Assembly: GCA_007695015.1 (NCBI GenBank)
Contig: REEN01000029.1
Span: 62,001 to 126,000 of the forward strand
DNA: 64,000 bases
Reading direction: 5' to 3'
Source of the DNA: Marinilabiliales bacterium
GTDB taxonomy: Bacteria > Bacteroidota > Bacteroidia > Bacteroidales > PUMT01
Part shown: positions 1 to 64,000 of the stretch, one piece after another
How positions within the stretch are numbered: the first letter of the stretch is position 1
Layout: every line of letters starts with the position of its first letter
Made by a program: the position numbers and the translations under genes
The notes under the pieces: generated by a model
The model's database searches: none
What the model was told of the DNA's origin: nothing
What the model saw: the letters and a program-made list of their open reading frames with translations, nothing else

Positions 1-1219
1 TTTTGTCTATTTTGAAAAGGGTACTAATATAAAGACCCGGCAGTCCGTATTTGTCAATCACTTCCTTGCCTTTGCCTGCCCTGTATGCCCCGGCTACCCT
101 GTTCTCGTCATCGTCCCAGATGAACAGCTGGTGGTAGTAAAGGTCAAATTCGTCTATATCGATCTTACGGTTGGTTCCTTCGCCAACATCCCTGAAAGTG
201 ATCTCCCTTAATCTGCCTATCTCGTTGGTGATATTGGGAATGATCACTGAGGGTGCACAATAAACCGAAAAGTTTCCGCTTTTGAAAAGCAGGAAATCTG
301 AGAGGCTGGTGATCTCATCCAGCATTTTTGTGGCAGGAACAGCATCTATTACAGGCTCTTCAGTGGAAGATCTCCGGATGGTATAGGAGAAGAATTTTTT
401 CACTTCAATGCTGGTGCCCAGGGAATAGGTGCGTGCCCTAAGATAACGTCCGTACCTGTAGGTGTCTGTAAACTCATGCTGATCTTTAACAGGGACGGGG
501 TTCCCGATCCTTAATTTGATAATCTTGTTCCTCTTGTTCAGAAGCTCTGATGGGAGTTTTATGGTCCTGAGCACGGGATGGATCATTCCCAGAAGATGGA
601 AGATCCTGCTGTTGGTTCCCTGGAAGTAAACAGGCACTACCGGGACCTGAGCCCGTTTTATGAATTTGATAGCTGAACTCTGCCATTGCCGGTCGGTTAC
701 ACCTGTCCATTCATCATTGTAAACAGAAACCTCCCCGGCAGGGAATATGCCTAACGGAGAACCTGACCGCAGATGGGTCAGCGCCTCTTTTAACCCTGAT
801 ATGCCTGAGCCGGCATCTCTTAGTTTTTCAAAAGGGTTGCCGGAAATAATGTGTTCTTTTATGGGCTCAATCCGGCTCAAAAGGAAATTTGCCATTATTC
901 TGAAATCTGCACGGCGTTTTGAAAGCGCGTGCAACAGCAGAAGTCCGTCAATTCCCCCGTAAGGGTGGTTTGATACGGTTATGAACGGACCCCCGGCGGG
1001 TATCCTCTGAAGCTCTTCATCGCTCACTTCATATTTTATCTCAAGTTCGTCAATCAGTGCGTCGATGAACTTTATGCCATCCTTGTCCCATGTTTTTGAG
1101 TAGACTTTGTTAATTCTGTTGAACCGTAGCAGGAGTATAAGCAACCTGGCAATGCTTTCTCCTCCGAGTTTGTTCATTTTGCCTGACCTGAGCAGATCCT
1201 CCGTTTTTATTAGTTGCAT
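1..1219 (-). CDS. Bifunctional acyltransferase (PlsC-like + GNAT-like), OlsF/GlsAB type, 3' end missing
   Basis: The reading frame is open from an ATG at 1219 to the left edge, so at least 406 codons are present and the C-terminus is missing. Residues about 80-230 look like a PlsC-type glycerolipid acyltransferase: an NHPYGGIDG motif near residues 84-92 (His and Asp separated by five residues) and a later FPAGEVS motif. From about residue 280 the sequence resembles the OlsB-type N-acyltransferase of the GNAT superfamily, with acidic residues in a D-x-D-x-x-D-x-Y-Y-H stretch and a GAYRAG motif. Fusions of this kind (OlsF) make ornithine or glycine lipids in Bacteroidota by N-acylating the amino acid and then O-acylating it. 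Substrate is not readable from sequence. It starts 14 bp after the LysE-family gene, so the two are probably cotranscribed. Confidence 0.8.
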   Translation of the reverse strand, partial: MQLIKTEDLLRSGKMNKLGGESIARLLILLLRFNRINKVYSKTWDKDGIKFIDALIDELEIKYEVSDEELQRIPAGGPFITVSNHPYGGIDGLLLLHALSKRRADFRIMANFLLSRIEPIKEHIISGNPFEKLRDAGSGISGLKEALTHLRSGSPLGIFPAGEVSVYNDEWTGVTDRQWQSSAIKFIKRAQVPVVPVYFQGTNSRIFHLLGMIHPVLRTIKLPSELLNKRNKIIKLRIGNPVPVKDQHEFTDTYRYGRYLRARTYSLGTSIEVKKFFSYTIRRSSTEEPVIDAVPATKMLDEITSLSDFLLFKSGNFSVYCAPSVIIPNITNEIGRLREITFRDVGEGTNRKIDIDEFDLYYHQLFIWDDDENRVAGAYRAGKGKEVIDKYGLPGLYISTLFKIDK

Positions 1220-1233
1220 GGCCGGTTTTATTT

Positions 1234-1863
1234 TCAGATTAGTATGCTTATTAATGCTGTTATGCCGAATATGACGATCAGTACCCCGGCTGACCGGTTG
1301 ATCCTGAACAGGATCCTTAGCCGGAACCTGTTCCTGAAATGGTTTATGATGCTGCTCAGGAGCAGCCAGTAAAGAGCGCCCCCGGCGAGTATACCGGTAA
1401 CGATAGCAGAAGATACAAGCGGGCCGGGTTTAGGTGTTACAAGTTCAAGGCTTGCGAAAGCCGCCAGGAACAGAAATATGGCAAGGGGATTGGTCAGCAT
1501 CAGAAGCAGTACCGACATGAAATCGGAAAAATGGGTCTGGTTATTGTTCTGTCCTGACCGCATCAGACTGACCGGGTTCGAGATGAATATGCGGACACCA
1601 AGAAATAACAATATCAGCCCGCCTGCAGCACGCATCAGAAACTGCTGTGTTTCAATGAAGTTTATGATCACTGAAAGCCCCAGGATTGCTGCCAGTGCAA
1701 ATATTGCATCGGCAACGGCGGCTCCCATTCCGGAAACGAACCCCGAGAGGTGCCCCCTGCTGAGTGTCCGCTGGATGCAGAGTACCCCGACAGGTCCCAG
1801 CGGGACTGAAGCTATCAGTCCTATTGCCATGCTCTTGATGAGCAAAATTAAGATATCCTGCAC
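1234..1863 (-). CDS. LysE/RhtB family amino acid exporter
   Basis: A 209-residue polytopic membrane protein with about six hydrophobic segments. The N-terminal segment carries the family's PLGPVGVLCIQRTLSRG motif (known LysE translocator signature, PxGPx near the first helix). Members export amino acids such as lysine, threonine or homoserine across the inner membrane; the substrate cannot be told here. It is the first gene of a leftward pair with the acyltransferase fusion, and a TATTTTTG box lies about 45 bp upstream on the minus strand. The pairing with a probable amino-acid lipid synthase may be coincidental. Confidence 0.85.
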   Translation of the reverse strand: MQDILILLIKSMAIGLIASVPLGPVGVLCIQRTLSRGHLSGFVSGMGAAVADAIFALAAILGLSVIINFIETQQFLMRAAGGLILLFLGVRIFISNPVSLMRSGQNNNQTHFSDFMSVLLLMLTNPLAIFLFLAAFASLELVTPKPGPLVSSAIVTGILAGGALYWLLLSSIINHFRNRFRLRILFRINRSAGVLIVIFGITALISILI

Positions 1864-1908
1864 CTGACCCTTGCTTCGGTATTAATAATGACACATCACA
1901 AAAATATG

Positions 1909-1916
1909 CAATTTAC
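1909..1916 (-). promoter_or_regulatory. Candidate -7 promoter box (TATTTTTG) for the LysE-family gene
   Basis: The minus strand reads TATTTTTG, an exact match to the Bacteroidota -7 consensus TAnnTTTG, about 45 bp before the LysE-family start. A -33 box was not clear. Confidence 0.4.
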
Positions 1917-1943
1917 ATTTCAATTACTGCCTGCAAAATTAAT

Positions 1944-1951
1944 TATCTTTA
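1944..1951 (+). promoter_or_regulatory. Candidate -7 box (TATCTTTA) for the EamA transporter gene
   Basis: TATCTTTA matches the Bacteroidota -7 box at seven of eight positions and ends 18 bp before the ATG at 1970. It lies in the divergent intergenic space between the two transporter genes. Confidence 0.3.
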
Positions 1952-1969
1952 CGCTCTTATTTTTCTGAA

Positions 1970-2860
1970 ATGCTGTTTGACCTTGAAAAACGGCCCTGGC
2001 AATGGATCATGCTGATCTTTCTTGCTTTTATCTGGGGCGCATCTTTTATCCTTATGAAAAGGGGACTTGTTTCATTCACCAGTATGCAGGTGGGTGCCAT
2101 GCGGATCTTCTTCTCTTTCGTATTCTTTATACCCCTTATAATAAGGTACCTTGGAAAACTGAACCGGTCAAACCTCAAGTCGCTGCTCATTGTCGGGTTT
2201 ATCGGCAATGCCATACCCGCTTTTATGTTTTCAACGGCACAGACCGAGATAAGCAGCTCAGTGGCAGGAATTCTCAATTCCCTTACTCCCATTTTCACAC
2301 TTTTAATAGGTGTGCTATTATATGCCAATAAGGTGAGATGGATAAGTGTTGGGGGACTGTTTATCGGAATGATAGGTGCTGTGGGACTGATAACCAGTAT
2401 AAATAATATTGATATCGGGACTTCAAACAACTGGTATGGTCTGTTTGCCGTGGCAGGAACACTGTGTTACGGCATAAATGTGAATGAGATCAAGTTCAGG
2501 CTACGTGATCTTGACGGTGTTGCCATTGCCTCCCTTGGGTTCCTGTTTATCGGACCTTTTGCCGGACTGTATCTTCTGATGACGGACTTCAGCATGGCTG
2601 CAGGATCGGCCGAACTGACCGGCAGCCTTCTTGCCGTTATTGCGCTGGCATTTTTCTCGAGCTTTATTGCAGTTATTTTGATGAATGTGTTGATCAAGTT
2701 CACAACTACGCTCTTTGCTGCATCGGTAACTTATATTATCCCGATATTTGCCATTTTCTGGGGCCTGATGGATGGAGAGAGTTTTCTCCCTGTTCAGGCA
2801 TTCTGGGCACTTGTAATCCTGGCAGGCGTGTACCTGGTTAACGGGAAAAGAAAAAGTTAA
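1970..2860 (+). CDS. EamA/DMT-family transporter (RhaT/YdcZ-like permease)
   Basis: A 296-residue protein with ten predicted hydrophobic segments arranged as two five-helix EamA repeats (roughly residues 10-140 and 155-292). The first repeat has the family's WGASFILMKRGL motif after helix 1, and the second ends in the usual short basic tail. EamA proteins are drug/metabolite transporters of the inner membrane; many export amino acids or their derivatives. It is divergent from the LysE-family gene and ends 4 bp before the convergent dsbD-like gene. Substrate unknown. Confidence 0.85.
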   Translation: MLFDLEKRPWQWIMLIFLAFIWGASFILMKRGLVSFTSMQVGAMRIFFSFVFFIPLIIRYLGKLNRSNLKSLLIVGFIGNAIPAFMFSTAQTEISSSVAGILNSLTPIFTLLIGVLLYANKVRWISVGGLFIGMIGAVGLITSINNIDIGTSNNWYGLFAVAGTLCYGINVNEIKFRLRDLDGVAIASLGFLFIGPFAGLYLLMTDFSMAAGSAELTGSLLAVIALAFFSSFIAVILMNVLIKFTTTLFAASVTYIIPIFAIFWGLMDGESFLPVQAFWALVILAGVYLVNGKRKS

Positions 2861-2864
2861 GGTG

Positions 2865-4988
2865 CTAAGGGTTTTCGCCGAAGCTCATGACAGCCGTTTC
2901 CAGGAATTCTGCAAAAGCATCCCTGTTGAGGCTGTAACCGCGTGGCTGGTTAAGCAGATTGCCGCCGGGATCCATTACCACGTAATAGGGTTGGGTATTT
3001 GTATTGAATGCCGATATCTGGTAATCCAGGTTTTTTCTCCCGATAGTATTCTTTACCCTTCCGTCGATCTCTGATGTTATCCATTCATCTTCAGGGAGCC
3101 TTGTCCGGTCATCAACGTAGAGTGAGATAATGACAAAGTCGTTTCTCAGCCGCTCAAGTACGCGCTGGTCTGACCAGACCCTGGCCTCCATCTCCTTGCA
3201 GTTTGAACAGGCGTGTCCGGTAAAGCTGAGGAATACAGGCTTGTTGAGCTCTTGTGCGCAGGCAAGTCCCTGCTCCAGGTCAAAATATCCCTGTAGTCCG
3301 TGCGGCAATGTGAGGAAGTCAGCAAATCTCGGTTCGTCGCATAATTCCGATGGTATTGCCGCCGTGCCTGTTCCGCTGTCCCTTATAATTGCACCTATGT
3401 CAAAGGAGAGGCTATGCTGGGGAGGCAACAGGGATGATATTGGTTTGAGGGGGGCCCCGAACATTCCCGGAACCAGGTAGACCACGAAGGCGAATGATGC
3501 TATGGCAATGAAAAGCCTTGGCACGCTCACATGGTCCAGCTTGCTGTCATGTGCCAGTCTGAGCTTTCCCAAAAGGTAGAAGCCGAGAAGTGTAAATATC
3601 ACAATCCATATTGCAAGGTATACATCCCTGGTCAATATGCCCCAGTGATATGTCTGGTCGACCACCATGAGGAATCTGAGGCTGAAGGCCAGGACAATGA
3701 AGCCCAGCACGACTTTTACCGAATTGAGCCAACCCCCTGATTTAGGCAGTTTGTTGAGCCATGATGGGAATATGGCAAGCAGGGTGAAAGGAACGGCGAA
3801 GGCAAGCGAGAATCCGAACATGCCGATTACCGGTTTTGCTCCTGTACCGGTTGCCGCTTCAACAAGCAGTGCGCCAACGATGGGCCCGACACATGAGAGG
3901 GAAACAATGACCAGGGTCAGAGCCATGAAGAATGAACCCAGGTAACCACCGCTTTCTGCTTTTGTATCTGCCTTTGTTGCCAGGCTGCCGGGCAGGGTTA
4001 TCTCAAAAAGTCCGAAAAACGATGCGGCAAAGGCAATAAACAACAGGAAGAATAACAGGTTGGGAAGCCAGTGCGAACTGAGCTGATTAGCAAATCCTGC
4101 TCCGACGCTCGTAAGCGATACAAGAAGACCGAGACTGGTGTATACCGCGATAATGGAAATGCCAAACACTAATGCGTTAATTATGGAATTCAGGCGGCCT
4201 GACTGCTTCTGCATGAAAAAGGATACCGTCATCGGGATCATCGGGAAGACGCAGGGAGTAAGCAACCCTGCAAGTCCCCCTGCAAATGCGATAAAGAAGA
4301 ATAACCAGAGACTGCGGCTGTCTGTTGCTGTATCTGCCGGTGATGGTTTGGCCGCACTTGTGCCGGTTACAGGGTAACCTGTCTGACCGGACTCGTTTTC
4401 TCCTGTGAAGGCAGGACCCGGCTCTTCATCAACAGTTGCAGATTCATCAGGAGTTGCTGCTGTTTCAGGTGCGGCCGTAACCCCCGGCAATCTGCCGGAC
4501 TCGTCTGCGGCAGCCGGAGCCGGAACCACACCCTCGTTTAAAATGAATTCAAATTCTACCTCCTGGGGAGGCAGGCAGCGTTCGTCATCGCAGCTCATGT
4601 ACTCAACAAAGCCTGTTATGACAAACTCACTTTCTGAAAGTATTCTGACTTTCTGCCTGAAGCGGGCCTCATTGCTGAAAAGAGGAAGGTCCATGCTGAA
4701 AAACGGATCAAATTTAATCTCCGGGTCAACCATATCCTCCACTTTGCCAATGAGCTCAAAATGCTCGTTTACGTCAATATGGAAAAAGGTTGGTATTGGC
4801 CCGCCCTCAGGGATCTCCTGTCCGTACAGGTACCAGTTATCGTCAATAGCCGCATTTATGTGCAGGTGTACCTCGCGGGCACTTACCTGCTCCTTTGAAA
4901 AATGCCACTTTACCGGTTCAAGTATCTGTGACGCTGCCCCGCTGACGAACAGCAGCAGGCTGATAATGGTGATCATAGGTTTTTGCAT
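2865..4988 (-). CDS. dsbD: DsbD-type thiol:disulfide interchange protein (three-domain)
   Basis: A 707-residue protein with the complete DsbD layout. A signal peptide is followed by a periplasmic alpha-like domain with a CDDERC pair (about residues 134-139). After a low-complexity Ala/Pro/Thr linker comes an eight-helix membrane domain with the two conserved cysteines in TPCVFPM (about 245) and SCVGP (about 364). A C-terminal thioredoxin-like domain has a CSNC active site near 594. DsbD passes electrons from cytoplasmic thioredoxin across the inner membrane to periplasmic reductases. It is transcribed alone, convergent with the EamA gene, with a TATTTTTG box about 54 bp upstream. The linker and alpha domain are longer than in many Bacteroidota homologues. 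Confidence 0.9.
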   Translation of the reverse strand: MQKPMITIISLLLFVSGAASQILEPVKWHFSKEQVSAREVHLHINAAIDDNWYLYGQEIPEGGPIPTFFHIDVNEHFELIGKVEDMVDPEIKFDPFFSMDLPLFSNEARFRQKVRILSESEFVITGFVEYMSCDDERCLPPQEVEFEFILNEGVVPAPAAADESGRLPGVTAAPETAATPDESATVDEEPGPAFTGENESGQTGYPVTGTSAAKPSPADTATDSRSLWLFFFIAFAGGLAGLLTPCVFPMIPMTVSFFMQKQSGRLNSIINALVFGISIIAVYTSLGLLVSLTSVGAGFANQLSSHWLPNLLFFLLFIAFAASFFGLFEITLPGSLATKADTKAESGGYLGSFFMALTLVIVSLSCVGPIVGALLVEAATGTGAKPVIGMFGFSLAFAVPFTLLAIFPSWLNKLPKSGGWLNSVKVVLGFIVLAFSLRFLMVVDQTYHWGILTRDVYLAIWIVIFTLLGFYLLGKLRLAHDSKLDHVSVPRLFIAIASFAFVVYLVPGMFGAPLKPISSLLPPQHSLSFDIGAIIRDSGTGTAAIPSELCDEPRFADFLTLPHGLQGYFDLEQGLACAQELNKPVFLSFTGHACSNCKEMEARVWSDQRVLERLRNDFVIISLYVDDRTRLPEDEWITSEIDGRVKNTIGRKNLDYQISAFNTNTQPYYVVMDPGGNLLNQPRGYSLNRDAFAEFLETAVMSFGENP

Positions 4989-5041
4989 CTGCTTTTCTAT
5001 TGGATCAGTACTATTTTATACAGATAAGATCGCTGTTTGTT

Positions 5042-5049
5042 CAAAAATA
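5042..5049 (-). promoter_or_regulatory. Candidate -7 promoter box (TATTTTTG) for dsbD
   Basis: The minus strand reads TATTTTTG, an exact TAnnTTTG match, 54 bp upstream of the dsbD start in the 134-bp gap to rng. Confidence 0.4.
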
Positions 5050-5122
5050 TTTCAGCATAAACAAACCCACGCCTGTTGATATGCATGCCTGTGCCTGTGG
5101 ATGAGACCCTGTTAAATTACTG

Positions 5123-6682
5123 CTACTGGAGCAGGGCATCAAGGTCTTCGTCATCAGTGGTAAAGAACCGGTATTCGGTAAAATGGTAAGACATCACAGG
5201 CATTACCCTGATAAACTTCCTGTAACGAAGCATCCATCTAAGTCTTAACGAGGGAAACCCTTTTCTGAGGAAGGCCTCAATATAGGGATGGACTTTCAAT
5301 ACGATGGTACCCTGCACCGATCTTTCAAGTATTCTTTCAAGATGGTCTTCTATCTGGTCGGTAAGGAGGATACTGGGACTGATCTCGCCGGTGCCCTGGC
5401 AGGCGGGGCAGTTCTCCATGGTTTTGATGCTCATCTCGGGCCGGACTCTCTGGCGGGTGATCTGCATCAGTCCGAACTTGCTCAAAGGAAGTATGTTGTG
5501 TTTAGTGCGGTCTTCTGACATGAACTCCTTCATCTTGTCGAACAGCATCTGCTTGTTCTCCTGGGAGTGCAAATCAATGAAATCAACAACTATGATGCCT
5601 CCCATGTCGCGCAGCCGGAGCTGTCTTGCAACCTCCTGAGCCGCTATCAGGTTTACTGCAAGTGCATTTGCTTCCTGGTTATCACCTGATTTTGACCGGT
5701 TGCCACTGTTTACGTCAATTACATGAAGGGCTTCGGTATGTTCAATAATAAGGTAGGCCCCGTTACGGCAGGATACCGTTTTGCCGAACAATGACTTGAT
5801 CTGTTTTTCAATGCCGAAATGATCGAAAATGGGCGTCTTTCCGGAGTAATGTTTTACAATTTTCTGCTTTTCGGGAGCTATGGTACTGATATATTCCTTT
5901 ATCTCACTTACGAGTATCCCGTCATTAACGTAAACATTGTTGAAGTCCACATTAAGAAGGTCACGCAGGATCGTTGATGTGCGGTCCATCTCCTGAAGTG
6001 CCAGCTTCGGGGCTGTACCGCCCCTTACTTTGTCATAGATGGATTCCCATTTTTTGACAAGGTTTTTGAGTTCGGCATCCAGTTCGGCGACTCTTTTGCC
6101 TTCGGCTACAGTCCTGACAATAAGTCCGTAATTTCTGGGCTTGATGCTCTGAAGAAGCCGTTTGAGCCTGTTTCTCTCTTCGGCCGATTCGATCTTTTGC
6201 GATACCGATACCTTATCAGAAAAAGGCATAAGGACCAGGTTCCTGCCGGCTATCGATATCTCAGAGCTTAAGCGGGGACCTTTGGTTGATATAGGTTCCT
6301 TAGCTATCTGAACCAATACATTCTGGCCGCTTGACAGCACCTTAGATATTTTCCCGTCCTTGGATATATCATTCTCAGATTTGAATCGCTGAAGCACCGG
6401 GTTTTTGCTTTTCCGGTTTTGTGTCTGGGCAATAAATTTATTGAGGGTCTGGAACTGGGGTCCCAGGTCCAGGTAATGCAGGAATGCATCTTTTTCATAT
6501 CCTACATCGACAAATGCAGCATTCAGCCCGGGCATTATTTTCTTGACCTTGCCCAGGTAGATATTGCCTACAGTGAACTGAACGTTGCTTTTCTGTTTGT
6601 TCAGCTCGATCAGCTGTTTATTGTCAAGAAGTGCTATTGATATCTCAGAAGCATTAGCATCTATAACTAGTTCTTTGCTCAC
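5123..6682 (-). CDS. rng: Ribonuclease E/G family endoribonuclease (RNase G)
   Basis: A 519-residue protein of RNase G length, without the long C-terminal degradosome scaffold of RNase E. An S1 RNA-binding domain covers about residues 35-125 (YLGKVKKIMPGLNAAFVDVG). The catalytic metal-binding motifs HVIDVNSG and IVVDFIDL follow at about 325-375. The zinc-link cysteines are in CPACQGTG near 425. RNase G cuts single-stranded RNA at 5'-monophosphate ends in 16S rRNA maturation and mRNA decay. It lies downstream of HU and the 30-residue basic peptide in the same direction, a neighbourhood common in Bacteroidota. Confidence 0.93.
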   Translation of the reverse strand: MSKELVIDANASEISIALLDNKQLIELNKQKSNVQFTVGNIYLGKVKKIMPGLNAAFVDVGYEKDAFLHYLDLGPQFQTLNKFIAQTQNRKSKNPVLQRFKSENDISKDGKISKVLSSGQNVLVQIAKEPISTKGPRLSSEISIAGRNLVLMPFSDKVSVSQKIESAEERNRLKRLLQSIKPRNYGLIVRTVAEGKRVAELDAELKNLVKKWESIYDKVRGGTAPKLALQEMDRTSTILRDLLNVDFNNVYVNDGILVSEIKEYISTIAPEKQKIVKHYSGKTPIFDHFGIEKQIKSLFGKTVSCRNGAYLIIEHTEALHVIDVNSGNRSKSGDNQEANALAVNLIAAQEVARQLRLRDMGGIIVVDFIDLHSQENKQMLFDKMKEFMSEDRTKHNILPLSKFGLMQITRQRVRPEMSIKTMENCPACQGTGEISPSILLTDQIEDHLERILERSVQGTIVLKVHPYIEAFLRKGFPSLRLRWMLRYRKFIRVMPVMSYHFTEYRFFTTDDEDLDALLQ

Positions 6683-6836
6683 AGTTCCTCATTGATTATA
6701 GGAGGTAAAAGCGGAAACGTCAACGTAACGGCAGCAGTATGAAATTGATTAGGTACTCTTATATTAATAAACCTAAAGAAAAAGGTTTCTTTAGGTTTAT
6801 GAGTTCTTACATATTTGCTGTCAGCTTAATAATAGC

Positions 6837-6929
6837 CTATTTCCTCTTTTTATGGCGGTTTTTCCTTAAACGCTTCTTGCGTTTATGGGTTGCCATCTTA
6901 TGTCTTTTTCTCTTTTTTCCGCTTGGCAT
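6837..6929 (-). CDS. 30-residue basic peptide, AURKAIP1/COX24-domain type (ribosome-associated)
   Basis: A 30-codon frame runs from an ATG at 6929 to a TAG at 6837. It encodes a peptide of almost only Lys, Arg and His, starting MPSGKKRKRHKM and ending in the HKRKKRLRKNRHKK pattern. This is the pattern of the small Bacteroidota proteins annotated as AURKAIP1/COX24-domain proteins. That family is related to mitochondrial ribosomal protein mS38 and to the small mycobacterial ribosomal protein bS22. It is 21 bp downstream of HU and 154 bp upstream of rng, on the same strand. It is shorter than standard ORF cut-offs and is easily missed. The role in the ribosome is known from the family, not shown here. 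Confidence 0.8.
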   Translation of the reverse strand: MPSGKKRKRHKMATHKRKKRLRKNRHKKRK

Positions 6930-6950
6930 TGTTATTATTATTAGCCGGTC

Positions 6951-7238
6951 TTATTTCTTTACGTATGTTTTGACCTTGTTTACGAATGTCTTGGAAGGCT
7001 TAAAGGCCGGGATGAAATGTTCAGGAATGATGATGGTAGTGTTCTTGGAAATATTCCTGGCTGTTTTTTTGGCCCTTTTCTTAACGATAAAGCTGCCGAA
7101 TCCCCTGAGGTAAACGTTCTTGTCCTTTGAAAGGGAGTCTTTTACAGTCTCCATAAAAGCTTCAACTGTTTTCTGAACAGTTATTTTTTCAATTCCAGTG
7201 TTTTTGGAAATCTCGTTAACAATATCTGCCTTTGTCAT
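6951..7238 (-). CDS. hup: HU/IHF-family DNA-binding protein
   Basis: A 95-residue protein of the HU fold, starting MTKADIVNEISKNTGI. The arm-region signature (RGFGSFIVKKRAKKTARNI) is at residues about 45-63, with a basic C-terminal tail. HU bends and compacts DNA non-specifically. The conserved arm proline of the RNP pattern is not obvious; the sequence has ISKNTTIIIP there. It is transcribed leftward, probably with the 30-residue peptide, from a TATATTTG box about 54 bp upstream. Confidence 0.92.
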   Translation of the reverse strand: MTKADIVNEISKNTGIEKITVQKTVEAFMETVKDSLSKDKNVYLRGFGSFIVKKRAKKTARNISKNTTIIIPEHFIPAFKPSKTFVNKVKTYVKK

Positions 7239-7551
7239 TTTTAAAATCTTTAGTTATCAATTAATTAATGAGTGATTTTACTATTGGAGTGCAAATATAT
7301 ATTTATTTGCCAAATAAAAAAAACTATCGTTGGTAAATTTGCATGAGCAACTGCAAATATACTGATTTTTATTAAAAATATGAGGTTTAGTCAAATAGTC
7401 GTCTTCTGAGAAGATCAGTGTTGTCGTTTTTTTATATGTAAATTGCACCGCCGGGTTGCATTCGAAAAGAAAAAAGGTGGTCCGGGATATTGTTTTATAA
7501 AGGATTATTTCTTAAATTTAATATAGTACTAACCAAAAAATATAATCTATT
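7239..7551. promoter_or_regulatory. AT-rich divergent promoter region between HU and ssb
   Basis: This 313-bp gap holds no credible gene. It carries exact TAnnTTTG boxes on both strands: minus-strand boxes at 7292-7299 and 7354-7361 (TATATTTG) facing HU, and a plus-strand box at 7334-7341 (TAAATTTG) facing ssb but about 210 bp from its start. Many Bacteroidota have mutY in this position, before ssb; no mutY is present here. Confidence 0.5.
7292..7299 (-). promoter_or_regulatory. Candidate -7 promoter box (TATATTTG) for HU
   Basis: An exact TAnnTTTG match on the minus strand, 54 bp upstream of the HU start codon. Confidence 0.45.
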
Positions 7552-7974
7552 ATGGTCAACAAAGTAGTATTAGTCGGAAATGCAGGACAGGATCCTGAAG
7601 TCAGGCACCTTGAATCGGGTGTTGCTGTTGCTAATTTCAACCTTGCCACCAATGAGACCTACAAAGACAAAAACGGTGAAAAGGTTACACAGACGGAGTG
7701 GCACCGTATAGTCCTGTGGCGTGGACTTGCTGAGGTTGCTGAAAAGTATGTGAAAAAGGGGGAGCTCCTTTATATCGAAGGCAGGTTGCGTACCCGCTCC
7801 TGGGATGATAAGGATGGCAACAAGAAGTATACCACAGAGGTTTTTGCCGATGCAATGAAAATGCTTGGCAGGAAACCTGCAGCCCCGGGCGAGGGTCAGG
7901 AAGAAGCTGTGTCGCAAACACAGGATGATGGTCCGGATGTCGATGCGGGCGAGCAGGACGATCTGCCGTTTTGA
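7552..7974 (+). CDS. ssb: Single-stranded DNA-binding protein
   Basis: A 140-residue SSB. The OB fold spans residues 1-105, with the hallmark MVNKVVLVGNAGQDPEVR start, TEWHRIVLW strand and YIEGRLRTRSW loop. A short Gly/Gln/Asp-rich tail ends in the acidic tip DDLPF, which recruits replication and repair partners. SSB coats single-stranded DNA in replication, recombination and repair. It precedes the gldE-gldD pair as in other Bacteroidota, but a 448-bp repeat-containing gap separates them here. Confidence 0.96.
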   Translation: MVNKVVLVGNAGQDPEVRHLESGVAVANFNLATNETYKDKNGEKVTQTEWHRIVLWRGLAEVAEKYVKKGELLYIEGRLRTRSWDDKDGNKKYTTEVFADAMKMLGRKPAAPGEGQEEAVSQTQDDGPDVDAGEQDDLPF

Positions 7975-8422
7975 CCCTATGCAAAGGCAGATTCCAGTGA
8001 TTGGACGAATAATCTCTGCCAGGTTATGATCAGCTGTATCCATCAGAAGGACCGTGGCGGCCGACAATGATTGGACGAATAATCTCTGCCAGGTTATAAT
8101 CAGCTGCCTTCATAAGAAGGACCGTGGCAGCCGACAATGATTGGACGAATAATCTCTGCCAGGTTATGATCAGCTGTATCCATCAGAAGGAGACAGGGCG
8201 TAGTGACCGAACGATTGGTCTCTTTAAGGTTGTAACCCCGGGGGCTGAGGGCCTCCGGGCATCCTTAATACCTCTTATTGTCACCGGGTTGTTAATATCA
8301 GCAATTAATTTATTAACTTGCGGTGTCAGGCAGCGGATGCCCCTGCACGTAGCACGGATGCCCCCTTTAAGTTGAACGGGGGCACGGGCCGGACAAACAA
8401 GTAAAACGATTGCTGAACTGCT
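7975..8422. other. Gene-free region between ssb and gldE, with a 70-bp tandem repeat
   Basis: No credible coding frame is present. The first half is the 70-bp tandem repeat listed separately. The rest (8192-8422) is of higher GC content with several Gly/Pro-like runs of G and C, and I recognise nothing in it. An 83-codon frame at 8124-8375 starts inside the repeat and looks accidental. Confidence 0.6.
7999..8191. repeat. Tandem repeat, 70-bp unit, about 2.75 copies
   Basis: Three units begin at 7999, 8069 and 8139, each with GATTGGACGAATAATCTCTG, then CCAGGTTAT(G/A)ATCAGCTG. The units are nearly identical; the middle one differs at a few positions (CCTTCATAAG in place of TATCCATCAG). The third stops after CATCAGAAGGA at 8191. 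The repeats abut directly with no variable spacers, so this is not a CRISPR array. Confidence 0.9.
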
Positions 8423-9784
8423 TTGGAAGAGAGTGATTATTTTTTAGGGTTTTTCACAAATACAGATTTGGTTTTTCACCCATTTACAGTCGGGATAGGT
8501 ATGGGCCTGCTCGGACTCGCCTTTCTGCTGATTGTTTCGGCCCTGATATCCGGATCTGAGGTGGCTTTTTTTTCTCTGTCACCCGCAAACCTCAACACCA
8601 TTGAGAAGGGGGAATCCAATTCCAGCCGTGTGGTAAGAATGCTTTTGGAGGACCAGGAGAGATTGCTGGCTACCATTGTGGTTTCAAACAATTTTGTAAA
8701 TGTTGCCATTGTAATCCTCTCAACGGTCATTGCCGAATCTATCATGGACTTTTCAGCATCACCTGCCCTTGGCTTCTTTATTATGGTGGTGGTTATTACT
8801 TTCCTTCTTTTATTGTTTGGTGAGATATTGCCTAAACTGTATGCCAACCACAGGCCCCTGAGGTTTGCACTATTTATGGCCCATCCCCTGCTTCTTGCCG
8901 GCAGCCTGCTCAAACCGCTAAGCATGCTCCTTATAAGGTCCGGAGCTTTTTTCTACAGGAAGGTAACCAGCACACGTGACAACCTTTCTATCGATGACCT
9001 GGGCCATGCGCTTGATCTTACTGCACCTTCGCTGAAGGAGGACAAAAAGATACTCAGGGGTATTGTCGATTTCGGCAACAAGGCAGTTACCGAGATAATG
9101 AAACCACGGATTGATGTGGCTGCTGTTAACACATCGACAGTTATGAGCAACCTCATCTCAATAATTATTGAGTCTGGTTACTCCCGTATTCCGGTATATT
9201 CAGGTACATTTGATGATGTTAAAGGGATCCTTTATGTTAAGGACCTTCTGCCACACCACCAGAAGGGAGATTCCTTCAGGTGGCAGACCCTGATAAGGCC
9301 TCCTTATTTCGTTCCTGAAACAAAGAAGATAAATGACCTGCTGAAAGAGTTCCAGCTTCAGAAGATCCATATGGCTGTGGTTGTTGATGAATACGGAGGC
9401 ACCACAGGCATAGTTACGATGGAAGACATACTTGAGGAGATAGTTGGAGAGATCAGTGATGAATTTGATCTTGAGGAGCTCTATTTCTCAAAACTTGACG
9501 ACGGCACCTATATATTCGAGGGGAAGACCCCGCTGAATGACTTCTATAAGATATTGAACCTCAATCCCGGAGTTTTTGATGATATAAGAGGGGATGCCGA
9601 TACCCTGGCAGGGCTTATTCTTGAATACGAGGGAGAGATCCCCGGCAAGAACAAGAAAATAGTGTACGGACAATTTGAGTTCAGGATAGAGTCGGCCGAT
9701 AACCGGCGCATCAAACAGATCAGGGTCAGCCTTTCAGATGATGCAATACCCGATGAAGTGGATACGAAAAAGAGCAAGGAGTAG
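8423..9784 (+). CDS. gldE: Gliding motility-associated protein GldE (CNNM/HlyC-CorC family)
   Basis: A 453-residue membrane protein. A CNNM (DUF21) domain with about four hydrophobic segments covers residues 25-200 and contains [20 protein letters not shown] pair (about 215-335, with [24 protein letters not shown]) and a CorC_HlyC domain (about 350-435) follow. GldE is required with GldD for gliding and type IX secretion in Flavobacterium. The start is a TTG at 8423; the next in-frame ATG is near residue 27, which would cut into the first membrane segment, so TTG is preferred but not certain. gldD begins 3 bp after the stop. Confidence 0.9.
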
Positions 9785-9787
9785 TTT

Positions 9788-10366
9788 ATGAAACACCCGA
9801 CGACAGCCATAGCATTCATATCGGCAGCGGTTTTAACGTTTGTTTCCTGCACCGGTGAGTATTCGCCGAGGCCAAGGGGCTATTTCAGGATAGACTTCCC
9901 CGAAAGGGAATATATAACCTATGAAGGGGACTGCCCTTTTACATTCAGCTATCCTGCATTTGCAGAGATAAATGATGATGATGGCAGGCTGGCACATCCC
10001 TGCTGGTTTAATATAGACTTCCCCGGCTACAGGGGGAGACTGCATATCAGCTACAGCGAAATTGACAACAACCTGGTTGATTACCTGGAAGATGCACGAA
10101 AACTTGCCTTCAGGCACACGGTCAAGGCTGATGCGATTGATGAAAGAATGTTCATAAACAGGGCTGATGATGTGTACGGAACACTTTATGATATCAAAGG
10201 AAATGCGGCTTCGGCGGTGCAGTTCTACCTGACCGATTCCTCCAGCCATTTTTTCCGTGGGGCACTTTACTTCAACGTTACACCCAACAGGGATTCACTC
10301 GATCCTGTTATCGATTATTTCATAGAAGATATAATATACCTGATGGAAAGTTTTGCCTGGAAGTAA
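9788..10366 (+). CDS. gldD: Gliding motility lipoprotein GldD
   Basis: A 192-residue lipoprotein. The signal peptide ends in a lipobox with Cys near residue 21 (FVSCTG), followed by the GldD-typical PRPRGYFRIDFPEREY segment. GldD is an outer-envelope lipoprotein needed for gliding and for function of the GldN-GldK/L/M secretion machinery in flavobacteria. It is placed 3 bp after gldE, so the two are translationally linked, and is followed by the phosphopantetheinyl transferase gene after 46 bp. Confidence 0.93.
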   Translation: MKHPTTAIAFISAAVLTFVSCTGEYSPRPRGYFRIDFPEREYITYEGDCPFTFSYPAFAEINDDDGRLAHPCWFNIDFPGYRGRLHISYSEIDNNLVDYLEDARKLAFRHTVKADAIDERMFINRADDVYGTLYDIKGNAASAVQFYLTDSSSHFFRGALYFNVTPNRDSLDPVIDYFIEDIIYLMESFAWK

Positions 10367-10412
10367 ATGATTTCTCATATTTGCCGTTTGCGGTAAGCAA
10401 AAAGTCTAAGGT

Positions 10413-11045
10413 ATGGGACTGGTAATGAAAAAATATGTGCAGGACGATACTCTTCTGGGCTTGTGGGAGATAGACGAGGATTTTTTCTCGCTTTACGACC
10501 GGCTGGATTTGGATGAGGGGGAGATAGACACGCTGAACAGCTTTAAAAGCTACGGCAGGAAGCTGGAGTGGCTCAGTGTCAGGGTTCTTCTGCTGGAGAT
10601 GGTCGGGCCTGGAATAAAGATATATTACAACGGCAACCGTAAACCCTTCCTTACCGACCCTGACTACCACATAAGTATATCCCACTCAGGCCGGCTGACC
10701 TCCATAATCCTGAGCAGGACAAAACGTGTGGGTGTTGACCTTGAAAATATTTCAGGAAAGATATCTTCACTTGCCGGGAAATTCCTTACTTCCGCTGAGG
10801 AGGAGGCGGTAAGCCGGAGGTTCAGGCGGTACCATGTATATATTTACTGGTGTGCCAAGGAGACGCTCTACAAGATATGCGACAAGCAGAACATTAACTT
10901 CCGTGAGGATATCATTATCGATCCGTTCACTCCTGAGAAGTCGGGTACCTTAACGGGCCGGGTTCATACAGATGCGATAAGGGAGGATTTTGTGCTCCAC
11001 TATTTCAAGTACCGTAAATATTCCGTTGTTTGGTGTTGCAAGTAA
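10413..11045 (+). CDS. 4'-phosphopantetheinyl transferase superfamily protein
   Basis: A 210-residue protein of Sfp/AcpT type. It has the conserved GVDLEN motif (about residue 108-113) and the WCAKETLYKI motif (about 146-155) that bind Mg2+ and coenzyme A, after a SISHS-type segment (ISISHSGRL). It would transfer phosphopantetheine from CoA to a carrier protein such as acyl carrier protein. It sits in the usual Bacteroidota place after gldD. The start at 10413 or at the ATG four codons later are both possible. Confidence 0.9.
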   Translation: MGLVMKKYVQDDTLLGLWEIDEDFFSLYDRLDLDEGEIDTLNSFKSYGRKLEWLSVRVLLLEMVGPGIKIYYNGNRKPFLTDPDYHISISHSGRLTSIILSRTKRVGVDLENISGKISSLAGKFLTSAEEEAVSRRFRRYHVYIYWCAKETLYKICDKQNINFREDIIIDPFTPEKSGTLTGRVHTDAIREDFVLHYFKYRKYSVVWCCK

Positions 11046-11052
11046 ACAGTTT

Positions 11053-11778
11053 ATGATATACCAGTCGATTCTTACCCTTTCGGGGAAAAAAAAGATCCTT
11101 GCGCTGTTGGTTGATCCCGATGAGACGGGGGTTGAAAGGCTTGGCGGACTGATGGAGATGGCTGCGTCATCAGGTGTTTCCCTGGTGCTTGTCGGGGGAA
11201 GCCTTGTAAGTAATCCCGTTGATCCGGTCGTTGAGGCCATAAAAGACATATCATCCATACCCGTCCTCCTTTTCCCGGGCAATCCCGGACAGCTCAGCAG
11301 CAAGGCCGATGGAATATTGCTGCTGTCGCTTATATCGGGGAGGAACCCGGAGTTTCTTATCGGCAACCATGTTGTGGCAGCACGGTTTATCAAAAACAGC
11401 AGGCTCGAGGTAATACCAACGGGTTACATGCTGATTGAGAACGGTGCGTTGAGTTCGGTCGGCTATATGAGCAATACCACCCCTATACCCCGCAACAAAC
11501 CTGATATTGCTGTATCCACTGCCATTGCCGGGGAGTTACTTGGACTTAAACTCATATACATGGAGGGCGGGAGCGGGGCAAACGGGATAATTCCGCCTGC
11601 CATGATTGAGGCGGTAAGGAAGAATATCAGCGTACCCCTGGTGGTGGGCGGCGGAATAAGGGATGCAGATGATCTCCGGAAAGTTTTTGATGCCGGTGCC
11701 GATATAGCAGTTGTTGGCAATTCAGTCGAGAGGGATCCCTCAAAGCTTGAAGAGTTCGCAGCCCTTTTGAGGTCCTGA
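11053..11778 (+). CDS. Geranylgeranylglyceryl/heptaprenylglyceryl phosphate synthase
   Basis: A 241-residue TIM-barrel prenyltransferase. Motifs visible are LALLVDPDE near the N-terminus, YMEGGSGA (about residue 164-171) and VVGGGIRDADD near the C-terminus, which bind glycerol-1-phosphate and the prenyl diphosphate in the PcrB/GGGPS family. It forms an ether bond between a polyprenyl group and glycerol-1-phosphate. Its physiological product in Bacteroidota is not settled. The ATG at 11053, 7 bp after the previous stop, is chosen over an earlier in-frame ATG at 10990 that overlaps the transferase gene by 56 bp. Confidence 0.9.
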   Translation: MIYQSILTLSGKKKILALLVDPDETGVERLGGLMEMAASSGVSLVLVGGSLVSNPVDPVVEAIKDISSIPVLLFPGNPGQLSSKADGILLLSLISGRNPEFLIGNHVVAARFIKNSRLEVIPTGYMLIENGALSSVGYMSNTTPIPRNKPDIAVSTAIAGELLGLKLIYMEGGSGANGIIPPAMIEAVRKNISVPLVVGGGIRDADDLRKVFDAGADIAVVGNSVERDPSKLEEFAALLRS

Positions 11779-11903
11779 ATGCACTGATGCCCGCTGCTAA
11801 TTGCCCATGCCACTCATTGCCCGGACCAAAAACAGGAAACCACTTGGGGCAGAAGGTCTCATCGATAAGTCCAGCTCTTGATCGCCGGAACCAAAAACAA
11901 AAA

Positions 11904-11921
11904 ACCACCCTCAGGGGTGGT
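11904..11921 (-). terminator. Intrinsic terminator of the TPR-protein gene
   Basis: A 7-bp GC-rich stem ACCACCC/GGGTGGT with a four-base loop is followed on the minus strand by a T-rich run (about 11890-11903). It lies 30 bp after the TPR gene. It could also weakly stop rightward transcription from the GGGP synthase. Confidence 0.8.
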
Positions 11922-11950
11922 CTTCTGTTTTGGTTTTGTGCCCGGATATT

Positions 11951-12928
11951 TTACGGGCACTTCAGAACATGTTCCATCTGATATTTTGCAGAAGCTTCGT
12001 AGTTGCCGAAAGCGGCATTGCTGTATGCTTCACATGCCTGTGAGGCGTTGCCCAGCCCTTCATAGGCCTTGCCAAGCTCAAAGTACATCTTGGCTTTTTC
12101 CTCCCGGCTGCCTGCAGACAATTCGATCGCCCTTTGAGCGCTGTTCACCGCATCCTGGTACCTTCTCAGCTCATTGTACACCGATGCGAGAAGGAAGTGT
12201 GATTCCGGGAACTCCTGGTCATATGCTAGTGATGTGGTAAGAAATTCAAGCGACTGGTCATAGTTGGCCTCTCCCTTGGCTCTGACGGCACGCACAAGGA
12301 AGAAGTCGCGCGCGGTCGACTCGGCTGTCTGAAGAATCTGATCGTCATCTGTCATCAGGGCCGACTCAATGGCCATGTCCATGCTCTCCCTGAAGTTGGC
12401 CGCATCTTCCAGTCTCCTGTACACAAGTCCCTTTCCGAGGTAGGATCTTGCATGCTGGGGGTTTATGGCCAGTGCCATATCAAACATGCTGAGCGCTTCA
12501 TCATAGTTCTCCGCCCTGAACAGGGCATTGGCATGCATGGCATAAAGCTGGTGAAGAACATTTTCGGATCGTGTTTTTGTGCCGGGGTCGTTGTATTCGC
12601 CCGCCACTTCTATCGCCTCTTCAAAACCCGATATGGCATCCGGGATGTTCCGTTCACGGTAATAACCCATTGCCAGGTCGAAATATAGACCCGGTATCTG
12701 TATCTCTGCCTGCTCTTTGACCTCTTCTCCCTCTGCGCCTAACAGGCTGGCAATCTCATAGCTCTTTTTAAAGCTTTCGATTGCTGCCCTTATGTCACTG
12801 TCAACAAGGTCTAACCCGTTATTGTATGCATCTATGGCATCCTTCAGGGTTTGTCCGTTTGCCTGGAAACCTATAAAAAGGGACACCAGCGACAACAATA
12901 AAAACTTTTTCATTAACCTGATCTTCAT
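11951..12928 (-). CDS. Secreted tetratricopeptide-repeat protein
   Basis: A 325-residue protein with an N-terminal signal peptide (MKKFLLLSLVSLFIGF, cut near QANGQ). At least five TPR-like helical repeats follow, visible as ALFRAENYDEALSMFDMAL, YLGKGLVYRRLED, FLLASVYNELRRYQDAVNSAQRA and AKMYFELGKAYEGLGNASQACEAY. TPRs bind other proteins; a periplasmic scaffolding role is inferred. No enzymatic domain is seen. Translation may start at the first ATG or at the MKKF methionine five codons later. It is transcribed alone and ends at a strong terminator. Confidence 0.85.
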   Translation of the reverse strand: MKIRLMKKFLLLSLVSLFIGFQANGQTLKDAIDAYNNGLDLVDSDIRAAIESFKKSYEIASLLGAEGEEVKEQAEIQIPGLYFDLAMGYYRERNIPDAISGFEEAIEVAGEYNDPGTKTRSENVLHQLYAMHANALFRAENYDEALSMFDMALAINPQHARSYLGKGLVYRRLEDAANFRESMDMAIESALMTDDDQILQTAESTARDFFLVRAVRAKGEANYDQSLEFLTTSLAYDQEFPESHFLLASVYNELRRYQDAVNSAQRAIELSAGSREEKAKMYFELGKAYEGLGNASQACEAYSNAAFGNYEASAKYQMEHVLKCP

Positions 12929-13029
12929 AAACTTTGAGTTTTGTTTTGTTCTGTTAAAATTTTTCAGGGTGCTAAAATAGTATTTTTTTTAAAAGGAACT
13001 ATAAAAACCCTATCTGAATTGTATATTAA

Positions 13030-13920
13030 TTAATTAAACACAAAAACCGGCTTCTTTGTTTCAAACAGCAATTTCTTTGCCAAACTTGGATTGAAAAGCC
13101 TGTAAAATATATTTCTTTTTTTGTGGGTTAGCGCAATCATCTCAATATCATTTGCTTCTACAAATAAATTGAGGTCGGTTACAATATCATCACTTTTGAT
13201 ATTATGACATTCAATTGACAGCACCTTTTTGTTCTCTATAAGTTTGTGCTTCATCTCCGACATTTTGCTTTCCTTATCCTCTTTTGACGAACCTGTCTCG
13301 AAATGGACACAAAATATTTTCAGGCTGTAGCCCGACATGATTGCAGAGAGGCTGCCAATGGCCTGGTAATCGGAATCATCAAAATCGGTGGCATATAGCA
13401 GCCTGATATTTCCCTTCTCCCTGAGCTTCGCGTCCCGGGTCACCAGCAGTACAGGAATCCCTGAAATATCGATGACTCTTGAGGCAACAGATCCGAGAAC
13501 CTCATTGGCCCGATCGCCGTGACCTCTTGTCCCGATCACAATGAAATCAGGATCATAAGCTTCAATAATGCTCTCAATCTCCTCACCGGGTTGTCCGGCA
13601 ACCACTCCGGTTTCAACCTCCACCTCTTTGAGGTTCTTTAGCTTTGCATATTTCTTAAGCTTTTTGGCAAACTTTTTCATCTCCTTTTTTGAGTTTTCCT
13701 CAAGCTCACGGAATACCTCTGCCATGTTCGACTGGTATGTAAATGCATCGGGGAAGGCCATGGCATCGATCATAGGATTGAAGAATGCATGAAACAGTTT
13801 CAGTCCGGCACCCGTGCGTGAAGCCAGGTGCATTGCAAAGTAGCATGCGTTTAATGAGTACCCGGAGAAATCTACCGGCACCAGTATACGGTTGATTTTT
13901 TTGCTGACGTTATTGTTCAT
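13030..13920 (-). CDS. Universal stress protein with two UspA domains
   Basis: A 296-residue tandem UspA protein. Domain 1 (residues about 9-160) starts NRILVPVDFSGYSLNA and has the complete nucleotide-binding loop GTRGHGDRANEVLGSVASRV, so ATP binding is likely. Domain 2 (about 165-296) lacks that glycine-rich loop; its equivalent is LTHKKRNIFYRLFNPSLAKKL, so it is probably non-binding. Tandem Usp proteins act in stress or growth-arrest adaptation. It is divergent from the large ATP-grasp pair, with a TATATTTG box about 65 bp upstream on its own strand. Confidence 0.92.
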   Translation of the reverse strand: MNNNVSKKINRILVPVDFSGYSLNACYFAMHLASRTGAGLKLFHAFFNPMIDAMAFPDAFTYQSNMAEVFRELEENSKKEMKKFAKKLKKYAKLKNLKEVEVETGVVAGQPGEEIESIIEAYDPDFIVIGTRGHGDRANEVLGSVASRVIDISGIPVLLVTRDAKLREKGNIRLLYATDFDDSDYQAIGSLSAIMSGYSLKIFCVHFETGSSKEDKESKMSEMKHKLIENKKVLSIECHNIKSDDIVTDLNLFVEANDIEMIALTHKKRNIFYRLFNPSLAKKLLFETKKPVFVFN

Positions 13921-13984
13921 GGTTTAAGTATTAATGATTTATTCCGGGCATATTGGAATAAACCGGGCCCGCTTATAAAACTTA

Positions 13985-13992
13985 CAAATATA
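13985..13992 (-). promoter_or_regulatory. Candidate -7 promoter box (TATATTTG) for the universal stress gene
   Basis: An exact TAnnTTTG match on the minus strand about 65 bp upstream of the start codon, in the 219-bp gap shared with the large rightward gene. Confidence 0.45.
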
Positions 13993-14139
13993 TGCCGAAA
14001 TTGTCATACCAATGCTTAATTCCGGTGACAGGGTCAAGATAAATAAAAGATGAATCAATGTCAATACCAACGGGATTTTGTAATTTTAAGATGTGAAATT
14101 TTATGTTTTGCCATCACAAGGCAATAAAACCGTAACCGG

Positions 14140-17100
14140 ATGGAAGACAATGAGGTCAGGGGAGACAGCAATATCAACAAGTTGCTGGAAGAGAGAAGAG
14201 AAAGGCTGAAGGAACTTGCATGCATTAACCAGACAACGGCAATTCTCAGGGAGGGTAAGCCTGTAGAAGAGACACTCCACCAGGTAACCCTCATACTGAC
14301 CACCGCATGGCAGTATCCGGAATACACCGTTTCCCGTATAATATACGAAGGCAAGGAATACCGAAGTCCCCGATTCAGGGTAACAGAGTGGCTGCAATCA
14401 CAAAGCTTCAGGACGCTCGACGGGAATGAAGGGACAATTGAGGTGTGCTATACAAGGGAGTTTGCCACCCTTGACGAGGGTCCTTTCCTGGAGGAGGAGC
14501 GTCATCTGATCGATAATATTGCCAGCCTGCTGACAGGTTACATAAATAGCTACAAAGCAAAGACGCTGCTGTTCAGGGCAAAAAGAAAAGAGAGGCAGGA
14601 GAAGAAGCAGGCTGAAGAGAAGGAGAGGATAAGCAGCAGCCGGCAGCTTCTGCAGCGGTTCCTCAACAAGCATAATGCAGAGCGCGACCTGTTCCATGAT
14701 CTGATGCCGTTTAAGGTAAAGGAGATACTTCTTGTTGCCACACTTTACGACGCGTACAGTATAGAGAAGGAGGGGCGTTTTTCCGACCATATGCTCGGAC
14801 AGTACCACCAGCTCAACCTTACCTCCCTGCCCAGGGTAACAGGTGTATCAAAGCTTGAGGAGGCACTTGATGAGCTGGCCACTAAACATTATGATATGGT
14901 TATCGTAATGATGGGCATGGACAAGCAGACACCGCTGGTTTTGAGCAAAAGGATGAAGGAGGAGTTTGCCTATATTCCCGTATTCTTTCTTCTTAACAAT
15001 AACAGGGATATTGAGACATTTGAGGAATCACCCGCCAGGTATGGTTTCGTGAACCGTGTATTTGTATGGAACGGAGACTCGAAAATGTTCTTCGCCATGG
15101 TTAAGCTGCTGGAGGACCAGGTCAATGTAGAGAATGATACTGCCATGGGATTTACCAAGGTGATACTTCTTGTAGAGGATTCGCCAAAGTATTACTCCCG
15201 TTACCTTCCAATGATATATTCTATAGTTCTTGAACAGACCCGGCACCTGATCGAAGATGTCAATACCGACGAGCTTTACAAGGTGCTGAAGCTGAGGGGC
15301 CGGCCTAAAATACTTCTTGCATCTACCTGGGAGGAGGCGATGGATATATTTACCCGCTACAGGGAATATGTACTTTGTGTAATTTCCGATGCCCGCATCC
15401 CCCGTAAGGGGAAGATCGACCCCATGGCAGGTGTTGAACTGATAAAATATGTCAAGAGCCAGGTTGAAAACCTTCCATCCATGCTGCAATCGGCCGATCC
15501 TGAATACCAGAAAATGGCCCATGAGCTGAAAGTCAGCTTTATAAACAAGAATTCTGAAACACTTCTGCAGGACCTGAAAAGCTTTATTACCTATTTCCTT
15601 GGATTTGGTCATTTTGTTTACCGCGACAACGAGGGGCGGCAGATCGCCGTGGCTAAGTCAATGCGGGAGTTTGAAAGCTACCTGAAAACGGTTCCCGAAG
15701 AGTCTCTTGTCTACCATGCAGTTAAGAACCATTTTTCCCTATGGCTGATGGCAAGGGGGGAGGTTAAGATTGCCCGTATAATCAACCCCCTTAAGATAAA
15801 TGATTTCAGCAATCCGGCAGCGATGCGCGAGTTTCTTATCAACATTATCTCCAAGCACCGTAATGAGCAGGATATGGGGAAGATTGTCAATTTCGAGGAG
15901 TCGGCCATCCTGGACGAGTCAAATATAGTCTCTTTTGCTGCCGGATCACTTGGGGGAAAGGGACGGGGACTTGCATTTGTAAATTCTCTGATCTACAGTT
16001 TCAGGTTCTCGGAGCTTATAGAGGGTATAAATGTGCGCACTCCGGTTACCGGTATAATTGGCACCGAAGAGTTTGATGTTTTCCTGGAGATTAATAAGCT
16101 GTATGATATAGTTTACAAAGAGGAGAGCTATGACAGGATAAAAAAATTGTTCCTTGAGGGGAATATCAGCTACAACCTTGAAAAGAAGCTGCGGATATTC
16201 ATGAACGTGGTAAAACGTCCGATTGCCATCAGGTCCTCAAGCCTTTTTGAGGATTCGCTTATGCAACCATTCTCGGGGATTTTCGGGACCTGGCTCCTTC
16301 CGAACAATCATCCCAGTTTTGATGTAAGGCTTCAGCAGGCTATGGATGGCATCAAGCTGGTATACGCATCAATATTCTCAGACGATTCCAAAAGATATTT
16401 TGAATCTATCAATAACCGGATTGAAGAGGAGAAGATGGCAATTGTCCTGCAGGAGGTCGTCGGCAACAGGTCGGGTGACAGCTATTATCCCCACATAAGC
16501 GGCACGGCACAGTCCCATAACTATTATCCGGTAGCACATATGAAACCTGATGAAGGCTTCAGTGTTATGGCAATCGGACTGGGCCATTATGTAGTAAGAG
16601 GTGAGCAGGCATGGAGGTTCTCGCCGGTATATCCCGATCTTGAGATCTCCTCGCCGAAGGATCAGTTTAAAAATTCCCAGTTGCATTTTTACGCCGTGAA
16701 CATGGCCAGGCCGGAGGTTAATCTTCTGGAGGGGGAGGATGCGGGACTTATAAGGCTTGATATTTCAGAAGCTGAGAAGCACGGTAACCTTAAGCATTGT
16801 GCCTCGGTATATGACCGCGACAGTGACCGGATGGTGCCGGGTATTGAGACGGCAGGACCGAGGGTGGTTAATTTTTCCAACATCCTTAAATATGATTACA
16901 TCCCTCTTGCAAAGACCATAAGCGTTACCCTTGATGTTGTGAGGGAAGCGCTCGGATGTCCGGTTGAAATAGAATTTGCGGTTGACCTGAAAAAAGATGA
17001 GAAGGGCCTGCCATCGTTTTACCTGTTGCAGATCAAGCCGCTTTTCGGCAGCAGCAGCGATTATGCCATTGACATGAAGACAATTGACAATAGTAAAGTA

Positions 17101-17601
17101 ATACTCAGGTCGGGAAAGAGCATGGGCAACGGGAAGATCGATTATATAGGCGACATGGTATGTATAAAAAGGGATAAGTTCGACAGGCTTAAAACCCGGG
17201 AGATGGCTGCAGAGGTTGATAGGATAAACTCAGCCATGATCAGGGGAGGAAGGAAATATGTACTTATAGGACCCGGCCGGTGGGGCACCCGCGACCGCTT
17301 CATAGGCATTCCGGTTACATGGCCGCAGATATCAAATGCTGCAGTGATAGTCGAAATGAGCCTGGAAGGGTTTCCTCTCGATGCTTCACTGGGGTCTCAT
17401 TTTTTCCATAATCTCACTGCAATGAATGTTGGCTATTTTTCGGTGAATCACACAGATACTGATGATTTTTTCAGAGAGGAGATGCTTGATCAGGGTGAAA
17501 AAATTGACGAGACTGAATTTTTCATACATGTAAGATTTCCTGAGCCGTTACATGTTCTTATGGACGGAAGACAGGGGATTGCACTGATAATAAAACCATA
17601 A
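14140..17601 (+). CDS. Large GAF / double receiver-like / PEP-synthase-type ATP-grasp protein (paralogue A)
   Basis: A 1153-residue protein. Residues about 1-145 resemble a GAF sensor, followed by a charged coiled coil (about 146-185). Two receiver-like domains follow: the first (about 197-335) lacks the phosphoacceptor Asp (VIVMMGMD). The second (about 340-500) keeps an acidic pair E346-D347, a candidate phospho-Asp D417 (VISDARIP) and a Lys at 470. From about 597 comes a PEP synthase/PPDK-type ATP-grasp module: GSLGGKGRGLAF, AIRSSSLFEDS (about 695) and EIEFAVDL...LQIKPL (about 942-965). The normal phosphohistidine swivel and PEP-binding barrel are absent. The C-terminal 150 residues form a different domain with GPGRWG (about 1043) and SHFFHNLT (His 1087). 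The catalysed reaction is unknown. Its paralogue starts 7 bp downstream. Confidence 0.75.
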   Translation: MEDNEVRGDSNINKLLEERRERLKELACINQTTAILREGKPVEETLHQVTLILTTAWQYPEYTVSRIIYEGKEYRSPRFRVTEWLQSQSFRTLDGNEGTIEVCYTREFATLDEGPFLEEERHLIDNIASLLTGYINSYKAKTLLFRAKRKERQEKKQAEEKERISSSRQLLQRFLNKHNAERDLFHDLMPFKVKEILLVATLYDAYSIEKEGRFSDHMLGQYHQLNLTSLPRVTGVSKLEEALDELATKHYDMVIVMMGMDKQTPLVLSKRMKEEFAYIPVFFLLNNNRDIETFEESPARYGFVNRVFVWNGDSKMFFAMVKLLEDQVNVENDTAMGFTKVILLVEDSPKYYSRYLPMIYSIVLEQTRHLIEDVNTDELYKVLKLRGRPKILLASTWEEAMDIFTRYREYVLCVISDARIPRKGKIDPMAGVELIKYVKSQVENLPSMLQSADPEYQKMAHELKVSFINKNSETLLQDLKSFITYFLGFGHFVYRDNEGRQIAVAKSMREFESYLKTVPEESLVYHAVKNHFSLWLMARGEVKIARIINPLKINDFSNPAAMREFLINIISKHRNEQDMGKIVNFEESAILDESNIVSFAAGSLGGKGRGLAFVNSLIYSFRFSELIEGINVRTPVTGIIGTEEFDVFLEINKLYDIVYKEESYDRIKKLFLEGNISYNLEKKLRIFMNVVKRPIAIRSSSLFEDSLMQPFSGIFGTWLLPNNHPSFDVRLQQAMDGIKLVYASIFSDDSKRYFESINNRIEEEKMAIVLQEVVGNRSGDSYYPHISGTAQSHNYYPVAHMKPDEGFSVMAIGLGHYVVRGEQAWRFSPVYPDLEISSPKDQFKNSQLHFYAVNMARPEVNLLEGEDAGLIRLDISEAEKHGNLKHCASVYDRDSDRMVPGIETAGPRVVNFSNILKYDYIPLAKTISVTLDVVREALGCPVEIEFAVDLKKDEKGLPSFYLLQIKPLFGSSSDYAIDMKTIDNSKVILRSGKSMGNGKIDYIGDMVCIKRDKFDRLKTREMAAEVDRINSAMIRGGRKYVLIGPGRWGTRDRFIGIPVTWPQISNAAVIVEMSLEGFPLDASLGSHFFHNLTAMNVGYFSVNHTDTDDFFREEMLDQGEKIDETEFFIHVRFPEPLHVLMDGRQGIALIIKP

Positions 17602-17608
17602 CAAAATT

Positions 17609-20600
17609 ATGATCAAACAGATAAGAGACATTGCTGATCCGGGTAATTATGAGTTCCATCAAACCTCGTTCAGCAATCTTATGCAGATACGTATACAGAA
17701 CGTTCTTCTCATTTGCAGCAACTACGATGCATTCATGCTTGAGGAAGACGGCCGGATAGATGAGCAGATATTCAATGAGTATGTCTCACTTAACCTGAGT
17801 ACCCCGCCAAGGTTTCTTAAGGCAAGTGGCGGTACCGATGCATTCGGTATCCTTGAGGAGGAAAAGATCGATCTTATAATTTCCATGTTCAGTATCGGAG
17901 GGGAATCGGACATCTTTAACCTTGCCAAACAGATTAAATCGGAACATCCGGGCATACCTATCGTGGTACTGACCTATTTCTCGCGTGAGGTATCAATGAA
18001 ACTGGCTAATGAGGATCTGTCAGCCATCGATTATGTATTCTGCTGGCTGGGTAATGCCGACCTTCTTCTTGCCATTATCAAGCTGATAGAGGATAAGATG
18101 AATGCCGAAAATGATGTTGAGACGGGCGGGGTCCAGACTATATTGCTGGTAGAGAATTCTATCCGGTATACATCCAGCTATTTGCCAAACCTTTATAAGA
18201 TTATTCTGAAGCAGTCGCGCGATTTTGCAAGGGAAGCACTCAATGCACACCAGAAGAACCTCCGGATGAGAGGAAGGCCCAAGATCCTGCTGGCAACGAA
18301 TTATGAAGAGGCGATTGACATCTACAAGAGATACAAGAATAACCTTCTGGGGGTCATATCAGACATATCCTACAGCAGGAAAGGCAGGCGTGACCCGCAG
18401 GCAGGAATCCGTTTGTGCCGCAAGGTTAAATCGGATGATCCCCACATGCCCGTTCTTCTGCAGTCCTCCGACATGGAAAACCACGTCCAGGCAGAGGAAT
18501 TGAAAGCTGGGTTTATTCACAAGTATTCCAAGACCCTCTCCATTGAACTGAGGAACTTTGTCATAAGGCAGTTTTCTTTCGGCGAGTTTATTTTCAGGGA
18601 CCCCGACACCAAGGAGGAGGTCTGCAGGGCTGCCGATCTGCAGGCAATGCAGCAGGCAATACTTACCATACCCGAAAAGGTTCTATATTTCCATTCAAGC
18701 AACAATCATTTCTCCAAATGGCTGAACGCCAGGGCGCTGTTTCCTATTGCGCGGATGTTTAAACATCTGAAGGTTGATGACTTCGATAGTATCGAGGAGG
18801 TCAGGAGATATATCCATACCGCCATATCAAGCTTCAGGTCCAGCAAGGGTCGCGGGGTTATTGCCAAATTTGACAAAAACAGCTTTGATGAATACCTGAT
18901 GTTCTCGCGCATAGGCGAAGGTTCGATAGGCGGTAAGGCGCGGGGGCTGGCATTTATTAATTCGATACTTAACGAGCATGGTCTTTTTACCAAATTCCCT
19001 GGGGCTATTGTTACCATACCCCGTACAGTGGTTCTGAGCACAGATATTTTTGATGAGTTCATGGAGACCAATGACCTCTATAGATTTGCAATATCCGGCG
19101 TTTCGGATGAAGAGATACTGCAGCGGTTTGTCGACGCAAGTCTCCCGGGACGGCTCCACCAGGATTTGTATGCCTTTATCTCTGTGGTGCGCAACCCGGT
19201 AGCAATCCGTTCTTCCAGTAAGCTGGAGGACAGTCACTACCAGCCGTTTGCAGGGATCTACTCAACGTACATGATACCCAGGGTGGAGGACAGTACCAGG
19301 ATGATAGGTATGCTGACCGATGCGATAAAGTCCGTTTATGCATCGGTCTATTACAAAAGCAGCAGGGCTTATATGACCGCTACTGCCAATGTTATAGACG
19401 AGGAGAAGATGGGGATAATTCTCCAGGAAGTATGCGGTACCAGGAACGGTGACAGGTTCTATCCGACCATCTCAGGTGTTGCCCGTTCGATCAATTTCTA
19501 TCCGATCGCGCCCGAGAAGCCTGAGGACGGAATAGCAAGCATTGCCTACGGGCTTGGCAAGCTTATAGTCGACGGAGGCATTTCACTGAGGTTTTCTCCG
19601 AAATATCCCAAAAAGATACTTCAGCTCTCCTCTCCCGACCAGGCGCTGAGGGAAACCCAGAAGAAATTCTATTCCCTTGACCTGAATGTTGACAGCTTCA
19701 GACCTTCTACTGATGATAGCGTCAACATACTGAAGCTTGGCATAAAGGATGCGGAAAATGATCCTTCGTTCAGGTTCGCAGCCTCAACATATGATTATGA
19801 GTACAATATGCTCAGAGAGGGTATGGGCCAGCAGGGCAGAAAGGTGGTGACATTTGCCAATGTCCTTACGCATAGCACATTTCCATTGGCTGAAATACTG
19901 CAGGAACTACTTGATTCAGGGCAGCATGAAATGAATAATCCTATCGAGATAGAATTTGCGGTCGATCTTGACACACCAAAGGATGAACCCGGTATTTTTT
20001 ATTTTCTCCAGATTAGGCCGATCGTGCACGGAGAGCAGAAGGTGGATGTCAATTTTGACAGGATTGACAAAAACAATACGATTGTTTACTCGGAATCGGC
20101 CCTTGGGTACGGAACCATTACCAATATATCCGATTTCGTATATGTTAAGCCTGATAAGTTCAACCCATCAGAGAACAAGGATATTGCACTGGAGATTGAA
20201 AAGATAAATGAAAATTTTATCAAAGAAGGGCGAAACTACGTGCTTACAGGGCCCGGACGGTGGGGATCGAGTGATCCCTGGTTGGGGATACCGATAAAAT
20301 GGCCCCAGATATCAATGGCCAGGGTGATAATTGAATCGGGTCTGGATAACTACCATATTGATCCGAGCCAGGGTACTCATTTTTTCCAGAATTTAACCTC
20401 ATTCAGGGTGGGATATTTTACCATAAACCCCCATTTCCGGGAAGGGTTATATGATGTGGACTTCCTGGATGGGCAGCCGGCATATTATGAGGATACACAT
20501 GTACGTCATGTGAGATTTGAACAACCTTTTAAGATACAGATTGACGGCCGGCATAACAAGGGGGTTATTTTCAAGCCGCAACCGGTAAAAGAGGGTGCCC

Positions 20601-20638
20601 GGGATATGACAGGAATTATAACGGGCAAAGGTGACTAG
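17609..20638 (+). CDS. Double receiver-like / PEP-synthase-type ATP-grasp protein (paralogue B)
   Basis: A 1009-residue paralogue of the preceding gene, starting 7 bp after it. It lacks the GAF domain and coiled coil. The first receiver-like domain (from about residue 30) has no phosphoacceptor Asp (LIISMFSIGG). The second keeps Glu182 but has Asn183 in place of the second acidic residue, and has candidate phospho-Asp D252 (VISDIS) and Lys305. The ATP-grasp module shows GSIGGKARGLAF (about 436), AIRSSSKLEDS (about 531) and EIEFAVDL...LQIRPI (about 780-800). The C-terminal domain has GPGRWGSSDPW (about 880) and THFFQNLT (His 924), aligned with paralogue A. The two probably work as a complex or sequential pair (inference). 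Reaction unknown. Confidence 0.75.
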   Translation: MIKQIRDIADPGNYEFHQTSFSNLMQIRIQNVLLICSNYDAFMLEEDGRIDEQIFNEYVSLNLSTPPRFLKASGGTDAFGILEEEKIDLIISMFSIGGESDIFNLAKQIKSEHPGIPIVVLTYFSREVSMKLANEDLSAIDYVFCWLGNADLLLAIIKLIEDKMNAENDVETGGVQTILLVENSIRYTSSYLPNLYKIILKQSRDFAREALNAHQKNLRMRGRPKILLATNYEEAIDIYKRYKNNLLGVISDISYSRKGRRDPQAGIRLCRKVKSDDPHMPVLLQSSDMENHVQAEELKAGFIHKYSKTLSIELRNFVIRQFSFGEFIFRDPDTKEEVCRAADLQAMQQAILTIPEKVLYFHSSNNHFSKWLNARALFPIARMFKHLKVDDFDSIEEVRRYIHTAISSFRSSKGRGVIAKFDKNSFDEYLMFSRIGEGSIGGKARGLAFINSILNEHGLFTKFPGAIVTIPRTVVLSTDIFDEFMETNDLYRFAISGVSDEEILQRFVDASLPGRLHQDLYAFISVVRNPVAIRSSSKLEDSHYQPFAGIYSTYMIPRVEDSTRMIGMLTDAIKSVYASVYYKSSRAYMTATANVIDEEKMGIILQEVCGTRNGDRFYPTISGVARSINFYPIAPEKPEDGIASIAYGLGKLIVDGGISLRFSPKYPKKILQLSSPDQALRETQKKFYSLDLNVDSFRPSTDDSVNILKLGIKDAENDPSFRFAASTYDYEYNMLREGMGQQGRKVVTFANVLTHSTFPLAEILQELLDSGQHEMNNPIEIEFAVDLDTPKDEPGIFYFLQIRPIVHGEQKVDVNFDRIDKNNTIVYSESALGYGTITNISDFVYVKPDKFNPSENKDIALEIEKINENFIKEGRNYVLTGPGRWGSSDPWLGIPIKWPQISMARVIIESGLDNYHIDPSQGTHFFQNLTSFRVGYFTINPHFREGLYDVDFLDGQPAYYEDTHVRHVRFEQPFKIQIDGRHNKGVIFKPQPVKEGARDMTGIITGKGD

Positions 20639-20685
20639 ACAATCTGTGAGAATTCATTTCGGCGACTGCCGGCTGAGGCTGCCGG

Positions 20686-21576
20686 TTAACTTATCAGATC
20701 AGCGGCCGAAGAGGTCCCCATTTGCCTGTCAGCCTTCTTTACAAGGCCTTGAAGAACATTGCCGGGGCCGACTTCGGTAAAGTGAACAGCGCCGTCATTA
20801 ATCATATTGAGTACTGTCTGAGTCCACCTTACAGGAGAGGTGAGCTGATCAACAAGGTTCTTCCTGATCTCTTCGGGGTCGGTTACGGAAATGGCGTTTA
20901 CATTCTGGTATATTGGGCACCTCGGCCGGCTGAAAGATGTTTTTTCTATGGCTGTGGCCAGCTCAGACCGGGCCGGCTCCATCAGCGGGGAGTGAAATGC
21001 CCCTCCTACACTGAGCTTTATTGCACGCTTTGCTCCGAGTTCCTGAAGCTTTTTGACTGCTGTATCAATCCCGTTTACAGATCCTGATATAACTATCTGT
21101 CCCGGACTGTTATAATTTGCGGGCACTACAACATCGTCGACCTCCCTGCAAACATCTTCCACGATCTGGTCGTCAAGCCCAAGGACAGCTGCCATTGTTG
21201 ACGGCGCAGCATCGCAGGCCTTCTGCATAGCAGTGGCCCTTGCCGATACCAGCCTGAGCCCGTCTTCAAATGAAAGAGCCCCGGCAGCAACAAGAGCCGA
21301 GAATTCGCCCAGGGAATGACCAGCAACCATATCAGGCCTGAATCTTTCACCGAGCACTGTTGCCAGAACAACTGAATGGACGAAAATTGCCGGCTGTGTT
21401 ACCCTTGTCTGCCGCAGGTCGTCGTCAGTACCTTTAAACATAAGGTTGGTAAGGCCGAATCCGAGTATCTTGTCGGATGTCACGAACATCTTTTCTGCAA
21501 CCTGAAATCTCTCTGCGAGATCTTTTCCCATTCCGGGATACTGGGCACCCTGGCCCGGGAATACGTATGCCTTCAT
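20686..21576 (-). CDS. fabD: Malonyl-CoA:ACP transacylase
   Basis: A 296-residue FabD. The motifs FPGQGAQYPGMGKDLAE, the nucleophile GHSLGE (Ser near residue 90) and GGAFHSPLM (catalytic His near 200) are all present. The enzyme moves malonyl groups from CoA to acyl carrier protein in the first committed step of fatty-acid elongation. It follows folE on the minus strand with a 37-bp gap, so both are probably transcribed from the 137-bp element upstream of folE. It is convergent with paralogue B. Confidence 0.95.
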   Translation of the reverse strand: MKAYVFPGQGAQYPGMGKDLAERFQVAEKMFVTSDKILGFGLTNLMFKGTDDDLRQTRVTQPAIFVHSVVLATVLGERFRPDMVAGHSLGEFSALVAAGALSFEDGLRLVSARATAMQKACDAAPSTMAAVLGLDDQIVEDVCREVDDVVVPANYNSPGQIVISGSVNGIDTAVKKLQELGAKRAIKLSVGGAFHSPLMEPARSELATAIEKTSFSRPRCPIYQNVNAISVTDPEEIRKNLVDQLTSPVRWTQTVLNMINDGAVHFTEVGPGNVLQGLVKKADRQMGTSSAADLIS

Positions 21577-21613
21577 ATTAGATGGTATTGTGTGTATTTA
21601 TTCTTAAAAGGGA

Positions 21614-22273
21614 TCAATATAGCTTCGCACCGATCAGGTGAATGAACTCTTCCCTGGTTTGCGACTGGTTAAGGAATGCTCCCGTAAATGCCGATGTGGT
21701 CGTTACAGAGTTCTGCTTCTGGATTCCCCTCATCTGCATGCACATGTGGTGGGCCTCAATTACAACCGCCACACCGAGCGGGTCGAGAGCTTCCTGGATA
21801 CAGTCCCTAATCTGGGTAGTAAGCCTCTCCTGTACCTGGAGCCTTCTTGAAAAGGCGTCCACCACACGGGCGATCTTGCTAAGACCTGTAATGTGCCTGT
21901 TTGGTATATAACCTACATGAGCCTTTCCGTAAAATGGGATCATATGGTGCTCACACATGGAGTACAGCTCAATATCCTTGACAAGCACCATCTGCTGGTA
22001 ATCTTCCCTGAATTTGGCCGAGTTCAGAATTTCCATGGGGTTGAGGCTGTAGCCGTGGGTGAGAAACTGCATGGCCTTGCCGACGCGCAGAGGTGTCTTC
22101 AGCAGCCCTTCACGGGTTACATCTTCTCCGAGTATACTTAGAATCTCCCTGTAATGATGGGCCAGTTTCCTGGTATCCCCGGGATGGAACATCTCAATTT
22201 TTGAGTAGCCAAACTCTTCGTTCTCTATAATATCGCCGTCGGTTAACGATTCGTCAGGTTTGTGGTTTCCCAT
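21614..22273 (-). CDS. folE: GTP cyclohydrolase I
   Basis: A 219-residue FolE. The zinc and catalytic site is visible in [20 protein letters not shown] and in [10 protein letters not shown], with the family's TSAFTG near the C-terminus. It converts GTP to dihydroneopterin triphosphate, the entry step of folate and tetrahydropterin synthesis. The N-terminal 40 residues are an acidic extension common in the family. Its start codon lies 8 bp after a 137-bp repeat that also precedes the OmpH-like gene at 26421, which suggests that the repeat supplies the promoter. Confidence 0.96.
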
Positions 22274-22280
22274 AATGTTT

Positions 22281-22417
22281 ATGTGTATAAAGTATAGTTA
22301 TAAATTTATATAACAAGATGTTACAAATTCACATAACGGTTAAAATGCTTTTCAATTCCCATGGAACCCCCATGCTTTATACATATCTTTTTGTGTGATT
22401 TCGCTCATGGGGCTTTC
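22281..22417 (-). repeat. 137-bp promoter-associated repeat, copy upstream of folE
   Basis: Read on the minus strand, this starts GAAAGCCCCAT, continues with ATAAAGCATGGGGGTTCC, then ATGGGAATTGAAAA, AATTTGTAACAT, and ends AACTATACTTTATACACAT. The same order of blocks is found in three tandem copies at 26010-26418. The end of the element is 8 bp from the folE start codon. Confidence 0.85.
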
Positions 22418-22627
22418 AATATAGTTATTCTCTGTTTTCAGGGTTCATCTCCCCCTTTGATTTATAATGCATAGTTGTGGTCATGACCCCCTGTAACCTC
22501 TACATATCAGGCAGGATGACCGACAAAGTTAAGCAAAACTATTTAATTTGAAAGGGGTATCATGCAGAACCTGAATGCCTCGCATGGTTTATGCAAACAG
22601 GGGGTTCTGACACGTTGCCGGTTAACA

Positions 22628-22645
22628 AATCCAATTGGTTGGATT
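22628..22645. promoter_or_regulatory. Inverted repeat AATCCAA-TTGG-TTGGATT upstream of sod
   Basis: A perfect 7-bp inverted repeat with a four-base centre. A second one, TTGGA-TTAAG-TCCAA, lies at 22676-22690. Both share the TTGGA half-site and sit within 100 bp of the sod start codon, as an operator pair would. No regulator gene is nearby. Confidence 0.35.
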
Positions 22646-22725
22646 GAACAAAATGGATAGATTGATGTTAATAGATTGGATTAAGTCCAAATAAAAATTA
22701 AGTTGAATATTTAAATAAATCAGTT

Positions 22726-23325
22726 ATGTCATTTAAACTTCCATCACTAAAATATGATTATAATGCTCTTGAGCCGCACATAGATGCGCGTACCATGGAG
22801 ATACACCATACCAAACATCATGCCGCCTACACAAACAATCTGAATGCGGCAATTGAAAACAGCGATATGGCGGGAATGAGCATTGAAAAGATAATGGCAG
22901 GTATCTCAAAATATCCTGTTGCAGTAAGGAATAACGGAGGCGGGTTTTATAACCACAACCTTTTCTGGGAGATCATGTCTCCGAACGGCGGGGGTAAACC
23001 TGAAGGAAAACTTCTTGATGCAATTACTTCCTCATTCGGGTCATTCGGTGCTTTCAGGGATGAATTCAGCAGGGCTGCCGCCACCAGGTTCGGATCGGGC
23101 TGGGCATGGCTGGTAAAGACGGGTAGCGGACTTGTTGTCAGTTCTACACCCAACCAGGATAACCCGCTGATGGATATCGCCGATGTAAAGGGGACTCCAA
23201 TACTCGGAATTGATGTATGGGAGCACGCATATTACCTGAATTATCAAAACAGGCGACCGGATTATATTGAAGCATTCTGGAATGTAGTGGACTGGAATAC
23301 GGTGTCTGAAAAGTTCCTTGGTTGA
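22726..23325 (+). CDS. Superoxide dismutase, Fe/Mn family (cytoplasmic)
   Basis: A 199-residue SOD without a signal peptide. The metal ligands are visible: His in [10 protein letters not shown], His in NHNLFW, and Asp/His in [10 protein letters not shown]. The residues that separate metal types (Gly in NGGGFYNH and Gln in PNQDNPL) follow the Mn-type or cambialistic pattern. It disproportionates superoxide to oxygen and hydrogen peroxide. A second, exported SOD of the same family lies convergent 320 bp downstream. A strong terminator follows. Confidence 0.95.
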
Positions 23326-23400
23326 CATGACTCATTTAATCATCATGATACATGTCAGAGAACATATGGTTTAGTTAGTAAGGTTTAGGTTAATTGGTGA

Positions 23401-23433
23401 AGAGTTGCCGGTGCTTTTGGTGCCGGCAACTCT
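23401..23433 (+). terminator. Intrinsic terminator of the cytoplasmic sod gene
   Basis: An 11-bp perfect stem (AGAGTTGCCGG with CCGGCAACTCT, 23401-23411 and 23423-23433) and an 11-base loop, followed by a run of T. Confidence 0.88.
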
Positions 23434-23569
23434 TTTTTGCATGTTTATTTATAAACTTCCCTGAGCATTTGAAGGAATTTCGGGTCATTCGGGAAGTTCC
23501 GGGAGATGTCCGGGATTACCGGTGCTTGTTATTCGGTTACAACCGGGTTAATTGCGATTAAAAAAACAG

Positions 23570-23592
23570 AGGGGACCGTTTTGCGGCCCCCT
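23570..23592 (-). terminator. Second leftward terminator after the exported sod gene
   Basis: A 9-bp stem with one mismatch (AGGGGACCG with CGGCCCCCT) and a five-base loop. On the minus strand it is followed by a run of T (complement of 23560-23566). Confidence 0.65.
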
Positions 23593-23604
23593 CCCCTTGA
23601 AAAA

Positions 23605-23635
23605 CCGGAGGGGCCTATTATCGGGCTCCTCCCGG
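23605..23635 (-). terminator. First leftward terminator after the exported sod gene
   Basis: A GC-rich imperfect stem (CCGGAGG... with ...CCTCCCGG) 10 bp after the stop codon. On the minus strand it is followed by five T (complement of 23600-23604). Confidence 0.6.
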
Positions 23636-23645
23636 AAAATGTGTT

Positions 23646-24380
23646 TTATGCGCTTTTGAGTTTTTCAGCCACTGCATTCCAGTTGATTACCTCCCAGAAG
23701 GCTGATATGTAGTCGCCTCTGCGATTCTGATACCTTAGGTAATATGCGTGCTCCCAGACATCTATGCCAAGAACGGGAACACCCTGTTCACCGGCCGGGA
23801 TAATGTCCATCAGCGGGTTATCCTGGTTGGGTGTGGATGTTACCTTAAGCCTCCCTTCGCTCGCGATGAGCCACGCCCAGCCCGATCCGAACCTGGTGGC
23901 AGCTGCATTCGAGAACAGTTCGCGGAATTTTTCAAATGACCCGAATGAACCGTTTATTGCCGACATCAGTTCACCTGAAGGGCGGCCGCCACCGTTGGGC
24001 GACATGACCTCCCAAAAGAGATTATGGTTGAAATGCCCTCCACCGTTGTTACGTACAGCCATATTGAAGGAAGATATATTCCTGTTGATATCCTCGAGAG
24101 TCATCTCTTCTGAACCTGTGCCTTTCAGCGCATTATTGAGATTGTTCACATATGCCTGGTGGTGCCTGGTGTGGTGGATATTCATGGTTTGGGCGTCAAT
24201 ATGGGGCTCAAGGGCGTCATATGAGTAAGGCAGGGAAGGAAGGCTGAATTTACTGCCTGCCGGTTCCTCCTGGCTTAACCGATTAGCTGCGTAAGTTCCT
24301 TGTCCTTTTGCCATAAGTGGAGCCGATATTATCCCGCCCAGCCCCAACAGTCCTTTTTTGATAAATGTTCTTTTGTCCAT
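23646..24380 (-). CDS. Superoxide dismutase, Fe/Mn family, exported
   Basis: A 244-residue SOD with an N-terminal export sequence of about 33 residues. It begins [17 protein letters not shown] and continues through a hydrophobic stretch to an Ala-rich end. The KRTFIKKG part resembles a Tat signal with Lys-Arg in place of the twin Arg. The mature part has all metal ligands ([26 protein letters not shown]) and the Mn-type Gly/Gln residues ([15 protein letters not shown]). It would protect the periplasm from superoxide. It is convergent with the cytoplasmic paralogue, to which it is clearly similar throughout the mature domain, suggesting duplication followed by gain of an export signal (inference). 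Confidence 0.92.
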
Positions 24381-24798
24381 ATTAATTTCATTTTACTTAT
24401 TTTTACCTATTATAAATAACAGGTGCTATTCATTTTTGTTCAATGCGGCAGCAGGGATTTTGGATTACAATGATCTCATTAACCCACAAAAGAGTATGAT
24501 TTGTCATGTAAACCTGTAATTTTACGTAAAAACAGAAAAAAATGTAACCAGTTGTGTATTTTGAACGTATTTTTAACAGGAATAATTCGGTTTTGGCAAT
24601 GGCAGGTTTGAAAGAAAGTATTTGCAGAAACGGATTTGAATTATTTAGGGAGGGTTGTCGGCCTGGAAAGCTTTATTCTCCAGGGGGAAATGCAGAGATT
24701 GAAAACCTTAATTCAGGTGCCTGTTACTCACGCCTAACAAGTTTTTCTATATCGGGCATTTGGGTTAGTTATTTTTTCATTATTTTGCTCCATATTAT
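24381..24798. other. Intergenic region between exported sod and the PorP/SprF gene
   Basis: This 418-bp divergent gap probably holds both promoters. An 82-codon frame (24554-24802) overlaps the next start by four bases but has no recognisable features and an unlikely composition. I do not count it as a gene. Confidence 0.5.
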
Positions 24799-25830
24799 AT
24801 GAATATGCTTGATAGATACGGAAGAAGGGAGATTTGGCGGATTATCGTCATTTTCTTTCTATTCTATTTAATGCATGGTGAACTAAGGGCTCAGGATCCC
24901 CAGTTTTCGCAATTCTATGCAAACCCGCTGTACCTGGCCCCTTCTTTTGCGGGACTGACAGATGGCAGCCGCATTGGTGCCAACTATCGCAACCAGTGGC
25001 CCCAGTTGCCCGGAAAATTTGTGACCTACACCTTTTCTTATGATCACTGGTTTGACCATTACAACAGCGGTGCAGGCATCCTGTTCATGCAGGATATGGC
25101 AGGAAGCGGCAACCTCCGCACGACCAATGTGGGAGTTCAATACTCGTATGATTTCTCAATACATCCGGATTGGCACATGAGGCCGGGGGTTCACTTCTTT
25201 TATACAGAGAGGGCGATTGACTTTGACAAGCTTATCTTTGGAGACCAGATATCACCCGGGGGGGACCGCCCTACAACGATTGAGATTCCTCCACTGCAGA
25301 GGAGAGGAGGTGTGGATTTTTCCACTTCGGCAATGGTCTATTCCCAGGATTACTGGTTTGGTTTGGCAGTTGACCACCTGCTCAGACCCAATCACTCCCT
25401 TTATGAGTTTGACGGCCCTGATGCCGAAAATGCATATATACCAATTAAATATTCTGTTTTCGGAGGGACAAAGTTTACTCGCGGGGGAAGGGTCCGCACC
25501 CGTCTGGAGGAGAGCCTCCAGCTGGCTTTTCTTTACAGGCAGCAGGGTCCCTTTAACCAGCTAGATCTGGGAATGTACTGGTACAGAAGCCCTATTGTTG
25601 TAGGAGCCTGGTACAGGGGGTTGCCCGGAATAAGCAGCGGTGGCCAGGATGCTGTCATCTTCCTTGTCGGATACAAGATAGATCAGTTAAATATCGGCTA
25701 CAGTTTTGACTTTCCGATTTCCCGCCTGCTGGGATCCACCGGTGGAGCACACGAGATATCGATCACCTATTCCTGGACTTCAATTCGCATACCCAGGAAA
25801 CCCAGGATGGTCCCGTGTCCTGAGTTCTGA
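24799..25830 (+). CDS. PorP/SprF family type IX secretion membrane protein
   Basis: A 343-residue outer-membrane protein. A signal peptide (to about residue 30, LMHGELRAQD) is followed by the family's signature QDPQFSQFYANPLYLAPSFAGLT. The rest alternates polar and aromatic residues as in a beta-barrel (the family length is about 300-340), ending in an aromatic strand. PorP/SprF proteins act in secretion or surface anchoring of type IX substrates, and many copies exist per genome. A partner with a large repeat adhesin is common but is not seen here. The second ATG at 24805 is an alternative start. Confidence 0.9.
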   Translation: MNMLDRYGRREIWRIIVIFFLFYLMHGELRAQDPQFSQFYANPLYLAPSFAGLTDGSRIGANYRNQWPQLPGKFVTYTFSYDHWFDHYNSGAGILFMQDMAGSGNLRTTNVGVQYSYDFSIHPDWHMRPGVHFFYTERAIDFDKLIFGDQISPGGDRPTTIEIPPLQRRGGVDFSTSAMVYSQDYWFGLAVDHLLRPNHSLYEFDGPDAENAYIPIKYSVFGGTKFTRGGRVRTRLEESLQLAFLYRQQGPFNQLDLGMYWYRSPIVVGAWYRGLPGISSGGQDAVIFLVGYKIDQLNIGYSFDFPISRLLGSTGGAHEISITYSWTSIRIPRKPRMVPCPEF

Positions 25831-26420
25831 TCACCCTGGCTGCCGTCAATACCGGTTTTTAACCGTCTGATTGTAATTTAGGATGAAAAAATTTTGACTA
25901 CGTCAATTTTGCATGCAAGATTTGACTGCTATGGGATATTCAAATGATGCAAAATTCATGTATATTTGTGCACTTTGGTTTTGTTGGTTGTTTAAAAAGA
26001 GTATAGCAAATGAACCCGCATCAGCCTTCGGCAGACTAAATAACATGAACAAACCATGGGGGTTCCATACGTTCAAGGCGCTGAGCACTGATTGTATGCT
26101 AAATATAATTCATTGATTATTAACTTGATTAACCTGATTTGTACGGATGAAAGCCCCATCAGACTTCGTCAGATAAAATAACATGAATAAAGCATGGGGG
26201 TTCCATGGATTGAAAAGCATAATATCCGGATCATGAATTTGTAACACATTGTTAAACAATTTGCTAACTATACTTTATACGAATGAAAGCCCCATCAGAC
26301 TTCGTCAGACAAAATAACATGAATAAAGCATGGGGGTTCCATGGGAATTGAAAATCTAAATATCCTAACCACTAATTTGTAACACATTGTGGAACAATTT
26401 GCTAACTATACTTTATACAC
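25831..26420. other. Gene-free region with three tandem 137-bp repeats
   Basis: This 590-bp gap lies between the PorP/SprF and OmpH-like genes. The left part has a TTGAC-TAC-GTCAA inverted repeat (25894-25906) and a TATATTTG box (25961-25968). The right part is the tandem repeat listed separately. Short frames in the repeats read MKAPSDF... and MNKAWGFH..., but look accidental. Confidence 0.6.
26010..26418 (+). repeat. Three tandem copies of the 137-bp promoter-associated repeat
   Basis: Units start at 26010, 26147 and 26283 (136-138 bp apart). Units 2 and 3 are nearly identical: ATGAAAGCCCCATCAGACTT, then AATAAAGCATGGGGGTTCC, then TTTGTAACACATTGT, and AACTATACTTTATAC at the end. Unit 1 keeps the first half (with changes) but has diverged in the second half. 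The last unit ends 2 bp before the ATG of the OmpH-like gene. A fourth, inverted copy is upstream of folE. Confidence 0.88.
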
Positions 26421-27032
26421 ATGAAACATTTATCTTTGGTTATTAATGTAGTACTGGGTGTTGCCGTTGCAGTCCTTTATGTTTTGCATTTTACTGCTCC
26501 GGGTATCCCTGAAGAGATTCGGGCCGAATACGAGGAGAGAGGTGAGTTTTATCCGGCTTCACTGGATATTGTATATGTTAATTTTGACACCCTGCTTGAA
26601 AACTATGATATGTTTTTCGATCTCCAGAGGAAATTCCTTGAAAAACAGCAGGAACTTGAAGGTGATCTGTCAACCAGGTCACGCCGGTATGAGCGGCAGG
26701 TAGCAGATTTCCAGGACAGGGTACAGAAAGGGCTGATGACCCGCTCACAGGCACAGCAGAGGGAGCTCGAACTGATGCAGGTTCAGCAGGAGCTGATGCA
26801 GATGAGTGAACAGTACTCAATGGAGTTGAGGGAGGAGGAACAGGTTATGAACAGACAGCTTCAGCACAGCATCTATGAATTTCTGGAAGAATTCAACAGG
26901 AATCACGACTACCAGTATATACTCAGTCATTCATTTGGCGGGCCATTCCTGTATGTTGACAAGAACCTTGATGTTACCCGTGAGGTTATTGAGGGGCTGA
27001 ACCGCAGGTACAGCGAATCGGGGAGGAGGTAG
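26421..27032 (+). CDS. OmpH/Skp-like membrane-anchored coiled-coil protein
   Basis: A 203-residue protein. One N-terminal hydrophobic segment (residues 6-27) may be an uncleaved anchor or a signal. It is followed by VYVNFDTLLENYDMFFDLQRKF, which matches the start of the OmpH/Skp chaperone domain. A long Gln/Glu/Arg-rich helical region (about 70-160) should form the coiled coil, and the end (HDYQYILSHS...) matches the family's return strand. Skp-type chaperones bind unfolded outer-membrane proteins in the periplasm. Its start codon directly follows a copy of the 137-bp repeat. The glycosyltransferase gene begins 14 bp after it. Confidence 0.8.
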   Translation: MKHLSLVINVVLGVAVAVLYVLHFTAPGIPEEIRAEYEERGEFYPASLDIVYVNFDTLLENYDMFFDLQRKFLEKQQELEGDLSTRSRRYERQVADFQDRVQKGLMTRSQAQQRELELMQVQQELMQMSEQYSMELREEEQVMNRQLQHSIYEFLEEFNRNHDYQYILSHSFGGPFLYVDKNLDVTREVIEGLNRRYSESGRR

Positions 27033-27046
27033 TTATTCTGCCGGCC

Positions 27047-28303
27047 ATGGGTTTTGCCTCTTCCTATCTCCGGAAACATGCATATTTTGATCCTTTCCTT
27101 CCCGGTGCCCCGGTTAACGGAACCGGGATCATCATAATCATTCCATGTTATAATGAGCCTGATGCCATCAGTGCGGTAAACTCCCTTGCCTGTGCATATC
27201 TGCCTTCATTCCCTGTTGAGGTGATAATGGTGGTTAATGCTCCCGAAAATGCTCCCGCTGAAGCTCTTGAACTGAACAAAAAGACAATCCAGCAATTACG
27301 CGAATGGGGAAAGTCAAACAACAGTGACAGTTTTTATCTTCATGTGATTGAGGCTCCCCTCTTTCCGCCAAGGCATGCCGGTGCCGGATGGGCCCGTAAA
27401 ACGGGTATGGATGAGGCTGTGAGAAGGTTTAACATGTCAGGTAATGAGAAAGGGATCATCGTCTCATTCGATGCAGACGCCCTGTGCGGCAAGAATTATT
27501 TTACAGCAATTGAGGATTGCTTTCGGCCTAATGTTAACGGCTGTACCATCTATTTTGAGCATCCCCTGGAAAAAGACGGGGGAGAGCCCGGAGTGATAGT
27601 TGATTATGAGCTTTACCTTCGCTACTATGTACAGGCAATGAGGTATGCAGGTTTTCCCTGGGCCTTCCATACCATAGGGAGCTGCTTCGCGGTTACTGCT
27701 GCTGCTTATGTAAAACAGGGCGGAATGAACAGGAGGAAAGCGGGCGAGGATTTCTATTTTCTTCACAAGATCTTTCCGCTGGGTAATTTCACAGAACTTA
27801 ATACCACCAAAGTCCTGCCTTCATCCCGGGTGTCTGACAGGGTGCCATTTGGGACTGGTGTTGCCGTAAAGAAATTATCTGAAGGTGAGCGAAGGCCCCT
27901 GATGACGTGGCCCGTAAAATCATTTGAGGAGACAGGCGAACTGTTCAGGTCACTGCCCGGGCTTTTCAGGGCATCCGCCAGGGAGACGGCCGCTATTGCC
28001 TCCGGCTTTAATCCGGTGCTCCGCGAGTACCTTGCAATCAACTGTTTTGTTGAGAAGGTGGGCCAGGTCAATAATAATTCCTCTTCATATCCTGCTTTCA
28101 GGAAGAGGTTTTTCAGGTGGTTCGGTGGACTGATGATGCATCGTTATCTCAATTATGCACGCAGGAATGGCCGGGAAGACATATCCGTAACAGGGGCGTC
28201 AGCCCGACTGCTTGACATGCTGGGGGTGCCGGCAGCAAAATGTAACTTGGATCTGCTCAACATTTACAGAAGAATCCAGAGAGAAACGGTATGGAGATGC
28301 TGA
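27047..28303 (+). CDS. Family 2-like glycosyltransferase
   Basis: A 418-residue protein with a GT-A fold start: IIIIIPCYNEPDAISAVNSL (residues about 29-48) and a DxD-like FDADALCGKNYF (about 145-156). A later GEDFYFLHKI motif resembles the (E/D)D acceptor-site motif of GT2 enzymes. No clear membrane helix is present. Donor and acceptor sugars are unknown. It is probably cotranscribed with the OmpH-like gene 14 bp upstream, and is convergent with the FtsB-like gene. Confidence 0.75.
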   Translation: MGFASSYLRKHAYFDPFLPGAPVNGTGIIIIIPCYNEPDAISAVNSLACAYLPSFPVEVIMVVNAPENAPAEALELNKKTIQQLREWGKSNNSDSFYLHVIEAPLFPPRHAGAGWARKTGMDEAVRRFNMSGNEKGIIVSFDADALCGKNYFTAIEDCFRPNVNGCTIYFEHPLEKDGGEPGVIVDYELYLRYYVQAMRYAGFPWAFHTIGSCFAVTAAAYVKQGGMNRRKAGEDFYFLHKIFPLGNFTELNTTKVLPSSRVSDRVPFGTGVAVKKLSEGERRPLMTWPVKSFEETGELFRSLPGLFRASARETAAIASGFNPVLREYLAINCFVEKVGQVNNNSSSYPAFRKRFFRWFGGLMMHRYLNYARRNGREDISVTGASARLLDMLGVPAAKCNLDLLNIYRRIQRETVWRC

Positions 28304-28340
28304 GCAGCTGCTGAAAGTAAGGCTGATCATGGTTGTAATG

Positions 28341-28640
28341 CTAGTCCTCAAACTCAATAATGAATATATCCTCATTCTCCCTCTTCATCAGGTATTGTTC
28401 ACGTGCAAACTTTTCGAGGTTCTCACGGTCGGTTTTAAGTTCATTAAGTCTTGCTGAATCAGCACTTATTCTTTCCCTGAAGTACTCTTTGTCGGCTTCC
28501 AGCTGATTGATCCTCCTCATCTCCTGAAACCTGTTAACCAGATTGTTCTGGTCAAAAAAGAGCAGCCAGAGGGAAAAAAGCATGATGCTGAGAATGTACT
28601 TATTTCTCAGTATCCGGTATATTTTCCTTCGGGTTTGCAT
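28341..28640 (-). CDS. FtsB/DivIC-family septum formation initiator
   Basis: A 99-residue bitopic protein: basic N-terminus, one transmembrane segment (residues about 15-30), then a coiled coil (about 35-85), ending in the family's FAREQYLMKRENEDIFII. FtsB-type proteins join FtsL and FtsQ in the divisome. The predicted topology is a short cytoplasmic end and a periplasmic coiled coil. A TATTTTTG box lies about 32 bp upstream. Confidence 0.9.
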   Translation of the reverse strand: MQTRRKIYRILRNKYILSIMLFSLWLLFFDQNNLVNRFQEMRRINQLEADKEYFRERISADSARLNELKTDRENLEKFAREQYLMKRENEDIFIIEFED

Positions 28641-28671
28641 GGTGGATCATTTTTATGAATGCCGGCCATGA

Positions 28672-28679
28672 CAAAAATA
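28672..28679 (-). promoter_or_regulatory. Candidate -7 promoter box (TATTTTTG) for the FtsB-like gene
   Basis: An exact TAnnTTTG match on the minus strand, 32 bp upstream of the start codon. Confidence 0.4.
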
Positions 28680-28743
28680 TAACAAAAATAGCATAACCCC
28701 GGATATGTAACCCCTTATTTATAAACATAGGTTTAACAAATGG

Positions 28744-30375
28744 TTATACGGAACCCTGATGGGGGTACCTGTAATCTTCGGGAGGAAGGAATGCCTCTTT
28801 TATTGTACGGGGTGACACCCATCGATGGAGATTGAGCATGGATCCCGCCTTGTCATTGGTGCCTGATGCCCTAGAGCCTCCGAATGGCTGGTGCCCGACA
28901 ACAGCGCCTGTGGGCTTGTCATTAATGTAGAAGTTGCCGGCAGCATTTGCAAGCCTGCCGGCGGCCAGGTTTATTGCATGCCTGTCCCTGGCAAAAACCG
29001 CTCCTGTAAGACCGTAAAGGCTTGTGCGATCTATCAGCTCAAGGGTCTCTTCATATTTGTCGTCTTCAAAAACGTAAATGGTCAGTATTGGTCCGAAAAG
29101 TTCATGGATCATCGTGAAATAACATGGATCGGGCGTAAGTATGACGGTGGGTTCAATGAAATAACCCTTTGACTTGTCGTAGCCGCCACCCGAAATGATA
29201 GTGACCGAGTCGTCATTTTTAACTTTATCGATTATCCTGGTTAGTTTGCTGAAAGCCTTTTCGTCGATAACAGCGGTAAAGAAATTGCTGAAATCCTCGG
29301 GACCACCGACGTTGAATGAACTGATCTGATGAAGCATCAGTTTTCTGACATCCTCCCATATTGACCGGGAGATATAGGCCCGTGAGGCGGCTGAGCATTT
29401 TTGTCCCTGATATTCAAACGCACCCCGTGACAGGGCTGTTGCCACCTGGGCAGGTTTTGCCGTAGCATGGGCCAGCACAAAATCCTTGCCCCCCGTCTCC
29501 CCGACGATGCGGGGATATGACCGGTAACCGGCTATATTGTTGCCGGTGGTTTTCCATATTTCCCTGAACACCTCAGTTGAGCCGGTAAAATGAATACCTG
29601 CGAAATCTCTGTGCGAGAATATGATGTCGCCGGCAACAGGTCCGCTTACAAAGACCATATTGATGACACCGTCAGGCAGTCCGGCCTCACGAAGAACCTC
29701 CATAATAACTTTTGCCGAATATATCTGGGTGTTTGCAGGCTTCCACACCACCACGTTGCCCATCATTGCCGGTGCTGTTGGCAGGTTGCCTGCTATGGCA
29801 GTAAAGTTGAAGGGACTTAGAGCAAAAACGAATCCCTCCAGCGGCCGTTGCTCTATACGGTTCCAGGCCTCGGGTGCAGATTTCGGCTGGTGCATGAATA
29901 TCTGGGTCATATATTGAACATTGTACCTTAAGAAGTCGGCCAGCTCACACACGGCATCGATTTCACTCTGGTATACCGTCTTTGACTGCCCAAGCATGGT
30001 TGCGGCATTGATCTTATAGCGATATGGTCCTGAAATGAGTGCGGCTGCCTTCAGAAAAATGGCGGCTCTCTCCCTCCAGGGCATCCCAACCCAGGCACTT
30101 CTCGCCTTGAGGGCTTCGTCAACAGCCATTGATACATGTTCTGCATCACCCTGATGGAAATGACCCAGTGTATGTGAAAGGTCGTGCGGAGGATGTATGG
30201 CAACTTTCTTGCTGGTCCTTATCTCCTTTCCGCCTATGAACATAGGAATATCTGCCATGCCTGATCTTGCCGCCGCAATTTCTTTCTGAAGCTCTTCTCT
30301 CTCAGGTGTACCCGGTGCATATGATTTTGGAACTTCATTGACTGCTTCGGGAACGGTATATAGTTGTTGCTGCAT
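28744..30375 (-). CDS. pruA: L-glutamate gamma-semialdehyde dehydrogenase (P5C dehydrogenase)
   Basis: A 543-residue aldehyde dehydrogenase of the P5CDH type. The general base is in VGETGGKDFVLAH, the catalytic Cys is in YQGQKCSAASRAYI (about residue 315-325), and the NAD-binding GSTEVF segment lies at about 265. It oxidises glutamate semialdehyde (from proline or ornithine) to glutamate with NAD+. The length and C-terminal IKEAFLPPEDYRYP fit the monofunctional form rather than PutA. No proline dehydrogenase gene is nearby. Confidence 0.94.
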   Translation of the reverse strand: MQQQLYTVPEAVNEVPKSYAPGTPEREELQKEIAAARSGMADIPMFIGGKEIRTSKKVAIHPPHDLSHTLGHFHQGDAEHVSMAVDEALKARSAWVGMPWRERAAIFLKAAALISGPYRYKINAATMLGQSKTVYQSEIDAVCELADFLRYNVQYMTQIFMHQPKSAPEAWNRIEQRPLEGFVFALSPFNFTAIAGNLPTAPAMMGNVVVWKPANTQIYSAKVIMEVLREAGLPDGVINMVFVSGPVAGDIIFSHRDFAGIHFTGSTEVFREIWKTTGNNIAGYRSYPRIVGETGGKDFVLAHATAKPAQVATALSRGAFEYQGQKCSAASRAYISRSIWEDVRKLMLHQISSFNVGGPEDFSNFFTAVIDEKAFSKLTRIIDKVKNDDSVTIISGGGYDKSKGYFIEPTVILTPDPCYFTMIHELFGPILTIYVFEDDKYEETLELIDRTSLYGLTGAVFARDRHAINLAAGRLANAAGNFYINDKPTGAVVGHQPFGGSRASGTNDKAGSMLNLHRWVSPRTIKEAFLPPEDYRYPHQGSV

Positions 30376-30470
30376 TTTATATTTTTTTAAAGGTGTTACT
30401 CATCATAAACATATTTGTCCGGGCCTCCAGCCTGCTATTGTTTGCATGTATGTTCGGGTCCCTTATGATT

Positions 30471-30541
30471 ATAACAAATTCCGGGAAAATTTGTTGACGT
30501 CAAAGAGCCTGACCATAACCGTTTCGCCGCCAATTTGTTAT
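30471..30541. promoter_or_regulatory. Inverted-repeat cluster upstream of pruA
   Basis: A perfect 10-bp inverted repeat (ATAACAAATT at 30471-30480, AATTTGTTAT at 30532-30541) encloses a closer copy of the half-site (AATTTGT at 30488-30494). It also encloses a perfect palindrome TTGACGTCAA at 30494-30503. It could be a regulator-binding region for pruA, or a stem-loop after the carrier-protein gene. Confidence 0.3.
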
Positions 30542-30575
30542 GAAGGGTGTGTCCTGGCCTGAATACGTTTGCCGG

Positions 30576-30779
30576 TCAGCCTCCCGATATAAGGTGTATT
30601 ACGCTTACATCGTCGCCATCGCTGATAACTGCTTTTTCGTAATCCTCTTTTCTGACAAGCTGGCCGTTTATCTTTATCACGAGCATCTTGAATGTAAAAT
30701 TTTTCTCATCCAGCAGCTCGCGTACCGTCATGGTGCTCCTGTCAAACTCCTCTTTCCTGTTATTGAGTGTAATATGCAT
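30576..30779 (-). CDS. ThiS/MoaD-like sulfur carrier protein
   Basis: A 67-residue beta-grasp protein that starts MHITLNNRKEEF and ends in the Gly-Gly (ISGG) needed for C-terminal thiocarboxylation. It has the INGQLV and DGDDVSVIHLISGG segments of the ThiS branch. It is 2 bp downstream of an adenylyltransferase gene of matching type and is divergent from the tungsten oxidoreductase. ThiS supplies sulfur for the thiazole of thiamin. Next to an aor gene, a role as the MoaD-type sulfur donor for the metal-binding pterin is more likely (inference). Confidence 0.85.
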   Translation of the reverse strand: MHITLNNRKEEFDRSTMTVRELLDEKNFTFKMLVIKINGQLVRKEDYEKAVISDGDDVSVIHLISGG

Positions 30780-30781
30780 GG

Positions 30782-31420
30782 TTAAATATTTTTCAGCAGG
30801 ATTTCCAAAACCAGGTTGGCCTGCATACTGGCTACAATGCCCACCCTGGGTGCAAGCGGTGGCAGGCTTTCATCTGTTTCATTCTCCTGGTCGCCGCATA
30901 TATATATGTTTCCTGATCTAACGGTTTTTATTGCCTCGTTGTTGCCGTATCCGGCAACGCCACTGCCCATAACAAGTATCCTGCCGGGCATCTTCTCCAG
31001 CACCGTTTCGGCTATCATCACCTTCATGGCGGCCAGATCAAAGGCCTCGACTATCACTTCGCAATCAACAAATATCTGCGGAATATTAAGCGGGCCCAGG
31101 GTTATGTCAAAAGCCTCAACCAGGACTTCCGGATTTATCCTGGCGATGTTCTCCTTCAGGGCGAGGACCTTTTTTATCCCCACCTGGTCTTTGAAGAAGT
31201 ATTGCCGGTTAAGGTTGCTTTCGCTTACAGTATCAAAATCAGCCGTTATGATACGTCCCATTCCCACCCTGGCAAGCGCAACGGCGCAGTTGGAACCGAG
31301 TCCCCCGGCACCTGCAATGCCCACTGTTTTACCGGCAAGAATTGTTCTGATCTCTTCAAATGTTCTTTTTTGCATTTGCTTGCACTTTTGCATTATACTT
31401 GCCCGTTTCAAAAATAACAA
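30782..31420 (-). CDS. ThiF/MoeB-family adenylyltransferase
   Basis: A 212-residue E1-like enzyme with the nucleotide-binding GIAGAGGLGSN motif, the family's SNLNRQYF (Arg finger region) and a DF-D motif for Mg2+. It lacks the paired CxxC zinc motifs of E. coli MoeB and ThiF. It would adenylate the C-terminal glycine of the downstream carrier protein before sulfur transfer. The start is uncertain: the ATG at 31420 or MQKCKQMQKR nine codons later. The two genes probably form a unit divergent from aor. Confidence 0.85.
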   Translation of the reverse strand: MLFLKRASIMQKCKQMQKRTFEEIRTILAGKTVGIAGAGGLGSNCAVALARVGMGRIITADFDTVSESNLNRQYFFKDQVGIKKVLALKENIARINPEVLVEAFDITLGPLNIPQIFVDCEVIVEAFDLAAMKVMIAETVLEKMPGRILVMGSGVAGYGNNEAIKTVRSGNIYICGDQENETDESLPPLAPRVGIVASMQANLVLEILLKNI

Positions 31421-31591
31421 ATACCAGGAACAACGCGCAATGGAAGGAATAAAAAAAATGGCTGCAGCCAGGTCGCTGGTATGATAATAGTCATTTGAAA
31501 GCTAAGGCCATTGATCTAATTTTATCAATCCAAAACAGAATACAAATCAGTTGTTAATACTAACCAGGGTCAACCTCAAAAACCAACCGGT

Positions 31592-33751
31592 ATGGATGTT
31601 CAGGAACTGAAACAAAGCCACAAGCTGCTTGCAGGATATGATTACAGTAAAACCCCCATTGACAGGGGGTACACCGACAAGATACTTTATGTGAATCTGA
31701 GCGGTAACGAGATAAAGGAAAAGGATGTGGACCCGCTAATGAAGGAGAAGTTTGTGGGCGGCAGGGGATACGGACTGAAACTCTTATGGGATGCCACCGC
31801 TCCCGATACAAAATGGAACGATCCGGAGAACGAGATCATAATAAGCGGCGGCCCGATCTGTGGCATCACGCAGTATTCGGGTGCAGGCAAATCGCTCGTG
31901 GTGTCACTGTCGCCCCAGACCGGCTCGGTGATGGACAGCAATGTAGGCGGCTTTTTTGGCCCCTTCCTGAAGTTTTCGGGGTTCGATGCATTCGAGCTGC
32001 AGGGAAAGGCTGAAAATGACGTTATTATATACATCGACGGTGTAAAAGGCAGGGTTGAGATATTCGAGGCTCCGAAAGAGGCCCTGGACTCACATGTGAT
32101 CACCGAACAGCTTACCGAGATGTTTGCCGACGATGAGAGGGACAAGAAAAACATAGGTATTGTGTCGACCGGAGCTGCGGCTGATCATTCTCTGATCGGC
32201 ATGCTCAATTTCACCTTTTACGACCCCAAGAGAAAGAAGATCAGGCTGAAGCAGGCAGGTCGCGGAGGTATCGGCACGGTTTTCCGCGATAAGCGTGTAA
32301 AAGCAATAGTTGCAAAAGTTGAGGGTATAAGGGGCAATGCCAACAACGTGGTTGACCTGGCAGCGATACGCGAGCGAGGTAAGCGGTTTAATGAAGAGAT
32401 GCGCCGCTTTGACGACGAGCAGGCCGAGATGCGCACCAAGGGTACTGCCCACCTGACAAATGTTATGAACGATTATGACCTGATACCGGTAAACAATTTT
32501 AAGTTCGGCTCACACCCCGATGCGGGCAACATTCACTCAGACGTGTACAAGTCGCTCTTCACCCAGGGAGTGCCCGACGGTTGCTGGATCGGTTGCAACA
32601 TGTCGTGCGCCAAGGGAGTGGATGATTATGAACTGCGTACAGGCCCCTATGAGGGAGAGAAGGTAATAGTCGACGGACCTGAGTATGAGACGGCTGCCAG
32701 TCTTGGCTCAAACCTGGGCATCTTCAACCCCGACTTTACCATTGAGGCTAACTTCTACTGCGACACATACGGCATATGCACCATTACCTGGGGTACCGTG
32801 GTTGGCTTTGTAATGGACTGCTATGAGAGCGGCATACTTAATGATGAGAGGACCGGGGGACTGAAACTGAATTTCGGCAATGCCGACTCGGCTATGGAGC
32901 TGCTTCACATGCTTGCCCGGGGCGAGGGTTTCGGGAAGATTGCCGGACTTGGAGTACGGAAGATGAAGGAGATGTTCGCCGCTGAAGGATGGGGCGATGC
33001 TGCCCTCCTCCAGGATATCGCAATGGAGAACAAAGGACTTGAGTACTCCCAGTACATGTCGAAGGAATCTCTTGCCCAGCAGGGCGGTTACGCTTTGACC
33101 AACAAGGGCCCGCAGCACGATGAGGCGTGGCTGATATTCATGGATATGGTCAATAACCAGATACCGACGTTCGAAGACAAGGCCGAGGCGCTTCACTACT
33201 TTCCGATGTTCCGTACATGGTTCGGACTGGTGGGATTGTGCAAGCTGCCATGGAACGACGTTGAGCCTGAAGGCAATGCAGAGACCGATGAGCCTGCCAA
33301 GGTGCCTGAGCATGTCGACAACTACATTGCTATTTACAAGGCAGTTACCGGCAAGCCGTTCGACAAGGAGGAGCTTATCAGGCAGTCGGAGCGGGTTTAC
33401 AACTTCCAGCGGATATTCAACCTGCGCCGCGGGTTCGGTACAAGGGAGCATGATGCACAGCCTTACAGGGCTGCCGGACCGGTAACGGTAGAAGAGTATG
33501 AATCGAGGCAGGAGAGATATGACAAGCAGCTCAAGGAGATTATGAACATTGATCCGGAGGGTAAGTCCACCGAAGAGAAGATAGCCCTCCACCGGAAGTA
33601 CCGCGAAGACCGCTATCAGCAGTTGGTTGATGCGGTATACCAGAGAAGGGGATGGACAAAGAACGGTATTCCGAAAATAGAGCACCTTAAAAAACTGGGG
33701 ATGGACCTGCCTGAGCTGATAGAGATGGTTAAGGACCACCAGGAGGATTAA
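31592..33751 (+). CDS. aor: Tungsten-dependent aldehyde:ferredoxin oxidoreductase
   Basis: A 719-residue member of the AOR family. The N-terminal domain has FVGGRGYGLKLLWD and GPICG, typical of the bis-pyranopterin-binding region. The [4Fe-4S] cysteines appear as C331-x3-C335-x3-C339 (GCWIGCNMSC) and C550 (VGLCKLPWND). The first spacing differs from the CX2CX3C of the Pyrococcus enzyme. The protein is 70-100 residues longer than archaeal AORs, with extra C-terminal charged helices. AORs oxidise aldehydes to acids with ferredoxin, or reduce acids at low potential. It is flanked by transport and cofactor genes. A terminator follows it. Confidence 0.9.
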   Translation: MDVQELKQSHKLLAGYDYSKTPIDRGYTDKILYVNLSGNEIKEKDVDPLMKEKFVGGRGYGLKLLWDATAPDTKWNDPENEIIISGGPICGITQYSGAGKSLVVSLSPQTGSVMDSNVGGFFGPFLKFSGFDAFELQGKAENDVIIYIDGVKGRVEIFEAPKEALDSHVITEQLTEMFADDERDKKNIGIVSTGAAADHSLIGMLNFTFYDPKRKKIRLKQAGRGGIGTVFRDKRVKAIVAKVEGIRGNANNVVDLAAIRERGKRFNEEMRRFDDEQAEMRTKGTAHLTNVMNDYDLIPVNNFKFGSHPDAGNIHSDVYKSLFTQGVPDGCWIGCNMSCAKGVDDYELRTGPYEGEKVIVDGPEYETAASLGSNLGIFNPDFTIEANFYCDTYGICTITWGTVVGFVMDCYESGILNDERTGGLKLNFGNADSAMELLHMLARGEGFGKIAGLGVRKMKEMFAAEGWGDAALLQDIAMENKGLEYSQYMSKESLAQQGGYALTNKGPQHDEAWLIFMDMVNNQIPTFEDKAEALHYFPMFRTWFGLVGLCKLPWNDVEPEGNAETDEPAKVPEHVDNYIAIYKAVTGKPFDKEELIRQSERVYNFQRIFNLRRGFGTREHDAQPYRAAGPVTVEEYESRQERYDKQLKEIMNIDPEGKSTEEKIALHRKYREDRYQQLVDAVYQRRGWTKNGIPKIEHLKKLGMDLPELIEMVKDHQED

Positions 33752-33770
33752 AAAGCTTACTTTATTCAAA

Positions 33771-33796
33771 AGCCTGGCAGGGGTTCCTTCCGGGCT
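33771..33796 (+). terminator. Intrinsic terminator between aor and the transporter genes
   Basis: A 7-bp stem (AGCCTGG with CCGGGCT, one G-T pair) with a 12-base loop, followed by seven T. Only 19 bp separate it from the next start codon, so it probably gives partial read-through and raises aor output over the transporter. Confidence 0.75.
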
Positions 33797-33815
33797 TTTT
33801 TTATTACATTCACAG

Positions 33816-34772
33816 ATGTTAAGAGGGGCTGTATATTTTCGTGTATTGGTTTTATTCTGCCTGGTTGGGGGGCTGCATTCATGCAACGGCCGCCCCGAAA
33901 CTCTGAGGATCATCCATGCGGGCAGCCTATCGGTGCCCGTGCGCGAAGCAGCCGATTCGTTCGGGGCTCGCAACCCGGGAGTGCGGGTCCTTACCGAGGC
34001 CTGGGGCAGCAAGGCGGGAGCAAGAAGGATCAGCGACCTGGATGTGCCCTGCGATATCTTTATATCAGCCGATTACAATGTAATAGACTTATTCCTGATA
34101 CCCGGCCATGCTTCGTGGAACATTCCCTTTGCGGGTAACGAGATGGCAATCGTTTACAACACCGGGTCGCGCTACAGTGATGAGATTAATTCTGAGAACT
34201 GGTACCGGGTGCTGCTGAGGGATGATGTTGTCTATGGCAGGTCGGATCCCGATTCGGATCCCTGCGGGGTGAGGTCGGTATTTGTTACCCGGCTGGCTGA
34301 ATTGTATTATGAAGAGCCGGGCCTTTCGGACAGGCTTCTCTCGCGGCACCGCAACATGATAAGGCCCAAGGAGACCGAGCTGCTGGCGTTGCTTGAGAAG
34401 AACGTACTCGACTATATCTTCCTGTACCGTTCGGTCGCTGAGCAGCACCGGTTGCAGTTCGTGGAGCTTCCCGGCGAGCTTAACCTGAAGGATGCCGGAC
34501 TGAACGACTGGTACGCCAGGGCGAGCGTCGAGGTCAGGGGAACCCGCCCGGGAGAGACTATGACGGAAACAGGTGAGGCGATGATATACGGCATTACCAT
34601 CCCTCTTAAAACCCGGAACAGCATACTGGCAGAGGAGTTTGTAAGGTTTTTCCTTTCGGGGGATGGACAGGCCATCATGGAACGAAACGGCCAGAACAGC
34701 ATTGTGCCGGCAGTGTCTTCAACATACGGGATGGTGCCTGAGAGTCTCAGGCAGTTTGTGAAGTCAGAGTGA
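33816..34772 (+). CDS. wtpA: Tungstate/molybdate ABC transporter substrate-binding lipoprotein (WtpA-like)
   Basis: A 318-residue lipoprotein with a signal peptide ending in the lipobox LHSC (Cys near residue 23). The mature part has the oxyanion-binding motifs of the WtpA/ModA group: IIHAGSLSVPV, WGSKAGARRI and the late YGITIPLKTRN and FVRFFLSGDGQAIMERNG. It would capture tungstate or molybdate outside the cytoplasmic membrane. The choice of tungstate rests on the WtpA-like sequence and the neighbouring aor. Permease and ATPase follow directly. Confidence 0.85.
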   Translation: MLRGAVYFRVLVLFCLVGGLHSCNGRPETLRIIHAGSLSVPVREAADSFGARNPGVRVLTEAWGSKAGARRISDLDVPCDIFISADYNVIDLFLIPGHASWNIPFAGNEMAIVYNTGSRYSDEINSENWYRVLLRDDVVYGRSDPDSDPCGVRSVFVTRLAELYYEEPGLSDRLLSRHRNMIRPKETELLALLEKNVLDYIFLYRSVAEQHRLQFVELPGELNLKDAGLNDWYARASVEVRGTRPGETMTETGEAMIYGITIPLKTRNSILAEEFVRFFLSGDGQAIMERNGQNSIVPAVSSTYGMVPESLRQFVKSE

Positions 34773-34793
34773 TAAAGTTCATATGTCATCATT

Positions 34794-35582
34794 ATGCGAG
34801 GGCTTGATACGATGAGACTGGTGTTTATTCTTCTTGGGGGACTGGTGCTGTTGTTTATCATAGCGCCTCTTGCCGGGATGTTCATTGCCACCTCGCCGGC
34901 AGAGTTTTTTGAAACGGCTGCCGACAGGGAGGTGGCTGGAAGCATAGGACTTACATTGTGGACCTCTATGCTTGCCACCATTATATTCGGTGTAGCCGCC
35001 ATACCATTCGCCTGGATCCTTGCCAGGAAGAAGTTTCCCTTTAAGAAACTGGTATCAGCCATTATCGACGTTCCGGTTGTCATACCCCATTCGGCAGCAG
35101 GCATAGCAATACTGGGGTTCGTGTCGAGAGATACCGTGGTGGGGAGATTGGGGGAGAGTGTGGGACTGAGCTTCGTGGGCAGTGCAGCCGGCATTATACT
35201 GGCGATGGCATTCGTAAGCATCCCGTTCCTAATCAACGCGGCAAGGGACGGCTTTGCGGCGGTGCCCGAAAAACTGGAAAAGTCCGCTCTCGTTCTGGGC
35301 GCCTCTCCGGTTCGTGTCTTTTTCACTGTAAGCCTGCCGCTTGCCTGGCGATCAATTGTTTCGGGAATGATAATGATGTGGGCCAGGGGTATGAGTGAGT
35401 TTGGCGCTGTTGTGATTGTAGCGTACCACCCGATGATCACTCCGGTACTTATATATGAGAGGTTCGGGGCATTCGGACTTGCATATGCACGGCCCGTGGC
35501 GGTCGTTTTTATCTGTGTCTGCCTTGCCTTTTTTGTGCTGCTTCGCATGCTTTCATCAAAATATGACAATGCTGAAAGTTGA
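34794..35582 (+). CDS. wtpB: Tungstate/molybdate ABC transporter permease (WtpB-like)
   Basis: A 262-residue inner-membrane permease with six hydrophobic segments. It carries the EAA-loop motif for contact with the ATPase: LEKSALVLGASPVRVFFTV, continuing to LPLAWRSI. It passes the oxyanion delivered by the lipoprotein. The ATG at 34794 is 21 bp after the lipoprotein stop; an in-frame ATG six codons later is an alternative. It overlaps the ATPase gene by 20 bp. Confidence 0.88.
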   Translation: MRGLDTMRLVFILLGGLVLLFIIAPLAGMFIATSPAEFFETAADREVAGSIGLTLWTSMLATIIFGVAAIPFAWILARKKFPFKKLVSAIIDVPVVIPHSAAGIAILGFVSRDTVVGRLGESVGLSFVGSAAGIILAMAFVSIPFLINAARDGFAAVPEKLEKSALVLGASPVRVFFTVSLPLAWRSIVSGMIMMWARGMSEFGAVVIVAYHPMITPVLIYERFGAFGLAYARPVAVVFICVCLAFFVLLRMLSSKYDNAES

Positions 35583-36621
35583 AAACATATCGGTCAGACT
35601 GGGCAAATTTGAGCTGAGGGATATCAGCTTTGAAGCTGACCCGGGTGGGTACTTTGTGCTCCTTGGTATGTCGGGGTCAGGGAAGAGTGTGCTGCTGCAG
35701 GTTGTGGGGGGACTGATACGGCCTGACGGTGGGCGCGTGATACTGAACGGCCGGGATATTACGAACGAAAAGATACAGAAGCGGGGAGTGGGACTGGTCT
35801 TCCAGGATTCGGCCCTTTTCCCCCATATGAGCGTTTACAGGAATATTGCATACCCGCTGGTGTCGGCGGGTATTGGAGGCAAGGAGGTGCTCCGGCGGGT
35901 AGGTCAGCTTGCGGAGATAACGAGGGTGGGCCACCTGCTGAAACGATCACCCCGTAACCTTTCCGGGGGTGAACAGCAAAGGGTGGCACTTGCACGAGCC
36001 CTTGCCCCGGAGCCTGAGCTTCTGCTGCTGGATGAGCCGCTCTCTTCGCTTGACGTTCAGCTCAGGTCCGACCTCAGGGCTTTGCTGAGAGAGATAAACG
36101 GCGGCGGACAGACTATCATTCATGTAACACATGATTATGAGGAGGCTGCAATGCTGGCCGGGCGGATAGGCGTGATTGAGAATGGCACGGTGGTGCAGAC
36201 GGGAACTCCTGCTGAGGTGTTTTTAAATCCAGGCTCCGAATTTGTTGCCCGGTTTGTAGGTATCAGGAATATTTTTGGCGGTATCCTGGTTGGTGATACA
36301 GGCAGGCTGAGAAACTTTATTGCAGGAGGCATCAGGTTTAACCTGCTTAGCGATGAACCTCCTGGTGAAGGTTTTGTGGTGGTAAGGGCTGAAGATATTG
36401 TTATATCGGTTTCAAAACCATCCACTTCGGCCGTGAATAATTTTCCGGCAACGGTCATGTCCGTTCAGCCGGCGCGTGTCGGGACCGAGGTAATGGTTGA
36501 TACAGGCATGGAGCTTGGTGTGCTGGTTTCGGAAGAGTCGGTGGCATCACTGGGACTCGTGCCGGGAAAAAAAGTGTGGGTCAGCCTGAAGGCATCGGCA
36601 ATCAAATACATCAGAAGATGA
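35563..36621 (+). CDS. wtpC: Tungstate/molybdate ABC transporter ATP-binding protein (WtpC-like)
   Basis: A 352-residue ABC ATPase. Walker A is GMSGSGKSV (about residue 35-43), the signature is LSGGEQQRVALARAL, and Walker B is LLLLDEPLSSLD, followed by HVTHDYEEA. The C-terminal 110 residues form a TOBE-like region (NNFPATVMSVQPARVGTEV) that may sense the oxyanion. The ATG at 35563 is used. An earlier in-frame start at 35455 would run 128 bp into the permease gene and adds residues without similarity. The stop overlaps the next start as ATGA. Confidence 0.9.
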   Translation: MTMLKVENISVRLGKFELRDISFEADPGGYFVLLGMSGSGKSVLLQVVGGLIRPDGGRVILNGRDITNEKIQKRGVGLVFQDSALFPHMSVYRNIAYPLVSAGIGGKEVLRRVGQLAEITRVGHLLKRSPRNLSGGEQQRVALARALAPEPELLLLDEPLSSLDVQLRSDLRALLREINGGGQTIIHVTHDYEEAAMLAGRIGVIENGTVVQTGTPAEVFLNPGSEFVARFVGIRNIFGGILVGDTGRLRNFIAGGIRFNLLSDEPPGEGFVVVRAEDIVISVSKPSTSAVNNFPATVMSVQPARVGTEVMVDTGMELGVLVSEESVASLGLVPGKKVWVSLKASAIKYIRR

Positions 36622-37166
36622 GGGTGTTGAAGAATATGCTTATTGCAGGCGGTACAGGCCGCAATGCCGGAAAAACAGAGTATCTGTGCCGTATCATCGG
36701 CAGACTGTCGGGCGATAAGGAGATCATTACCCTGAAAATATCCGGCATAAAACCCGGTAATGACACCTGTCACGGCCGGCATGGCCCCCCGCCCGAGAAA
36801 TTCCGGCTGATTGAGGAGACCTGCCGTGACGGTGTGAAGGACAGCTCGAAGATGCTGCTGGCCGGGGCAGCCAGGGCATTTTATCTTCGGACAAGGGATG
36901 AGTTCCTGGAAGAGGCGCTGGACCACTTTTTAAAGGCCGTCGGCCAGCATGCTTTTATTCTGGCCGAATCTGCCAGGCTCAGAAAGATAGTCCGCCCCGG
37001 CCTCTTCATAATGGTCAGGAGGGAGGGTGATGAGGACACTATGAAGAGCGTTGCAGATCTCATCCATCTGGCAGATGTTACGGTCAGTTCAGACGGCGCA
37101 TCATTTGACCCGCAGCCTGAAAGGATCATACTGGATGAAAAGGGTTGGCATCTTGACGGTGACTGA
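36618..37166 (+). CDS. MobB-like P-loop nucleotide-binding protein
   Basis: A 182-residue protein with a Walker A motif, GGTGRNAGKT (about residues 10-19), in the position used by MobB and related G3E-like GTPases. A THG-type tail is not seen; instead there is HGRHGPPPEKF near residue 60. MobB helps attach GMP to the molybdopterin cofactor. AOR enzymes carry a non-nucleotide bis-pterin cofactor, so the role here is unclear; metal or pterin delivery is possible (inference). The start overlaps the upstream stop by four bases (ATGA). An upstream in-frame ATG at 36576 lies in the ATPase gene and is rejected. Confidence 0.65.
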   Translation: MRVLKNMLIAGGTGRNAGKTEYLCRIIGRLSGDKEIITLKISGIKPGNDTCHGRHGPPPEKFRLIEETCRDGVKDSSKMLLAGAARAFYLRTRDEFLEEALDHFLKAVGQHAFILAESARLRKIVRPGLFIMVRREGDEDTMKSVADLIHLADVTVSSDGASFDPQPERIILDEKGWHLDGD

Positions 37167-37206
37167 GCTCCGGCCCGGACAGCAAGGTAAGGTGAGTATA
37201 ATTGCT

Positions 37207-37214
37207 TATTTTTG
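37207..37214 (+). promoter_or_regulatory. Candidate -7 promoter box (TATTTTTG) for the moeA operon
   Basis: An exact TAnnTTTG match, 21 bp before the first moeA ATG, in the 69-bp gap after the MobB-like gene. A -33 box was not seen. Confidence 0.35.
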
Positions 37215-37235
37215 TATGGCGTTCAGTAAAAAAAT

Positions 37236-38420
37236 ATGATGTCTATGAAATCGTTAGAAGAAGCCCTCAGGATTGTTGGAGGAAATGCTGTAAGAATGAG
37301 GGATGAAAAGGTCCCTTTCAGTGAGGCAGTTGGCCGGGTGCTTGCAGAGGATGTCATATCAGATACCGACATGCCGCCCTTTAACAAATCGGCAATGGAC
37401 GGATTTGCCTGCAGGCGTGAAGACCTTGGGTCCAGGCTCAGGGTGACTGAAACAATAAAGGCGGGTGATATATCGCAAGAGCGGATCGGGCCGGGAATGT
37501 GTGCGAGGATAATGACAGGTGCCCGTGTCCCCGATGGAGCAGATTGTGTCGTAATGGTTGAGCATACCGTTAATGAGGGAGAAGATCATATCAGATTTAC
37601 AGGGGGCAAAACAGCCGTGAACATTGCATTCAAGGGCGAGGATATGAGGGAGGGCAGCGTTGCCCTTGAGAAAGGGACCCTTCTCAGGCCGCAGCATATA
37701 GCAATTCTTGCTTCGGCAGGCTGTACCCGCCCAATTGTTTACAGGCAACCAAGGGTTGCTGTTCTGACAACGGGCGACGAGATCGTTGAGCCGGATATTA
37801 AACCGCAGGGCACCTCCATACGTAACAGCAACGGGAGTCAGTTGATGGCCCAGGTGGCTGCTGCCGGCTGTGCCGGAGACTACAGGGGGATTGCAGGCGA
37901 CAGCATTGACGAAACAATGGCAGCCGTTACAGCTGCTATGAAGGAAAACGATGTTCTGCTTATTACCGGCGGGGTGTCGATGGGCGATTTTGATTTTGTT
38001 CCCCATGTTCTCAAAGAAGCCGGGTTTGAGTTGTTTTTTGAAAAGGTGGCGGTAAAACCGGGCCGTCCGACCGTGTTCGGGCGCAGGGAAAATGTTTTTG
38101 TTTTCGGGCTGCCTGGCAACCCCGTTTCATCATTCACCATATTTGAGCTTCTGGTTAAGCCCCTGGTTTATACCATGAGCGGCCATAATTACCGTCCCCC
38201 GGTATTGCGGTTTCCCATTGCAGTCGACTACAGCAGAAAGAAAGCCGACCGGGTGGCATGGTCGCCGGTAATTGTAACTGAAGGAGGCGGGGTGATGCCT
38301 GTGGAATATCATGGTTCGGCCCATATACATGCGCTTACTGATGCATGGGGACTGATGGCAATGCCTGCAGGTGTCTTTTCATACAAAAAAGGAGATTTGG
38401 TTGATGTTAGACAGTTATAA
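37236..38420 (+). CDS. moeA: Molybdopterin molybdenumtransferase (MoeA; may insert tungsten)
   Basis: A 394-residue MoeA of normal length. Motifs include MPPFNKSAMDGFA, TTGDEIVEP, GVSMGDFDFV and GLPGNPVSSF, which cover the catalytic subdomain and domain II. It inserts the oxyanion into adenylylated pyranopterin. It is the first gene of a tight group (moeA-moaA-moaC-lipoprotein-MOSC/MogA). Translation could start at 37236 or at the Met codons two or four codons later. moaA overlaps its end by 17 bp. Confidence 0.93.
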   Translation: MMSMKSLEEALRIVGGNAVRMRDEKVPFSEAVGRVLAEDVISDTDMPPFNKSAMDGFACRREDLGSRLRVTETIKAGDISQERIGPGMCARIMTGARVPDGADCVVMVEHTVNEGEDHIRFTGGKTAVNIAFKGEDMREGSVALEKGTLLRPQHIAILASAGCTRPIVYRQPRVAVLTTGDEIVEPDIKPQGTSIRNSNGSQLMAQVAAAGCAGDYRGIAGDSIDETMAAVTAAMKENDVLLITGGVSMGDFDFVPHVLKEAGFELFFEKVAVKPGRPTVFGRRENVFVFGLPGNPVSSFTIFELLVKPLVYTMSGHNYRPPVLRFPIAVDYSRKKADRVAWSPVIVTEGGGVMPVEYHGSAHIHALTDAWGLMAMPAGVFSYKKGDLVDVRQL

Positions 38421-39213
38421 CAGGAGGATAAATTACCTGCGCGTTTCGGTAACGGACAGGTGCAATCTGCGGTGCCGGTATTGCATGCCCTGTGGTGATT
38501 TTGTTATGCTCAGGCATGAAGATATCCTGCGTTTCGCCGAAATAGCAGAGGTTGTTCGCGAGGGCGCTGCCATGGGAATTGACAGGGTGCGGATAACCGG
38601 CGGCGAGCCATTGGTTAGAAGGGATATAGTGAAACTTACGGGTATGATTGCTTCCGTAAAAGGGATAAAAGATCTGTCAATGACCACCAACGGTATTTTG
38701 CTTGAAAGATTTGCCGGCCCGCTTCGGGAGGCGGGACTGATGCGGGTGAATGTAAGCCTTGACACAATGGACAGGTCTAGGTTCAGTGAGCTTACCTCGG
38801 GTGGCAATATTGACGATGTGATAAGGGGTATAGATGCCGCTCTGTCGGCCGGGCTTGGCCCGGTAAAGATAAACTGTGTAGTTAACAGTTCGACCGGTTT
38901 TTCAGGTTCATCCGACGCCGGGGCCGTAAAGGAGTTTGCAGAAAACAGGGGGCTTCAGGTTAGATTTATCCACCAGATGGACCTCGACGGCGGTGAGTTT
39001 TCGGTTGTCGAAGGAGGTGAAGGTGGCGACTGCTCCAGGTGCAACCGGCTGAGGCTGACTGCCAGCGGCAAAGTCAAGCCCTGCCTTTTCAGCGATATAG
39101 GCTTTGATGTACGCACCCTCGGGGCGCGAAATGCCCTGCTTGCCGCGGTTACATACAAACCGGAGCATGGAACTGCATGCAGTAAAGATCATTTTTATAA
39201 TATCGGAGGATGA
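38404..39213 (+). CDS. moaA: GTP 3',8-cyclase MoaA, short form
   Basis: A 269-residue radical SAM enzyme. The N-terminal cluster CX3CX2C is in TDRCNLRCRYCMP, and the GGEP motif is in ITGGEPL. The C-terminal cluster CX2CX13C is in CSRCNRLRL...KPC, followed by LFSDIG. The C-terminal Gly-Gly needed for GTP binding is present (NIGG). It is about 55 residues shorter than typical MoaA: the stretch between VRFIH and the second cluster is only about 25 residues. It makes the first intermediate of pyranopterin synthesis from GTP. The ATG at 38404 is preferred over 38371, as it leads directly into the family start. Confidence 0.88.
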   Translation: MLDSYNRRINYLRVSVTDRCNLRCRYCMPCGDFVMLRHEDILRFAEIAEVVREGAAMGIDRVRITGGEPLVRRDIVKLTGMIASVKGIKDLSMTTNGILLERFAGPLREAGLMRVNVSLDTMDRSRFSELTSGGNIDDVIRGIDAALSAGLGPVKINCVVNSSTGFSGSSDAGAVKEFAENRGLQVRFIHQMDLDGGEFSVVEGGEGGDCSRCNRLRLTASGKVKPCLFSDIGFDVRTLGARNALLAAVTYKPEHGTACSKDHFYNIGG

Positions 39214-39677
39214 CCAGAATGGACAGGAAACTGACACATACCGACAACAAGGGCAGGGCCGCGATGGTTGATGTCGGCCACAAATCCGAGCAATTGCGGA
39301 TTGCGACGGCACGCGGTTTTATAAGGATGCAGCCCACGACGGTTGAGCTTGTACGCCTGAACAGTATAAAAAAAGGTGATGTTTTGAAGGTGGCCGAGAT
39401 TGCAGGAATTCAGGCGGCAAAGCAGACACCTGCCCTTATCCCCCTGTGCCATAACCTTGAATTGTCGCAGGTAATTGTTACAGCTTCAATAATGGATGAC
39501 GGCATTGAGGTTAGGACGGAATGCAGGTGTACGGGCAGAACCGGCGTTGAGATGGAGGCGCTTACCGCTGCCGGTATTGCCTTGCTTACTATATACGACA
39601 TGTGCAAATCGGCCGACAAGACAATGGTGATAGAGGGAATATCGCTGACCGGAAAATCAAAAAAGGAGGTCCGGTAA
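39210..39677 (+). CDS. moaC: Cyclic pyranopterin monophosphate synthase
   Basis: A 155-residue MoaC with all family motifs: KGRAAMVDVGHK at the start, KQTPALIPLCHNLEL in the middle, and TGRTGVEMEALTAA and IYDMCKS towards the end. It converts the MoaA product to cyclic pyranopterin monophosphate. Its ATG overlaps the moaA stop (ATGA), implying coupled translation. Confidence 0.96.
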   Translation: MTRMDRKLTHTDNKGRAAMVDVGHKSEQLRIATARGFIRMQPTTVELVRLNSIKKGDVLKVAEIAGIQAAKQTPALIPLCHNLELSQVIVTASIMDDGIEVRTECRCTGRTGVEMEALTAAGIALLTIYDMCKSADKTMVIEGISLTGKSKKEVR

Positions 39678-40327
39678 TGGAAAAATCATTTACCCCGCAA
39701 TCAAAGCTCATGGTTCTGCTACCGGTCATCCTGGTATGGGTGCTGTGCAGCTGCGGCAACCGGAAGACATATGACTTCAGCAGGACACCATCTTTTTCAG
39801 GCGATAATGTAAACGCTGTAATAGAGATACCGGCAGGAACAAACCGGATAATAACATGGGACCCCGGACAGCGTGCATTCATTACCGGGCAGCAGGAGCA
39901 TACAGGCAGGGAGATGGTTGATTTTTTGCCTTTTCCTGCCAACTATGGCTTTGTGCCCGGGACATTCACCGATCCGGTTTTGGGTGGTGACGGCCGGCCG
40001 GTCGGTATAATGGTCATTTGCGAATCTCTTCCCACAGGCACACTTATAGAGGTTGTGCCGGTACTGGTCTTCTATTTCGACGATGACGAAGGGCCGCGCA
40101 ACAGGCTTACTGATCCGGTTGTTTTAGCCGTGCCTGCAAGTAAAACGCTGCGTGTCATACAGGCGGTAACATACGAGGAGCTGTTTGATGATTATCCTGA
40201 CATTGTAGATATTGTTGTCAGATGGTTTACTTCCTGCAAAGGAAAAGATGTCAGGCAGCTGCGTGCTATGGGTGACGGTGATGTCGCACTGAATGAAATA
40301 AAAAAGTGGGAGGTAAGGAGGTTCTGA
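39677..40327 (+). CDS. Lipoprotein with a degenerate inorganic pyrophosphatase domain
   Basis: A 216-residue lipoprotein with a signal peptide and lipobox Cys near residue 25 (LCSCGN). The mature part follows the family I pyrophosphatase fold: VNAVIEIPAG, PFPANYGFVPGTFTDP and VVLAVPASKT match canonical strands. However, the metal-binding DxDPxD motif reads DGRPVG (residues 105-110), so two of three Asp are lost, and the usual Lys and Glu after IEIPAG are not present. It is likely catalytically inactive or altered. It sits in a cofactor operon that releases pyrophosphate in the cytoplasm, yet is exported. The ATG overlaps the last base of moaC; an earlier start at 39602 lacks the signal peptide at its N-terminus. 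Confidence 0.75.
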   Translation: MEKSFTPQSKLMVLLPVILVWVLCSCGNRKTYDFSRTPSFSGDNVNAVIEIPAGTNRIITWDPGQRAFITGQQEHTGREMVDFLPFPANYGFVPGTFTDPVLGGDGRPVGIMVICESLPTGTLIEVVPVLVFYFDDDEGPRNRLTDPVVLAVPASKTLRVIQAVTYEELFDDYPDIVDIVVRWFTSCKGKDVRQLRAMGDGDVALNEIKKWEVRRF

Positions 40328-40335
40328 TTCAATTT

Positions 40336-41277
40336 ATGATGAAAAGAAAAACACTGACAGTAGTCTCTGTAAACATATCAGAGGTCAAGGGTACCGTAAA
40401 AAAACCCGCACCGTTCATTCAACTGGGTGACAAAGGAATTGAGGGTGATGCTCATGCCGGATTCTGGCACAGGCAGGTAAGCCTGCTGGGAGAGGAGAGT
40501 GTAAAGAGATTTGCAAAGGAGCTGGGAAGGGTGCCCGGGCCGGGTGAGTTTGCAGAAAACATTACCACCAGGGGGCTGGAGCTTAAAGACGCATTGCCAT
40601 TAGACAGGATCGTATCAGAAAATGCCGGGCTGGAGATAACCCAGATCGGCAAGAAATGCCATGGTACGGGTTGCGCCATTTATAACGAGACCGGCAACTG
40701 TGTGATGCCAAAGGAGGGGGTGTTCGCCAGGGTAATCAGGGGAGGAAGGCTTAAAGCCGGCGATCGTATTGAATATGTGCCCCGTCTCTACCGTTTTCTG
40801 GTGATCACCCTGAGCGACAGGGCCAGCAGCGGCGAATATGAAGACAGGAGCGGTCCCGCCATTAACAGTTTTCTGGAGGGGCATTTTGAACAGCTTAAAA
40901 GAGGAATACAGACTGATAATGTTATTATGCCTGATGATGCGGTGAAGCTGCGTGATCTGCTGGAGAAATCCTGCACGGGGCAGTATGACTTTATTATAAC
41001 TACAGGCGGCACCGGTGTCGGTGTCCGGGATATCTGTCCGGATGTCGTCAGGCCGATGCTTGACAAGGAGATACCTGGTATTATGGAGATGATCAGGGTG
41101 AAGTATGGCGCCGATAAGCCCAATGCACTTCTCAGCAGGGGGGTGGCCGGACTTATGGGGTCTGCCTTTGTCTACACCCTTCCCGGAAGCGTCAGGGCGG
41201 TTAACGAGTATATGACAGAGATAGTTAAGACGATGGACCACCTGCTCTTTATGTACCACGGAATAGATGCACACTGA
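40336..41277 (+). CDS. MOSC-domain / MogA (molybdopterin adenylyltransferase) fusion
   Basis: A 313-residue fusion. Residues about 1-150 are a MOSC domain, with KGIEGDAHAG and the conserved Cys in GKKCHGTGCAIY. Residues about 158-310 are a MogA/MoaB domain: VITLSDRASSGEYEDRSGP, FIITTGGTGVGVRD and the end segment TLPGSVRAV. MogA adenylylates pyranopterin before metal insertion by MoeA. MOSC domains bind sulfur or cofactor. The fusion may channel or sulfurate the cofactor (inference). The ATG at 40336 follows the previous stop by 8 bp; a start at 40306 overlaps it. Confidence 0.92.
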   Translation: MMKRKTLTVVSVNISEVKGTVKKPAPFIQLGDKGIEGDAHAGFWHRQVSLLGEESVKRFAKELGRVPGPGEFAENITTRGLELKDALPLDRIVSENAGLEITQIGKKCHGTGCAIYNETGNCVMPKEGVFARVIRGGRLKAGDRIEYVPRLYRFLVITLSDRASSGEYEDRSGPAINSFLEGHFEQLKRGIQTDNVIMPDDAVKLRDLLEKSCTGQYDFIITTGGTGVGVRDICPDVVRPMLDKEIPGIMEMIRVKYGADKPNALLSRGVAGLMGSAFVYTLPGSVRAVNEYMTEIVKTMDHLLFMYHGIDAH

Positions 41278-41499
41278 CAGTGGTGCGGATCCTGGCCCCG
41301 GAGCAGACTGCTTGCCGGTCCTGTGCGGATATGTAAATGCCTGTGCTTACGCCTCAAAGGTTCCTGATGGTGTGTAAGAATAATGATGCGGGTCCCTGTC
41401 CTGGCGGGAGGTGGCAAGGTTGCCTGAACCGGACAATTTTTACCGCGTCTAAATAAAGGGGGTTCGATTGCAAAATTATTTTACAAAATGATTTTTTAA

Positions 41500-41507
41500 T
41501 ATATTTG
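41500..41507 (+). promoter_or_regulatory. -7 promoter box (TATATTTG) for tRNA-Phe
   Basis: An exact TAnnTTTG match ending 12 bp upstream of the tRNA-Phe 5' end. Confidence 0.6.
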
Positions 41508-41519
41508 CAGTCCCTTAAA

Positions 41520-41592
<73 letters not shown>

Positions 41593-41598
41593 CACCGC

Positions 41599-41619
41599 AA
41601 GGCAGCCTGAGGCTGCCTT
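41599..41619 (+). terminator. Intrinsic terminator of tRNA-Phe
   Basis: A perfect 9-bp stem AAGGCAGCC/GGCTGCCTT with loop TGA, followed by a T-rich stretch. Confidence 0.85.
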
Positions 41620-41672
41620 TGTCTGTTTTACAGCCCTGGAATCGATCTCCCGCTACAGCCTGGCTCCTCGCT

Positions 41673-41695
41673 AAATCAGCCCCCCGGGCTGATTT
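41673..41695 (+). terminator. Terminator-like hairpin between the duplicated tRNA ends
   Basis: A perfect 10-bp stem AAATCAGCCC/GGGCTGATTT with loop CCC and five T at its 3' side. Confidence 0.6.
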
Positions 41696-41760
41696 TTAAC
41701 GCTCGGCCCGGTTCGATTCCAGGTGGTACCACACCGCAAGGCAGCCTGAGGCTGCCTTGC

Positions 41761-42459
41761 TCATTTACCCAGTAATTTGTTAAGGTAGATAGCTGTTTCT
41801 ACCAGTGCCTGTTCGTCATTCCCTGTCCTCCGGCTCCTGCGCAGAAGTTGCCTGAGCTCATTTCTCTTCTCAGGGAAGGCCCTGTATAGAGATCTCCTGT
41901 TTATATTGTCAAGCCTTATCGCAGTGTTTCCAGGAAGCAAAAAGTAATATACAGGATCTGATTCAATTTCGGCGAAGATATATCTGGAGCGGCCCCTTCT
42001 CTCGTAGATGTCCCTGATCTTCACTATTCTCCTGTGGACATAGAGAGAAACAGTATCACTGAACAGCACCTCAACGAACAGGTCTCCCATGCCCGGCAAT
42101 CCAAGTGCAGCACGTTCAATCTTTTTGAATTGCAGTTTTTCTCCGGTCTCAGGTATGGTAAGTGTGAATCCTGATAACTGGCTGCGGTCAAGTATTATGT
42201 GCTGCATATTTCTTTCATGGAGCCAGAGAACATCATCACGGTATCCGTCGTACTTCAGTTTTATGTTGCCAACAATGGATCCGTTGCTGAGTATTATTTC
42301 ACCATCCAGCCACTCATCAATTAAGTACGGGTTTCCCCTGAACATCCCCCCGGGCTGCGTAATCTCTCCCGGGAGAGGCGCGACGGGATCCTGGCCGGAT
42401 ACCAATGCGGCAAAAAACATAAGTGCAATTACCGGGGCTGTTATTTTAATGTATGACAT
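41761..42459 (-). CDS. Secreted protein of unknown function
   Basis: A 232-residue protein with a signal peptide (to about residue 23, LVSGQD). I do not recognise the family. The mature part has a Gly-rich start, an IVGNIKLKYDGYRDDVLWL segment that suggests a beta-rich domain, and a basic helical C-terminus (KRNELRQLLRRSRRTG). It is the last gene of the leftward operon headed by the TonB-dependent receptor, 12 bp after the preceding stop. A periplasmic or outer-membrane role with that receptor is inferred only from position. Confidence 0.75.
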   Translation of the reverse strand: MSYIKITAPVIALMFFAALVSGQDPVAPLPGEITQPGGMFRGNPYLIDEWLDGEIILSNGSIVGNIKLKYDGYRDDVLWLHERNMQHIILDRSQLSGFTLTIPETGEKLQFKKIERAALGLPGMGDLFVEVLFSDTVSLYVHRRIVKIRDIYERRGRSRYIFAEIESDPVYYFLLPGNTAIRLDNINRRSLYRAFPEKRNELRQLLRRSRRTGNDEQALVETAIYLNKLLGK

Positions 42460-42471
42460 CAGTTAAACAAT

Positions 42472-44247
42472 TTACTCTACAACTATTTTTAAATATTCGC
42501 TGAAAGGATTACCAAAGCTGGAAAGACCTTCGACTTTCACGATATATGTTCCGGCAAGATCTCCTGAATAAAATCTCAGCTCCTTTTTTTCCTCCCCGTA
42601 GCTGAAGATGATTTCAGGTTCCCAGTAGAGTGTTTGTCTGAAATCAGGATCATTCCTTTCGGGGTCTTCCTCATAGGCCGGCGGCATAATAGTTGACCGG
42701 GGTATCACTTCAGGAATATCTGCAACTATATAGGGGCCTGAGGAAGTGACATCAAGGTATGCTTCGTTGGTGCTTTTTATGGATATGATCCCCGAAAATT
42801 CTGCATCTCCATACCTCCAGGGATAGTTGTGCACCTCGATGACCCCAATATCTTGCGAACCGAGGTGGATAATATCCTCGGGCCTCATGATATGAACCCC
42901 ATCCAGAAACAGGGCCGGGGCATCATCAAAATAGGTCCCGGTCCGGGAATTTACCAGTCGTGAAACAAGTCTGTCCCCCCTGTAACGCATCTGCCACTGG
43001 GGCACCAGCTCCCGGGCGATCTCCATCAGATTGTCAAGCGGGATGAAGTTCTCAGGGAACACCCTGTTGGCCGGCCTTGAGTAAAGCAGCGGCCTGCGAA
43101 ACTGCCATGGATCAGGGCCGGGCTTTTCATGGTGCAATGAAATGCCGAAAAGTTTGTTGATCGTCGTGATATCCTGGCTCTTTTTTATTGTTTCCGTTGA
43201 CGGAAGAGCTCTGATTCCCCTTCCGGGGATATAAGGAGGGGCAGTATCAAACTCATCATTCAGTGTAATTGAGCAAATGCCTGACATTTCAGGGGTTTGG
43301 GGACTAATATACACCTGGCTGGTCTCATGGTAATCATTCAACACAAAGCTGAATGTTCCGTTCGAACAGGTTACTGTGTGGTAGAGGTTGACCATCTCTC
43401 CTGCCATAGTGAGAAAAAGTCCCAGACCGGGCATTGGGGCTCCGGTTTCATTCGACCTTGCCATGCCCCTTATTTGCAGTCCTCCCCGTATTGCGGTATG
43501 CTGGTGGCGTTCAGAACTGTTACCCTTTGGATCCGGACTGCCATGTTCACCGGCAGAAATGCCATCGGGGCACCAGAGGAGGGTCTCCTCTCTTGCTGCA
43601 CTCAGCGATGCCCATACCGGGTACTCGTTGTGAGGTTCCGTCTCAAGGCTTATTATTACCGGCTCTCTTGTCCCGTAACGTTTTCTGTTGCTGCTGATCC
43701 TGATATTGGGTTCTTCCGGGGTATATTTTGGATCGTGACTTCTTCTTTCATTACCCTTTAAATAACCGGAGGATTTTATGAACTCATCCATGTCACTGTC
43801 AAAGCGGTTTGCAATCATCACCTCCCTTCCTGACGGTATGGGACTGACACCGGCTGTTGCAGTGCCTTCAAAACAGATGATCTGGTAGATGCCGGTTGAC
43901 AGTGTATCATCCAGGTAGATGCCTCCCCATGCATATCCTCGGTCTACCGCTGCTATGCCTTTCTTAACGGTATTGCCGCCTGAGCCTCTGAGTGCTATAA
44001 AGGCCAGCCTTCCGGTCTCGCCCGGTATTACGGGTCCCGGAAGTTTTGCTGAAAAGTACAGGTATTCACCGGCAATGTATATGTCCCTGTCAGTATACAG
44101 AACCGGGACAGGAAAGTTTGAGGTGATCTCCTTCGGATCTTCGTTGCCGCATGTGGAGATCAACGGAGCCGGAGGCTCAGCTGCTCTTCCCCCGGCAAGG
44201 ATAACACCGGTTAATAATAGGATACAGAAATTTTTTTTTATTATCAT
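42472..44247 (-). CDS. Secreted MG2-like protein with a TonB-plug-like C-terminal domain
   Basis: A 591-residue protein with a signal peptide (about residue 1-22). The start of the mature part (VLYTDRDIYIAGEYLYFSAKLPG) resembles the macroglobulin MG2-type domain found in Bacteroidota surface proteins. A region near residues 405-520 resembles a TonB receptor plug (YFDDAPALFLDGVHIMRPED, then IGVIEVHNYPWRYG). The family is unnamed to me. It is third in the operon after the receptor and DUF4249 genes, 11 bp from the latter. A role in import or surface assembly with the receptor is plausible. Confidence 0.7.
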   Translation of the reverse strand: MIIKKNFCILLLTGVILAGGRAAEPPAPLISTCGNEDPKEITSNFPVPVLYTDRDIYIAGEYLYFSAKLPGPVIPGETGRLAFIALRGSGGNTVKKGIAAVDRGYAWGGIYLDDTLSTGIYQIICFEGTATAGVSPIPSGREVMIANRFDSDMDEFIKSSGYLKGNERRSHDPKYTPEEPNIRISSNRKRYGTREPVIISLETEPHNEYPVWASLSAAREETLLWCPDGISAGEHGSPDPKGNSSERHQHTAIRGGLQIRGMARSNETGAPMPGLGLFLTMAGEMVNLYHTVTCSNGTFSFVLNDYHETSQVYISPQTPEMSGICSITLNDEFDTAPPYIPGRGIRALPSTETIKKSQDITTINKLFGISLHHEKPGPDPWQFRRPLLYSRPANRVFPENFIPLDNLMEIARELVPQWQMRYRGDRLVSRLVNSRTGTYFDDAPALFLDGVHIMRPEDIIHLGSQDIGVIEVHNYPWRYGDAEFSGIISIKSTNEAYLDVTSSGPYIVADIPEVIPRSTIMPPAYEEDPERNDPDFRQTLYWEPEIIFSYGEEKKELRFYSGDLAGTYIVKVEGLSSFGNPFSEYLKIVVE

Positions 44248-44258
44248 TTTTGCAATGT

Positions 44259-45365
44259 TTACCGGTCAACCCAGAAACCGGGAGGGTCAAAGAAAATCTT
44301 TCCGAAATCAGGTATATGATGCAGATCCTCTGTTTCCCTCAAAGGGTAGTAATCCTGCCATGGTGTCTCGACTACCACGAAGGTCTTCTTTGTGGCCCGC
44401 GATACTTCAAACAGACCCAGTGCCAGCCTGCCTGGATCGGATTCGCAATATATATTGGACGGAAGCTGCTTTGCCATCGGGTCAAAAAGCCTGCCCTCCG
44501 AACGGATCTGTCCGTGCGCCGAGTGGTAAAAACTCCAGGAGTCCTCATTAAGGGAGAAGAGGCTCAGGAGCAGTATTCTTCTGTGCGGGTCAAAATTTTG
44601 TTCCCTGTCGATATACATATCCTGTTCCCTCAGCGACATGAAGGCGACCTCATGGTTTCTCACAACGGCAGTCTCCTGTTCAAAGGCCTCAATATTTATA
44701 TTTATATTATCGGGCATGTACAGCTTCTTCCATAAATAGTTCTGATGGTTGGCAAAGGTCTCGGTGTACAGCAAAAGGTATTGTGGAATAACCCTGAACA
44801 GCAGACGGTTATTGCTGCTGCCGCTGATGTCGGCTACTATTTCAAGTCCGTGTATCCTTTCGATGTAATATGTCCCCTGGTTTGACAGCACCAGCCTTTC
44901 CCTGTATGTATTCATTGCGATCAGGGTATCCATGGTAACAGGTTCAGGTAGTTGCTGTGGAGAAGAGAGGTAAACATGACCATTGGAAGTGGTTATATGA
45001 AGAGTGTAACTCATCCCTTCAACGGCCCTCAGCGTGCTGTCCGAATAGTAACGCCCCGGTGCCTCTTCGCTGAATATGAACTGGTTGCCGGCATCATCAG
45101 CAACGATCACGGATGCTCCCTTTATATAATCAGGGATGCCTTCGTTTACTGGCGAATGCGGGTTGTCCGGATCACTTGTCTCGATCATCTCAATGCCGGT
45201 AAGCCTGATAAGATGGGGGCCGGGATGGTCTGACAGAAGCCCGTCAACGACTATCGCATCTTCAGCGATGTTTGGCACATGGTTGTATATCTCGCGGCAG
45301 GACGGCAGAACAGCCTGCAGGAGCATAACGGCAATTGAGGTGATATATAATATATATCTCTTCAT
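44259..45365 (-). CDS. DUF4249-family lipoprotein
   Basis: A 368-residue lipoprotein with lipobox LPSC (Cys near 23). It starts with the DUF4249 pattern IAEDAIVVDGLLSDHPGPHLIRLTGI and continues with SDPDNPHSPVNEGIPDYIKGASVIVAD and YYSDSTLRAVEGMSYTLHI. DUF4249 proteins are found beside TonB-dependent receptors in Bacteroidota, a SusD-like placement, but their ligand is unknown. Its ATG shares one base with the receptor stop (TGATG). Confidence 0.9.
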   Translation of the reverse strand: MKRYILYITSIAVMLLQAVLPSCREIYNHVPNIAEDAIVVDGLLSDHPGPHLIRLTGIEMIETSDPDNPHSPVNEGIPDYIKGASVIVADDAGNQFIFSEEAPGRYYSDSTLRAVEGMSYTLHITTSNGHVYLSSPQQLPEPVTMDTLIAMNTYRERLVLSNQGTYYIERIHGLEIVADISGSSNNRLLFRVIPQYLLLYTETFANHQNYLWKKLYMPDNININIEAFEQETAVVRNHEVAFMSLREQDMYIDREQNFDPHRRILLLSLFSLNEDSWSFYHSAHGQIRSEGRLFDPMAKQLPSNIYCESDPGRLALGLFEVSRATKKTFVVVETPWQDYYPLRETEDLHHIPDFGKIFFDPPGFWVDR

Positions 45366-48058
45366 CAGAAGGTGAAATTATAGGTGAGGGTAGGCAGTGG
45401 CCGCCCGATTATATAAAGTTTGTACAGGCTGAACAGGTTTGACCTTGAACCTGATGTCATGTCATTCCTCTCATAAAAGACCGAATAGGCATTCTTCCTG
45501 CCGTAAACATTGATAACAGAAAATGTCCAGTGTCCCTTGCCCCGCCTGTCGGTCCTCAGGTTTTCCAGCAGGGTCAGCGAAAGGTCAAGCCTGTGGTAGT
45601 CCGGCAGCCTGTAAGCGTTGCGGTCTGAATAGCGCACCAGCATGGTGTTTCCATGATAGAAATAAAGCTCCGGGAGGGTTACCGGCCTTCCCGAGCTGTA
45701 GGCAAAGGTGCCGCCCAGGATCCACCTCCTGGTTATATTGTAATTAAGATTTGCAGAGAAGTCGTGTGGCTTGTCATAGTTTGAAGGGAAATACTCGTTG
45801 CGGTTAATTCTGTTTTCAGGGTGCTCCTCACCGGACCTTCTGATCGAAGCTGAAAGTGTGTAACTGGCCCATCCGGTCAGTCTCCCGCTGTTCTTCCTTG
45901 CATAGAGCTCGATACCGTAATTGTGCCCCTTTGCATTTATCAGGTCGGTCTCAGGTCTTTCGTTCAGTATGATCTGCGCACCTTCTTTGTACTCAGTTAC
46001 ATTGTAAAGCCTTTTATAGTAAAGCTCGACGGAAGTTTCAACACTGTTGTTGCTGAAATTCCTGAAGTATCCCAGCGCATAATGGTCGCTTTTAAGGGGT
46101 TTGAGATGTGTGTCGCTTAGATTCCAGGTATCGGAGGGTGTAATTATTGATGTATTCGAGATCAGGTTGATATACTGGTGAATTCTGTTATAGCTTGCTT
46201 TAACCGAGCTTTCCCCGTCAAGAATATACCTGACACCCAGCCTCGGTTCGGGGCCACCGTAGCTTTTTACGATCTCGTTGGCGCCAAAATGCAACGTGTC
46301 GGTTATTGAAGCTGTTGTCCGGGGCACCCCCTGTTCATAAAGGTAGACCGTTGCTTCACCAAGCCTGAAGTAACGGGAGTACCTCAGGCCGGCTTCGATG
46401 CTGACCGACGGTGTAAGTGTAAAATTATCGCTCACGTAAGCTGCCAGTTCAACAGCCTGTCCGTTGTCAACTGCCACTGGGATGATATCCGAACCGGGAC
46501 CGTATGGGGTGAGGTTGCCGGGATCGGTATAATAATGGATTGCATTGAATCCGAATTCTATGTTGTGATCGGGATCGGGAAAGTACATGAAATTACTTTT
46601 AAGACTCCGGTAACTGATAGCCGAATTAAGGCGGTAAGCCGCCGATGGCCTCAACTCATCGCTTTCAATAACCTCGTAGTTGTAGTTGCTGAAACCTGCA
46701 TTGATGCTGAATGAAATTTTTTCCCCGGCAATCGAGTTAAGCCTTATCGCCCCGAGTGTATTGCCGTAGGCATGATCGCTGTTCCCGGCAAATGCGAAGC
46801 GGTCGGCGCTGTTGTATCCGAAGATTGTGATTGTATTTTTCGGATTGATTGAAAAGGCCAGTGTACCGGTAAGATCGTAAAACCCTGCTGAACTGTTCAT
46901 GAGGTCCTCGTCGGGTATCCTGCCCAGTAGCCAGTCCGACCACGAGGTGCGCGCTCCTGCAGAAAAGATGATATTTTCAGAAAAAAGGGGGGTTTTAAGA
47001 TGGGCCCTGCTGTTGAGCAGTCCGATCCCGCCGGTAAGGCTGGTGCCGGTTACATCATCCGGCCTGATCCTTATATCCATGACTGATGCAGCCCTTTCCC
47101 CGTACCTGGCAGGGATACCTGCCTTTGTCATTGTCACGCCGGTTACCATGTCGGGGTTCACCACCGATGTAAGTCCGAAGAGATGAGAGGAATTGAACAG
47201 GGGAACCTCCTCAAGCAGTACCAGGTTCTGGTCGGCACTGCCCCCGCGCACATTAAACCCGGTGCCGAATTCACCTACGGTTGATATACCGGGCAGCAGG
47301 CTCATGCTCCTGATAATATCCTGCTCTCCCATGCTTCCCGGCAGCTCCCTCAGCATTTTCGAGTCCAGGCTTATCATACTCATCCTGGTGCGTGTGATAT
47401 TTGACTCTGCCCTCTGTGCCATTATTGTGACCTCATCAAGCTGCAGGCTCTCCTCAAATAATTCGAAATCAAATTCTCCCGGACTGTACAGATATAACCT
47501 GCGAGCTGAAGTCTCATAGCCTACAAAGCTGATACTGATCCGGTGTTCACCCGGAGGGAGGTTCAGGGAAAAGTGGCCGTCCGGTCCTGCCGGCACCCCC
47601 GTTCCTGATCTCTGACTGTATATGACAGCACCTGCAAGGGGTTCGCCGGTCTGACCGTCAGATATGGTGCCGTACAGGCTTACAATTGGGAAGCGCCCGT
47701 ATTCGAGAGGATTACCAATGGCAACGGTGGTTTCATCGGGGGTAGTGTGACGGGATGCCAGGTCACTGCCCGGTGCAAGGACATAGTAGTTGTCAATCCG
47801 GTAGACTGAGAGGTTATTGTTCCGGGAAAGTACTGATACTGCCCTCTCAATAGGCATTTCAAGGATTTCCGGTCCGGCTGCACTTTCCAGCAGCCATTCC
47901 TGTCTGTAAAATATCCTGGTCGAGTGTTTTTCTTCAAGCAGTCTTATAAGCTCCTCCTGCCGGAGAGGTTCCTTCCCCGGGGTCTGTCCGGCAGCCTGTT
48001 CTCCCAGCAATGGACCCAACAGCAGCAACAGTGCCGCCAATTTAAAGGGGACTTTCAT
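45365..48058 (-). CDS. TonB-dependent outer-membrane receptor with STN and carboxypeptidase-regulatory domains
   Basis: An 897-residue receptor. After a signal peptide (MKVPFKLAALLLLLGPLLG), an STN-type signalling domain (about 30-95) has EKHSTRIFYR. A carboxypeptidase-D regulatory domain (about 125-205) has LYGTISDGQTGEPLAGAVIY. The plug (about 215-330) has GSADQNLVLLEEVPLFNSSHLFG. The barrel reaches the C-terminal LTYNFTF. The STN domain suggests gene control through an anti-sigma factor, but none is present here. The partner is DUF4249, not SusD. The ATG at 48058 is chosen: it starts a signal peptide and follows a TAGTTTTG box by 36 bp. A longer frame would overlap the next gene. Confidence 0.92.
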   Translation of the reverse strand: MKVPFKLAALLLLLGPLLGEQAAGQTPGKEPLRQEELIRLLEEKHSTRIFYRQEWLLESAAGPEILEMPIERAVSVLSRNNNLSVYRIDNYYVLAPGSDLASRHTTPDETTVAIGNPLEYGRFPIVSLYGTISDGQTGEPLAGAVIYSQRSGTGVPAGPDGHFSLNLPPGEHRISISFVGYETSARRLYLYSPGEFDFELFEESLQLDEVTIMAQRAESNITRTRMSMISLDSKMLRELPGSMGEQDIIRSMSLLPGISTVGEFGTGFNVRGGSADQNLVLLEEVPLFNSSHLFGLTSVVNPDMVTGVTMTKAGIPARYGERAASVMDIRIRPDDVTGTSLTGGIGLLNSRAHLKTPLFSENIIFSAGARTSWSDWLLGRIPDEDLMNSSAGFYDLTGTLAFSINPKNTITIFGYNSADRFAFAGNSDHAYGNTLGAIRLNSIAGEKISFSINAGFSNYNYEVIESDELRPSAAYRLNSAISYRSLKSNFMYFPDPDHNIEFGFNAIHYYTDPGNLTPYGPGSDIIPVAVDNGQAVELAAYVSDNFTLTPSVSIEAGLRYSRYFRLGEATVYLYEQGVPRTTASITDTLHFGANEIVKSYGGPEPRLGVRYILDGESSVKASYNRIHQYINLISNTSIITPSDTWNLSDTHLKPLKSDHYALGYFRNFSNNSVETSVELYYKRLYNVTEYKEGAQIILNERPETDLINAKGHNYGIELYARKNSGRLTGWASYTLSASIRRSGEEHPENRINRNEYFPSNYDKPHDFSANLNYNITRRWILGGTFAYSSGRPVTLPELYFYHGNTMLVRYSDRNAYRLPDYHRLDLSLTLLENLRTDRRGKGHWTFSVINVYGRKNAYSVFYERNDMTSGSRSNLFSLYKLYIIGRPLPTLTYNFTF

Positions 48059-48093
48059 TAACTTCGGTGCTAAATTAATCAGGGCGGGATTTG

Positions 48094-48101
48094 CAAAACT
48101 A
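48094..48101 (-). promoter_or_regulatory. Candidate -7 promoter box (TAGTTTTG) for the TonB-receptor operon
   Basis: An exact TAnnTTTG match on the minus strand, 36 bp upstream of the start at 48058. It supports that start over longer alternatives. Confidence 0.5.
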
Positions 48102-48116
48102 ATAAAAAAACTGACT

Positions 48117-48761
48117 TTAAACCCGGTTGCGGATATAAAAGTAACTTGTTTCTGATCCGGGATCATCATAGGTGTAAATATCCTTCCCGGAGAACCCTGC
48201 CATGAAATTAATCATTGCAAAATCACCGATACACATAGTGCTGTGCATTAGCATAGCCACCAGGGATGCCCATTGCATGAACTGCTGGCCGGTTATTATA
48301 AAAGCAAAAAAGAAGAGGTTTATAACGATAAAGGGAAGGAATGCCACAATCATAAAATCATTCCTTCCGGCAACAAACCCCGGAGCACTGGCATAAAACA
48401 GCATCTGCCGGAGATCCATTCCATACCTGATCTTTCCTGCACCTGCTATCCGGTATGCCAGTCCGTGCAGCCCCTCATGAAAAGGGATGACAAACAGTAT
48501 GCCGGCTGCTGTCCCTGCCAAAAGGCCCGTAAGATGTGCCCTCCACGGTATAACCTCATGAAACACATTGGCTGCAGTAATAGCGGTTATGATCAGCAGC
48601 AGGACAGAGTTGAAAATGTAGAAGGTGACAATAGGCCACCTGAACTTTTTTAGTTCTGCGGTGACAAATTCCACAATTTCGTCATGTTTGAGCGTTCTTA
48701 CAAGACAATAGGTTTTGTCGTCCCGGAGCTGTTCAATTCCTGGTTTTTTGTTCTCCGTCAT
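48117..48761 (-). CDS. DUF3267-family putative membrane zinc metalloprotease
   Basis: A 214-residue protein with four or five hydrophobic segments. The zincin motif HEGLH (HExxH) is at about residue 95-99, preceded by a hydrophobic helix. The gluzincin-type DUF3267 family contains this motif and several membrane segments; function is unknown. A TACTTTTG box lies about 50 bp upstream. It is transcribed leftward ahead of the TonB-receptor operon, with a separate promoter between them. Confidence 0.85.
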   Translation of the reverse strand: MTENKKPGIEQLRDDKTYCLVRTLKHDEIVEFVTAELKKFRWPIVTFYIFNSVLLLIITAITAANVFHEVIPWRAHLTGLLAGTAAGILFVIPFHEGLHGLAYRIAGAGKIRYGMDLRQMLFYASAPGFVAGRNDFMIVAFLPFIVINLFFFAFIITGQQFMQWASLVAMLMHSTMCIGDFAMINFMAGFSGKDIYTYDDPGSETSYFYIRNRV

Positions 48762-48811
48762 AAGATATACATTGATCCGCAGTTCATTTATGGGCTTAAT
48801 GCAAACGGGAC

Positions 48812-48819
48812 CAAAAGTA
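48812..48819 (-). promoter_or_regulatory. Candidate -7 promoter box (TACTTTTG) for the DUF3267 gene
   Basis: An exact TAnnTTTG match on the minus strand, about 50 bp upstream of the start codon, in the 286-bp divergent gap. Confidence 0.4.
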
Positions 48820-49005
48820 ATTAAACCTTTCCAACGATCAAAAAACAGTGATCAAATCGGGATATAATCACCTGGACTTTTGCGTCCCAGGATCACTGCC
48901 ATATTATGTCAGCCCGGCCATGCTTCCCAGGACATTGCTGTCAGGGCCCATGCCGGAGAACCGTAAATTATTTTGCCTGCGGTTTTTTACCTGAATTAAA
49001 AAGAA

Positions 49006-49013
49006 TAATTTTG
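49006..49013 (+). promoter_or_regulatory. Candidate -7 promoter box (TAATTTTG) for gpmI
   Basis: An exact TAnnTTTG match, 34 bp before the gpmI start. Confidence 0.45.
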
Positions 49014-49047
49014 CAGGATATTTTTTAATGAGAGCATATAATAAATT

Positions 49048-50571
49048 ATGGAAAACAAAAGAACAATTCTGATTATACTTGACGGGTGGGGTATCGGTGA
49101 CAAGTCACGCTCCGACCTGATTTATAACTCCGACACTCCTGTAATGGACCGCCTTTCGGCAAAGTACCCTTTTTCAAGCCTGCATGCATCGGGTGAGAAT
49201 GTTGGTCTGCCGGAGGGTCAGATGGGGAACTCCGAAGTCGGGCACCTCAATATCGGGGCAGGCAGGAGAGTTTACCAGGACCTTGTCAGGATAAACCTTG
49301 CAATTGAGGATGACAGCATATCTGATAATCCAGTACTCAAAGAGGCCATGGCATATGCAAAGGATAATGACAAGGCAGTGCATTTTCTGGGACTGGTAAG
49401 TGACGGAGGAGTGCATTCATCCGACAGGCACCTTTACAAGCTTTGTGATATTACCGGTGAATACGGGCTTGACAAGGTATATATCCATGCTTTTACCGAT
49501 GGCCGTGATACTGATCCGAAAAGCGGATACGGGTTTGTGAAAAACCTTCAGGATCATCTCGGAAAATCAAACGGGAGGATAGCATCGCTGGTTGGCAGGT
49601 ATTATGCGATGGACAGGGACAAGAGATGGGAGAGGGTCAAGGAGGCCTATGACCTGCTTGTCGACGGTAAAGGAAAAAAATCGACCGACATTCTCAAATC
49701 GATTCAGGAGTCCTACGACGAAAACGTAACAGACGAATTCATCAGGCCAGTTGTTATGGTTGATGATTCAGGCGATCCCGTGGGAAATATCAGCCCTGAT
49801 GATGTTGTAATATGCTTCAATTTCCGTACCGACAGGCTTAGGGAGATAACCATGGCGCTTACGCAGAAGGACTTTCCTGATCACGATATGAAGACCATGC
49901 CGCTTCACTACGTTACAATGACCAGGTATGATGATACCTTCAGGGGTGTGAAGATTATGTTTGACAAGGAAAACCTCACCAATACGATGGGGGAGATAGT
50001 TTCGGCAGCTGGCCTGAAGCAATTGCGGATAGCCGAAACCGAAAAATACGGCCACGTTACCTTCTTCTTCTCCGGCGGGCGTGAAAAGGAGTTTGAGAAT
50101 GAGGAGAGAATACTTATCCCCTCACCAAAAGTAGCCACCTATGACCTTAAGCCTGAGATGAGCGCCCCTGAGGTTACTGATGCTGTTGTTACCGTGCTTA
50201 ACAATAAGAAATTTGATTTTATCTGTCTCAATTTTGCAAACTGCGATATGGTCGGCCATTCGGGCGTCTATGAGTCCATCCGCAAAGCGGTCGAAACAGT
50301 GGACCGTTGCGTTGGCAGTGTTGTAAAGGCTGCCGCTGATAACGGCTACGAATGTATGATCATAGCCGACCACGGAAATGCCGACAATGCACTTAACAAT
50401 GACGGATCGGTCAATACGGCGCATTCTCTGAACCCGGTGCCCTGCATTGTTGTATCTGACAGGTTCACAGCGGTAGAGGACGGGATACTTGCAGACGTCG
50501 CTCCCACCCTTCTGTATATGATGGGTTTGCCTGCTTCGGAAGAGATGACCGGTAAAGTTCTTGTGAAATGA
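49048..50571 (+). CDS. gpmI: 2,3-bisphosphoglycerate-independent phosphoglycerate mutase
   Basis: A 507-residue iPGM of normal length. Motifs include LDGWG (metal Asp), [15 protein letters not shown] (phosphoserine nucleophile near residue 63), [12 protein letters not shown], and the second metal site with DHGNAD near the C-terminus. It interconverts 3- and 2-phosphoglycerate in glycolysis using Mn2+. Its stop overlaps the start of the DUF3109 gene by four bases. Confidence 0.97.
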
Positions 50572-51155
50572 CCGGCATGCTGCAGACAGGTGATAAAGTA
50601 CTGGCACTCTCATTGCTTGAAGAAAAATTTGTATGTAATCTTGAAAAATGCCTGGGAGCATGCTGTGTACAGGGAGATGCCGGAGCTCCCCTGCTGGATG
50701 ATGAGCTGCCCCTTCTGGACAGTATTTTTCCGGTTCTTAAACCCTATTTGCGGAGCGAATCAGTGGCTGCTATCGAATCTGAAGGGACCTATGTGACTGA
50801 CGAGAGTGACGGTGAGAAGGTAACGCCTCTTCTTGGCGGTAAAGAGTGCGTTTATGCTGTTTTCGATAATGGGATTGCCAGGTGTGCGATTGAGAAGGCC
50901 TGGTCAGAGGGTGCTGTTCCTTTCCGCAAACCGGTGTCATGCCATCTGTATCCTGTAAGGGTTAAGGAGTATGAGAGTTTTACCGCTGTCAACTACGACC
51001 GGTGGCCGGTTTGCAAGCCTGCGATCGTCAATGGTGAAAAACTGGGAGTCCCGGTTTTTGCTTTCTGCAAAGAAGGCCTTTTGCGCAGGTTCGGGTCGGA
51101 TTATTACCGTGAACTTGAAATAGCTGCTGCCACTTTTGCCGGAGGAAATGAATGA
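50568..51155 (+). CDS. DUF3109-family protein with an N-terminal cysteine cluster
   Basis: A 195-residue protein whose N-terminus holds [13 protein letters not shown] (about residues 21-33), the metal-binding Cys pattern of the DUF3109 family. Further Cys at [25 protein letters not shown] and VCKPA extend the cluster, as in YkgJ-like proteins that bind zinc or Fe-S. Function unknown. It overlaps gpmI by four bases (ATGA), so the two are translationally coupled. Confidence 0.88.
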
Positions 51156-51191
51156 TGGTTTTTTTTGGTCGGCTTTTTAAGGTGGTTTGGT

Positions 51192-51199
51192 TATCTTTG
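51192..51199 (+). promoter_or_regulatory. Candidate -7 promoter box (TATCTTTG) for the dipeptidase gene
   Basis: An exact TAnnTTTG match, 21 bp before the start of the dipeptidase gene. A TTTG lies 24 bp upstream, longer than the usual -33 spacing. Confidence 0.45.
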
Positions 51200-51220
51200 A
51201 CCTAAACTCATATAAATACC

Positions 51221-52594
51221 ATGGAAAATATTAATGTTTTTATTGAAAAAAACAAGGACCGGTTTCTTGATGAGCTGTTCGGTCTGATCAGGATCCCCTC
51301 AGTGAGCTCAAAAAGTGAGAATAAGCCGGACATGCAACGTGCAACCGAATATATCAAAAAGTCATTGCTGGAGGCCGGAGCCGATAATGCCGAGGTAATT
51401 GCTACGGACGGACACCCGGTTGTATATGCTGAAAAGATCACAGACCCTTCACTGCCTGTGGTCATGGTCTATGGTCACTATGATGTACAACCGGCAGAAC
51501 CTCTCGATCTCTGGAAATCTCCCCCGTTCGAGCCGGAGATACGTGACGGCAGGATATGGGGAAGGGGCTCTGATGACGACAAGGGCCAGCTGTTCATGCA
51601 TGTAAAGGCATTTGAATACATGGTTAACAACGGGATATTGCCATGCAACGTGAAATTCATGATCGAGGGCGAGGAGGAGATCGGTTCTCCAAGCCTGGGA
51701 AAATTTTGTGAGGCGAATGCCGGTAAACTGAAGTCCGATGTCATCCTTGTGTCCGATACAAGCATGATCGGACGGGATGTGCCCTCAATTACCACCGGTT
51801 TGAGGGGGTTGAGCTATATGGAGGTTGAAGTAACAGGTCCGAACCGTGATCTTCATTCCGGTCTCTATGGCGGAGCTGTCGTGAATCCGGTAAATGCCCT
51901 TGCCAAAATGATAGCCTCACTTACCGATGAGAATGGCCGGATAACCATCCCCGGATTCTATGACGACGTTATTGAAGCCAGTGATGAGGAGCGAAAGGGA
52001 ATGGCAGGAGCTCCCTTCGATGAAGAGCAGTACAAAAAAGAGATCGATGTGGATGAGCTTGGGGGGGAAGCGGGTTACTCGACAATGGAACGGACCGGCA
52101 CAAGGCCTTCGCTTGATGTTAATGGTATCTGGGGAGGATATACGGGCGAAGGAGCAAAAACCATCCTGCCCTCAAAAGCATATGCAAAGATCTCAATGAG
52201 GCTTGTCCCCGACCAGGACTACCGTAAGGTGGATGAGATGTTCAAAGCCCACTTTGAGTCTATTGCACTGCCGGGTGTAAGGGTAAATGCAAGGCTTTTG
52301 CATGGGGGACAGGGTTATGTTTCTCCTGTTGATCATCCGGCCTACCGGGCAGCAAGCCAGGCTTATGAAGATACCTTCGGGAAAAAGCCGATTCCTTTCA
52401 GAAGCGGTGGGAGCATACCCATAATCAGTCTTTTTGAGAAGGTTCTCGGGGTAAAGTCTATCCTTATGGGATTCGGACTCGAGAGCGATGCAATACACTC
52501 ACCCAATGAGAACTACCCCCTGTGGAATTTTTACAAAGGGATCGAGACCATTCCCCTGTTCTACAAATACTATATACAGGAAGTAAGGAAATAG
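51221..52594 (+). CDS. M20-family dipeptidase
   Basis: A 457-residue zinc peptidase. Metal and catalytic motifs are VYGHYDVQPAEP (His, Asp), GRGSDDDKGQ (bridging Asp), EGEEEIGSPS (catalytic Glu pair), and HSGLYGG in the lid domain. This is the carnosinase/CPG2-like branch of M20. It hydrolyses dipeptides in the cytoplasm; no signal peptide is seen. It is a single gene with its own promoter and a terminator. Confidence 0.92.
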   Translation: MENINVFIEKNKDRFLDELFGLIRIPSVSSKSENKPDMQRATEYIKKSLLEAGADNAEVIATDGHPVVYAEKITDPSLPVVMVYGHYDVQPAEPLDLWKSPPFEPEIRDGRIWGRGSDDDKGQLFMHVKAFEYMVNNGILPCNVKFMIEGEEEIGSPSLGKFCEANAGKLKSDVILVSDTSMIGRDVPSITTGLRGLSYMEVEVTGPNRDLHSGLYGGAVVNPVNALAKMIASLTDENGRITIPGFYDDVIEASDEERKGMAGAPFDEEQYKKEIDVDELGGEAGYSTMERTGTRPSLDVNGIWGGYTGEGAKTILPSKAYAKISMRLVPDQDYRKVDEMFKAHFESIALPGVRVNARLLHGGQGYVSPVDHPAYRAASQAYEDTFGKKPIPFRSGGSIPIISLFEKVLGVKSILMGFGLESDAIHSPNENYPLWNFYKGIETIPLFYKYYIQEVRK

Positions 52595-52620
52595 ATAGAA
52601 TAAGGTTATTATAAGATTTC

Positions 52621-52648
52621 AGCCGGTACCACATTTTTGGTACCGGCT
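52621..52648 (+). terminator. Intrinsic terminator of the dipeptidase gene
   Basis: A perfect 10-bp stem AGCCGGTACC/GGTACCGGCT with an eight-base loop, followed by five T. Confidence 0.9.
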
Positions 52649-52814
52649 TTTTGGTATTGCAAATTTCAGATGTTGTTATTGACGAGAATTGTCGGGAAGC
52701 CCGAAAAAAGAAAAATAAGCACAATAAAGGGTCATAAAAGAGGGGGTGTGTACAAAAAAATAATAAAATAAATAGAAAAAAGAGAAAAAGCAGGGGGGTG
52801 TAAGAAAAAATATA

Positions 52815-52822
52815 TATATTTG
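52815..52822 (+). promoter_or_regulatory. -7 promoter box (TATATTTG) for glutamine synthetase III
   Basis: An exact TAnnTTTG match, 49 bp before the glnN start codon, in a very A-rich leader. Confidence 0.5.
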
Positions 52823-52871
52823 ACCCGAAAAACAATTTTGATTATTTGTATAATTTAAAAACAAACCGCTA

Positions 52872-55061
52872 ATGGGTACACTCCGTTTCAGTGCCGTGGA
52901 AAAATCAAGCTCCCGGTATCCGCAGGAAGTTAAGTTTCCGGCCGGCAAGACCTCAGAATATTTTGGTGTTAATGTTTTCAACAGAAGGAAGATGCAGGAA
53001 TATCTTTCGCAAGAGGCTTTTGCCAGTGTTATGGAAGCAATTGACAAGGGTACAAAAGTCGACCGTAAGGTCTCAAACCAGATCGCTTCAGGCATGAAAG
53101 CCTGGGCTGTTGACCGTGGGGCTACCCACTACACACACTGGTTCCATCCCCTGACCGGCGCCACTGCAGAGAAACACGATGCATTTTTCGAGCCTTCTTC
53201 GGATGTTTCTGTAATAGAAAATTTTGACGGCGGCAATCTTGTGCAGCAGGAGCCTGATGCATCCAGCTTACCAAGCGGCGGAATGAGAAATACCTTTGAA
53301 GCCCGTGGTTATACGGCGTGGGACCCGTCATCGCCTGCTTTTGTAATGGGCAGCACCCTTTGTATCCCTTCTGTTTACATTTCTTTCAAGGGGGATTCGC
53401 TTGATTACAAGACACCGTTGCTTAAATCAATCGAAGCTGTTGACAAAACTGCTGTTGAACTGTGCAACTATTTTGACAAGAGTGTGTCAAAAGTTTATAT
53501 CGGACTTGGTTGTGAACAGGAATATTTCCTCGTCGATGATGCCCTCTTTAATGCAAGGCCCGACCTCAAGCTTACTGACAGGACCCTTATGGGGCACTCT
53601 TCAGCAAAGGACCAGCAGCTGGCTGACCATTACTTCGGGTACATACCGATGAGGGTGTCGGCGTTCATGCGCGAATTTGAGATTGAGGCCTATAAGCTCG
53701 GCATACCGGTTAAGACCCGACACAATGAAGTTGCACCCAACCAGTACGAATGTGCCCCGGTATTTGAGGAGGTAAATCTAGCGGTTGACCACAACCAGCT
53801 TCTGATGACAATAATGAAACGTGTTGCCAAACGGCACAACTTCAAGGTTCTTTTCCATGAAAAGCCCTATAAGGATGTCAACGGATCGGGCAAGCACTGT
53901 AACTGGTCGATTATTACAGACAGCGGTACAAATCTGTTCGCGCCGGGTAAGACCCCGAAGACCAATATGCTGTTTCTGGCCTTTTTCGTTTCTGTGATCA
54001 AGGGGGTTTTCGAATACCAGGATCTGCTCAGGTCAAGTATAGTTTCTCTCGGTAATGAGCACAGGCTTGGAGCAGCCGAGGCACCACCGGCAATAATGTC
54101 GGTTTTCCTCGGAAGCGAGATGAATAAGGTGCTGGATGAGCTTGAGGCAAGGGTTTCCGGAAAGAAGATGAGTCCCGATGAAAAAACCGAGCTGAAACTG
54201 GATGTTGGAAAGATACCTGAGATAATGCCCGACAATACTGACCGTAACCGTACTTCGCCTTTTGCATTTACGGGTAACCGGTTTGAGTTCAGGGCCGTAG
54301 GCGCATCAACAAATGTTGCATCCCCGATGATAGCTCTCAACACCATAGTTGCCAGCCAGCTTAAGGAGTTTAAAAACGAAGTTGATAAACTCGTTGAAAA
54401 GGGTGTAAAGAAAGATGAGGCTGTCTTCCAGGTCATCAAGCAGTTCATCGTTTCATCAAAGATGGTCAGGTTTGACGGGAATAATTACTCTGATGAATGG
54501 AAAAAAGAGGCTGAGAAGAGAGGCCTTACGAATGTGGATGATGTTCTTGACGCTCTTTCTGCCATGGTTGCTGATAAATCAAAGGCTCTTTTTTCTGAAA
54601 TGAATGTTTTAACCCCCCGTGAGCTTGATGCGCGGCTTGAAATTGACATTGAGAAATACACCAAGAAACTTCAGATTGAGGCGAGAGTCCTCGGAGACCT
54701 GTCGGTCAATCATATTCTTCCAACTGTTTACAAGTACCAGAATGTTCTGATAAAAAACGTAAAAGGTTTGAAAGAACTCTTTGCAGAGAAAGATTTTGAA
54801 AAACTGGCAGGCACTCAGCTTGCATCTATCCGGGAGATATCGAGCCGTGCCGCCATGGTAAACATCAAGGTTAACAACATGATAGACGAACGAAGAAAGG
54901 CAAATGTTATCGATGACATAGGGGGCAAAGCAAGGATCTATGCCGATAAAGTTAAACCGTACCTCGATGAGATACGTTATCAGATAGATCACCTGGAAAT
55001 GATAGTTGATGATGAGTTATGGCCGCTGCCCAAATACAGGGAGCTGCTTTTCATCAGGTAA
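52872..55061 (+). CDS. glnN: Glutamine synthetase type III
   Basis: A 729-residue GSIII, the large form found in Bacteroidota and cyanobacteria. It has the type III N-terminal domain and the catalytic motifs IGLGCEQEYFLVD, HNEVAPNQYECAPVFEE, GSGKHCNWSI and NRTSPFAFTGNRFEFRAVG. It makes glutamine from glutamate, ammonia and ATP. It is monocistronic, with a -7 box upstream and a strong terminator. No adenylyltransferase or PII gene is nearby. Confidence 0.97.
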   Translation: MGTLRFSAVEKSSSRYPQEVKFPAGKTSEYFGVNVFNRRKMQEYLSQEAFASVMEAIDKGTKVDRKVSNQIASGMKAWAVDRGATHYTHWFHPLTGATAEKHDAFFEPSSDVSVIENFDGGNLVQQEPDASSLPSGGMRNTFEARGYTAWDPSSPAFVMGSTLCIPSVYISFKGDSLDYKTPLLKSIEAVDKTAVELCNYFDKSVSKVYIGLGCEQEYFLVDDALFNARPDLKLTDRTLMGHSSAKDQQLADHYFGYIPMRVSAFMREFEIEAYKLGIPVKTRHNEVAPNQYECAPVFEEVNLAVDHNQLLMTIMKRVAKRHNFKVLFHEKPYKDVNGSGKHCNWSIITDSGTNLFAPGKTPKTNMLFLAFFVSVIKGVFEYQDLLRSSIVSLGNEHRLGAAEAPPAIMSVFLGSEMNKVLDELEARVSGKKMSPDEKTELKLDVGKIPEIMPDNTDRNRTSPFAFTGNRFEFRAVGASTNVASPMIALNTIVASQLKEFKNEVDKLVEKGVKKDEAVFQVIKQFIVSSKMVRFDGNNYSDEWKKEAEKRGLTNVDDVLDALSAMVADKSKALFSEMNVLTPRELDARLEIDIEKYTKKLQIEARVLGDLSVNHILPTVYKYQNVLIKNVKGLKELFAEKDFEKLAGTQLASIREISSRAAMVNIKVNNMIDERRKANVIDDIGGKARIYADKVKPYLDEIRYQIDHLEMIVDDELWPLPKYRELLFIR

Positions 55062-55098
55062 AGAGATAAGGTTAGGTTGTATTTTTCATAAGTGTGCA

Positions 55099-55126
55099 AA
55101 CCGGGACAATATTTTGTGTCCCGGTT
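55099..55126 (+). terminator. Intrinsic terminator of glutamine synthetase III
   Basis: A perfect 10-bp stem AACCGGGACA/TGTCCCGGTT with an eight-base loop, followed by a T-rich run. Confidence 0.9.
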
Positions 55127-55245
55127 TTGTTATATAAGCCGGTATTGAAACAAAGGGGGCAGATAGTTTAATTCCAGTCAATCCTCGTGATGGGATTAGA
55201 GAAAAATATCTACTTTTACATGTTAACACAAAAAAGATTCCTGGT

Positions 55246-57210
55246 ATGAGATCATGTTTCATGCTGCTTGTCATTGCCGGTCTTCTGATATGTATTGACA
55301 TGTCAGGGCAGTCAAGGCGCCTGGACCGGGCTGAAAGTGCGTATGCAGCCGGTGAGTATTATGAGGCAGTTGACCTGTACAGGAATGCATACTCTGCCAT
55401 AAATGACCGGGATCTGCGAACCGAGATAGTATTCAAGATAGCCCGGTGCTATTTTAAGCTTTCAGAGGCCCGGCTGGCAGAAAACTGGTTCAGAAGGGCA
55501 ATAAACCGGAATTACGATAATCCGGAGGTACACTGGTACTATGCCGAGGCCCTTAAGATGAATGAGAAGTATGAGGAGGCCATTGAACAGTTCGAAATAT
55601 TCAGTGAACTGGTTCCGGGTGATCCCAGGGGAGAGGCCGGGATAAAATCGGTAGAACTTGCCATGTACTGGATTGAAAATCCATCTCCCTATGAAATAGA
55701 TGAGGTGAATTTTTTCAATTCCAGGGAGAGCGATTATTCTCCTGCATTTGCAAGCGAGGATTACACCCTGGTATATTTCACATCGGCAAGAAAGGGCGAG
55801 AATGGCATCAGGCATGGAGCTACAGGTGAATACTTTGCCAATATCTATGAATCAAGGAAGGACCGGCAGGGTATCTGGAGCAGCCCTTCACCGGTTGAAG
55901 GTATCAATTCGGAATTTGATGAAGGCACTCCTTCTTTCACACCGGATTACATGGAGATGTACTTCACCAGTTGCAAGGCTGTGCGCAGAAGGAACAACGG
56001 ATGCCAGATATATCATGCTAAACGCAGTGGCAGTGGCTGGAGCAGGCCCGAAGTGCTGGAACTCGTCCCCGATACCCTTGTTGCAGCCCATCCTGCAATT
56101 TCACCTGACCGGTTGACGCTTTATTTTGTTTCTGATATTCCCGGAGGGATCGGAGGAAAGGATATATGGAAAGTCACCCGGGACAATGAAAACAGTCCGT
56201 GGGGCGAACCCATAAACCTTGGCCCGGATATCAATACGGAAGGAGATGAAGTGTTTCCGTATATCCACCATGACGGATCACTCTATTTCTCGTCGAACGG
56301 ACATCCCGGAATGGGCGGACTGGATATTTTCAGGGCAGTCGTTAATGAAGAAGGAGGCTGGAGTGTATCCAACATGGGCTATCCCATTAACTCTCCTTCC
56401 GATGACTTCGGAATAGTGTTCGAAAGGAATGCTGAGAGGGGGTATTTCAGTTCAAACAGGGGAAGGCGCAGTGTTGACAATATTTTCTCTTTTTATATGC
56501 CCCCGCTTAGTTTCAATGTTTCAGGTGTTGTAAGGGACATTGAAACCGGCGATGAGATGCCTGGGGCAAGGGTTCAGATGGTTGGCAGCGATGGTTCCAT
56601 ACTTCGCGTAACAACCGGTGATAAAGGAGATTTCAGGTTTATGCTCCGTCCGGGAGCCGATTATGTATTTCTTGCATCTTATGAGGGATATCTCACTGAT
56701 AAAGCCGGGGTTTCGACACGGGGACTTGATCGCAGCGAGGATTTTTCTGTTTCAATTGATATCCAGTCGTTTGCGAGGCCAATCGAGCTTGGCGATATAT
56801 TCTACGATTTTGCCAGGTGGGACCTCCGTCCGGAATCGATGGTAGCCCTTGACAGGCTGGTGGAGATCCTTAACGACAACCCGCACATTACTATTGAACT
56901 TGCATCACATACTGATTCAAGGGGCGGCGCCGATTTCAACTTAAATCTCTCACAAAGGCGAGCACAATCTGTAGTAGATTACCTTATCGAAAACGGGATA
57001 GCAGCAGACAGGCTTGTGGCTGCAGGATACGGCAAATCCCGCCCCAGGATTGTTGATGAGCGCCTGGCTGAGGTCTACCCGTTCCTCCCGGAAGGCACAG
57101 TGCTTACTGAAGAATATATAGAGTCGCTCGAAACTGAAGAGATGCGAGAAACCGCGCACCAGATAAACCGGCGCACGGAGTTTGAAGTCCTTTCGACAGA
57201 TTATCAATAA
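55246..57210 (+). CDS. PorE-like OmpA-family protein (TPR, PD40, carboxypeptidase-regulatory, OmpA)
   Basis: A 654-residue envelope protein. After a signal peptide (about residues 1-24) come TPR-like helices (about 25-130, YAAGEYYEAVDLYRNAY). A beta-propeller with PD40 repeats covers about 155-420 (DYSPAFASEDYTLVYFTSAR, AHPAISPDRLTLYFVSD, YIHHDGSLYFSSNG). A carboxypeptidase-regulatory domain is at about 425-505 (GVVRDIETGDEMPGA). An OmpA peptidoglycan-binding domain is at about 515-650 (IELASHTDSRG, RRAQSVVDYL). The layout matches PorE-type type IX secretion proteins, which anchor the machine to peptidoglycan. The C-terminal ARIVDE loop is longer than usual. It is monocistronic. Confidence 0.88.
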   Translation: MRSCFMLLVIAGLLICIDMSGQSRRLDRAESAYAAGEYYEAVDLYRNAYSAINDRDLRTEIVFKIARCYFKLSEARLAENWFRRAINRNYDNPEVHWYYAEALKMNEKYEEAIEQFEIFSELVPGDPRGEAGIKSVELAMYWIENPSPYEIDEVNFFNSRESDYSPAFASEDYTLVYFTSARKGENGIRHGATGEYFANIYESRKDRQGIWSSPSPVEGINSEFDEGTPSFTPDYMEMYFTSCKAVRRRNNGCQIYHAKRSGSGWSRPEVLELVPDTLVAAHPAISPDRLTLYFVSDIPGGIGGKDIWKVTRDNENSPWGEPINLGPDINTEGDEVFPYIHHDGSLYFSSNGHPGMGGLDIFRAVVNEEGGWSVSNMGYPINSPSDDFGIVFERNAERGYFSSNRGRRSVDNIFSFYMPPLSFNVSGVVRDIETGDEMPGARVQMVGSDGSILRVTTGDKGDFRFMLRPGADYVFLASYEGYLTDKAGVSTRGLDRSEDFSVSIDIQSFARPIELGDIFYDFARWDLRPESMVALDRLVEILNDNPHITIELASHTDSRGGADFNLNLSQRRAQSVVDYLIENGIAADRLVAAGYGKSRPRIVDERLAEVYPFLPEGTVLTEEYIESLETEEMRETAHQINRRTEFEVLSTDYQ

Positions 57211-57247
57211 TCCGCTCCCGGATCAGTGAAAGTGCCATGCACGTTCT

Positions 57248-58288
57248 CTACCCCTGGCTCCCGGCCGTAATTTTATCGAGCATTTTCGACCACTCTTTTC
57301 TGGTGCGTGCCCTCCAGTCGCCTTTGTGATAAAGGTAACTTGCTATCAATGGAAGCACTGATGTTGCTTCGGCATATACCATCTGTTCATATACAGTGTC
57401 AACCTTACCCCAGGAGGAGGCTTCCTTCAGCGTAGAACTTGAGCAGGCTCCGTCTCTTGCATCTGCTACCGTAATCTGGATTGCATATTTGTGCATCTCA
57501 ACATCCTTGCCGAGTATTTCTGCACAGATCACGGTATCCTGTGTAAAGTTTTTAGGCACCCCTCCACCGATCATAAAGAGGCCGGTAGCAGGTGCGGCCA
57601 TTTTTATTCTTGTCAGTTCCAGGAAATCCTTGACAGAATCAATGGCTATGTGCCTGGCCGGATTGTCCCACTGATGTTTCACCAGGCCAAATCCTGCACT
57701 GCTGTCAGTAAAGGCCGGGCAGAATATCGGCACATTCATTTCAAAACAAACCTGCACAAGAGAATCCTTTTTCTTTGAGTTGTCGACAAGGTACCTGCCC
57801 ATTTCCCTGATAAACTCCCTTGATGAATAAGCCCCCGGCTCCATGCGGTCTGCAATCTCCTTTACCGTATGGTCACATATCTGCAACTCCTCCTCATCAA
57901 TATAGGTGTCGTATATCCTGTCAATATAGAATTCCCTGAGCTGTTTGTCATCGGCATCCGGTGAGCCCTTGTAATGCTTAAAGCCCAGCGCCTCGAAAAA
58001 GTCCATATCCACAATTGACGCCCCTGTGGCCACAATGGCGTCTACCATATTGCTTTTAACCATATCAACGTATACCTGCATGCAGCCTCCAGCACTTGTG
58101 CTTCCGGCAAGGGTCAGGATTACCGAGCAGCCGTCCTCCCTGAGCATCCTTGTATATATGTCGGCTGCAGACGCAGTGTCGCGCGATGTAAAAGACATGT
58201 CACGCATTGATTCGATAATGGGCGTAGCATCGAATGTTTTGATGTCGACGTGCTTTACCGTGTCTTTCAGAAAATCTTTCTTTTCCAT
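57248..58288 (-). CDS. Deoxyhypusine synthase-like enzyme (polyamine-related)
   Basis: A 346-residue member of the deoxyhypusine synthase family. The NAD-binding region (LTLAGSTSAGG) and the active-site Lys in EASSWGKVD (about residue 298) are conserved. Bacteria lack eIF5A, so these proteins are thought to act on free polyamines, for example as homospermidine synthases, rather than on a protein Lys. It is last in the arginine decarboxylase-agmatinase operon, 18 bp after the agmatinase gene, so putrescine is its likely substrate (inference). Confidence 0.85.
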   Translation of the reverse strand: MEKKDFLKDTVKHVDIKTFDATPIIESMRDMSFTSRDTASAADIYTRMLREDGCSVILTLAGSTSAGGCMQVYVDMVKSNMVDAIVATGASIVDMDFFEALGFKHYKGSPDADDKQLREFYIDRIYDTYIDEEELQICDHTVKEIADRMEPGAYSSREFIREMGRYLVDNSKKKDSLVQVCFEMNVPIFCPAFTDSSAGFGLVKHQWDNPARHIAIDSVKDFLELTRIKMAAPATGLFMIGGGVPKNFTQDTVICAEILGKDVEMHKYAIQITVADARDGACSSSTLKEASSWGKVDTVYEQMVYAEATSVLPLIASYLYHKGDWRARTRKEWSKMLDKITAGSQG

Positions 58289-58306
58289 TTTATGTTATCT
58301 TTTGAT

Positions 58307-59161
58307 TTATGTTCTTTCTTTTGCAAATTGCATGCTTAATATTCTGTAGATAAGCTTTGCCGCCAGAAAATCCGGTGCCTTATTATCTCTTGAAGGACAA
58401 AGTTCGACAACATCGAACCCGACAAGATTTTTGGAAGCGATTACCCTCCTGATGAATTCAAGTGTCTGATACCATCCCATACCACCCGGTTCGGGAGTGC
58501 CGGTCGAAGGCATTATTGACGGGTCAAGCGCATCCAGGTCTATTGTAAGGTATACATTTTCAGTGAGCATGCTGACAGCCCTGTCCATCCATTTATCATT
58601 GTCATGAATCTGGTGGGCGAAGAAAACCTTCTCTGTGCTGATAAGGCTTAACTCAGCCGAGTCGACAGCCCTGATACCTACCTGTACCACCGGTGCCATC
58701 TCACTTGCTCTTGCCATGACACAGGCATGATTGTGTCCGGACCCTTCGTATTCATTCCTCATATCACTGTGAGCATCGATCTGAAGGAATGTAAGTTCAT
58801 TGTATCTTTCAGCAAAGGCTTTCATGCTGCCTATTGATACGGAATGCTCCCCGCCTGTTACAACCAGGTATTTTCCCCTGTCAAGGTAATACCCTGCTCT
58901 TTCGTAAACCGAAGCCGACATCTTCTCAGGCCCCGAGGCTTCGGTTACGGGTGCAGCTGTATGGATACCCCTGAGATAGACCTCGCTATCAGTTTCAATA
59001 TCGTAAAGCTCCATGTTTGCAGAAGCTTCATTGATAGCCTGCGGACCTTTGTCAGCCCCCTTTATCCATGTGCTTGTTCCGTCATACGGAACAGGCAGTA
59101 TAACTATTGCTGCAGTCTGTTCTTTTGAAAACTCCTCAGGGAGTCCCCCGAAATTAGTCAT
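58307..59161 (-). CDS. speB: Agmatinase
   Basis: A 284-residue ureohydrolase. Mn2+ ligands are visible in GGEHSVS, DAHSDMRNEYEG and LTIDLDALDPS, followed by GTPEPGGM. It splits agmatine into putrescine and urea. It lies 22 bp after arginine decarboxylase on the same strand, giving an arginine-to-putrescine route. Confidence 0.93.
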   Translation of the reverse strand: MTNFGGLPEEFSKEQTAAIVILPVPYDGTSTWIKGADKGPQAINEASANMELYDIETDSEVYLRGIHTAAPVTEASGPEKMSASVYERAGYYLDRGKYLVVTGGEHSVSIGSMKAFAERYNELTFLQIDAHSDMRNEYEGSGHNHACVMARASEMAPVVQVGIRAVDSAELSLISTEKVFFAHQIHDNDKWMDRAVSMLTENVYLTIDLDALDPSIMPSTGTPEPGGMGWYQTLEFIRRVIASKNLVGFDVVELCPSRDNKAPDFLAAKLIYRILSMQFAKERT

Positions 59162-59183
59162 GCCAGATGGATTTTAAATAACA

Positions 59184-60575
59184 CTAATAGCCAAGAATTT
59201 TTAGCATCGATTTATGGCTTTGTTCCTTGGCAAAGAGTTTTGTTGTAATCTCTCCCTCTTCATCAAGGTCAATAATTATATGCTTCGGGGCAGGGATCAG
59301 GCAATGCTGAATTCCCCCATAGCCTCCGATCGATTCCTGGTATGCACCGGTGTGGAAAAGCCCGATATACTGAGGCTCCCCGTTCCTGATCTTTGGCAGG
59401 AAGATGGCATTGGCGTGGGCTTCTGAATTATAATAATCTTCACTGTCACAGGTAAGTCCCCCAAGAAACACCCTTTCATACTCCTCATCCCAGTTGTTTA
59501 CCGCAAGAAGAATAAACCTCTTGTTCAGGGCCCATGTATCAGGTAATGTGGTCATGAAGGAGGAGTCGATCATGTTCCAGATTTCACGGTCATTCTGTCT
59601 TTTTTGTCCGAGTATGGAGTATAGGACTGCGCTGCTTTCGGCTACCGTGTAAGATCCGAATTCGGTAAAAATGTCCGGCTCGGGTATTTCATTCCGGTCA
59701 CATATATTCTTAATCTGTGCAATTATTTCTTCTGCCATATATTCATAGTCGTAATCAAACGAGAGTGAATTTTTAATGGGGAAGCCGCCGCCTATGTTGA
59801 GGGAGTCCAGTTCTGGGCATATTTTTTTGAGTTCGCAATATACACTGACACACTTGGAAAGCTCGTTCCAGTAATAGGCATTGTCGGAAATGCCCGTGTT
59901 AATGAAGAAATGCAGCATCTTCAGTTCAAGTTTGGGGTTGGGTTTTATCTTTTCCTGGTAGAATGAGATTATGTCATTATACCTGATGCCCAGCCTTGAG
60001 GTGTAGAATTCAAATTTGGGTTCTTCCTCTGCAGCTATCCTTATGCCGACTTTGTATTTGGTGTTAATCAGTTTGTTGAGCTGGTCGAGCTCAAACATGT
60101 TGTCAAGTACCGGAATTGTATTGGAGAAACCGCCGTTGATAAAACCGGCAATATTTTCAATGTACTGGGGCCTTTTGAACCCGTTGCATACGATATATAT
60201 ATCCTTGTTTATAAGTCCGGTCTGATAAAGCTCTTCGATGATATTCAGGTCAAATGCCGATGATGTTTCCAGGTGAACGTCGTTCTCGAGGACCTTTTCC
60301 AGAACGAAGGAGAAATGCGAACTTTTCGTGCAGTAACAGTAATGGTAGTCACCCTTATAATCGGCCTTGGCAATGGCAACATTAAACCATTTCTTCGCCT
60401 TCTGGATCTTTTCGCCGATCCTGGGAAGATAAGTAACCTTGAGCGGTGTTCCGTATTGCTTGATAACATCCATCAGTGGAATGCCGTTAAAGTAGAGTTC
60501 ATTTTCCTCTACCATGAACTCCTCTTGCGGAAATTCAAATGTCTGCTCTATCAGATCGACATACTTATTCTTCAT
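59184..60575 (-). CDS. speA: Arginine decarboxylase (alanine racemase-fold, PLP-dependent), short form
   Basis: A 463-residue PLP enzyme. The PLP Lys region is CYCTKSSHFSFVLEKVLE, and LETSSAFDL, LNIGGGFPI, TEFGSYTVAESS and CDSEDYYN are the conserved barrel and active-site motifs. It is shorter than E. coli SpeA but of a length found in Bacteroidota. It makes agmatine from arginine. The ATG at 60575 (MKNKYVD) is chosen, as the longer frame from 60719 adds 48 hydrophobic residues not expected in a cytoplasmic enzyme. It starts the operon and is divergent from the GNAT-nitrilase gene. Confidence 0.9.
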   Translation of the reverse strand: MKNKYVDLIEQTFEFPQEEFMVEENELYFNGIPLMDVIKQYGTPLKVTYLPRIGEKIQKAKKWFNVAIAKADYKGDYHYCYCTKSSHFSFVLEKVLENDVHLETSSAFDLNIIEELYQTGLINKDIYIVCNGFKRPQYIENIAGFINGGFSNTIPVLDNMFELDQLNKLINTKYKVGIRIAAEEEPKFEFYTSRLGIRYNDIISFYQEKIKPNPKLELKMLHFFINTGISDNAYYWNELSKCVSVYCELKKICPELDSLNIGGGFPIKNSLSFDYDYEYMAEEIIAQIKNICDRNEIPEPDIFTEFGSYTVAESSAVLYSILGQKRQNDREIWNMIDSSFMTTLPDTWALNKRFILLAVNNWDEEYERVFLGGLTCDSEDYYNSEAHANAIFLPKIRNGEPQYIGLFHTGAYQESIGGYGGIQHCLIPAPKHIIIDLDEEGEITTKLFAKEQSHKSMLKILGY

Positions 60576-60807
60576 GGTACGATAGTTTTGAGAAAATAAA
60601 AAAAAGGCCTGCAAATAAAAGCAAAATAACTGAATGCTCAAAAAAATAACAAAGTAAAAGAGATAAATTAATATAAATTCACCAATCCGCCTCACCCGGA
60701 TGTTCCGCAGTAGAGTCACATGGCAGGATCGGGCCTCTGTAGCATGCTTTTGCTGCCGGACTTATTTAATTTGATCATTTTTGTATATTTCTCCTGTAAA
60801 AAACAGC

Positions 60808-60838
60808 CAAAATTTTGTTTAGAAAATACAAAATTTTG
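60808..60838. promoter_or_regulatory. Paired palindromes CAAAATTTTG, 21 bp apart
   Basis: Two identical 10-bp palindromes at 60808 and 60829, two helical turns apart, as expected for a dimeric regulator binding one face of the DNA. Confidence 0.4.
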
Positions 60839-60919
60839 ACTTACAGAAGGAACCGCTTCGCTTTCCCATAAAATTTTTTCATGCGTCTGTGTGTAACTTT
60901 ACGCAGAAAAAATTTTATG

Positions 60920-60927
60920 TACATTTG
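60920..60927 (+). promoter_or_regulatory. -7 promoter box (TACATTTG) placing the GNAT-nitrilase transcript near its ATG
   Basis: An exact TAnnTTTG match ending 7 bp before the ATG at 60935. It implies a leaderless or nearly leaderless mRNA and supports that start. Confidence 0.5.
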
Positions 60928-60934
60928 CGGGATT

Positions 60935-62509
60935 ATGAGCAAAGACACCACTGTAATACTGAGGAATTTGACCCTGAAGGACTATGACGACATAGCCGAG
61001 GCGATGAAGGTTGCCTATTCGGGTATCGGAGGCGCAGTATGGAAGTATTCCCAGCTGAAGAAACTGATGAACCTGTTCCCTCAGGGCCAGATCTGTGTCG
61101 AAGTAAACGGGAAAGTAGTGGCCTGTGCCCTGTCTATCATTGTAGATTACAGTCAGTTCGGCGATTCCCACACTTATGAGCAGATAACAGGTAATTACCG
61201 GTTTGGGACCCATGATCCGGAAGGTGATGTTCTGTATGGAATAGATATATTTGTTCACCCCGGGTTCCGGAATATGAGACTTGGAAGACGACTTTACGAT
61301 GCACGCAAGGAGCTTTGCGAAAACCTGAACCTGCGTGCAGTTATTGCCGGAGGACGGATTCCCGGGTACAGTGACTATTCAGGGGAACTTACACCCAAGC
61401 AGTATATTGAGAAGGTGGAGATGAAGGAGATTTATGACCAGATTCTTACTTTCCAGATCTCAAATAATTTTCATGTCAAGAAGATATTACGCAACTATCT
61501 CCCTATTGACAATGAATCAAAAACATTTGCCACGCTCATTGAGTGGAACAATATATACTACGAGGAGAAGGAGAGGGCCATCGGCAGGAAAAAGTCCGTT
61601 GTGCGACTCGGACTGGTTCAGTGGCAGATGAGGCACCTGGCTTCTGTCGATGCTCTTATCGAGCAGATGGAATTTTTCATAGATGCAGTAAGTGATTACC
61701 AGAGCGACTTTATTTTGTTCCCTGAATTCTTTAATGCCCCGCTGATGGCTAAGTACAACCATCTGGCCGAATCGGATGCCATCAGGGCTCTGGCAAACTA
61801 TTCAGAACCCATAAGGAGCAAATTCGTTGAGTTTGCCATCAGCTACAATGTTAACATTATATGCGGAAGCCTGCCTGTATATGAAGATGAGAAATTGTAT
61901 AATGTAGCCTATCTGTGTCGCCGTGACGGTTCGTGGGACATGCAGTACAAAATACATATTACCCCTAGCGAACTTACAAGCTGGGGATTGACCGGTGGAG
62001 ATTCAATAAAGGTGTTTGAAACCGATTCAGGAAAGATAGGCGTGCTGATCTGTTACGATGTGGAATTCCCCGAGCTCGGACGGATTATGGCAGATCAGGG
62101 ACTGGAGATACTTTTTGTGCCGTTCCTGACTGATACGCAGAACGGGTATAACCGGGTCAGGCACTGTGCCCAGGCCCGGGCAATCGAAAATGAATGCTAC
62201 GTTGCCATTGCGGGAAGCGTAGGCAACCTGCCACGTGTTAACAATATGGATATTCAGTATGCGCAATCGGCTGTATTCTCCCCGTCGGATTTTGCTTTTC
62301 CCACAAACACGATAGTCAGTGAGGCTACCCCTAATACCGAGATGACACTTATTGTTGATGTCAACCTTGACCTGCTGAAGGAGCTGCATGTGAACGGGTC
62401 GGTGAGGAATCTGAAGGACCGCCGGACCGACCTTTATTCGTTAAGGTGGAACAAAAAAAGCCAGGCAACGGACCGGGTTAGCGAATCCCAAACAGAGGAG
62501 CATGGGTGA
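60935..62509 (+). CDS. GNAT acetyltransferase / carbon-nitrogen hydrolase (nitrilase) fusion
   Basis: A 524-residue fusion. Residues about 5-210 are a GNAT domain, with HPGFRNMRLGRRLYDARKELCE, the acetyl-CoA-binding motif. Residues about 225-500 are a nitrilase-superfamily amidase with the Glu-Lys-Cys triad: FPEFF (Glu), YKIHITPSEL (Lys) and LICYDVEFPE (Cys). Such fusions are widespread in Bacteroidota but their substrates are uncertain. Next to arginine decarboxylase and agmatinase, action on N-carbamoyl or acetyl polyamines is possible (inference). The ATG at 60935 is used. The stop overlaps purM by eight bases. Confidence 0.9.
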   Translation: MSKDTTVILRNLTLKDYDDIAEAMKVAYSGIGGAVWKYSQLKKLMNLFPQGQICVEVNGKVVACALSIIVDYSQFGDSHTYEQITGNYRFGTHDPEGDVLYGIDIFVHPGFRNMRLGRRLYDARKELCENLNLRAVIAGGRIPGYSDYSGELTPKQYIEKVEMKEIYDQILTFQISNNFHVKKILRNYLPIDNESKTFATLIEWNNIYYEEKERAIGRKKSVVRLGLVQWQMRHLASVDALIEQMEFFIDAVSDYQSDFILFPEFFNAPLMAKYNHLAESDAIRALANYSEPIRSKFVEFAISYNVNIICGSLPVYEDEKLYNVAYLCRRDGSWDMQYKIHITPSELTSWGLTGGDSIKVFETDSGKIGVLICYDVEFPELGRIMADQGLEILFVPFLTDTQNGYNRVRHCAQARAIENECYVAIAGSVGNLPRVNNMDIQYAQSAVFSPSDFAFPTNTIVSEATPNTEMTLIVDVNLDLLKELHVNGSVRNLKDRRTDLYSLRWNKKSQATDRVSESQTEEHG

Positions 62510-63674
62510 AAAATCGAGATACGACAGAAGGGGCGTGTCAGCCTCAAAAGAAGATGTACACAAGGCTATCAGCGGAATAGACAAGGGGCTGTTCACTAAT
62601 GCGTTTTGCAAGATTATTCCCGATATCCTGGGGAGTGATCCCGGTTACTGCAATATAATGCATGCAGACGGTGCCGGCACCAAGTCATCACTGGCCTGGG
62701 TTTACTGGAAGGAGACAGGCAATATGGATGTATGGAAGGGGATAGCCCAGGATGCGATAGTTATGAACCTGGACGACCTTCTGTGTGTGGGTGCAACAGA
62801 CAATATTATTCTTTCATCAACCATCGGACGTAACAGGAATCTTGTGCCCGGTGAGGTTGTTTCGGCTATAATAAATGGCACTGAAGAGTTTCTGAATGAA
62901 ATGCGGGATCTGGGCATAGGGATATACTCGACAGGTGGTGAGACTGCCGATGTGGGTGACCTGGTAAGGTCAGTTATAGTAGATTCAACGGTCACCTGCA
63001 GGATGAAAAGGGATGAGGTGATCACTAATGATCGCATAGCGGCAGGCGATGTTATTGTGGGGCTTTCCTCCTTTGGCAGGGCTGTCTGGGAGAAGGAATA
63101 CAATGGTGGAATGGGAAGCAATGGTCTTACCTCTGCCCGCCATGATCTGTTCGGGTCATACCTGGCAGAAAAATACCCCGATAGTTTCGACCCGGGTATG
63201 CCTTCCGGACTTGTCTACAGCGGTTCGCTGAAACTGACTGATCTTGTGGAGGGAACCGGACTGGATGCAGGAAGGCTTGTGCTGTCGCCCACCCGCACAT
63301 ACGCACCGGTCATTGCAAGGGTACTCAGCCAATTTCGCAGGGAGATACATGGTATGGTTCACTGCAGCGGGGGCGGGCAGACCAAGGTGCTTAATTTCAT
63401 TGATAAGCTTCACGTTGTGAAGGACAATATGTTTGATTTACCACCGCTATTCAGACTGATCAGGGACGAGTCAGGCACCCCCTGGGATGAAATGTACAGG
63501 GTCTTTAACATGGGACACCGCTTTGAGCTTTATGTGCCACCCGGGATAGCAGACGATATAATTGATATTTCACGAAGCCTGGGTGTTGATGCAAAGATAG
63601 TGGGTCATTGCGAGGCATCATCCGGCAGTAAGCTCACAATAAGATCATTTGCCGGCGAATTCGTGTACGGTTGA
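62502..63674 (+). CDS. purM: Phosphoribosylformylglycinamidine cyclo-ligase (AIR synthase)
   Basis: A 390-residue PurM, longer than E. coli PurM (about 345). It has the N-terminal DGAGTKSSLAWVY (metal/ATP site), QDAIVMNLDDLLCVGA, and HCSGGGQTKVLNF and MGHRFELYV near the C-terminus. It makes aminoimidazole ribotide in purine synthesis. Its start lies in the end of the GNAT-nitrilase gene, so the two are coupled. The family also has SelD- and HypE-like members, but the motifs favour PurM. Confidence 0.92.
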   Translation: MGEKSRYDRRGVSASKEDVHKAISGIDKGLFTNAFCKIIPDILGSDPGYCNIMHADGAGTKSSLAWVYWKETGNMDVWKGIAQDAIVMNLDDLLCVGATDNIILSSTIGRNRNLVPGEVVSAIINGTEEFLNEMRDLGIGIYSTGGETADVGDLVRSVIVDSTVTCRMKRDEVITNDRIAAGDVIVGLSSFGRAVWEKEYNGGMGSNGLTSARHDLFGSYLAEKYPDSFDPGMPSGLVYSGSLKLTDLVEGTGLDAGRLVLSPTRTYAPVIARVLSQFRREIHGMVHCSGGGQTKVLNFIDKLHVVKDNMFDLPPLFRLIRDESGTPWDEMYRVFNMGHRFELYVPPGIADDIIDISRSLGVDAKIVGHCEASSGSKLTIRSFAGEFVYG

Positions 63675-63701
63675 TCTAATAAGCCCTCTCCATGAGGCAG
63701 A

Positions 63702-64000
63702 TCATTTCCTGGTGAATATACCACTGTAGACTTTACCGTCAGGACTCTCTATCCTGATTATATAATTGCCCGGTTTCAGTTGACCTATTTGCAGTAGATG
63801 CGTGTCAGCCAGTCTCAGTTGCATTACAGGGCGGCCGGCGGTGTCAAATATGCCGACCAGTGATCCTGATTCAACACTTTCCTGAAGATATAGTATGTCT
63901 CCTGCCGGATTAGGGTAGAAGAACTGATTATTTGATCCGGGTTTTGCTTCCTCAATGTTTACAGGTGCCTGGTTGCTGACATTGATCACCAGTGTGTCAG
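63702..64000 (-). CDS. Type IX-secreted protein, C-terminal sorting domain only
   Basis: The frame is open from the right edge to the stop at 63702, so only the last 98 or so codons are present. It reads DTLVINVSN and then a type A sorting domain: FFYPNPAGDILYLQ, VGIFDTAGRPVMQL, LLQIGQLKPGNYIIRI and a short basic end (SGIFTRK). These domains direct cargo through the type IX pathway, which then removes them at the cell surface. The body of the protein lies outside the window. A start at 63989 (GTG) would be internal. Confidence 0.85.
   Translation of the reverse strand, partial: DTLVINVSNQAPVNIEEAKPGSNNQFFYPNPAGDILYLQESVESGSLVGIFDTAGRPVMQLRLADTHLLQIGQLKPGNYIIRIESPDGKVYSGIFTRK

Follow-up and report, generated by a model that had tools for sequence, protein, structure and literature searches.

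Which function is served by two large adjacent genes whose products join receiver domains to an ATP-grasp module of the PEP synthase type? Genes A and B, which raise this question, were found in a stretch of 64,000 nucleotides from a Marinilabiliales bacterium, referred to below as the window. The initial annotation described them as adjacent paralogues of 1153 and 1009 aa, 7 bp apart, sharing a PPDK/PEP-synthase ATP-grasp module and a common C-terminal domain. This description is borne out. Both open reading frames are real, the gap between them is indeed 7 bp, and their products share 38% identity. Furthermore, PPDK_N (PF01326) is matched by A with an E-value of 1.1e-30 and by B with an E-value of 2.8e-38, and the alignment confirms the common C-terminal domain.

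Table 1. Position of the genes, domains and candidate residues of A and B in the window, and loci of the sister family
Feature	Position	Strand	Description or basis
Gene A	14140..17601	+	1153 aa; N-terminal extension/coiled coil, pseudo-receiver, receiver, helical linker, PPDK_N ATP-grasp, swivel-like C-terminal domain
A N-terminal extension (GAF and coiled coil in the initial annotation)	14140..14700	+	no Pfam support for GAF
A receiver 1, degenerate (pseudo-receiver)	14713..15135	+	limits by alignment to B
A receiver 2 (E346/D347, D417, S451, K470)	15151..15612	+	limits by alignment to B
A D417, candidate phospho-acceptor Asp	15388..15390	+	alignment
A helical linker	15652..15939	+	borderline DUF5752 match, 23.2 bits for a cut-off of 23
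A PPDK_N ATP-grasp, residues 603-973	15946..17058	+	Pfam
A swivel-like C-terminal domain	17062..17598	+	alignment to B
A H1087, candidate phosphohistidine	17398..17400	+	alignment
Gene B	17609..20638	+	1009 aa; pseudo-receiver, receiver, helical linker, PPDK_N ATP-grasp, swivel-like C-terminal domain
B receiver 1, degenerate (pseudo-receiver)	17690..18112	+	model and alignment
B receiver 2 (E182/N183, D252, S286, K305)	18128..18586	+	structural and sequence alignment
B D252, candidate phospho-acceptor Asp	18362..18364	+	alignment
B PPDK_N ATP-grasp, residues 439-815	18923..20053	+	Pfam and structural alignment
B swivel-like C-terminal domain, residues 812-991	20042..20581	+	predicted structure, structural alignment
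B H924, candidate phosphohistidine in S-x-G-[ST]-H-F-F	20378..20380	+	alignment
Sister family	L077:5641-8811, L095, L096:6374-9565, L097-L099, L075		

Domain organization of A and B

Besides PPDK_N, Pfam gives weak receiver matches, and a sequence search of the PDB with A and B returns weak receiver matches only. Neither protein has a match in PADLOC at E<=1, on which ground a role in anti-phage defence was dropped. A divergent universal stress protein with two Usp stretches according to Pfam is encoded upstream of gene A (13030-13920). Two similar genes, superoxide-dismutase-like by eye, are found on opposite strands about 320 bp apart (22726-23325 and 23646-24380).

Conservation was analysed on an alignment of 82 sequences longer than 900 aa, i.e., A, B and 80 relatives from the retrieved loci, from which fragments, short forms and the sister family (see below) were left out. 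The ATP-grasp residues K443, R534, E780, E782 and Q801 (B numbering), which we take to be catalytic, occur in both A and B and do not vary in any of the 82 sequences; the ATP-grasp motifs are thus intact, as had been proposed.

The two receiver-like domains initially assigned to each protein are found again, but only the first fits the initial assignment of both as pseudo-receivers. Receiver 1 lacks the acidic pair at positions 36-37 (mostly Ser or Cys, then Ser), has Met or Thr at the acceptor position and is devoid of the conserved Lys after strand 5. In receiver 2, E182, D252, S286 and K305 are each found in 82/82 sequences, while position 183 is Asp in 68 of them and Asn in 14, B of the window having Asn and A having Asp. 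Judged from these residues, receiver 1 is a pseudo-receiver and receiver 2 keeps a receiver active site. A GAF domain had also been attributed to A only. Residues 1-187 of A have no Pfam match to GAF at E<=1; such a domain is possible there.

The C-terminal domain and the missing barrel

The residues G883-R884-W885-G886, D889, S920, G922, H924, F925, F926 and N928 of the C-terminal domain are constant in 82/82 sequences. H924 is the sole invariant His of the whole alignment, followed by H362 (81 sequences) and H967 (74). The initial annotation considered a phosphohistidine swivel as not recognisable here, and this is true for sequence profiles and for Foldseek: PF00391 has no match in A and B at E<=1 (its sole match in the genome being a PPDK-like protein on C73), hhalign of the domain against the swivel profile finds no match (probability 0.2), and Foldseek with the C-terminal model gives nothing at E<=0.001, the best value being 0.07. 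With the whole B model, receivers rank first in Foldseek.

Structural alignment with VIA-align leads to the opposite result. The AlphaFold2 model of B has a mean pLDDT of 82.7 and a pTM of 0.69, and its C-terminal domain predicted alone reaches 90.5 and 0.89, respectively. The whole model aligns with rifampin phosphotransferase 5hv3 (Z 25.3, rmsd 5.2, 380 residues aligned), PEP synthase 2ols (Z 24.9, rmsd 4.5, 359 aligned, 420..991 on 7..467) and PPDK 1dik (Z 17.3, rmsd 4.7, 349 aligned, 430..991 on 7..511). These alignments reach past the ATP domain, which alone (5hv6_A) aligns over 277 residues. For the C-terminal domain alone, each of the first 13 rows is a domain of the swivel or phosphohistidine type. 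These rows come from rifampin phosphotransferase (756-867), from PPDK (381-510) and the matching segment of further PPDKs, from a pyruvate kinase (its extra domain) and from two enzyme I proteins; we assume that these ranges are swivels. The best row, 5fbu (rmsd 3.1, 112 residues aligned on 756..867), has a Z of 6.9, and a Z below 8 is middling by itself. The VIA-align rows, the whole-model alignment, the strand order and the invariant His together make it likely, on the basis of the predicted structures of B, that A and B end with a swivel domain that sequence profiles and Foldseek miss.

The PEP-binding barrel, also reported initially as not recognisable, is absent from A and B: Pfam finds no match to it in either protein, and both end after the swivel-like domain.

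Glutamate dehydrogenase genes in the neighbourhood

No glutamate dehydrogenase (GDH) gene adjoins A or B in the window, which explains why the link described here escaped the initial annotation. When the genes of 40 loci carrying relatives were clustered with those of the window, one neighbour family, read by eye as GDH, was found in 25 of the 41 loci. A member of this family used as a query retrieved two genes of the own genome, whose nearest solved structures are glutamate dehydrogenases. GDH is also the commonest neighbour family of 120 loci (L061-L180), with 56 occurrences compared with 13 for the next family. By tblastn, it is found anywhere in the fetched stretch in 57 of these 120 loci and not in the other 63, many loci being short.

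A sample of 296 genomes of Bacteroidota was searched, with at most two candidates scored per genome in the family search and at most five in the GDH search. Leaving out the own genome, the matches listed comprise 49 full-length relatives in 39 genomes; among these, GDH lies within 1.5 kb of 39 relatives and within 3 kb of 42, and 31 of the 39 genomes have a relative at 1.5 kb or less from GDH. If the two genes of the window are included, the figures among the matches listed become 39/51 genes and 31/40 genomes. The chance of finding a GDH within 1.5 kb is about 0.6% per gene, taking three GDHs in 3.8 Mb. For ten of the 49 relatives, the nearest listed GDH is beyond 1.5 kb or, in two of these cases, GDH is found on other contigs only. 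According to our own reading of the match list, the 31 GDH-linked genomes span 10 family codes.

The arrangement of GDH and family gene varies. Among 67 GDH genes with a gap below 800 bp, 24 are downstream on the same strand, 22 upstream on the same strand, 19 upstream on the opposite strand and two downstream on the opposite strand; this variation points to proximity having been selected repeatedly, although relatedness inflates such counts. Conversely, most GDHs do without a family gene, since among the matches listed GDH is found in 249 of the 296 genomes and a full-length relative in only 40, the own genome included.

Pairing of the paralogues with GDH isozymes

The GDH genes with a family gene at less than 600 bp were assigned to types according to the motif SDS or SGPDG that follows GxGNV in the coenzyme region, motifs that presumably denote E. 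coli-NADP-type and C. symbiosum-NAD-type enzymes, respectively. In the own genome, each type is represented by one GDH; the two lie on another contig with a single gene, named dprA-like by eye, between them (L246:6705-10743). The first is nearest to 4fcc, then to 3sbo (named NADP-specific), and the second to 1bgv, by a small margin over NADP enzymes; 1bgv is, we assume, the NAD-specific enzyme of C. symbiosum. As these genes lie on another contig, the GDH partners of A and B are predicted, not observed.

In the A clade, the adjoining GDH is of the SDS type in 7/7 typed cases, one being untyped. For the nearest B relatives, defined by a tree distance below 1.25 to B of the window (a cut-off chosen after a first typing), it is of the SGPDG type in 8/8 typed cases, again with one untyped. 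Just beyond this cut-off (1.26-1.31), L091, L154, L164, L168 and L176 have the other GDH type upstream. Four have both types, B lying between them in L091, L164, L168 and L176. More distant B relatives, from Bacteroides and others, adjoin 15 SGPDG and 7 SDS enzymes. In a third clade, L083, L084 and L086 have an SGPDG-type GDH before the first copy, an SDS-type GDH before the second and then a further GDH, and L087 and L088 have one copy between two GDH types. As far as these sequence motifs indicate, paralogue and isozyme pair cleanly in the A clade and among the nearest B relatives, but not across the whole family.

A site specific to partner GDHs was sought by comparing 50 typed GDHs, of which 48 adjoin a family gene and two are the own ones (11 untyped being dropped), with 30 GDHs picked from 220 genomes without a family match. 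Pro43 (numbering of the own NADP-type GDH) was the only position to pass (48/50 versus 8/30), and it is not plausible as a modification site.

Distribution of the pair and related families

The initial annotation raised the questions of whether the two genes are always adjacent across Bacteroidota and whether their products act on each other. In a survey of 60 genomes, the own included, sorted by hand on identity and several of them incomplete, 56 have a match: 31 have both types, 9 only A and 16 only B, and the two are adjacent in 21 of the 31. The pair is thus not obligatory. Mutual action of A and B was rejected because each occurs alone and because the GDH type found beside A relatives differs from that beside the nearest B relatives.

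A distant sister family, whose members are mostly 913-1065 aa long and share 25-29% identity with A or B in the part that matches, carries PPDK_N and the same C-terminal motif. The motif, including its His, is also found in the 10 sister proteins and two receiver-less short forms that were aligned. A nucleotidyltransferase domain scores above cut-off in 3/3 scanned sister proteins (L077, L096, L075); those of L076 and L079 (778 and 776 aa) are without this tail, and in those of L098 and L099 its motif has apparently been lost. The typed members adjoin a third GDH type and, among the matches listed, 7 of 11 sister genes lie within 1.5 kb of GDH, as do 9 of 11 short forms. Two short forms beside GDH (L096:4626-6380, 584 aa; L097:6154-7872, 572 aa) consist of the ATP-grasp and swivel-like parts only.

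Other arrangements were observed. In L067, L068 and L093, A-type proteins with long N-terminal extensions (1285-1550 aa) adjoin a LuxR-like regulator gene recognised by eye. In L084 (7722-9797), histidine-kinase-like and LuxR-like genes, also recognised by eye, lie between two GDH/family pairs; a kinase cluster is found in 5/41 loci and a regulator cluster in 9/41. Three family stretches surround one GDH in L154, labelled Candidatus Delongbacteria, possibly through transfer or mis-binning.

Proposed function and alternatives

The conserved GDH neighbourhood of their relatives suggests that A and B control GDH, even if a gene neighbourhood carries no information on who acts on whom. We consider it rather probable that they are dedicated GDH regulators built on a PEP-synthase-type phosphotransferase, which would act through a swivel phosphohistidine. 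A signalling or regulatory phosphotransfer, outside pyruvate metabolism, had already been proposed and gains support from the missing barrel, the intact receiver and the GDH linkage in relatives.

The PPDK_N domain would bind Mg-ATP, as its family and intact residues indicate, and the invariant His of the swivel-like domain (H924 in B, H1087 in A) would receive a phosphoryl group, as the fold and conservation of this domain point to. As there is no PEP barrel, this group would then pass to a protein, the most likely acceptors being GDH and the Asp of the protein's own receiver 2. This receiver, plus the N-terminal extension in A, may couple phosphotransfer to a signal. The activity of the cognate GDH would be set in this way, A controlling the E. 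coli-NADP-type and B the C. symbiosum-NAD-type enzyme, a pairing taken from the neighbourhood of their relatives.

A more specific mechanism can be put forward tentatively, as possible rather than probable: a His-Asp relay free of any histidine kinase and held in one polypeptide, running from the ATP-grasp/swivel His to the receiver-2 Asp or back from it, could control the cognate GDH by modification or binding. Bacteroides fragilis GDH is reportedly inactivated in a reversible way in vivo (Yamamoto, Saito and Ishimoto, in 1987), and such an internal relay, if true, could explain this inactivation. The family is present in the gut genera Bacteroides, Parabacteroides and Phocaeicola.

It is unlikely that A and B are instead phosphorelay outputs, in which histidine kinases would phosphorylate receiver 2 and the ATP-grasp/swivel part would make or consume a GDH-linked small molecule, e.g., from 2-oxoglutarate or glutamate, leaving GDH untouched. 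The PPDK_N relatives with a known reaction do act on pyruvate, rifampin or glucan, receiver 2 looks functional, and kinase-like and LuxR-like genes separate two copies in a few loci such as L084. However, no domain that could bind an acceptor, as the PEP barrel does, was found in A and B, and a shared metabolite does not require different GDH types for A and the nearest B relatives.

Even less probable is a transcriptional or stoichiometric regulator that would sense nitrogen and control GDH expression or assembly by binding, the ATP-grasp and the His serving as a switch and not as a transferase. Receivers are typical of regulators, and the divergent arrangement of family and GDH genes (19/67) is common for regulator-target pairs, but Pfam finds no DNA-binding domain in A, B or the eight relatives scanned, and the catalytic-type residues are invariant in 82/82 sequences. 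Lastly, an ordinary PEP synthase-like enzyme converting pyruvate to PEP, near GDH by operon history, is suggested by the PPDK_N domain but very improbable. This identity was rejected because the barrel is absent and because a separate, PPDK-like protein of the genome combines PF01326 with PF00391. NCBIfam also speaks against it, its highest PEP synthase score being 57.5 bits for a cut-off of 883 (TIGR01418, 26.4 for 739.75).

Comparison with known systems

GDH joins carbon and nitrogen metabolism, and a GDH-linked family made of phosphotransfer parts makes the question of its control directly testable. The post-translational control of glutamine synthetase is well known. A narrow term search of open papers, limited to titles and the beginning of abstracts, gave nothing on the present domain arrangement and, within the same scope, no dedicated GDH-modifying enzyme. 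With the regulators proposed here, the PEP-synthase module would gain a new role, in signalling to a protein.

A and B resemble PEP synthase and PPDK by their intact ATP-grasp residues and by the C-terminal domain of B, which is covered by the 2ols alignment; they differ from them by the absence of the PEP-binding barrel, by a probable swivel too divergent for PF00391 and by the fusion to receivers. The likeness to rifampin phosphotransferase (RPH) lies in the succession of ATP-grasp and C-terminal swivel-like domain (5hv3 and 5fbu alignments), whereas no rifampin-binding middle domain is seen in A and B; the NCBIfam model of RPH, NF041857, scores 11.9 bits for B against a cut-off of 999, and A is not listed. 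Receiver 2 shares with Spo0F and PorX its fold (1nat, Z 12.6, rmsd 2.4, 116 residues aligned) and its active-site residues. Unlike them, A and B pair this receiver with a degenerate one and with an ATP-grasp/swivel part, not with an output or kinase domain.

GlnE and GlnD control nitrogen enzymes by means of nucleotidyltransferase activity. The comparison is drawn because a nucleotidyltransferase domain is found in the scanned members of the distant sister family, which adjoins a third GDH type. The likeness would be one of idea, a nitrogen enzyme being the presumed substrate of a modifying enzyme. In A and B this domain is missing, and their target would be GDH, not glutamine synthetase or PII.
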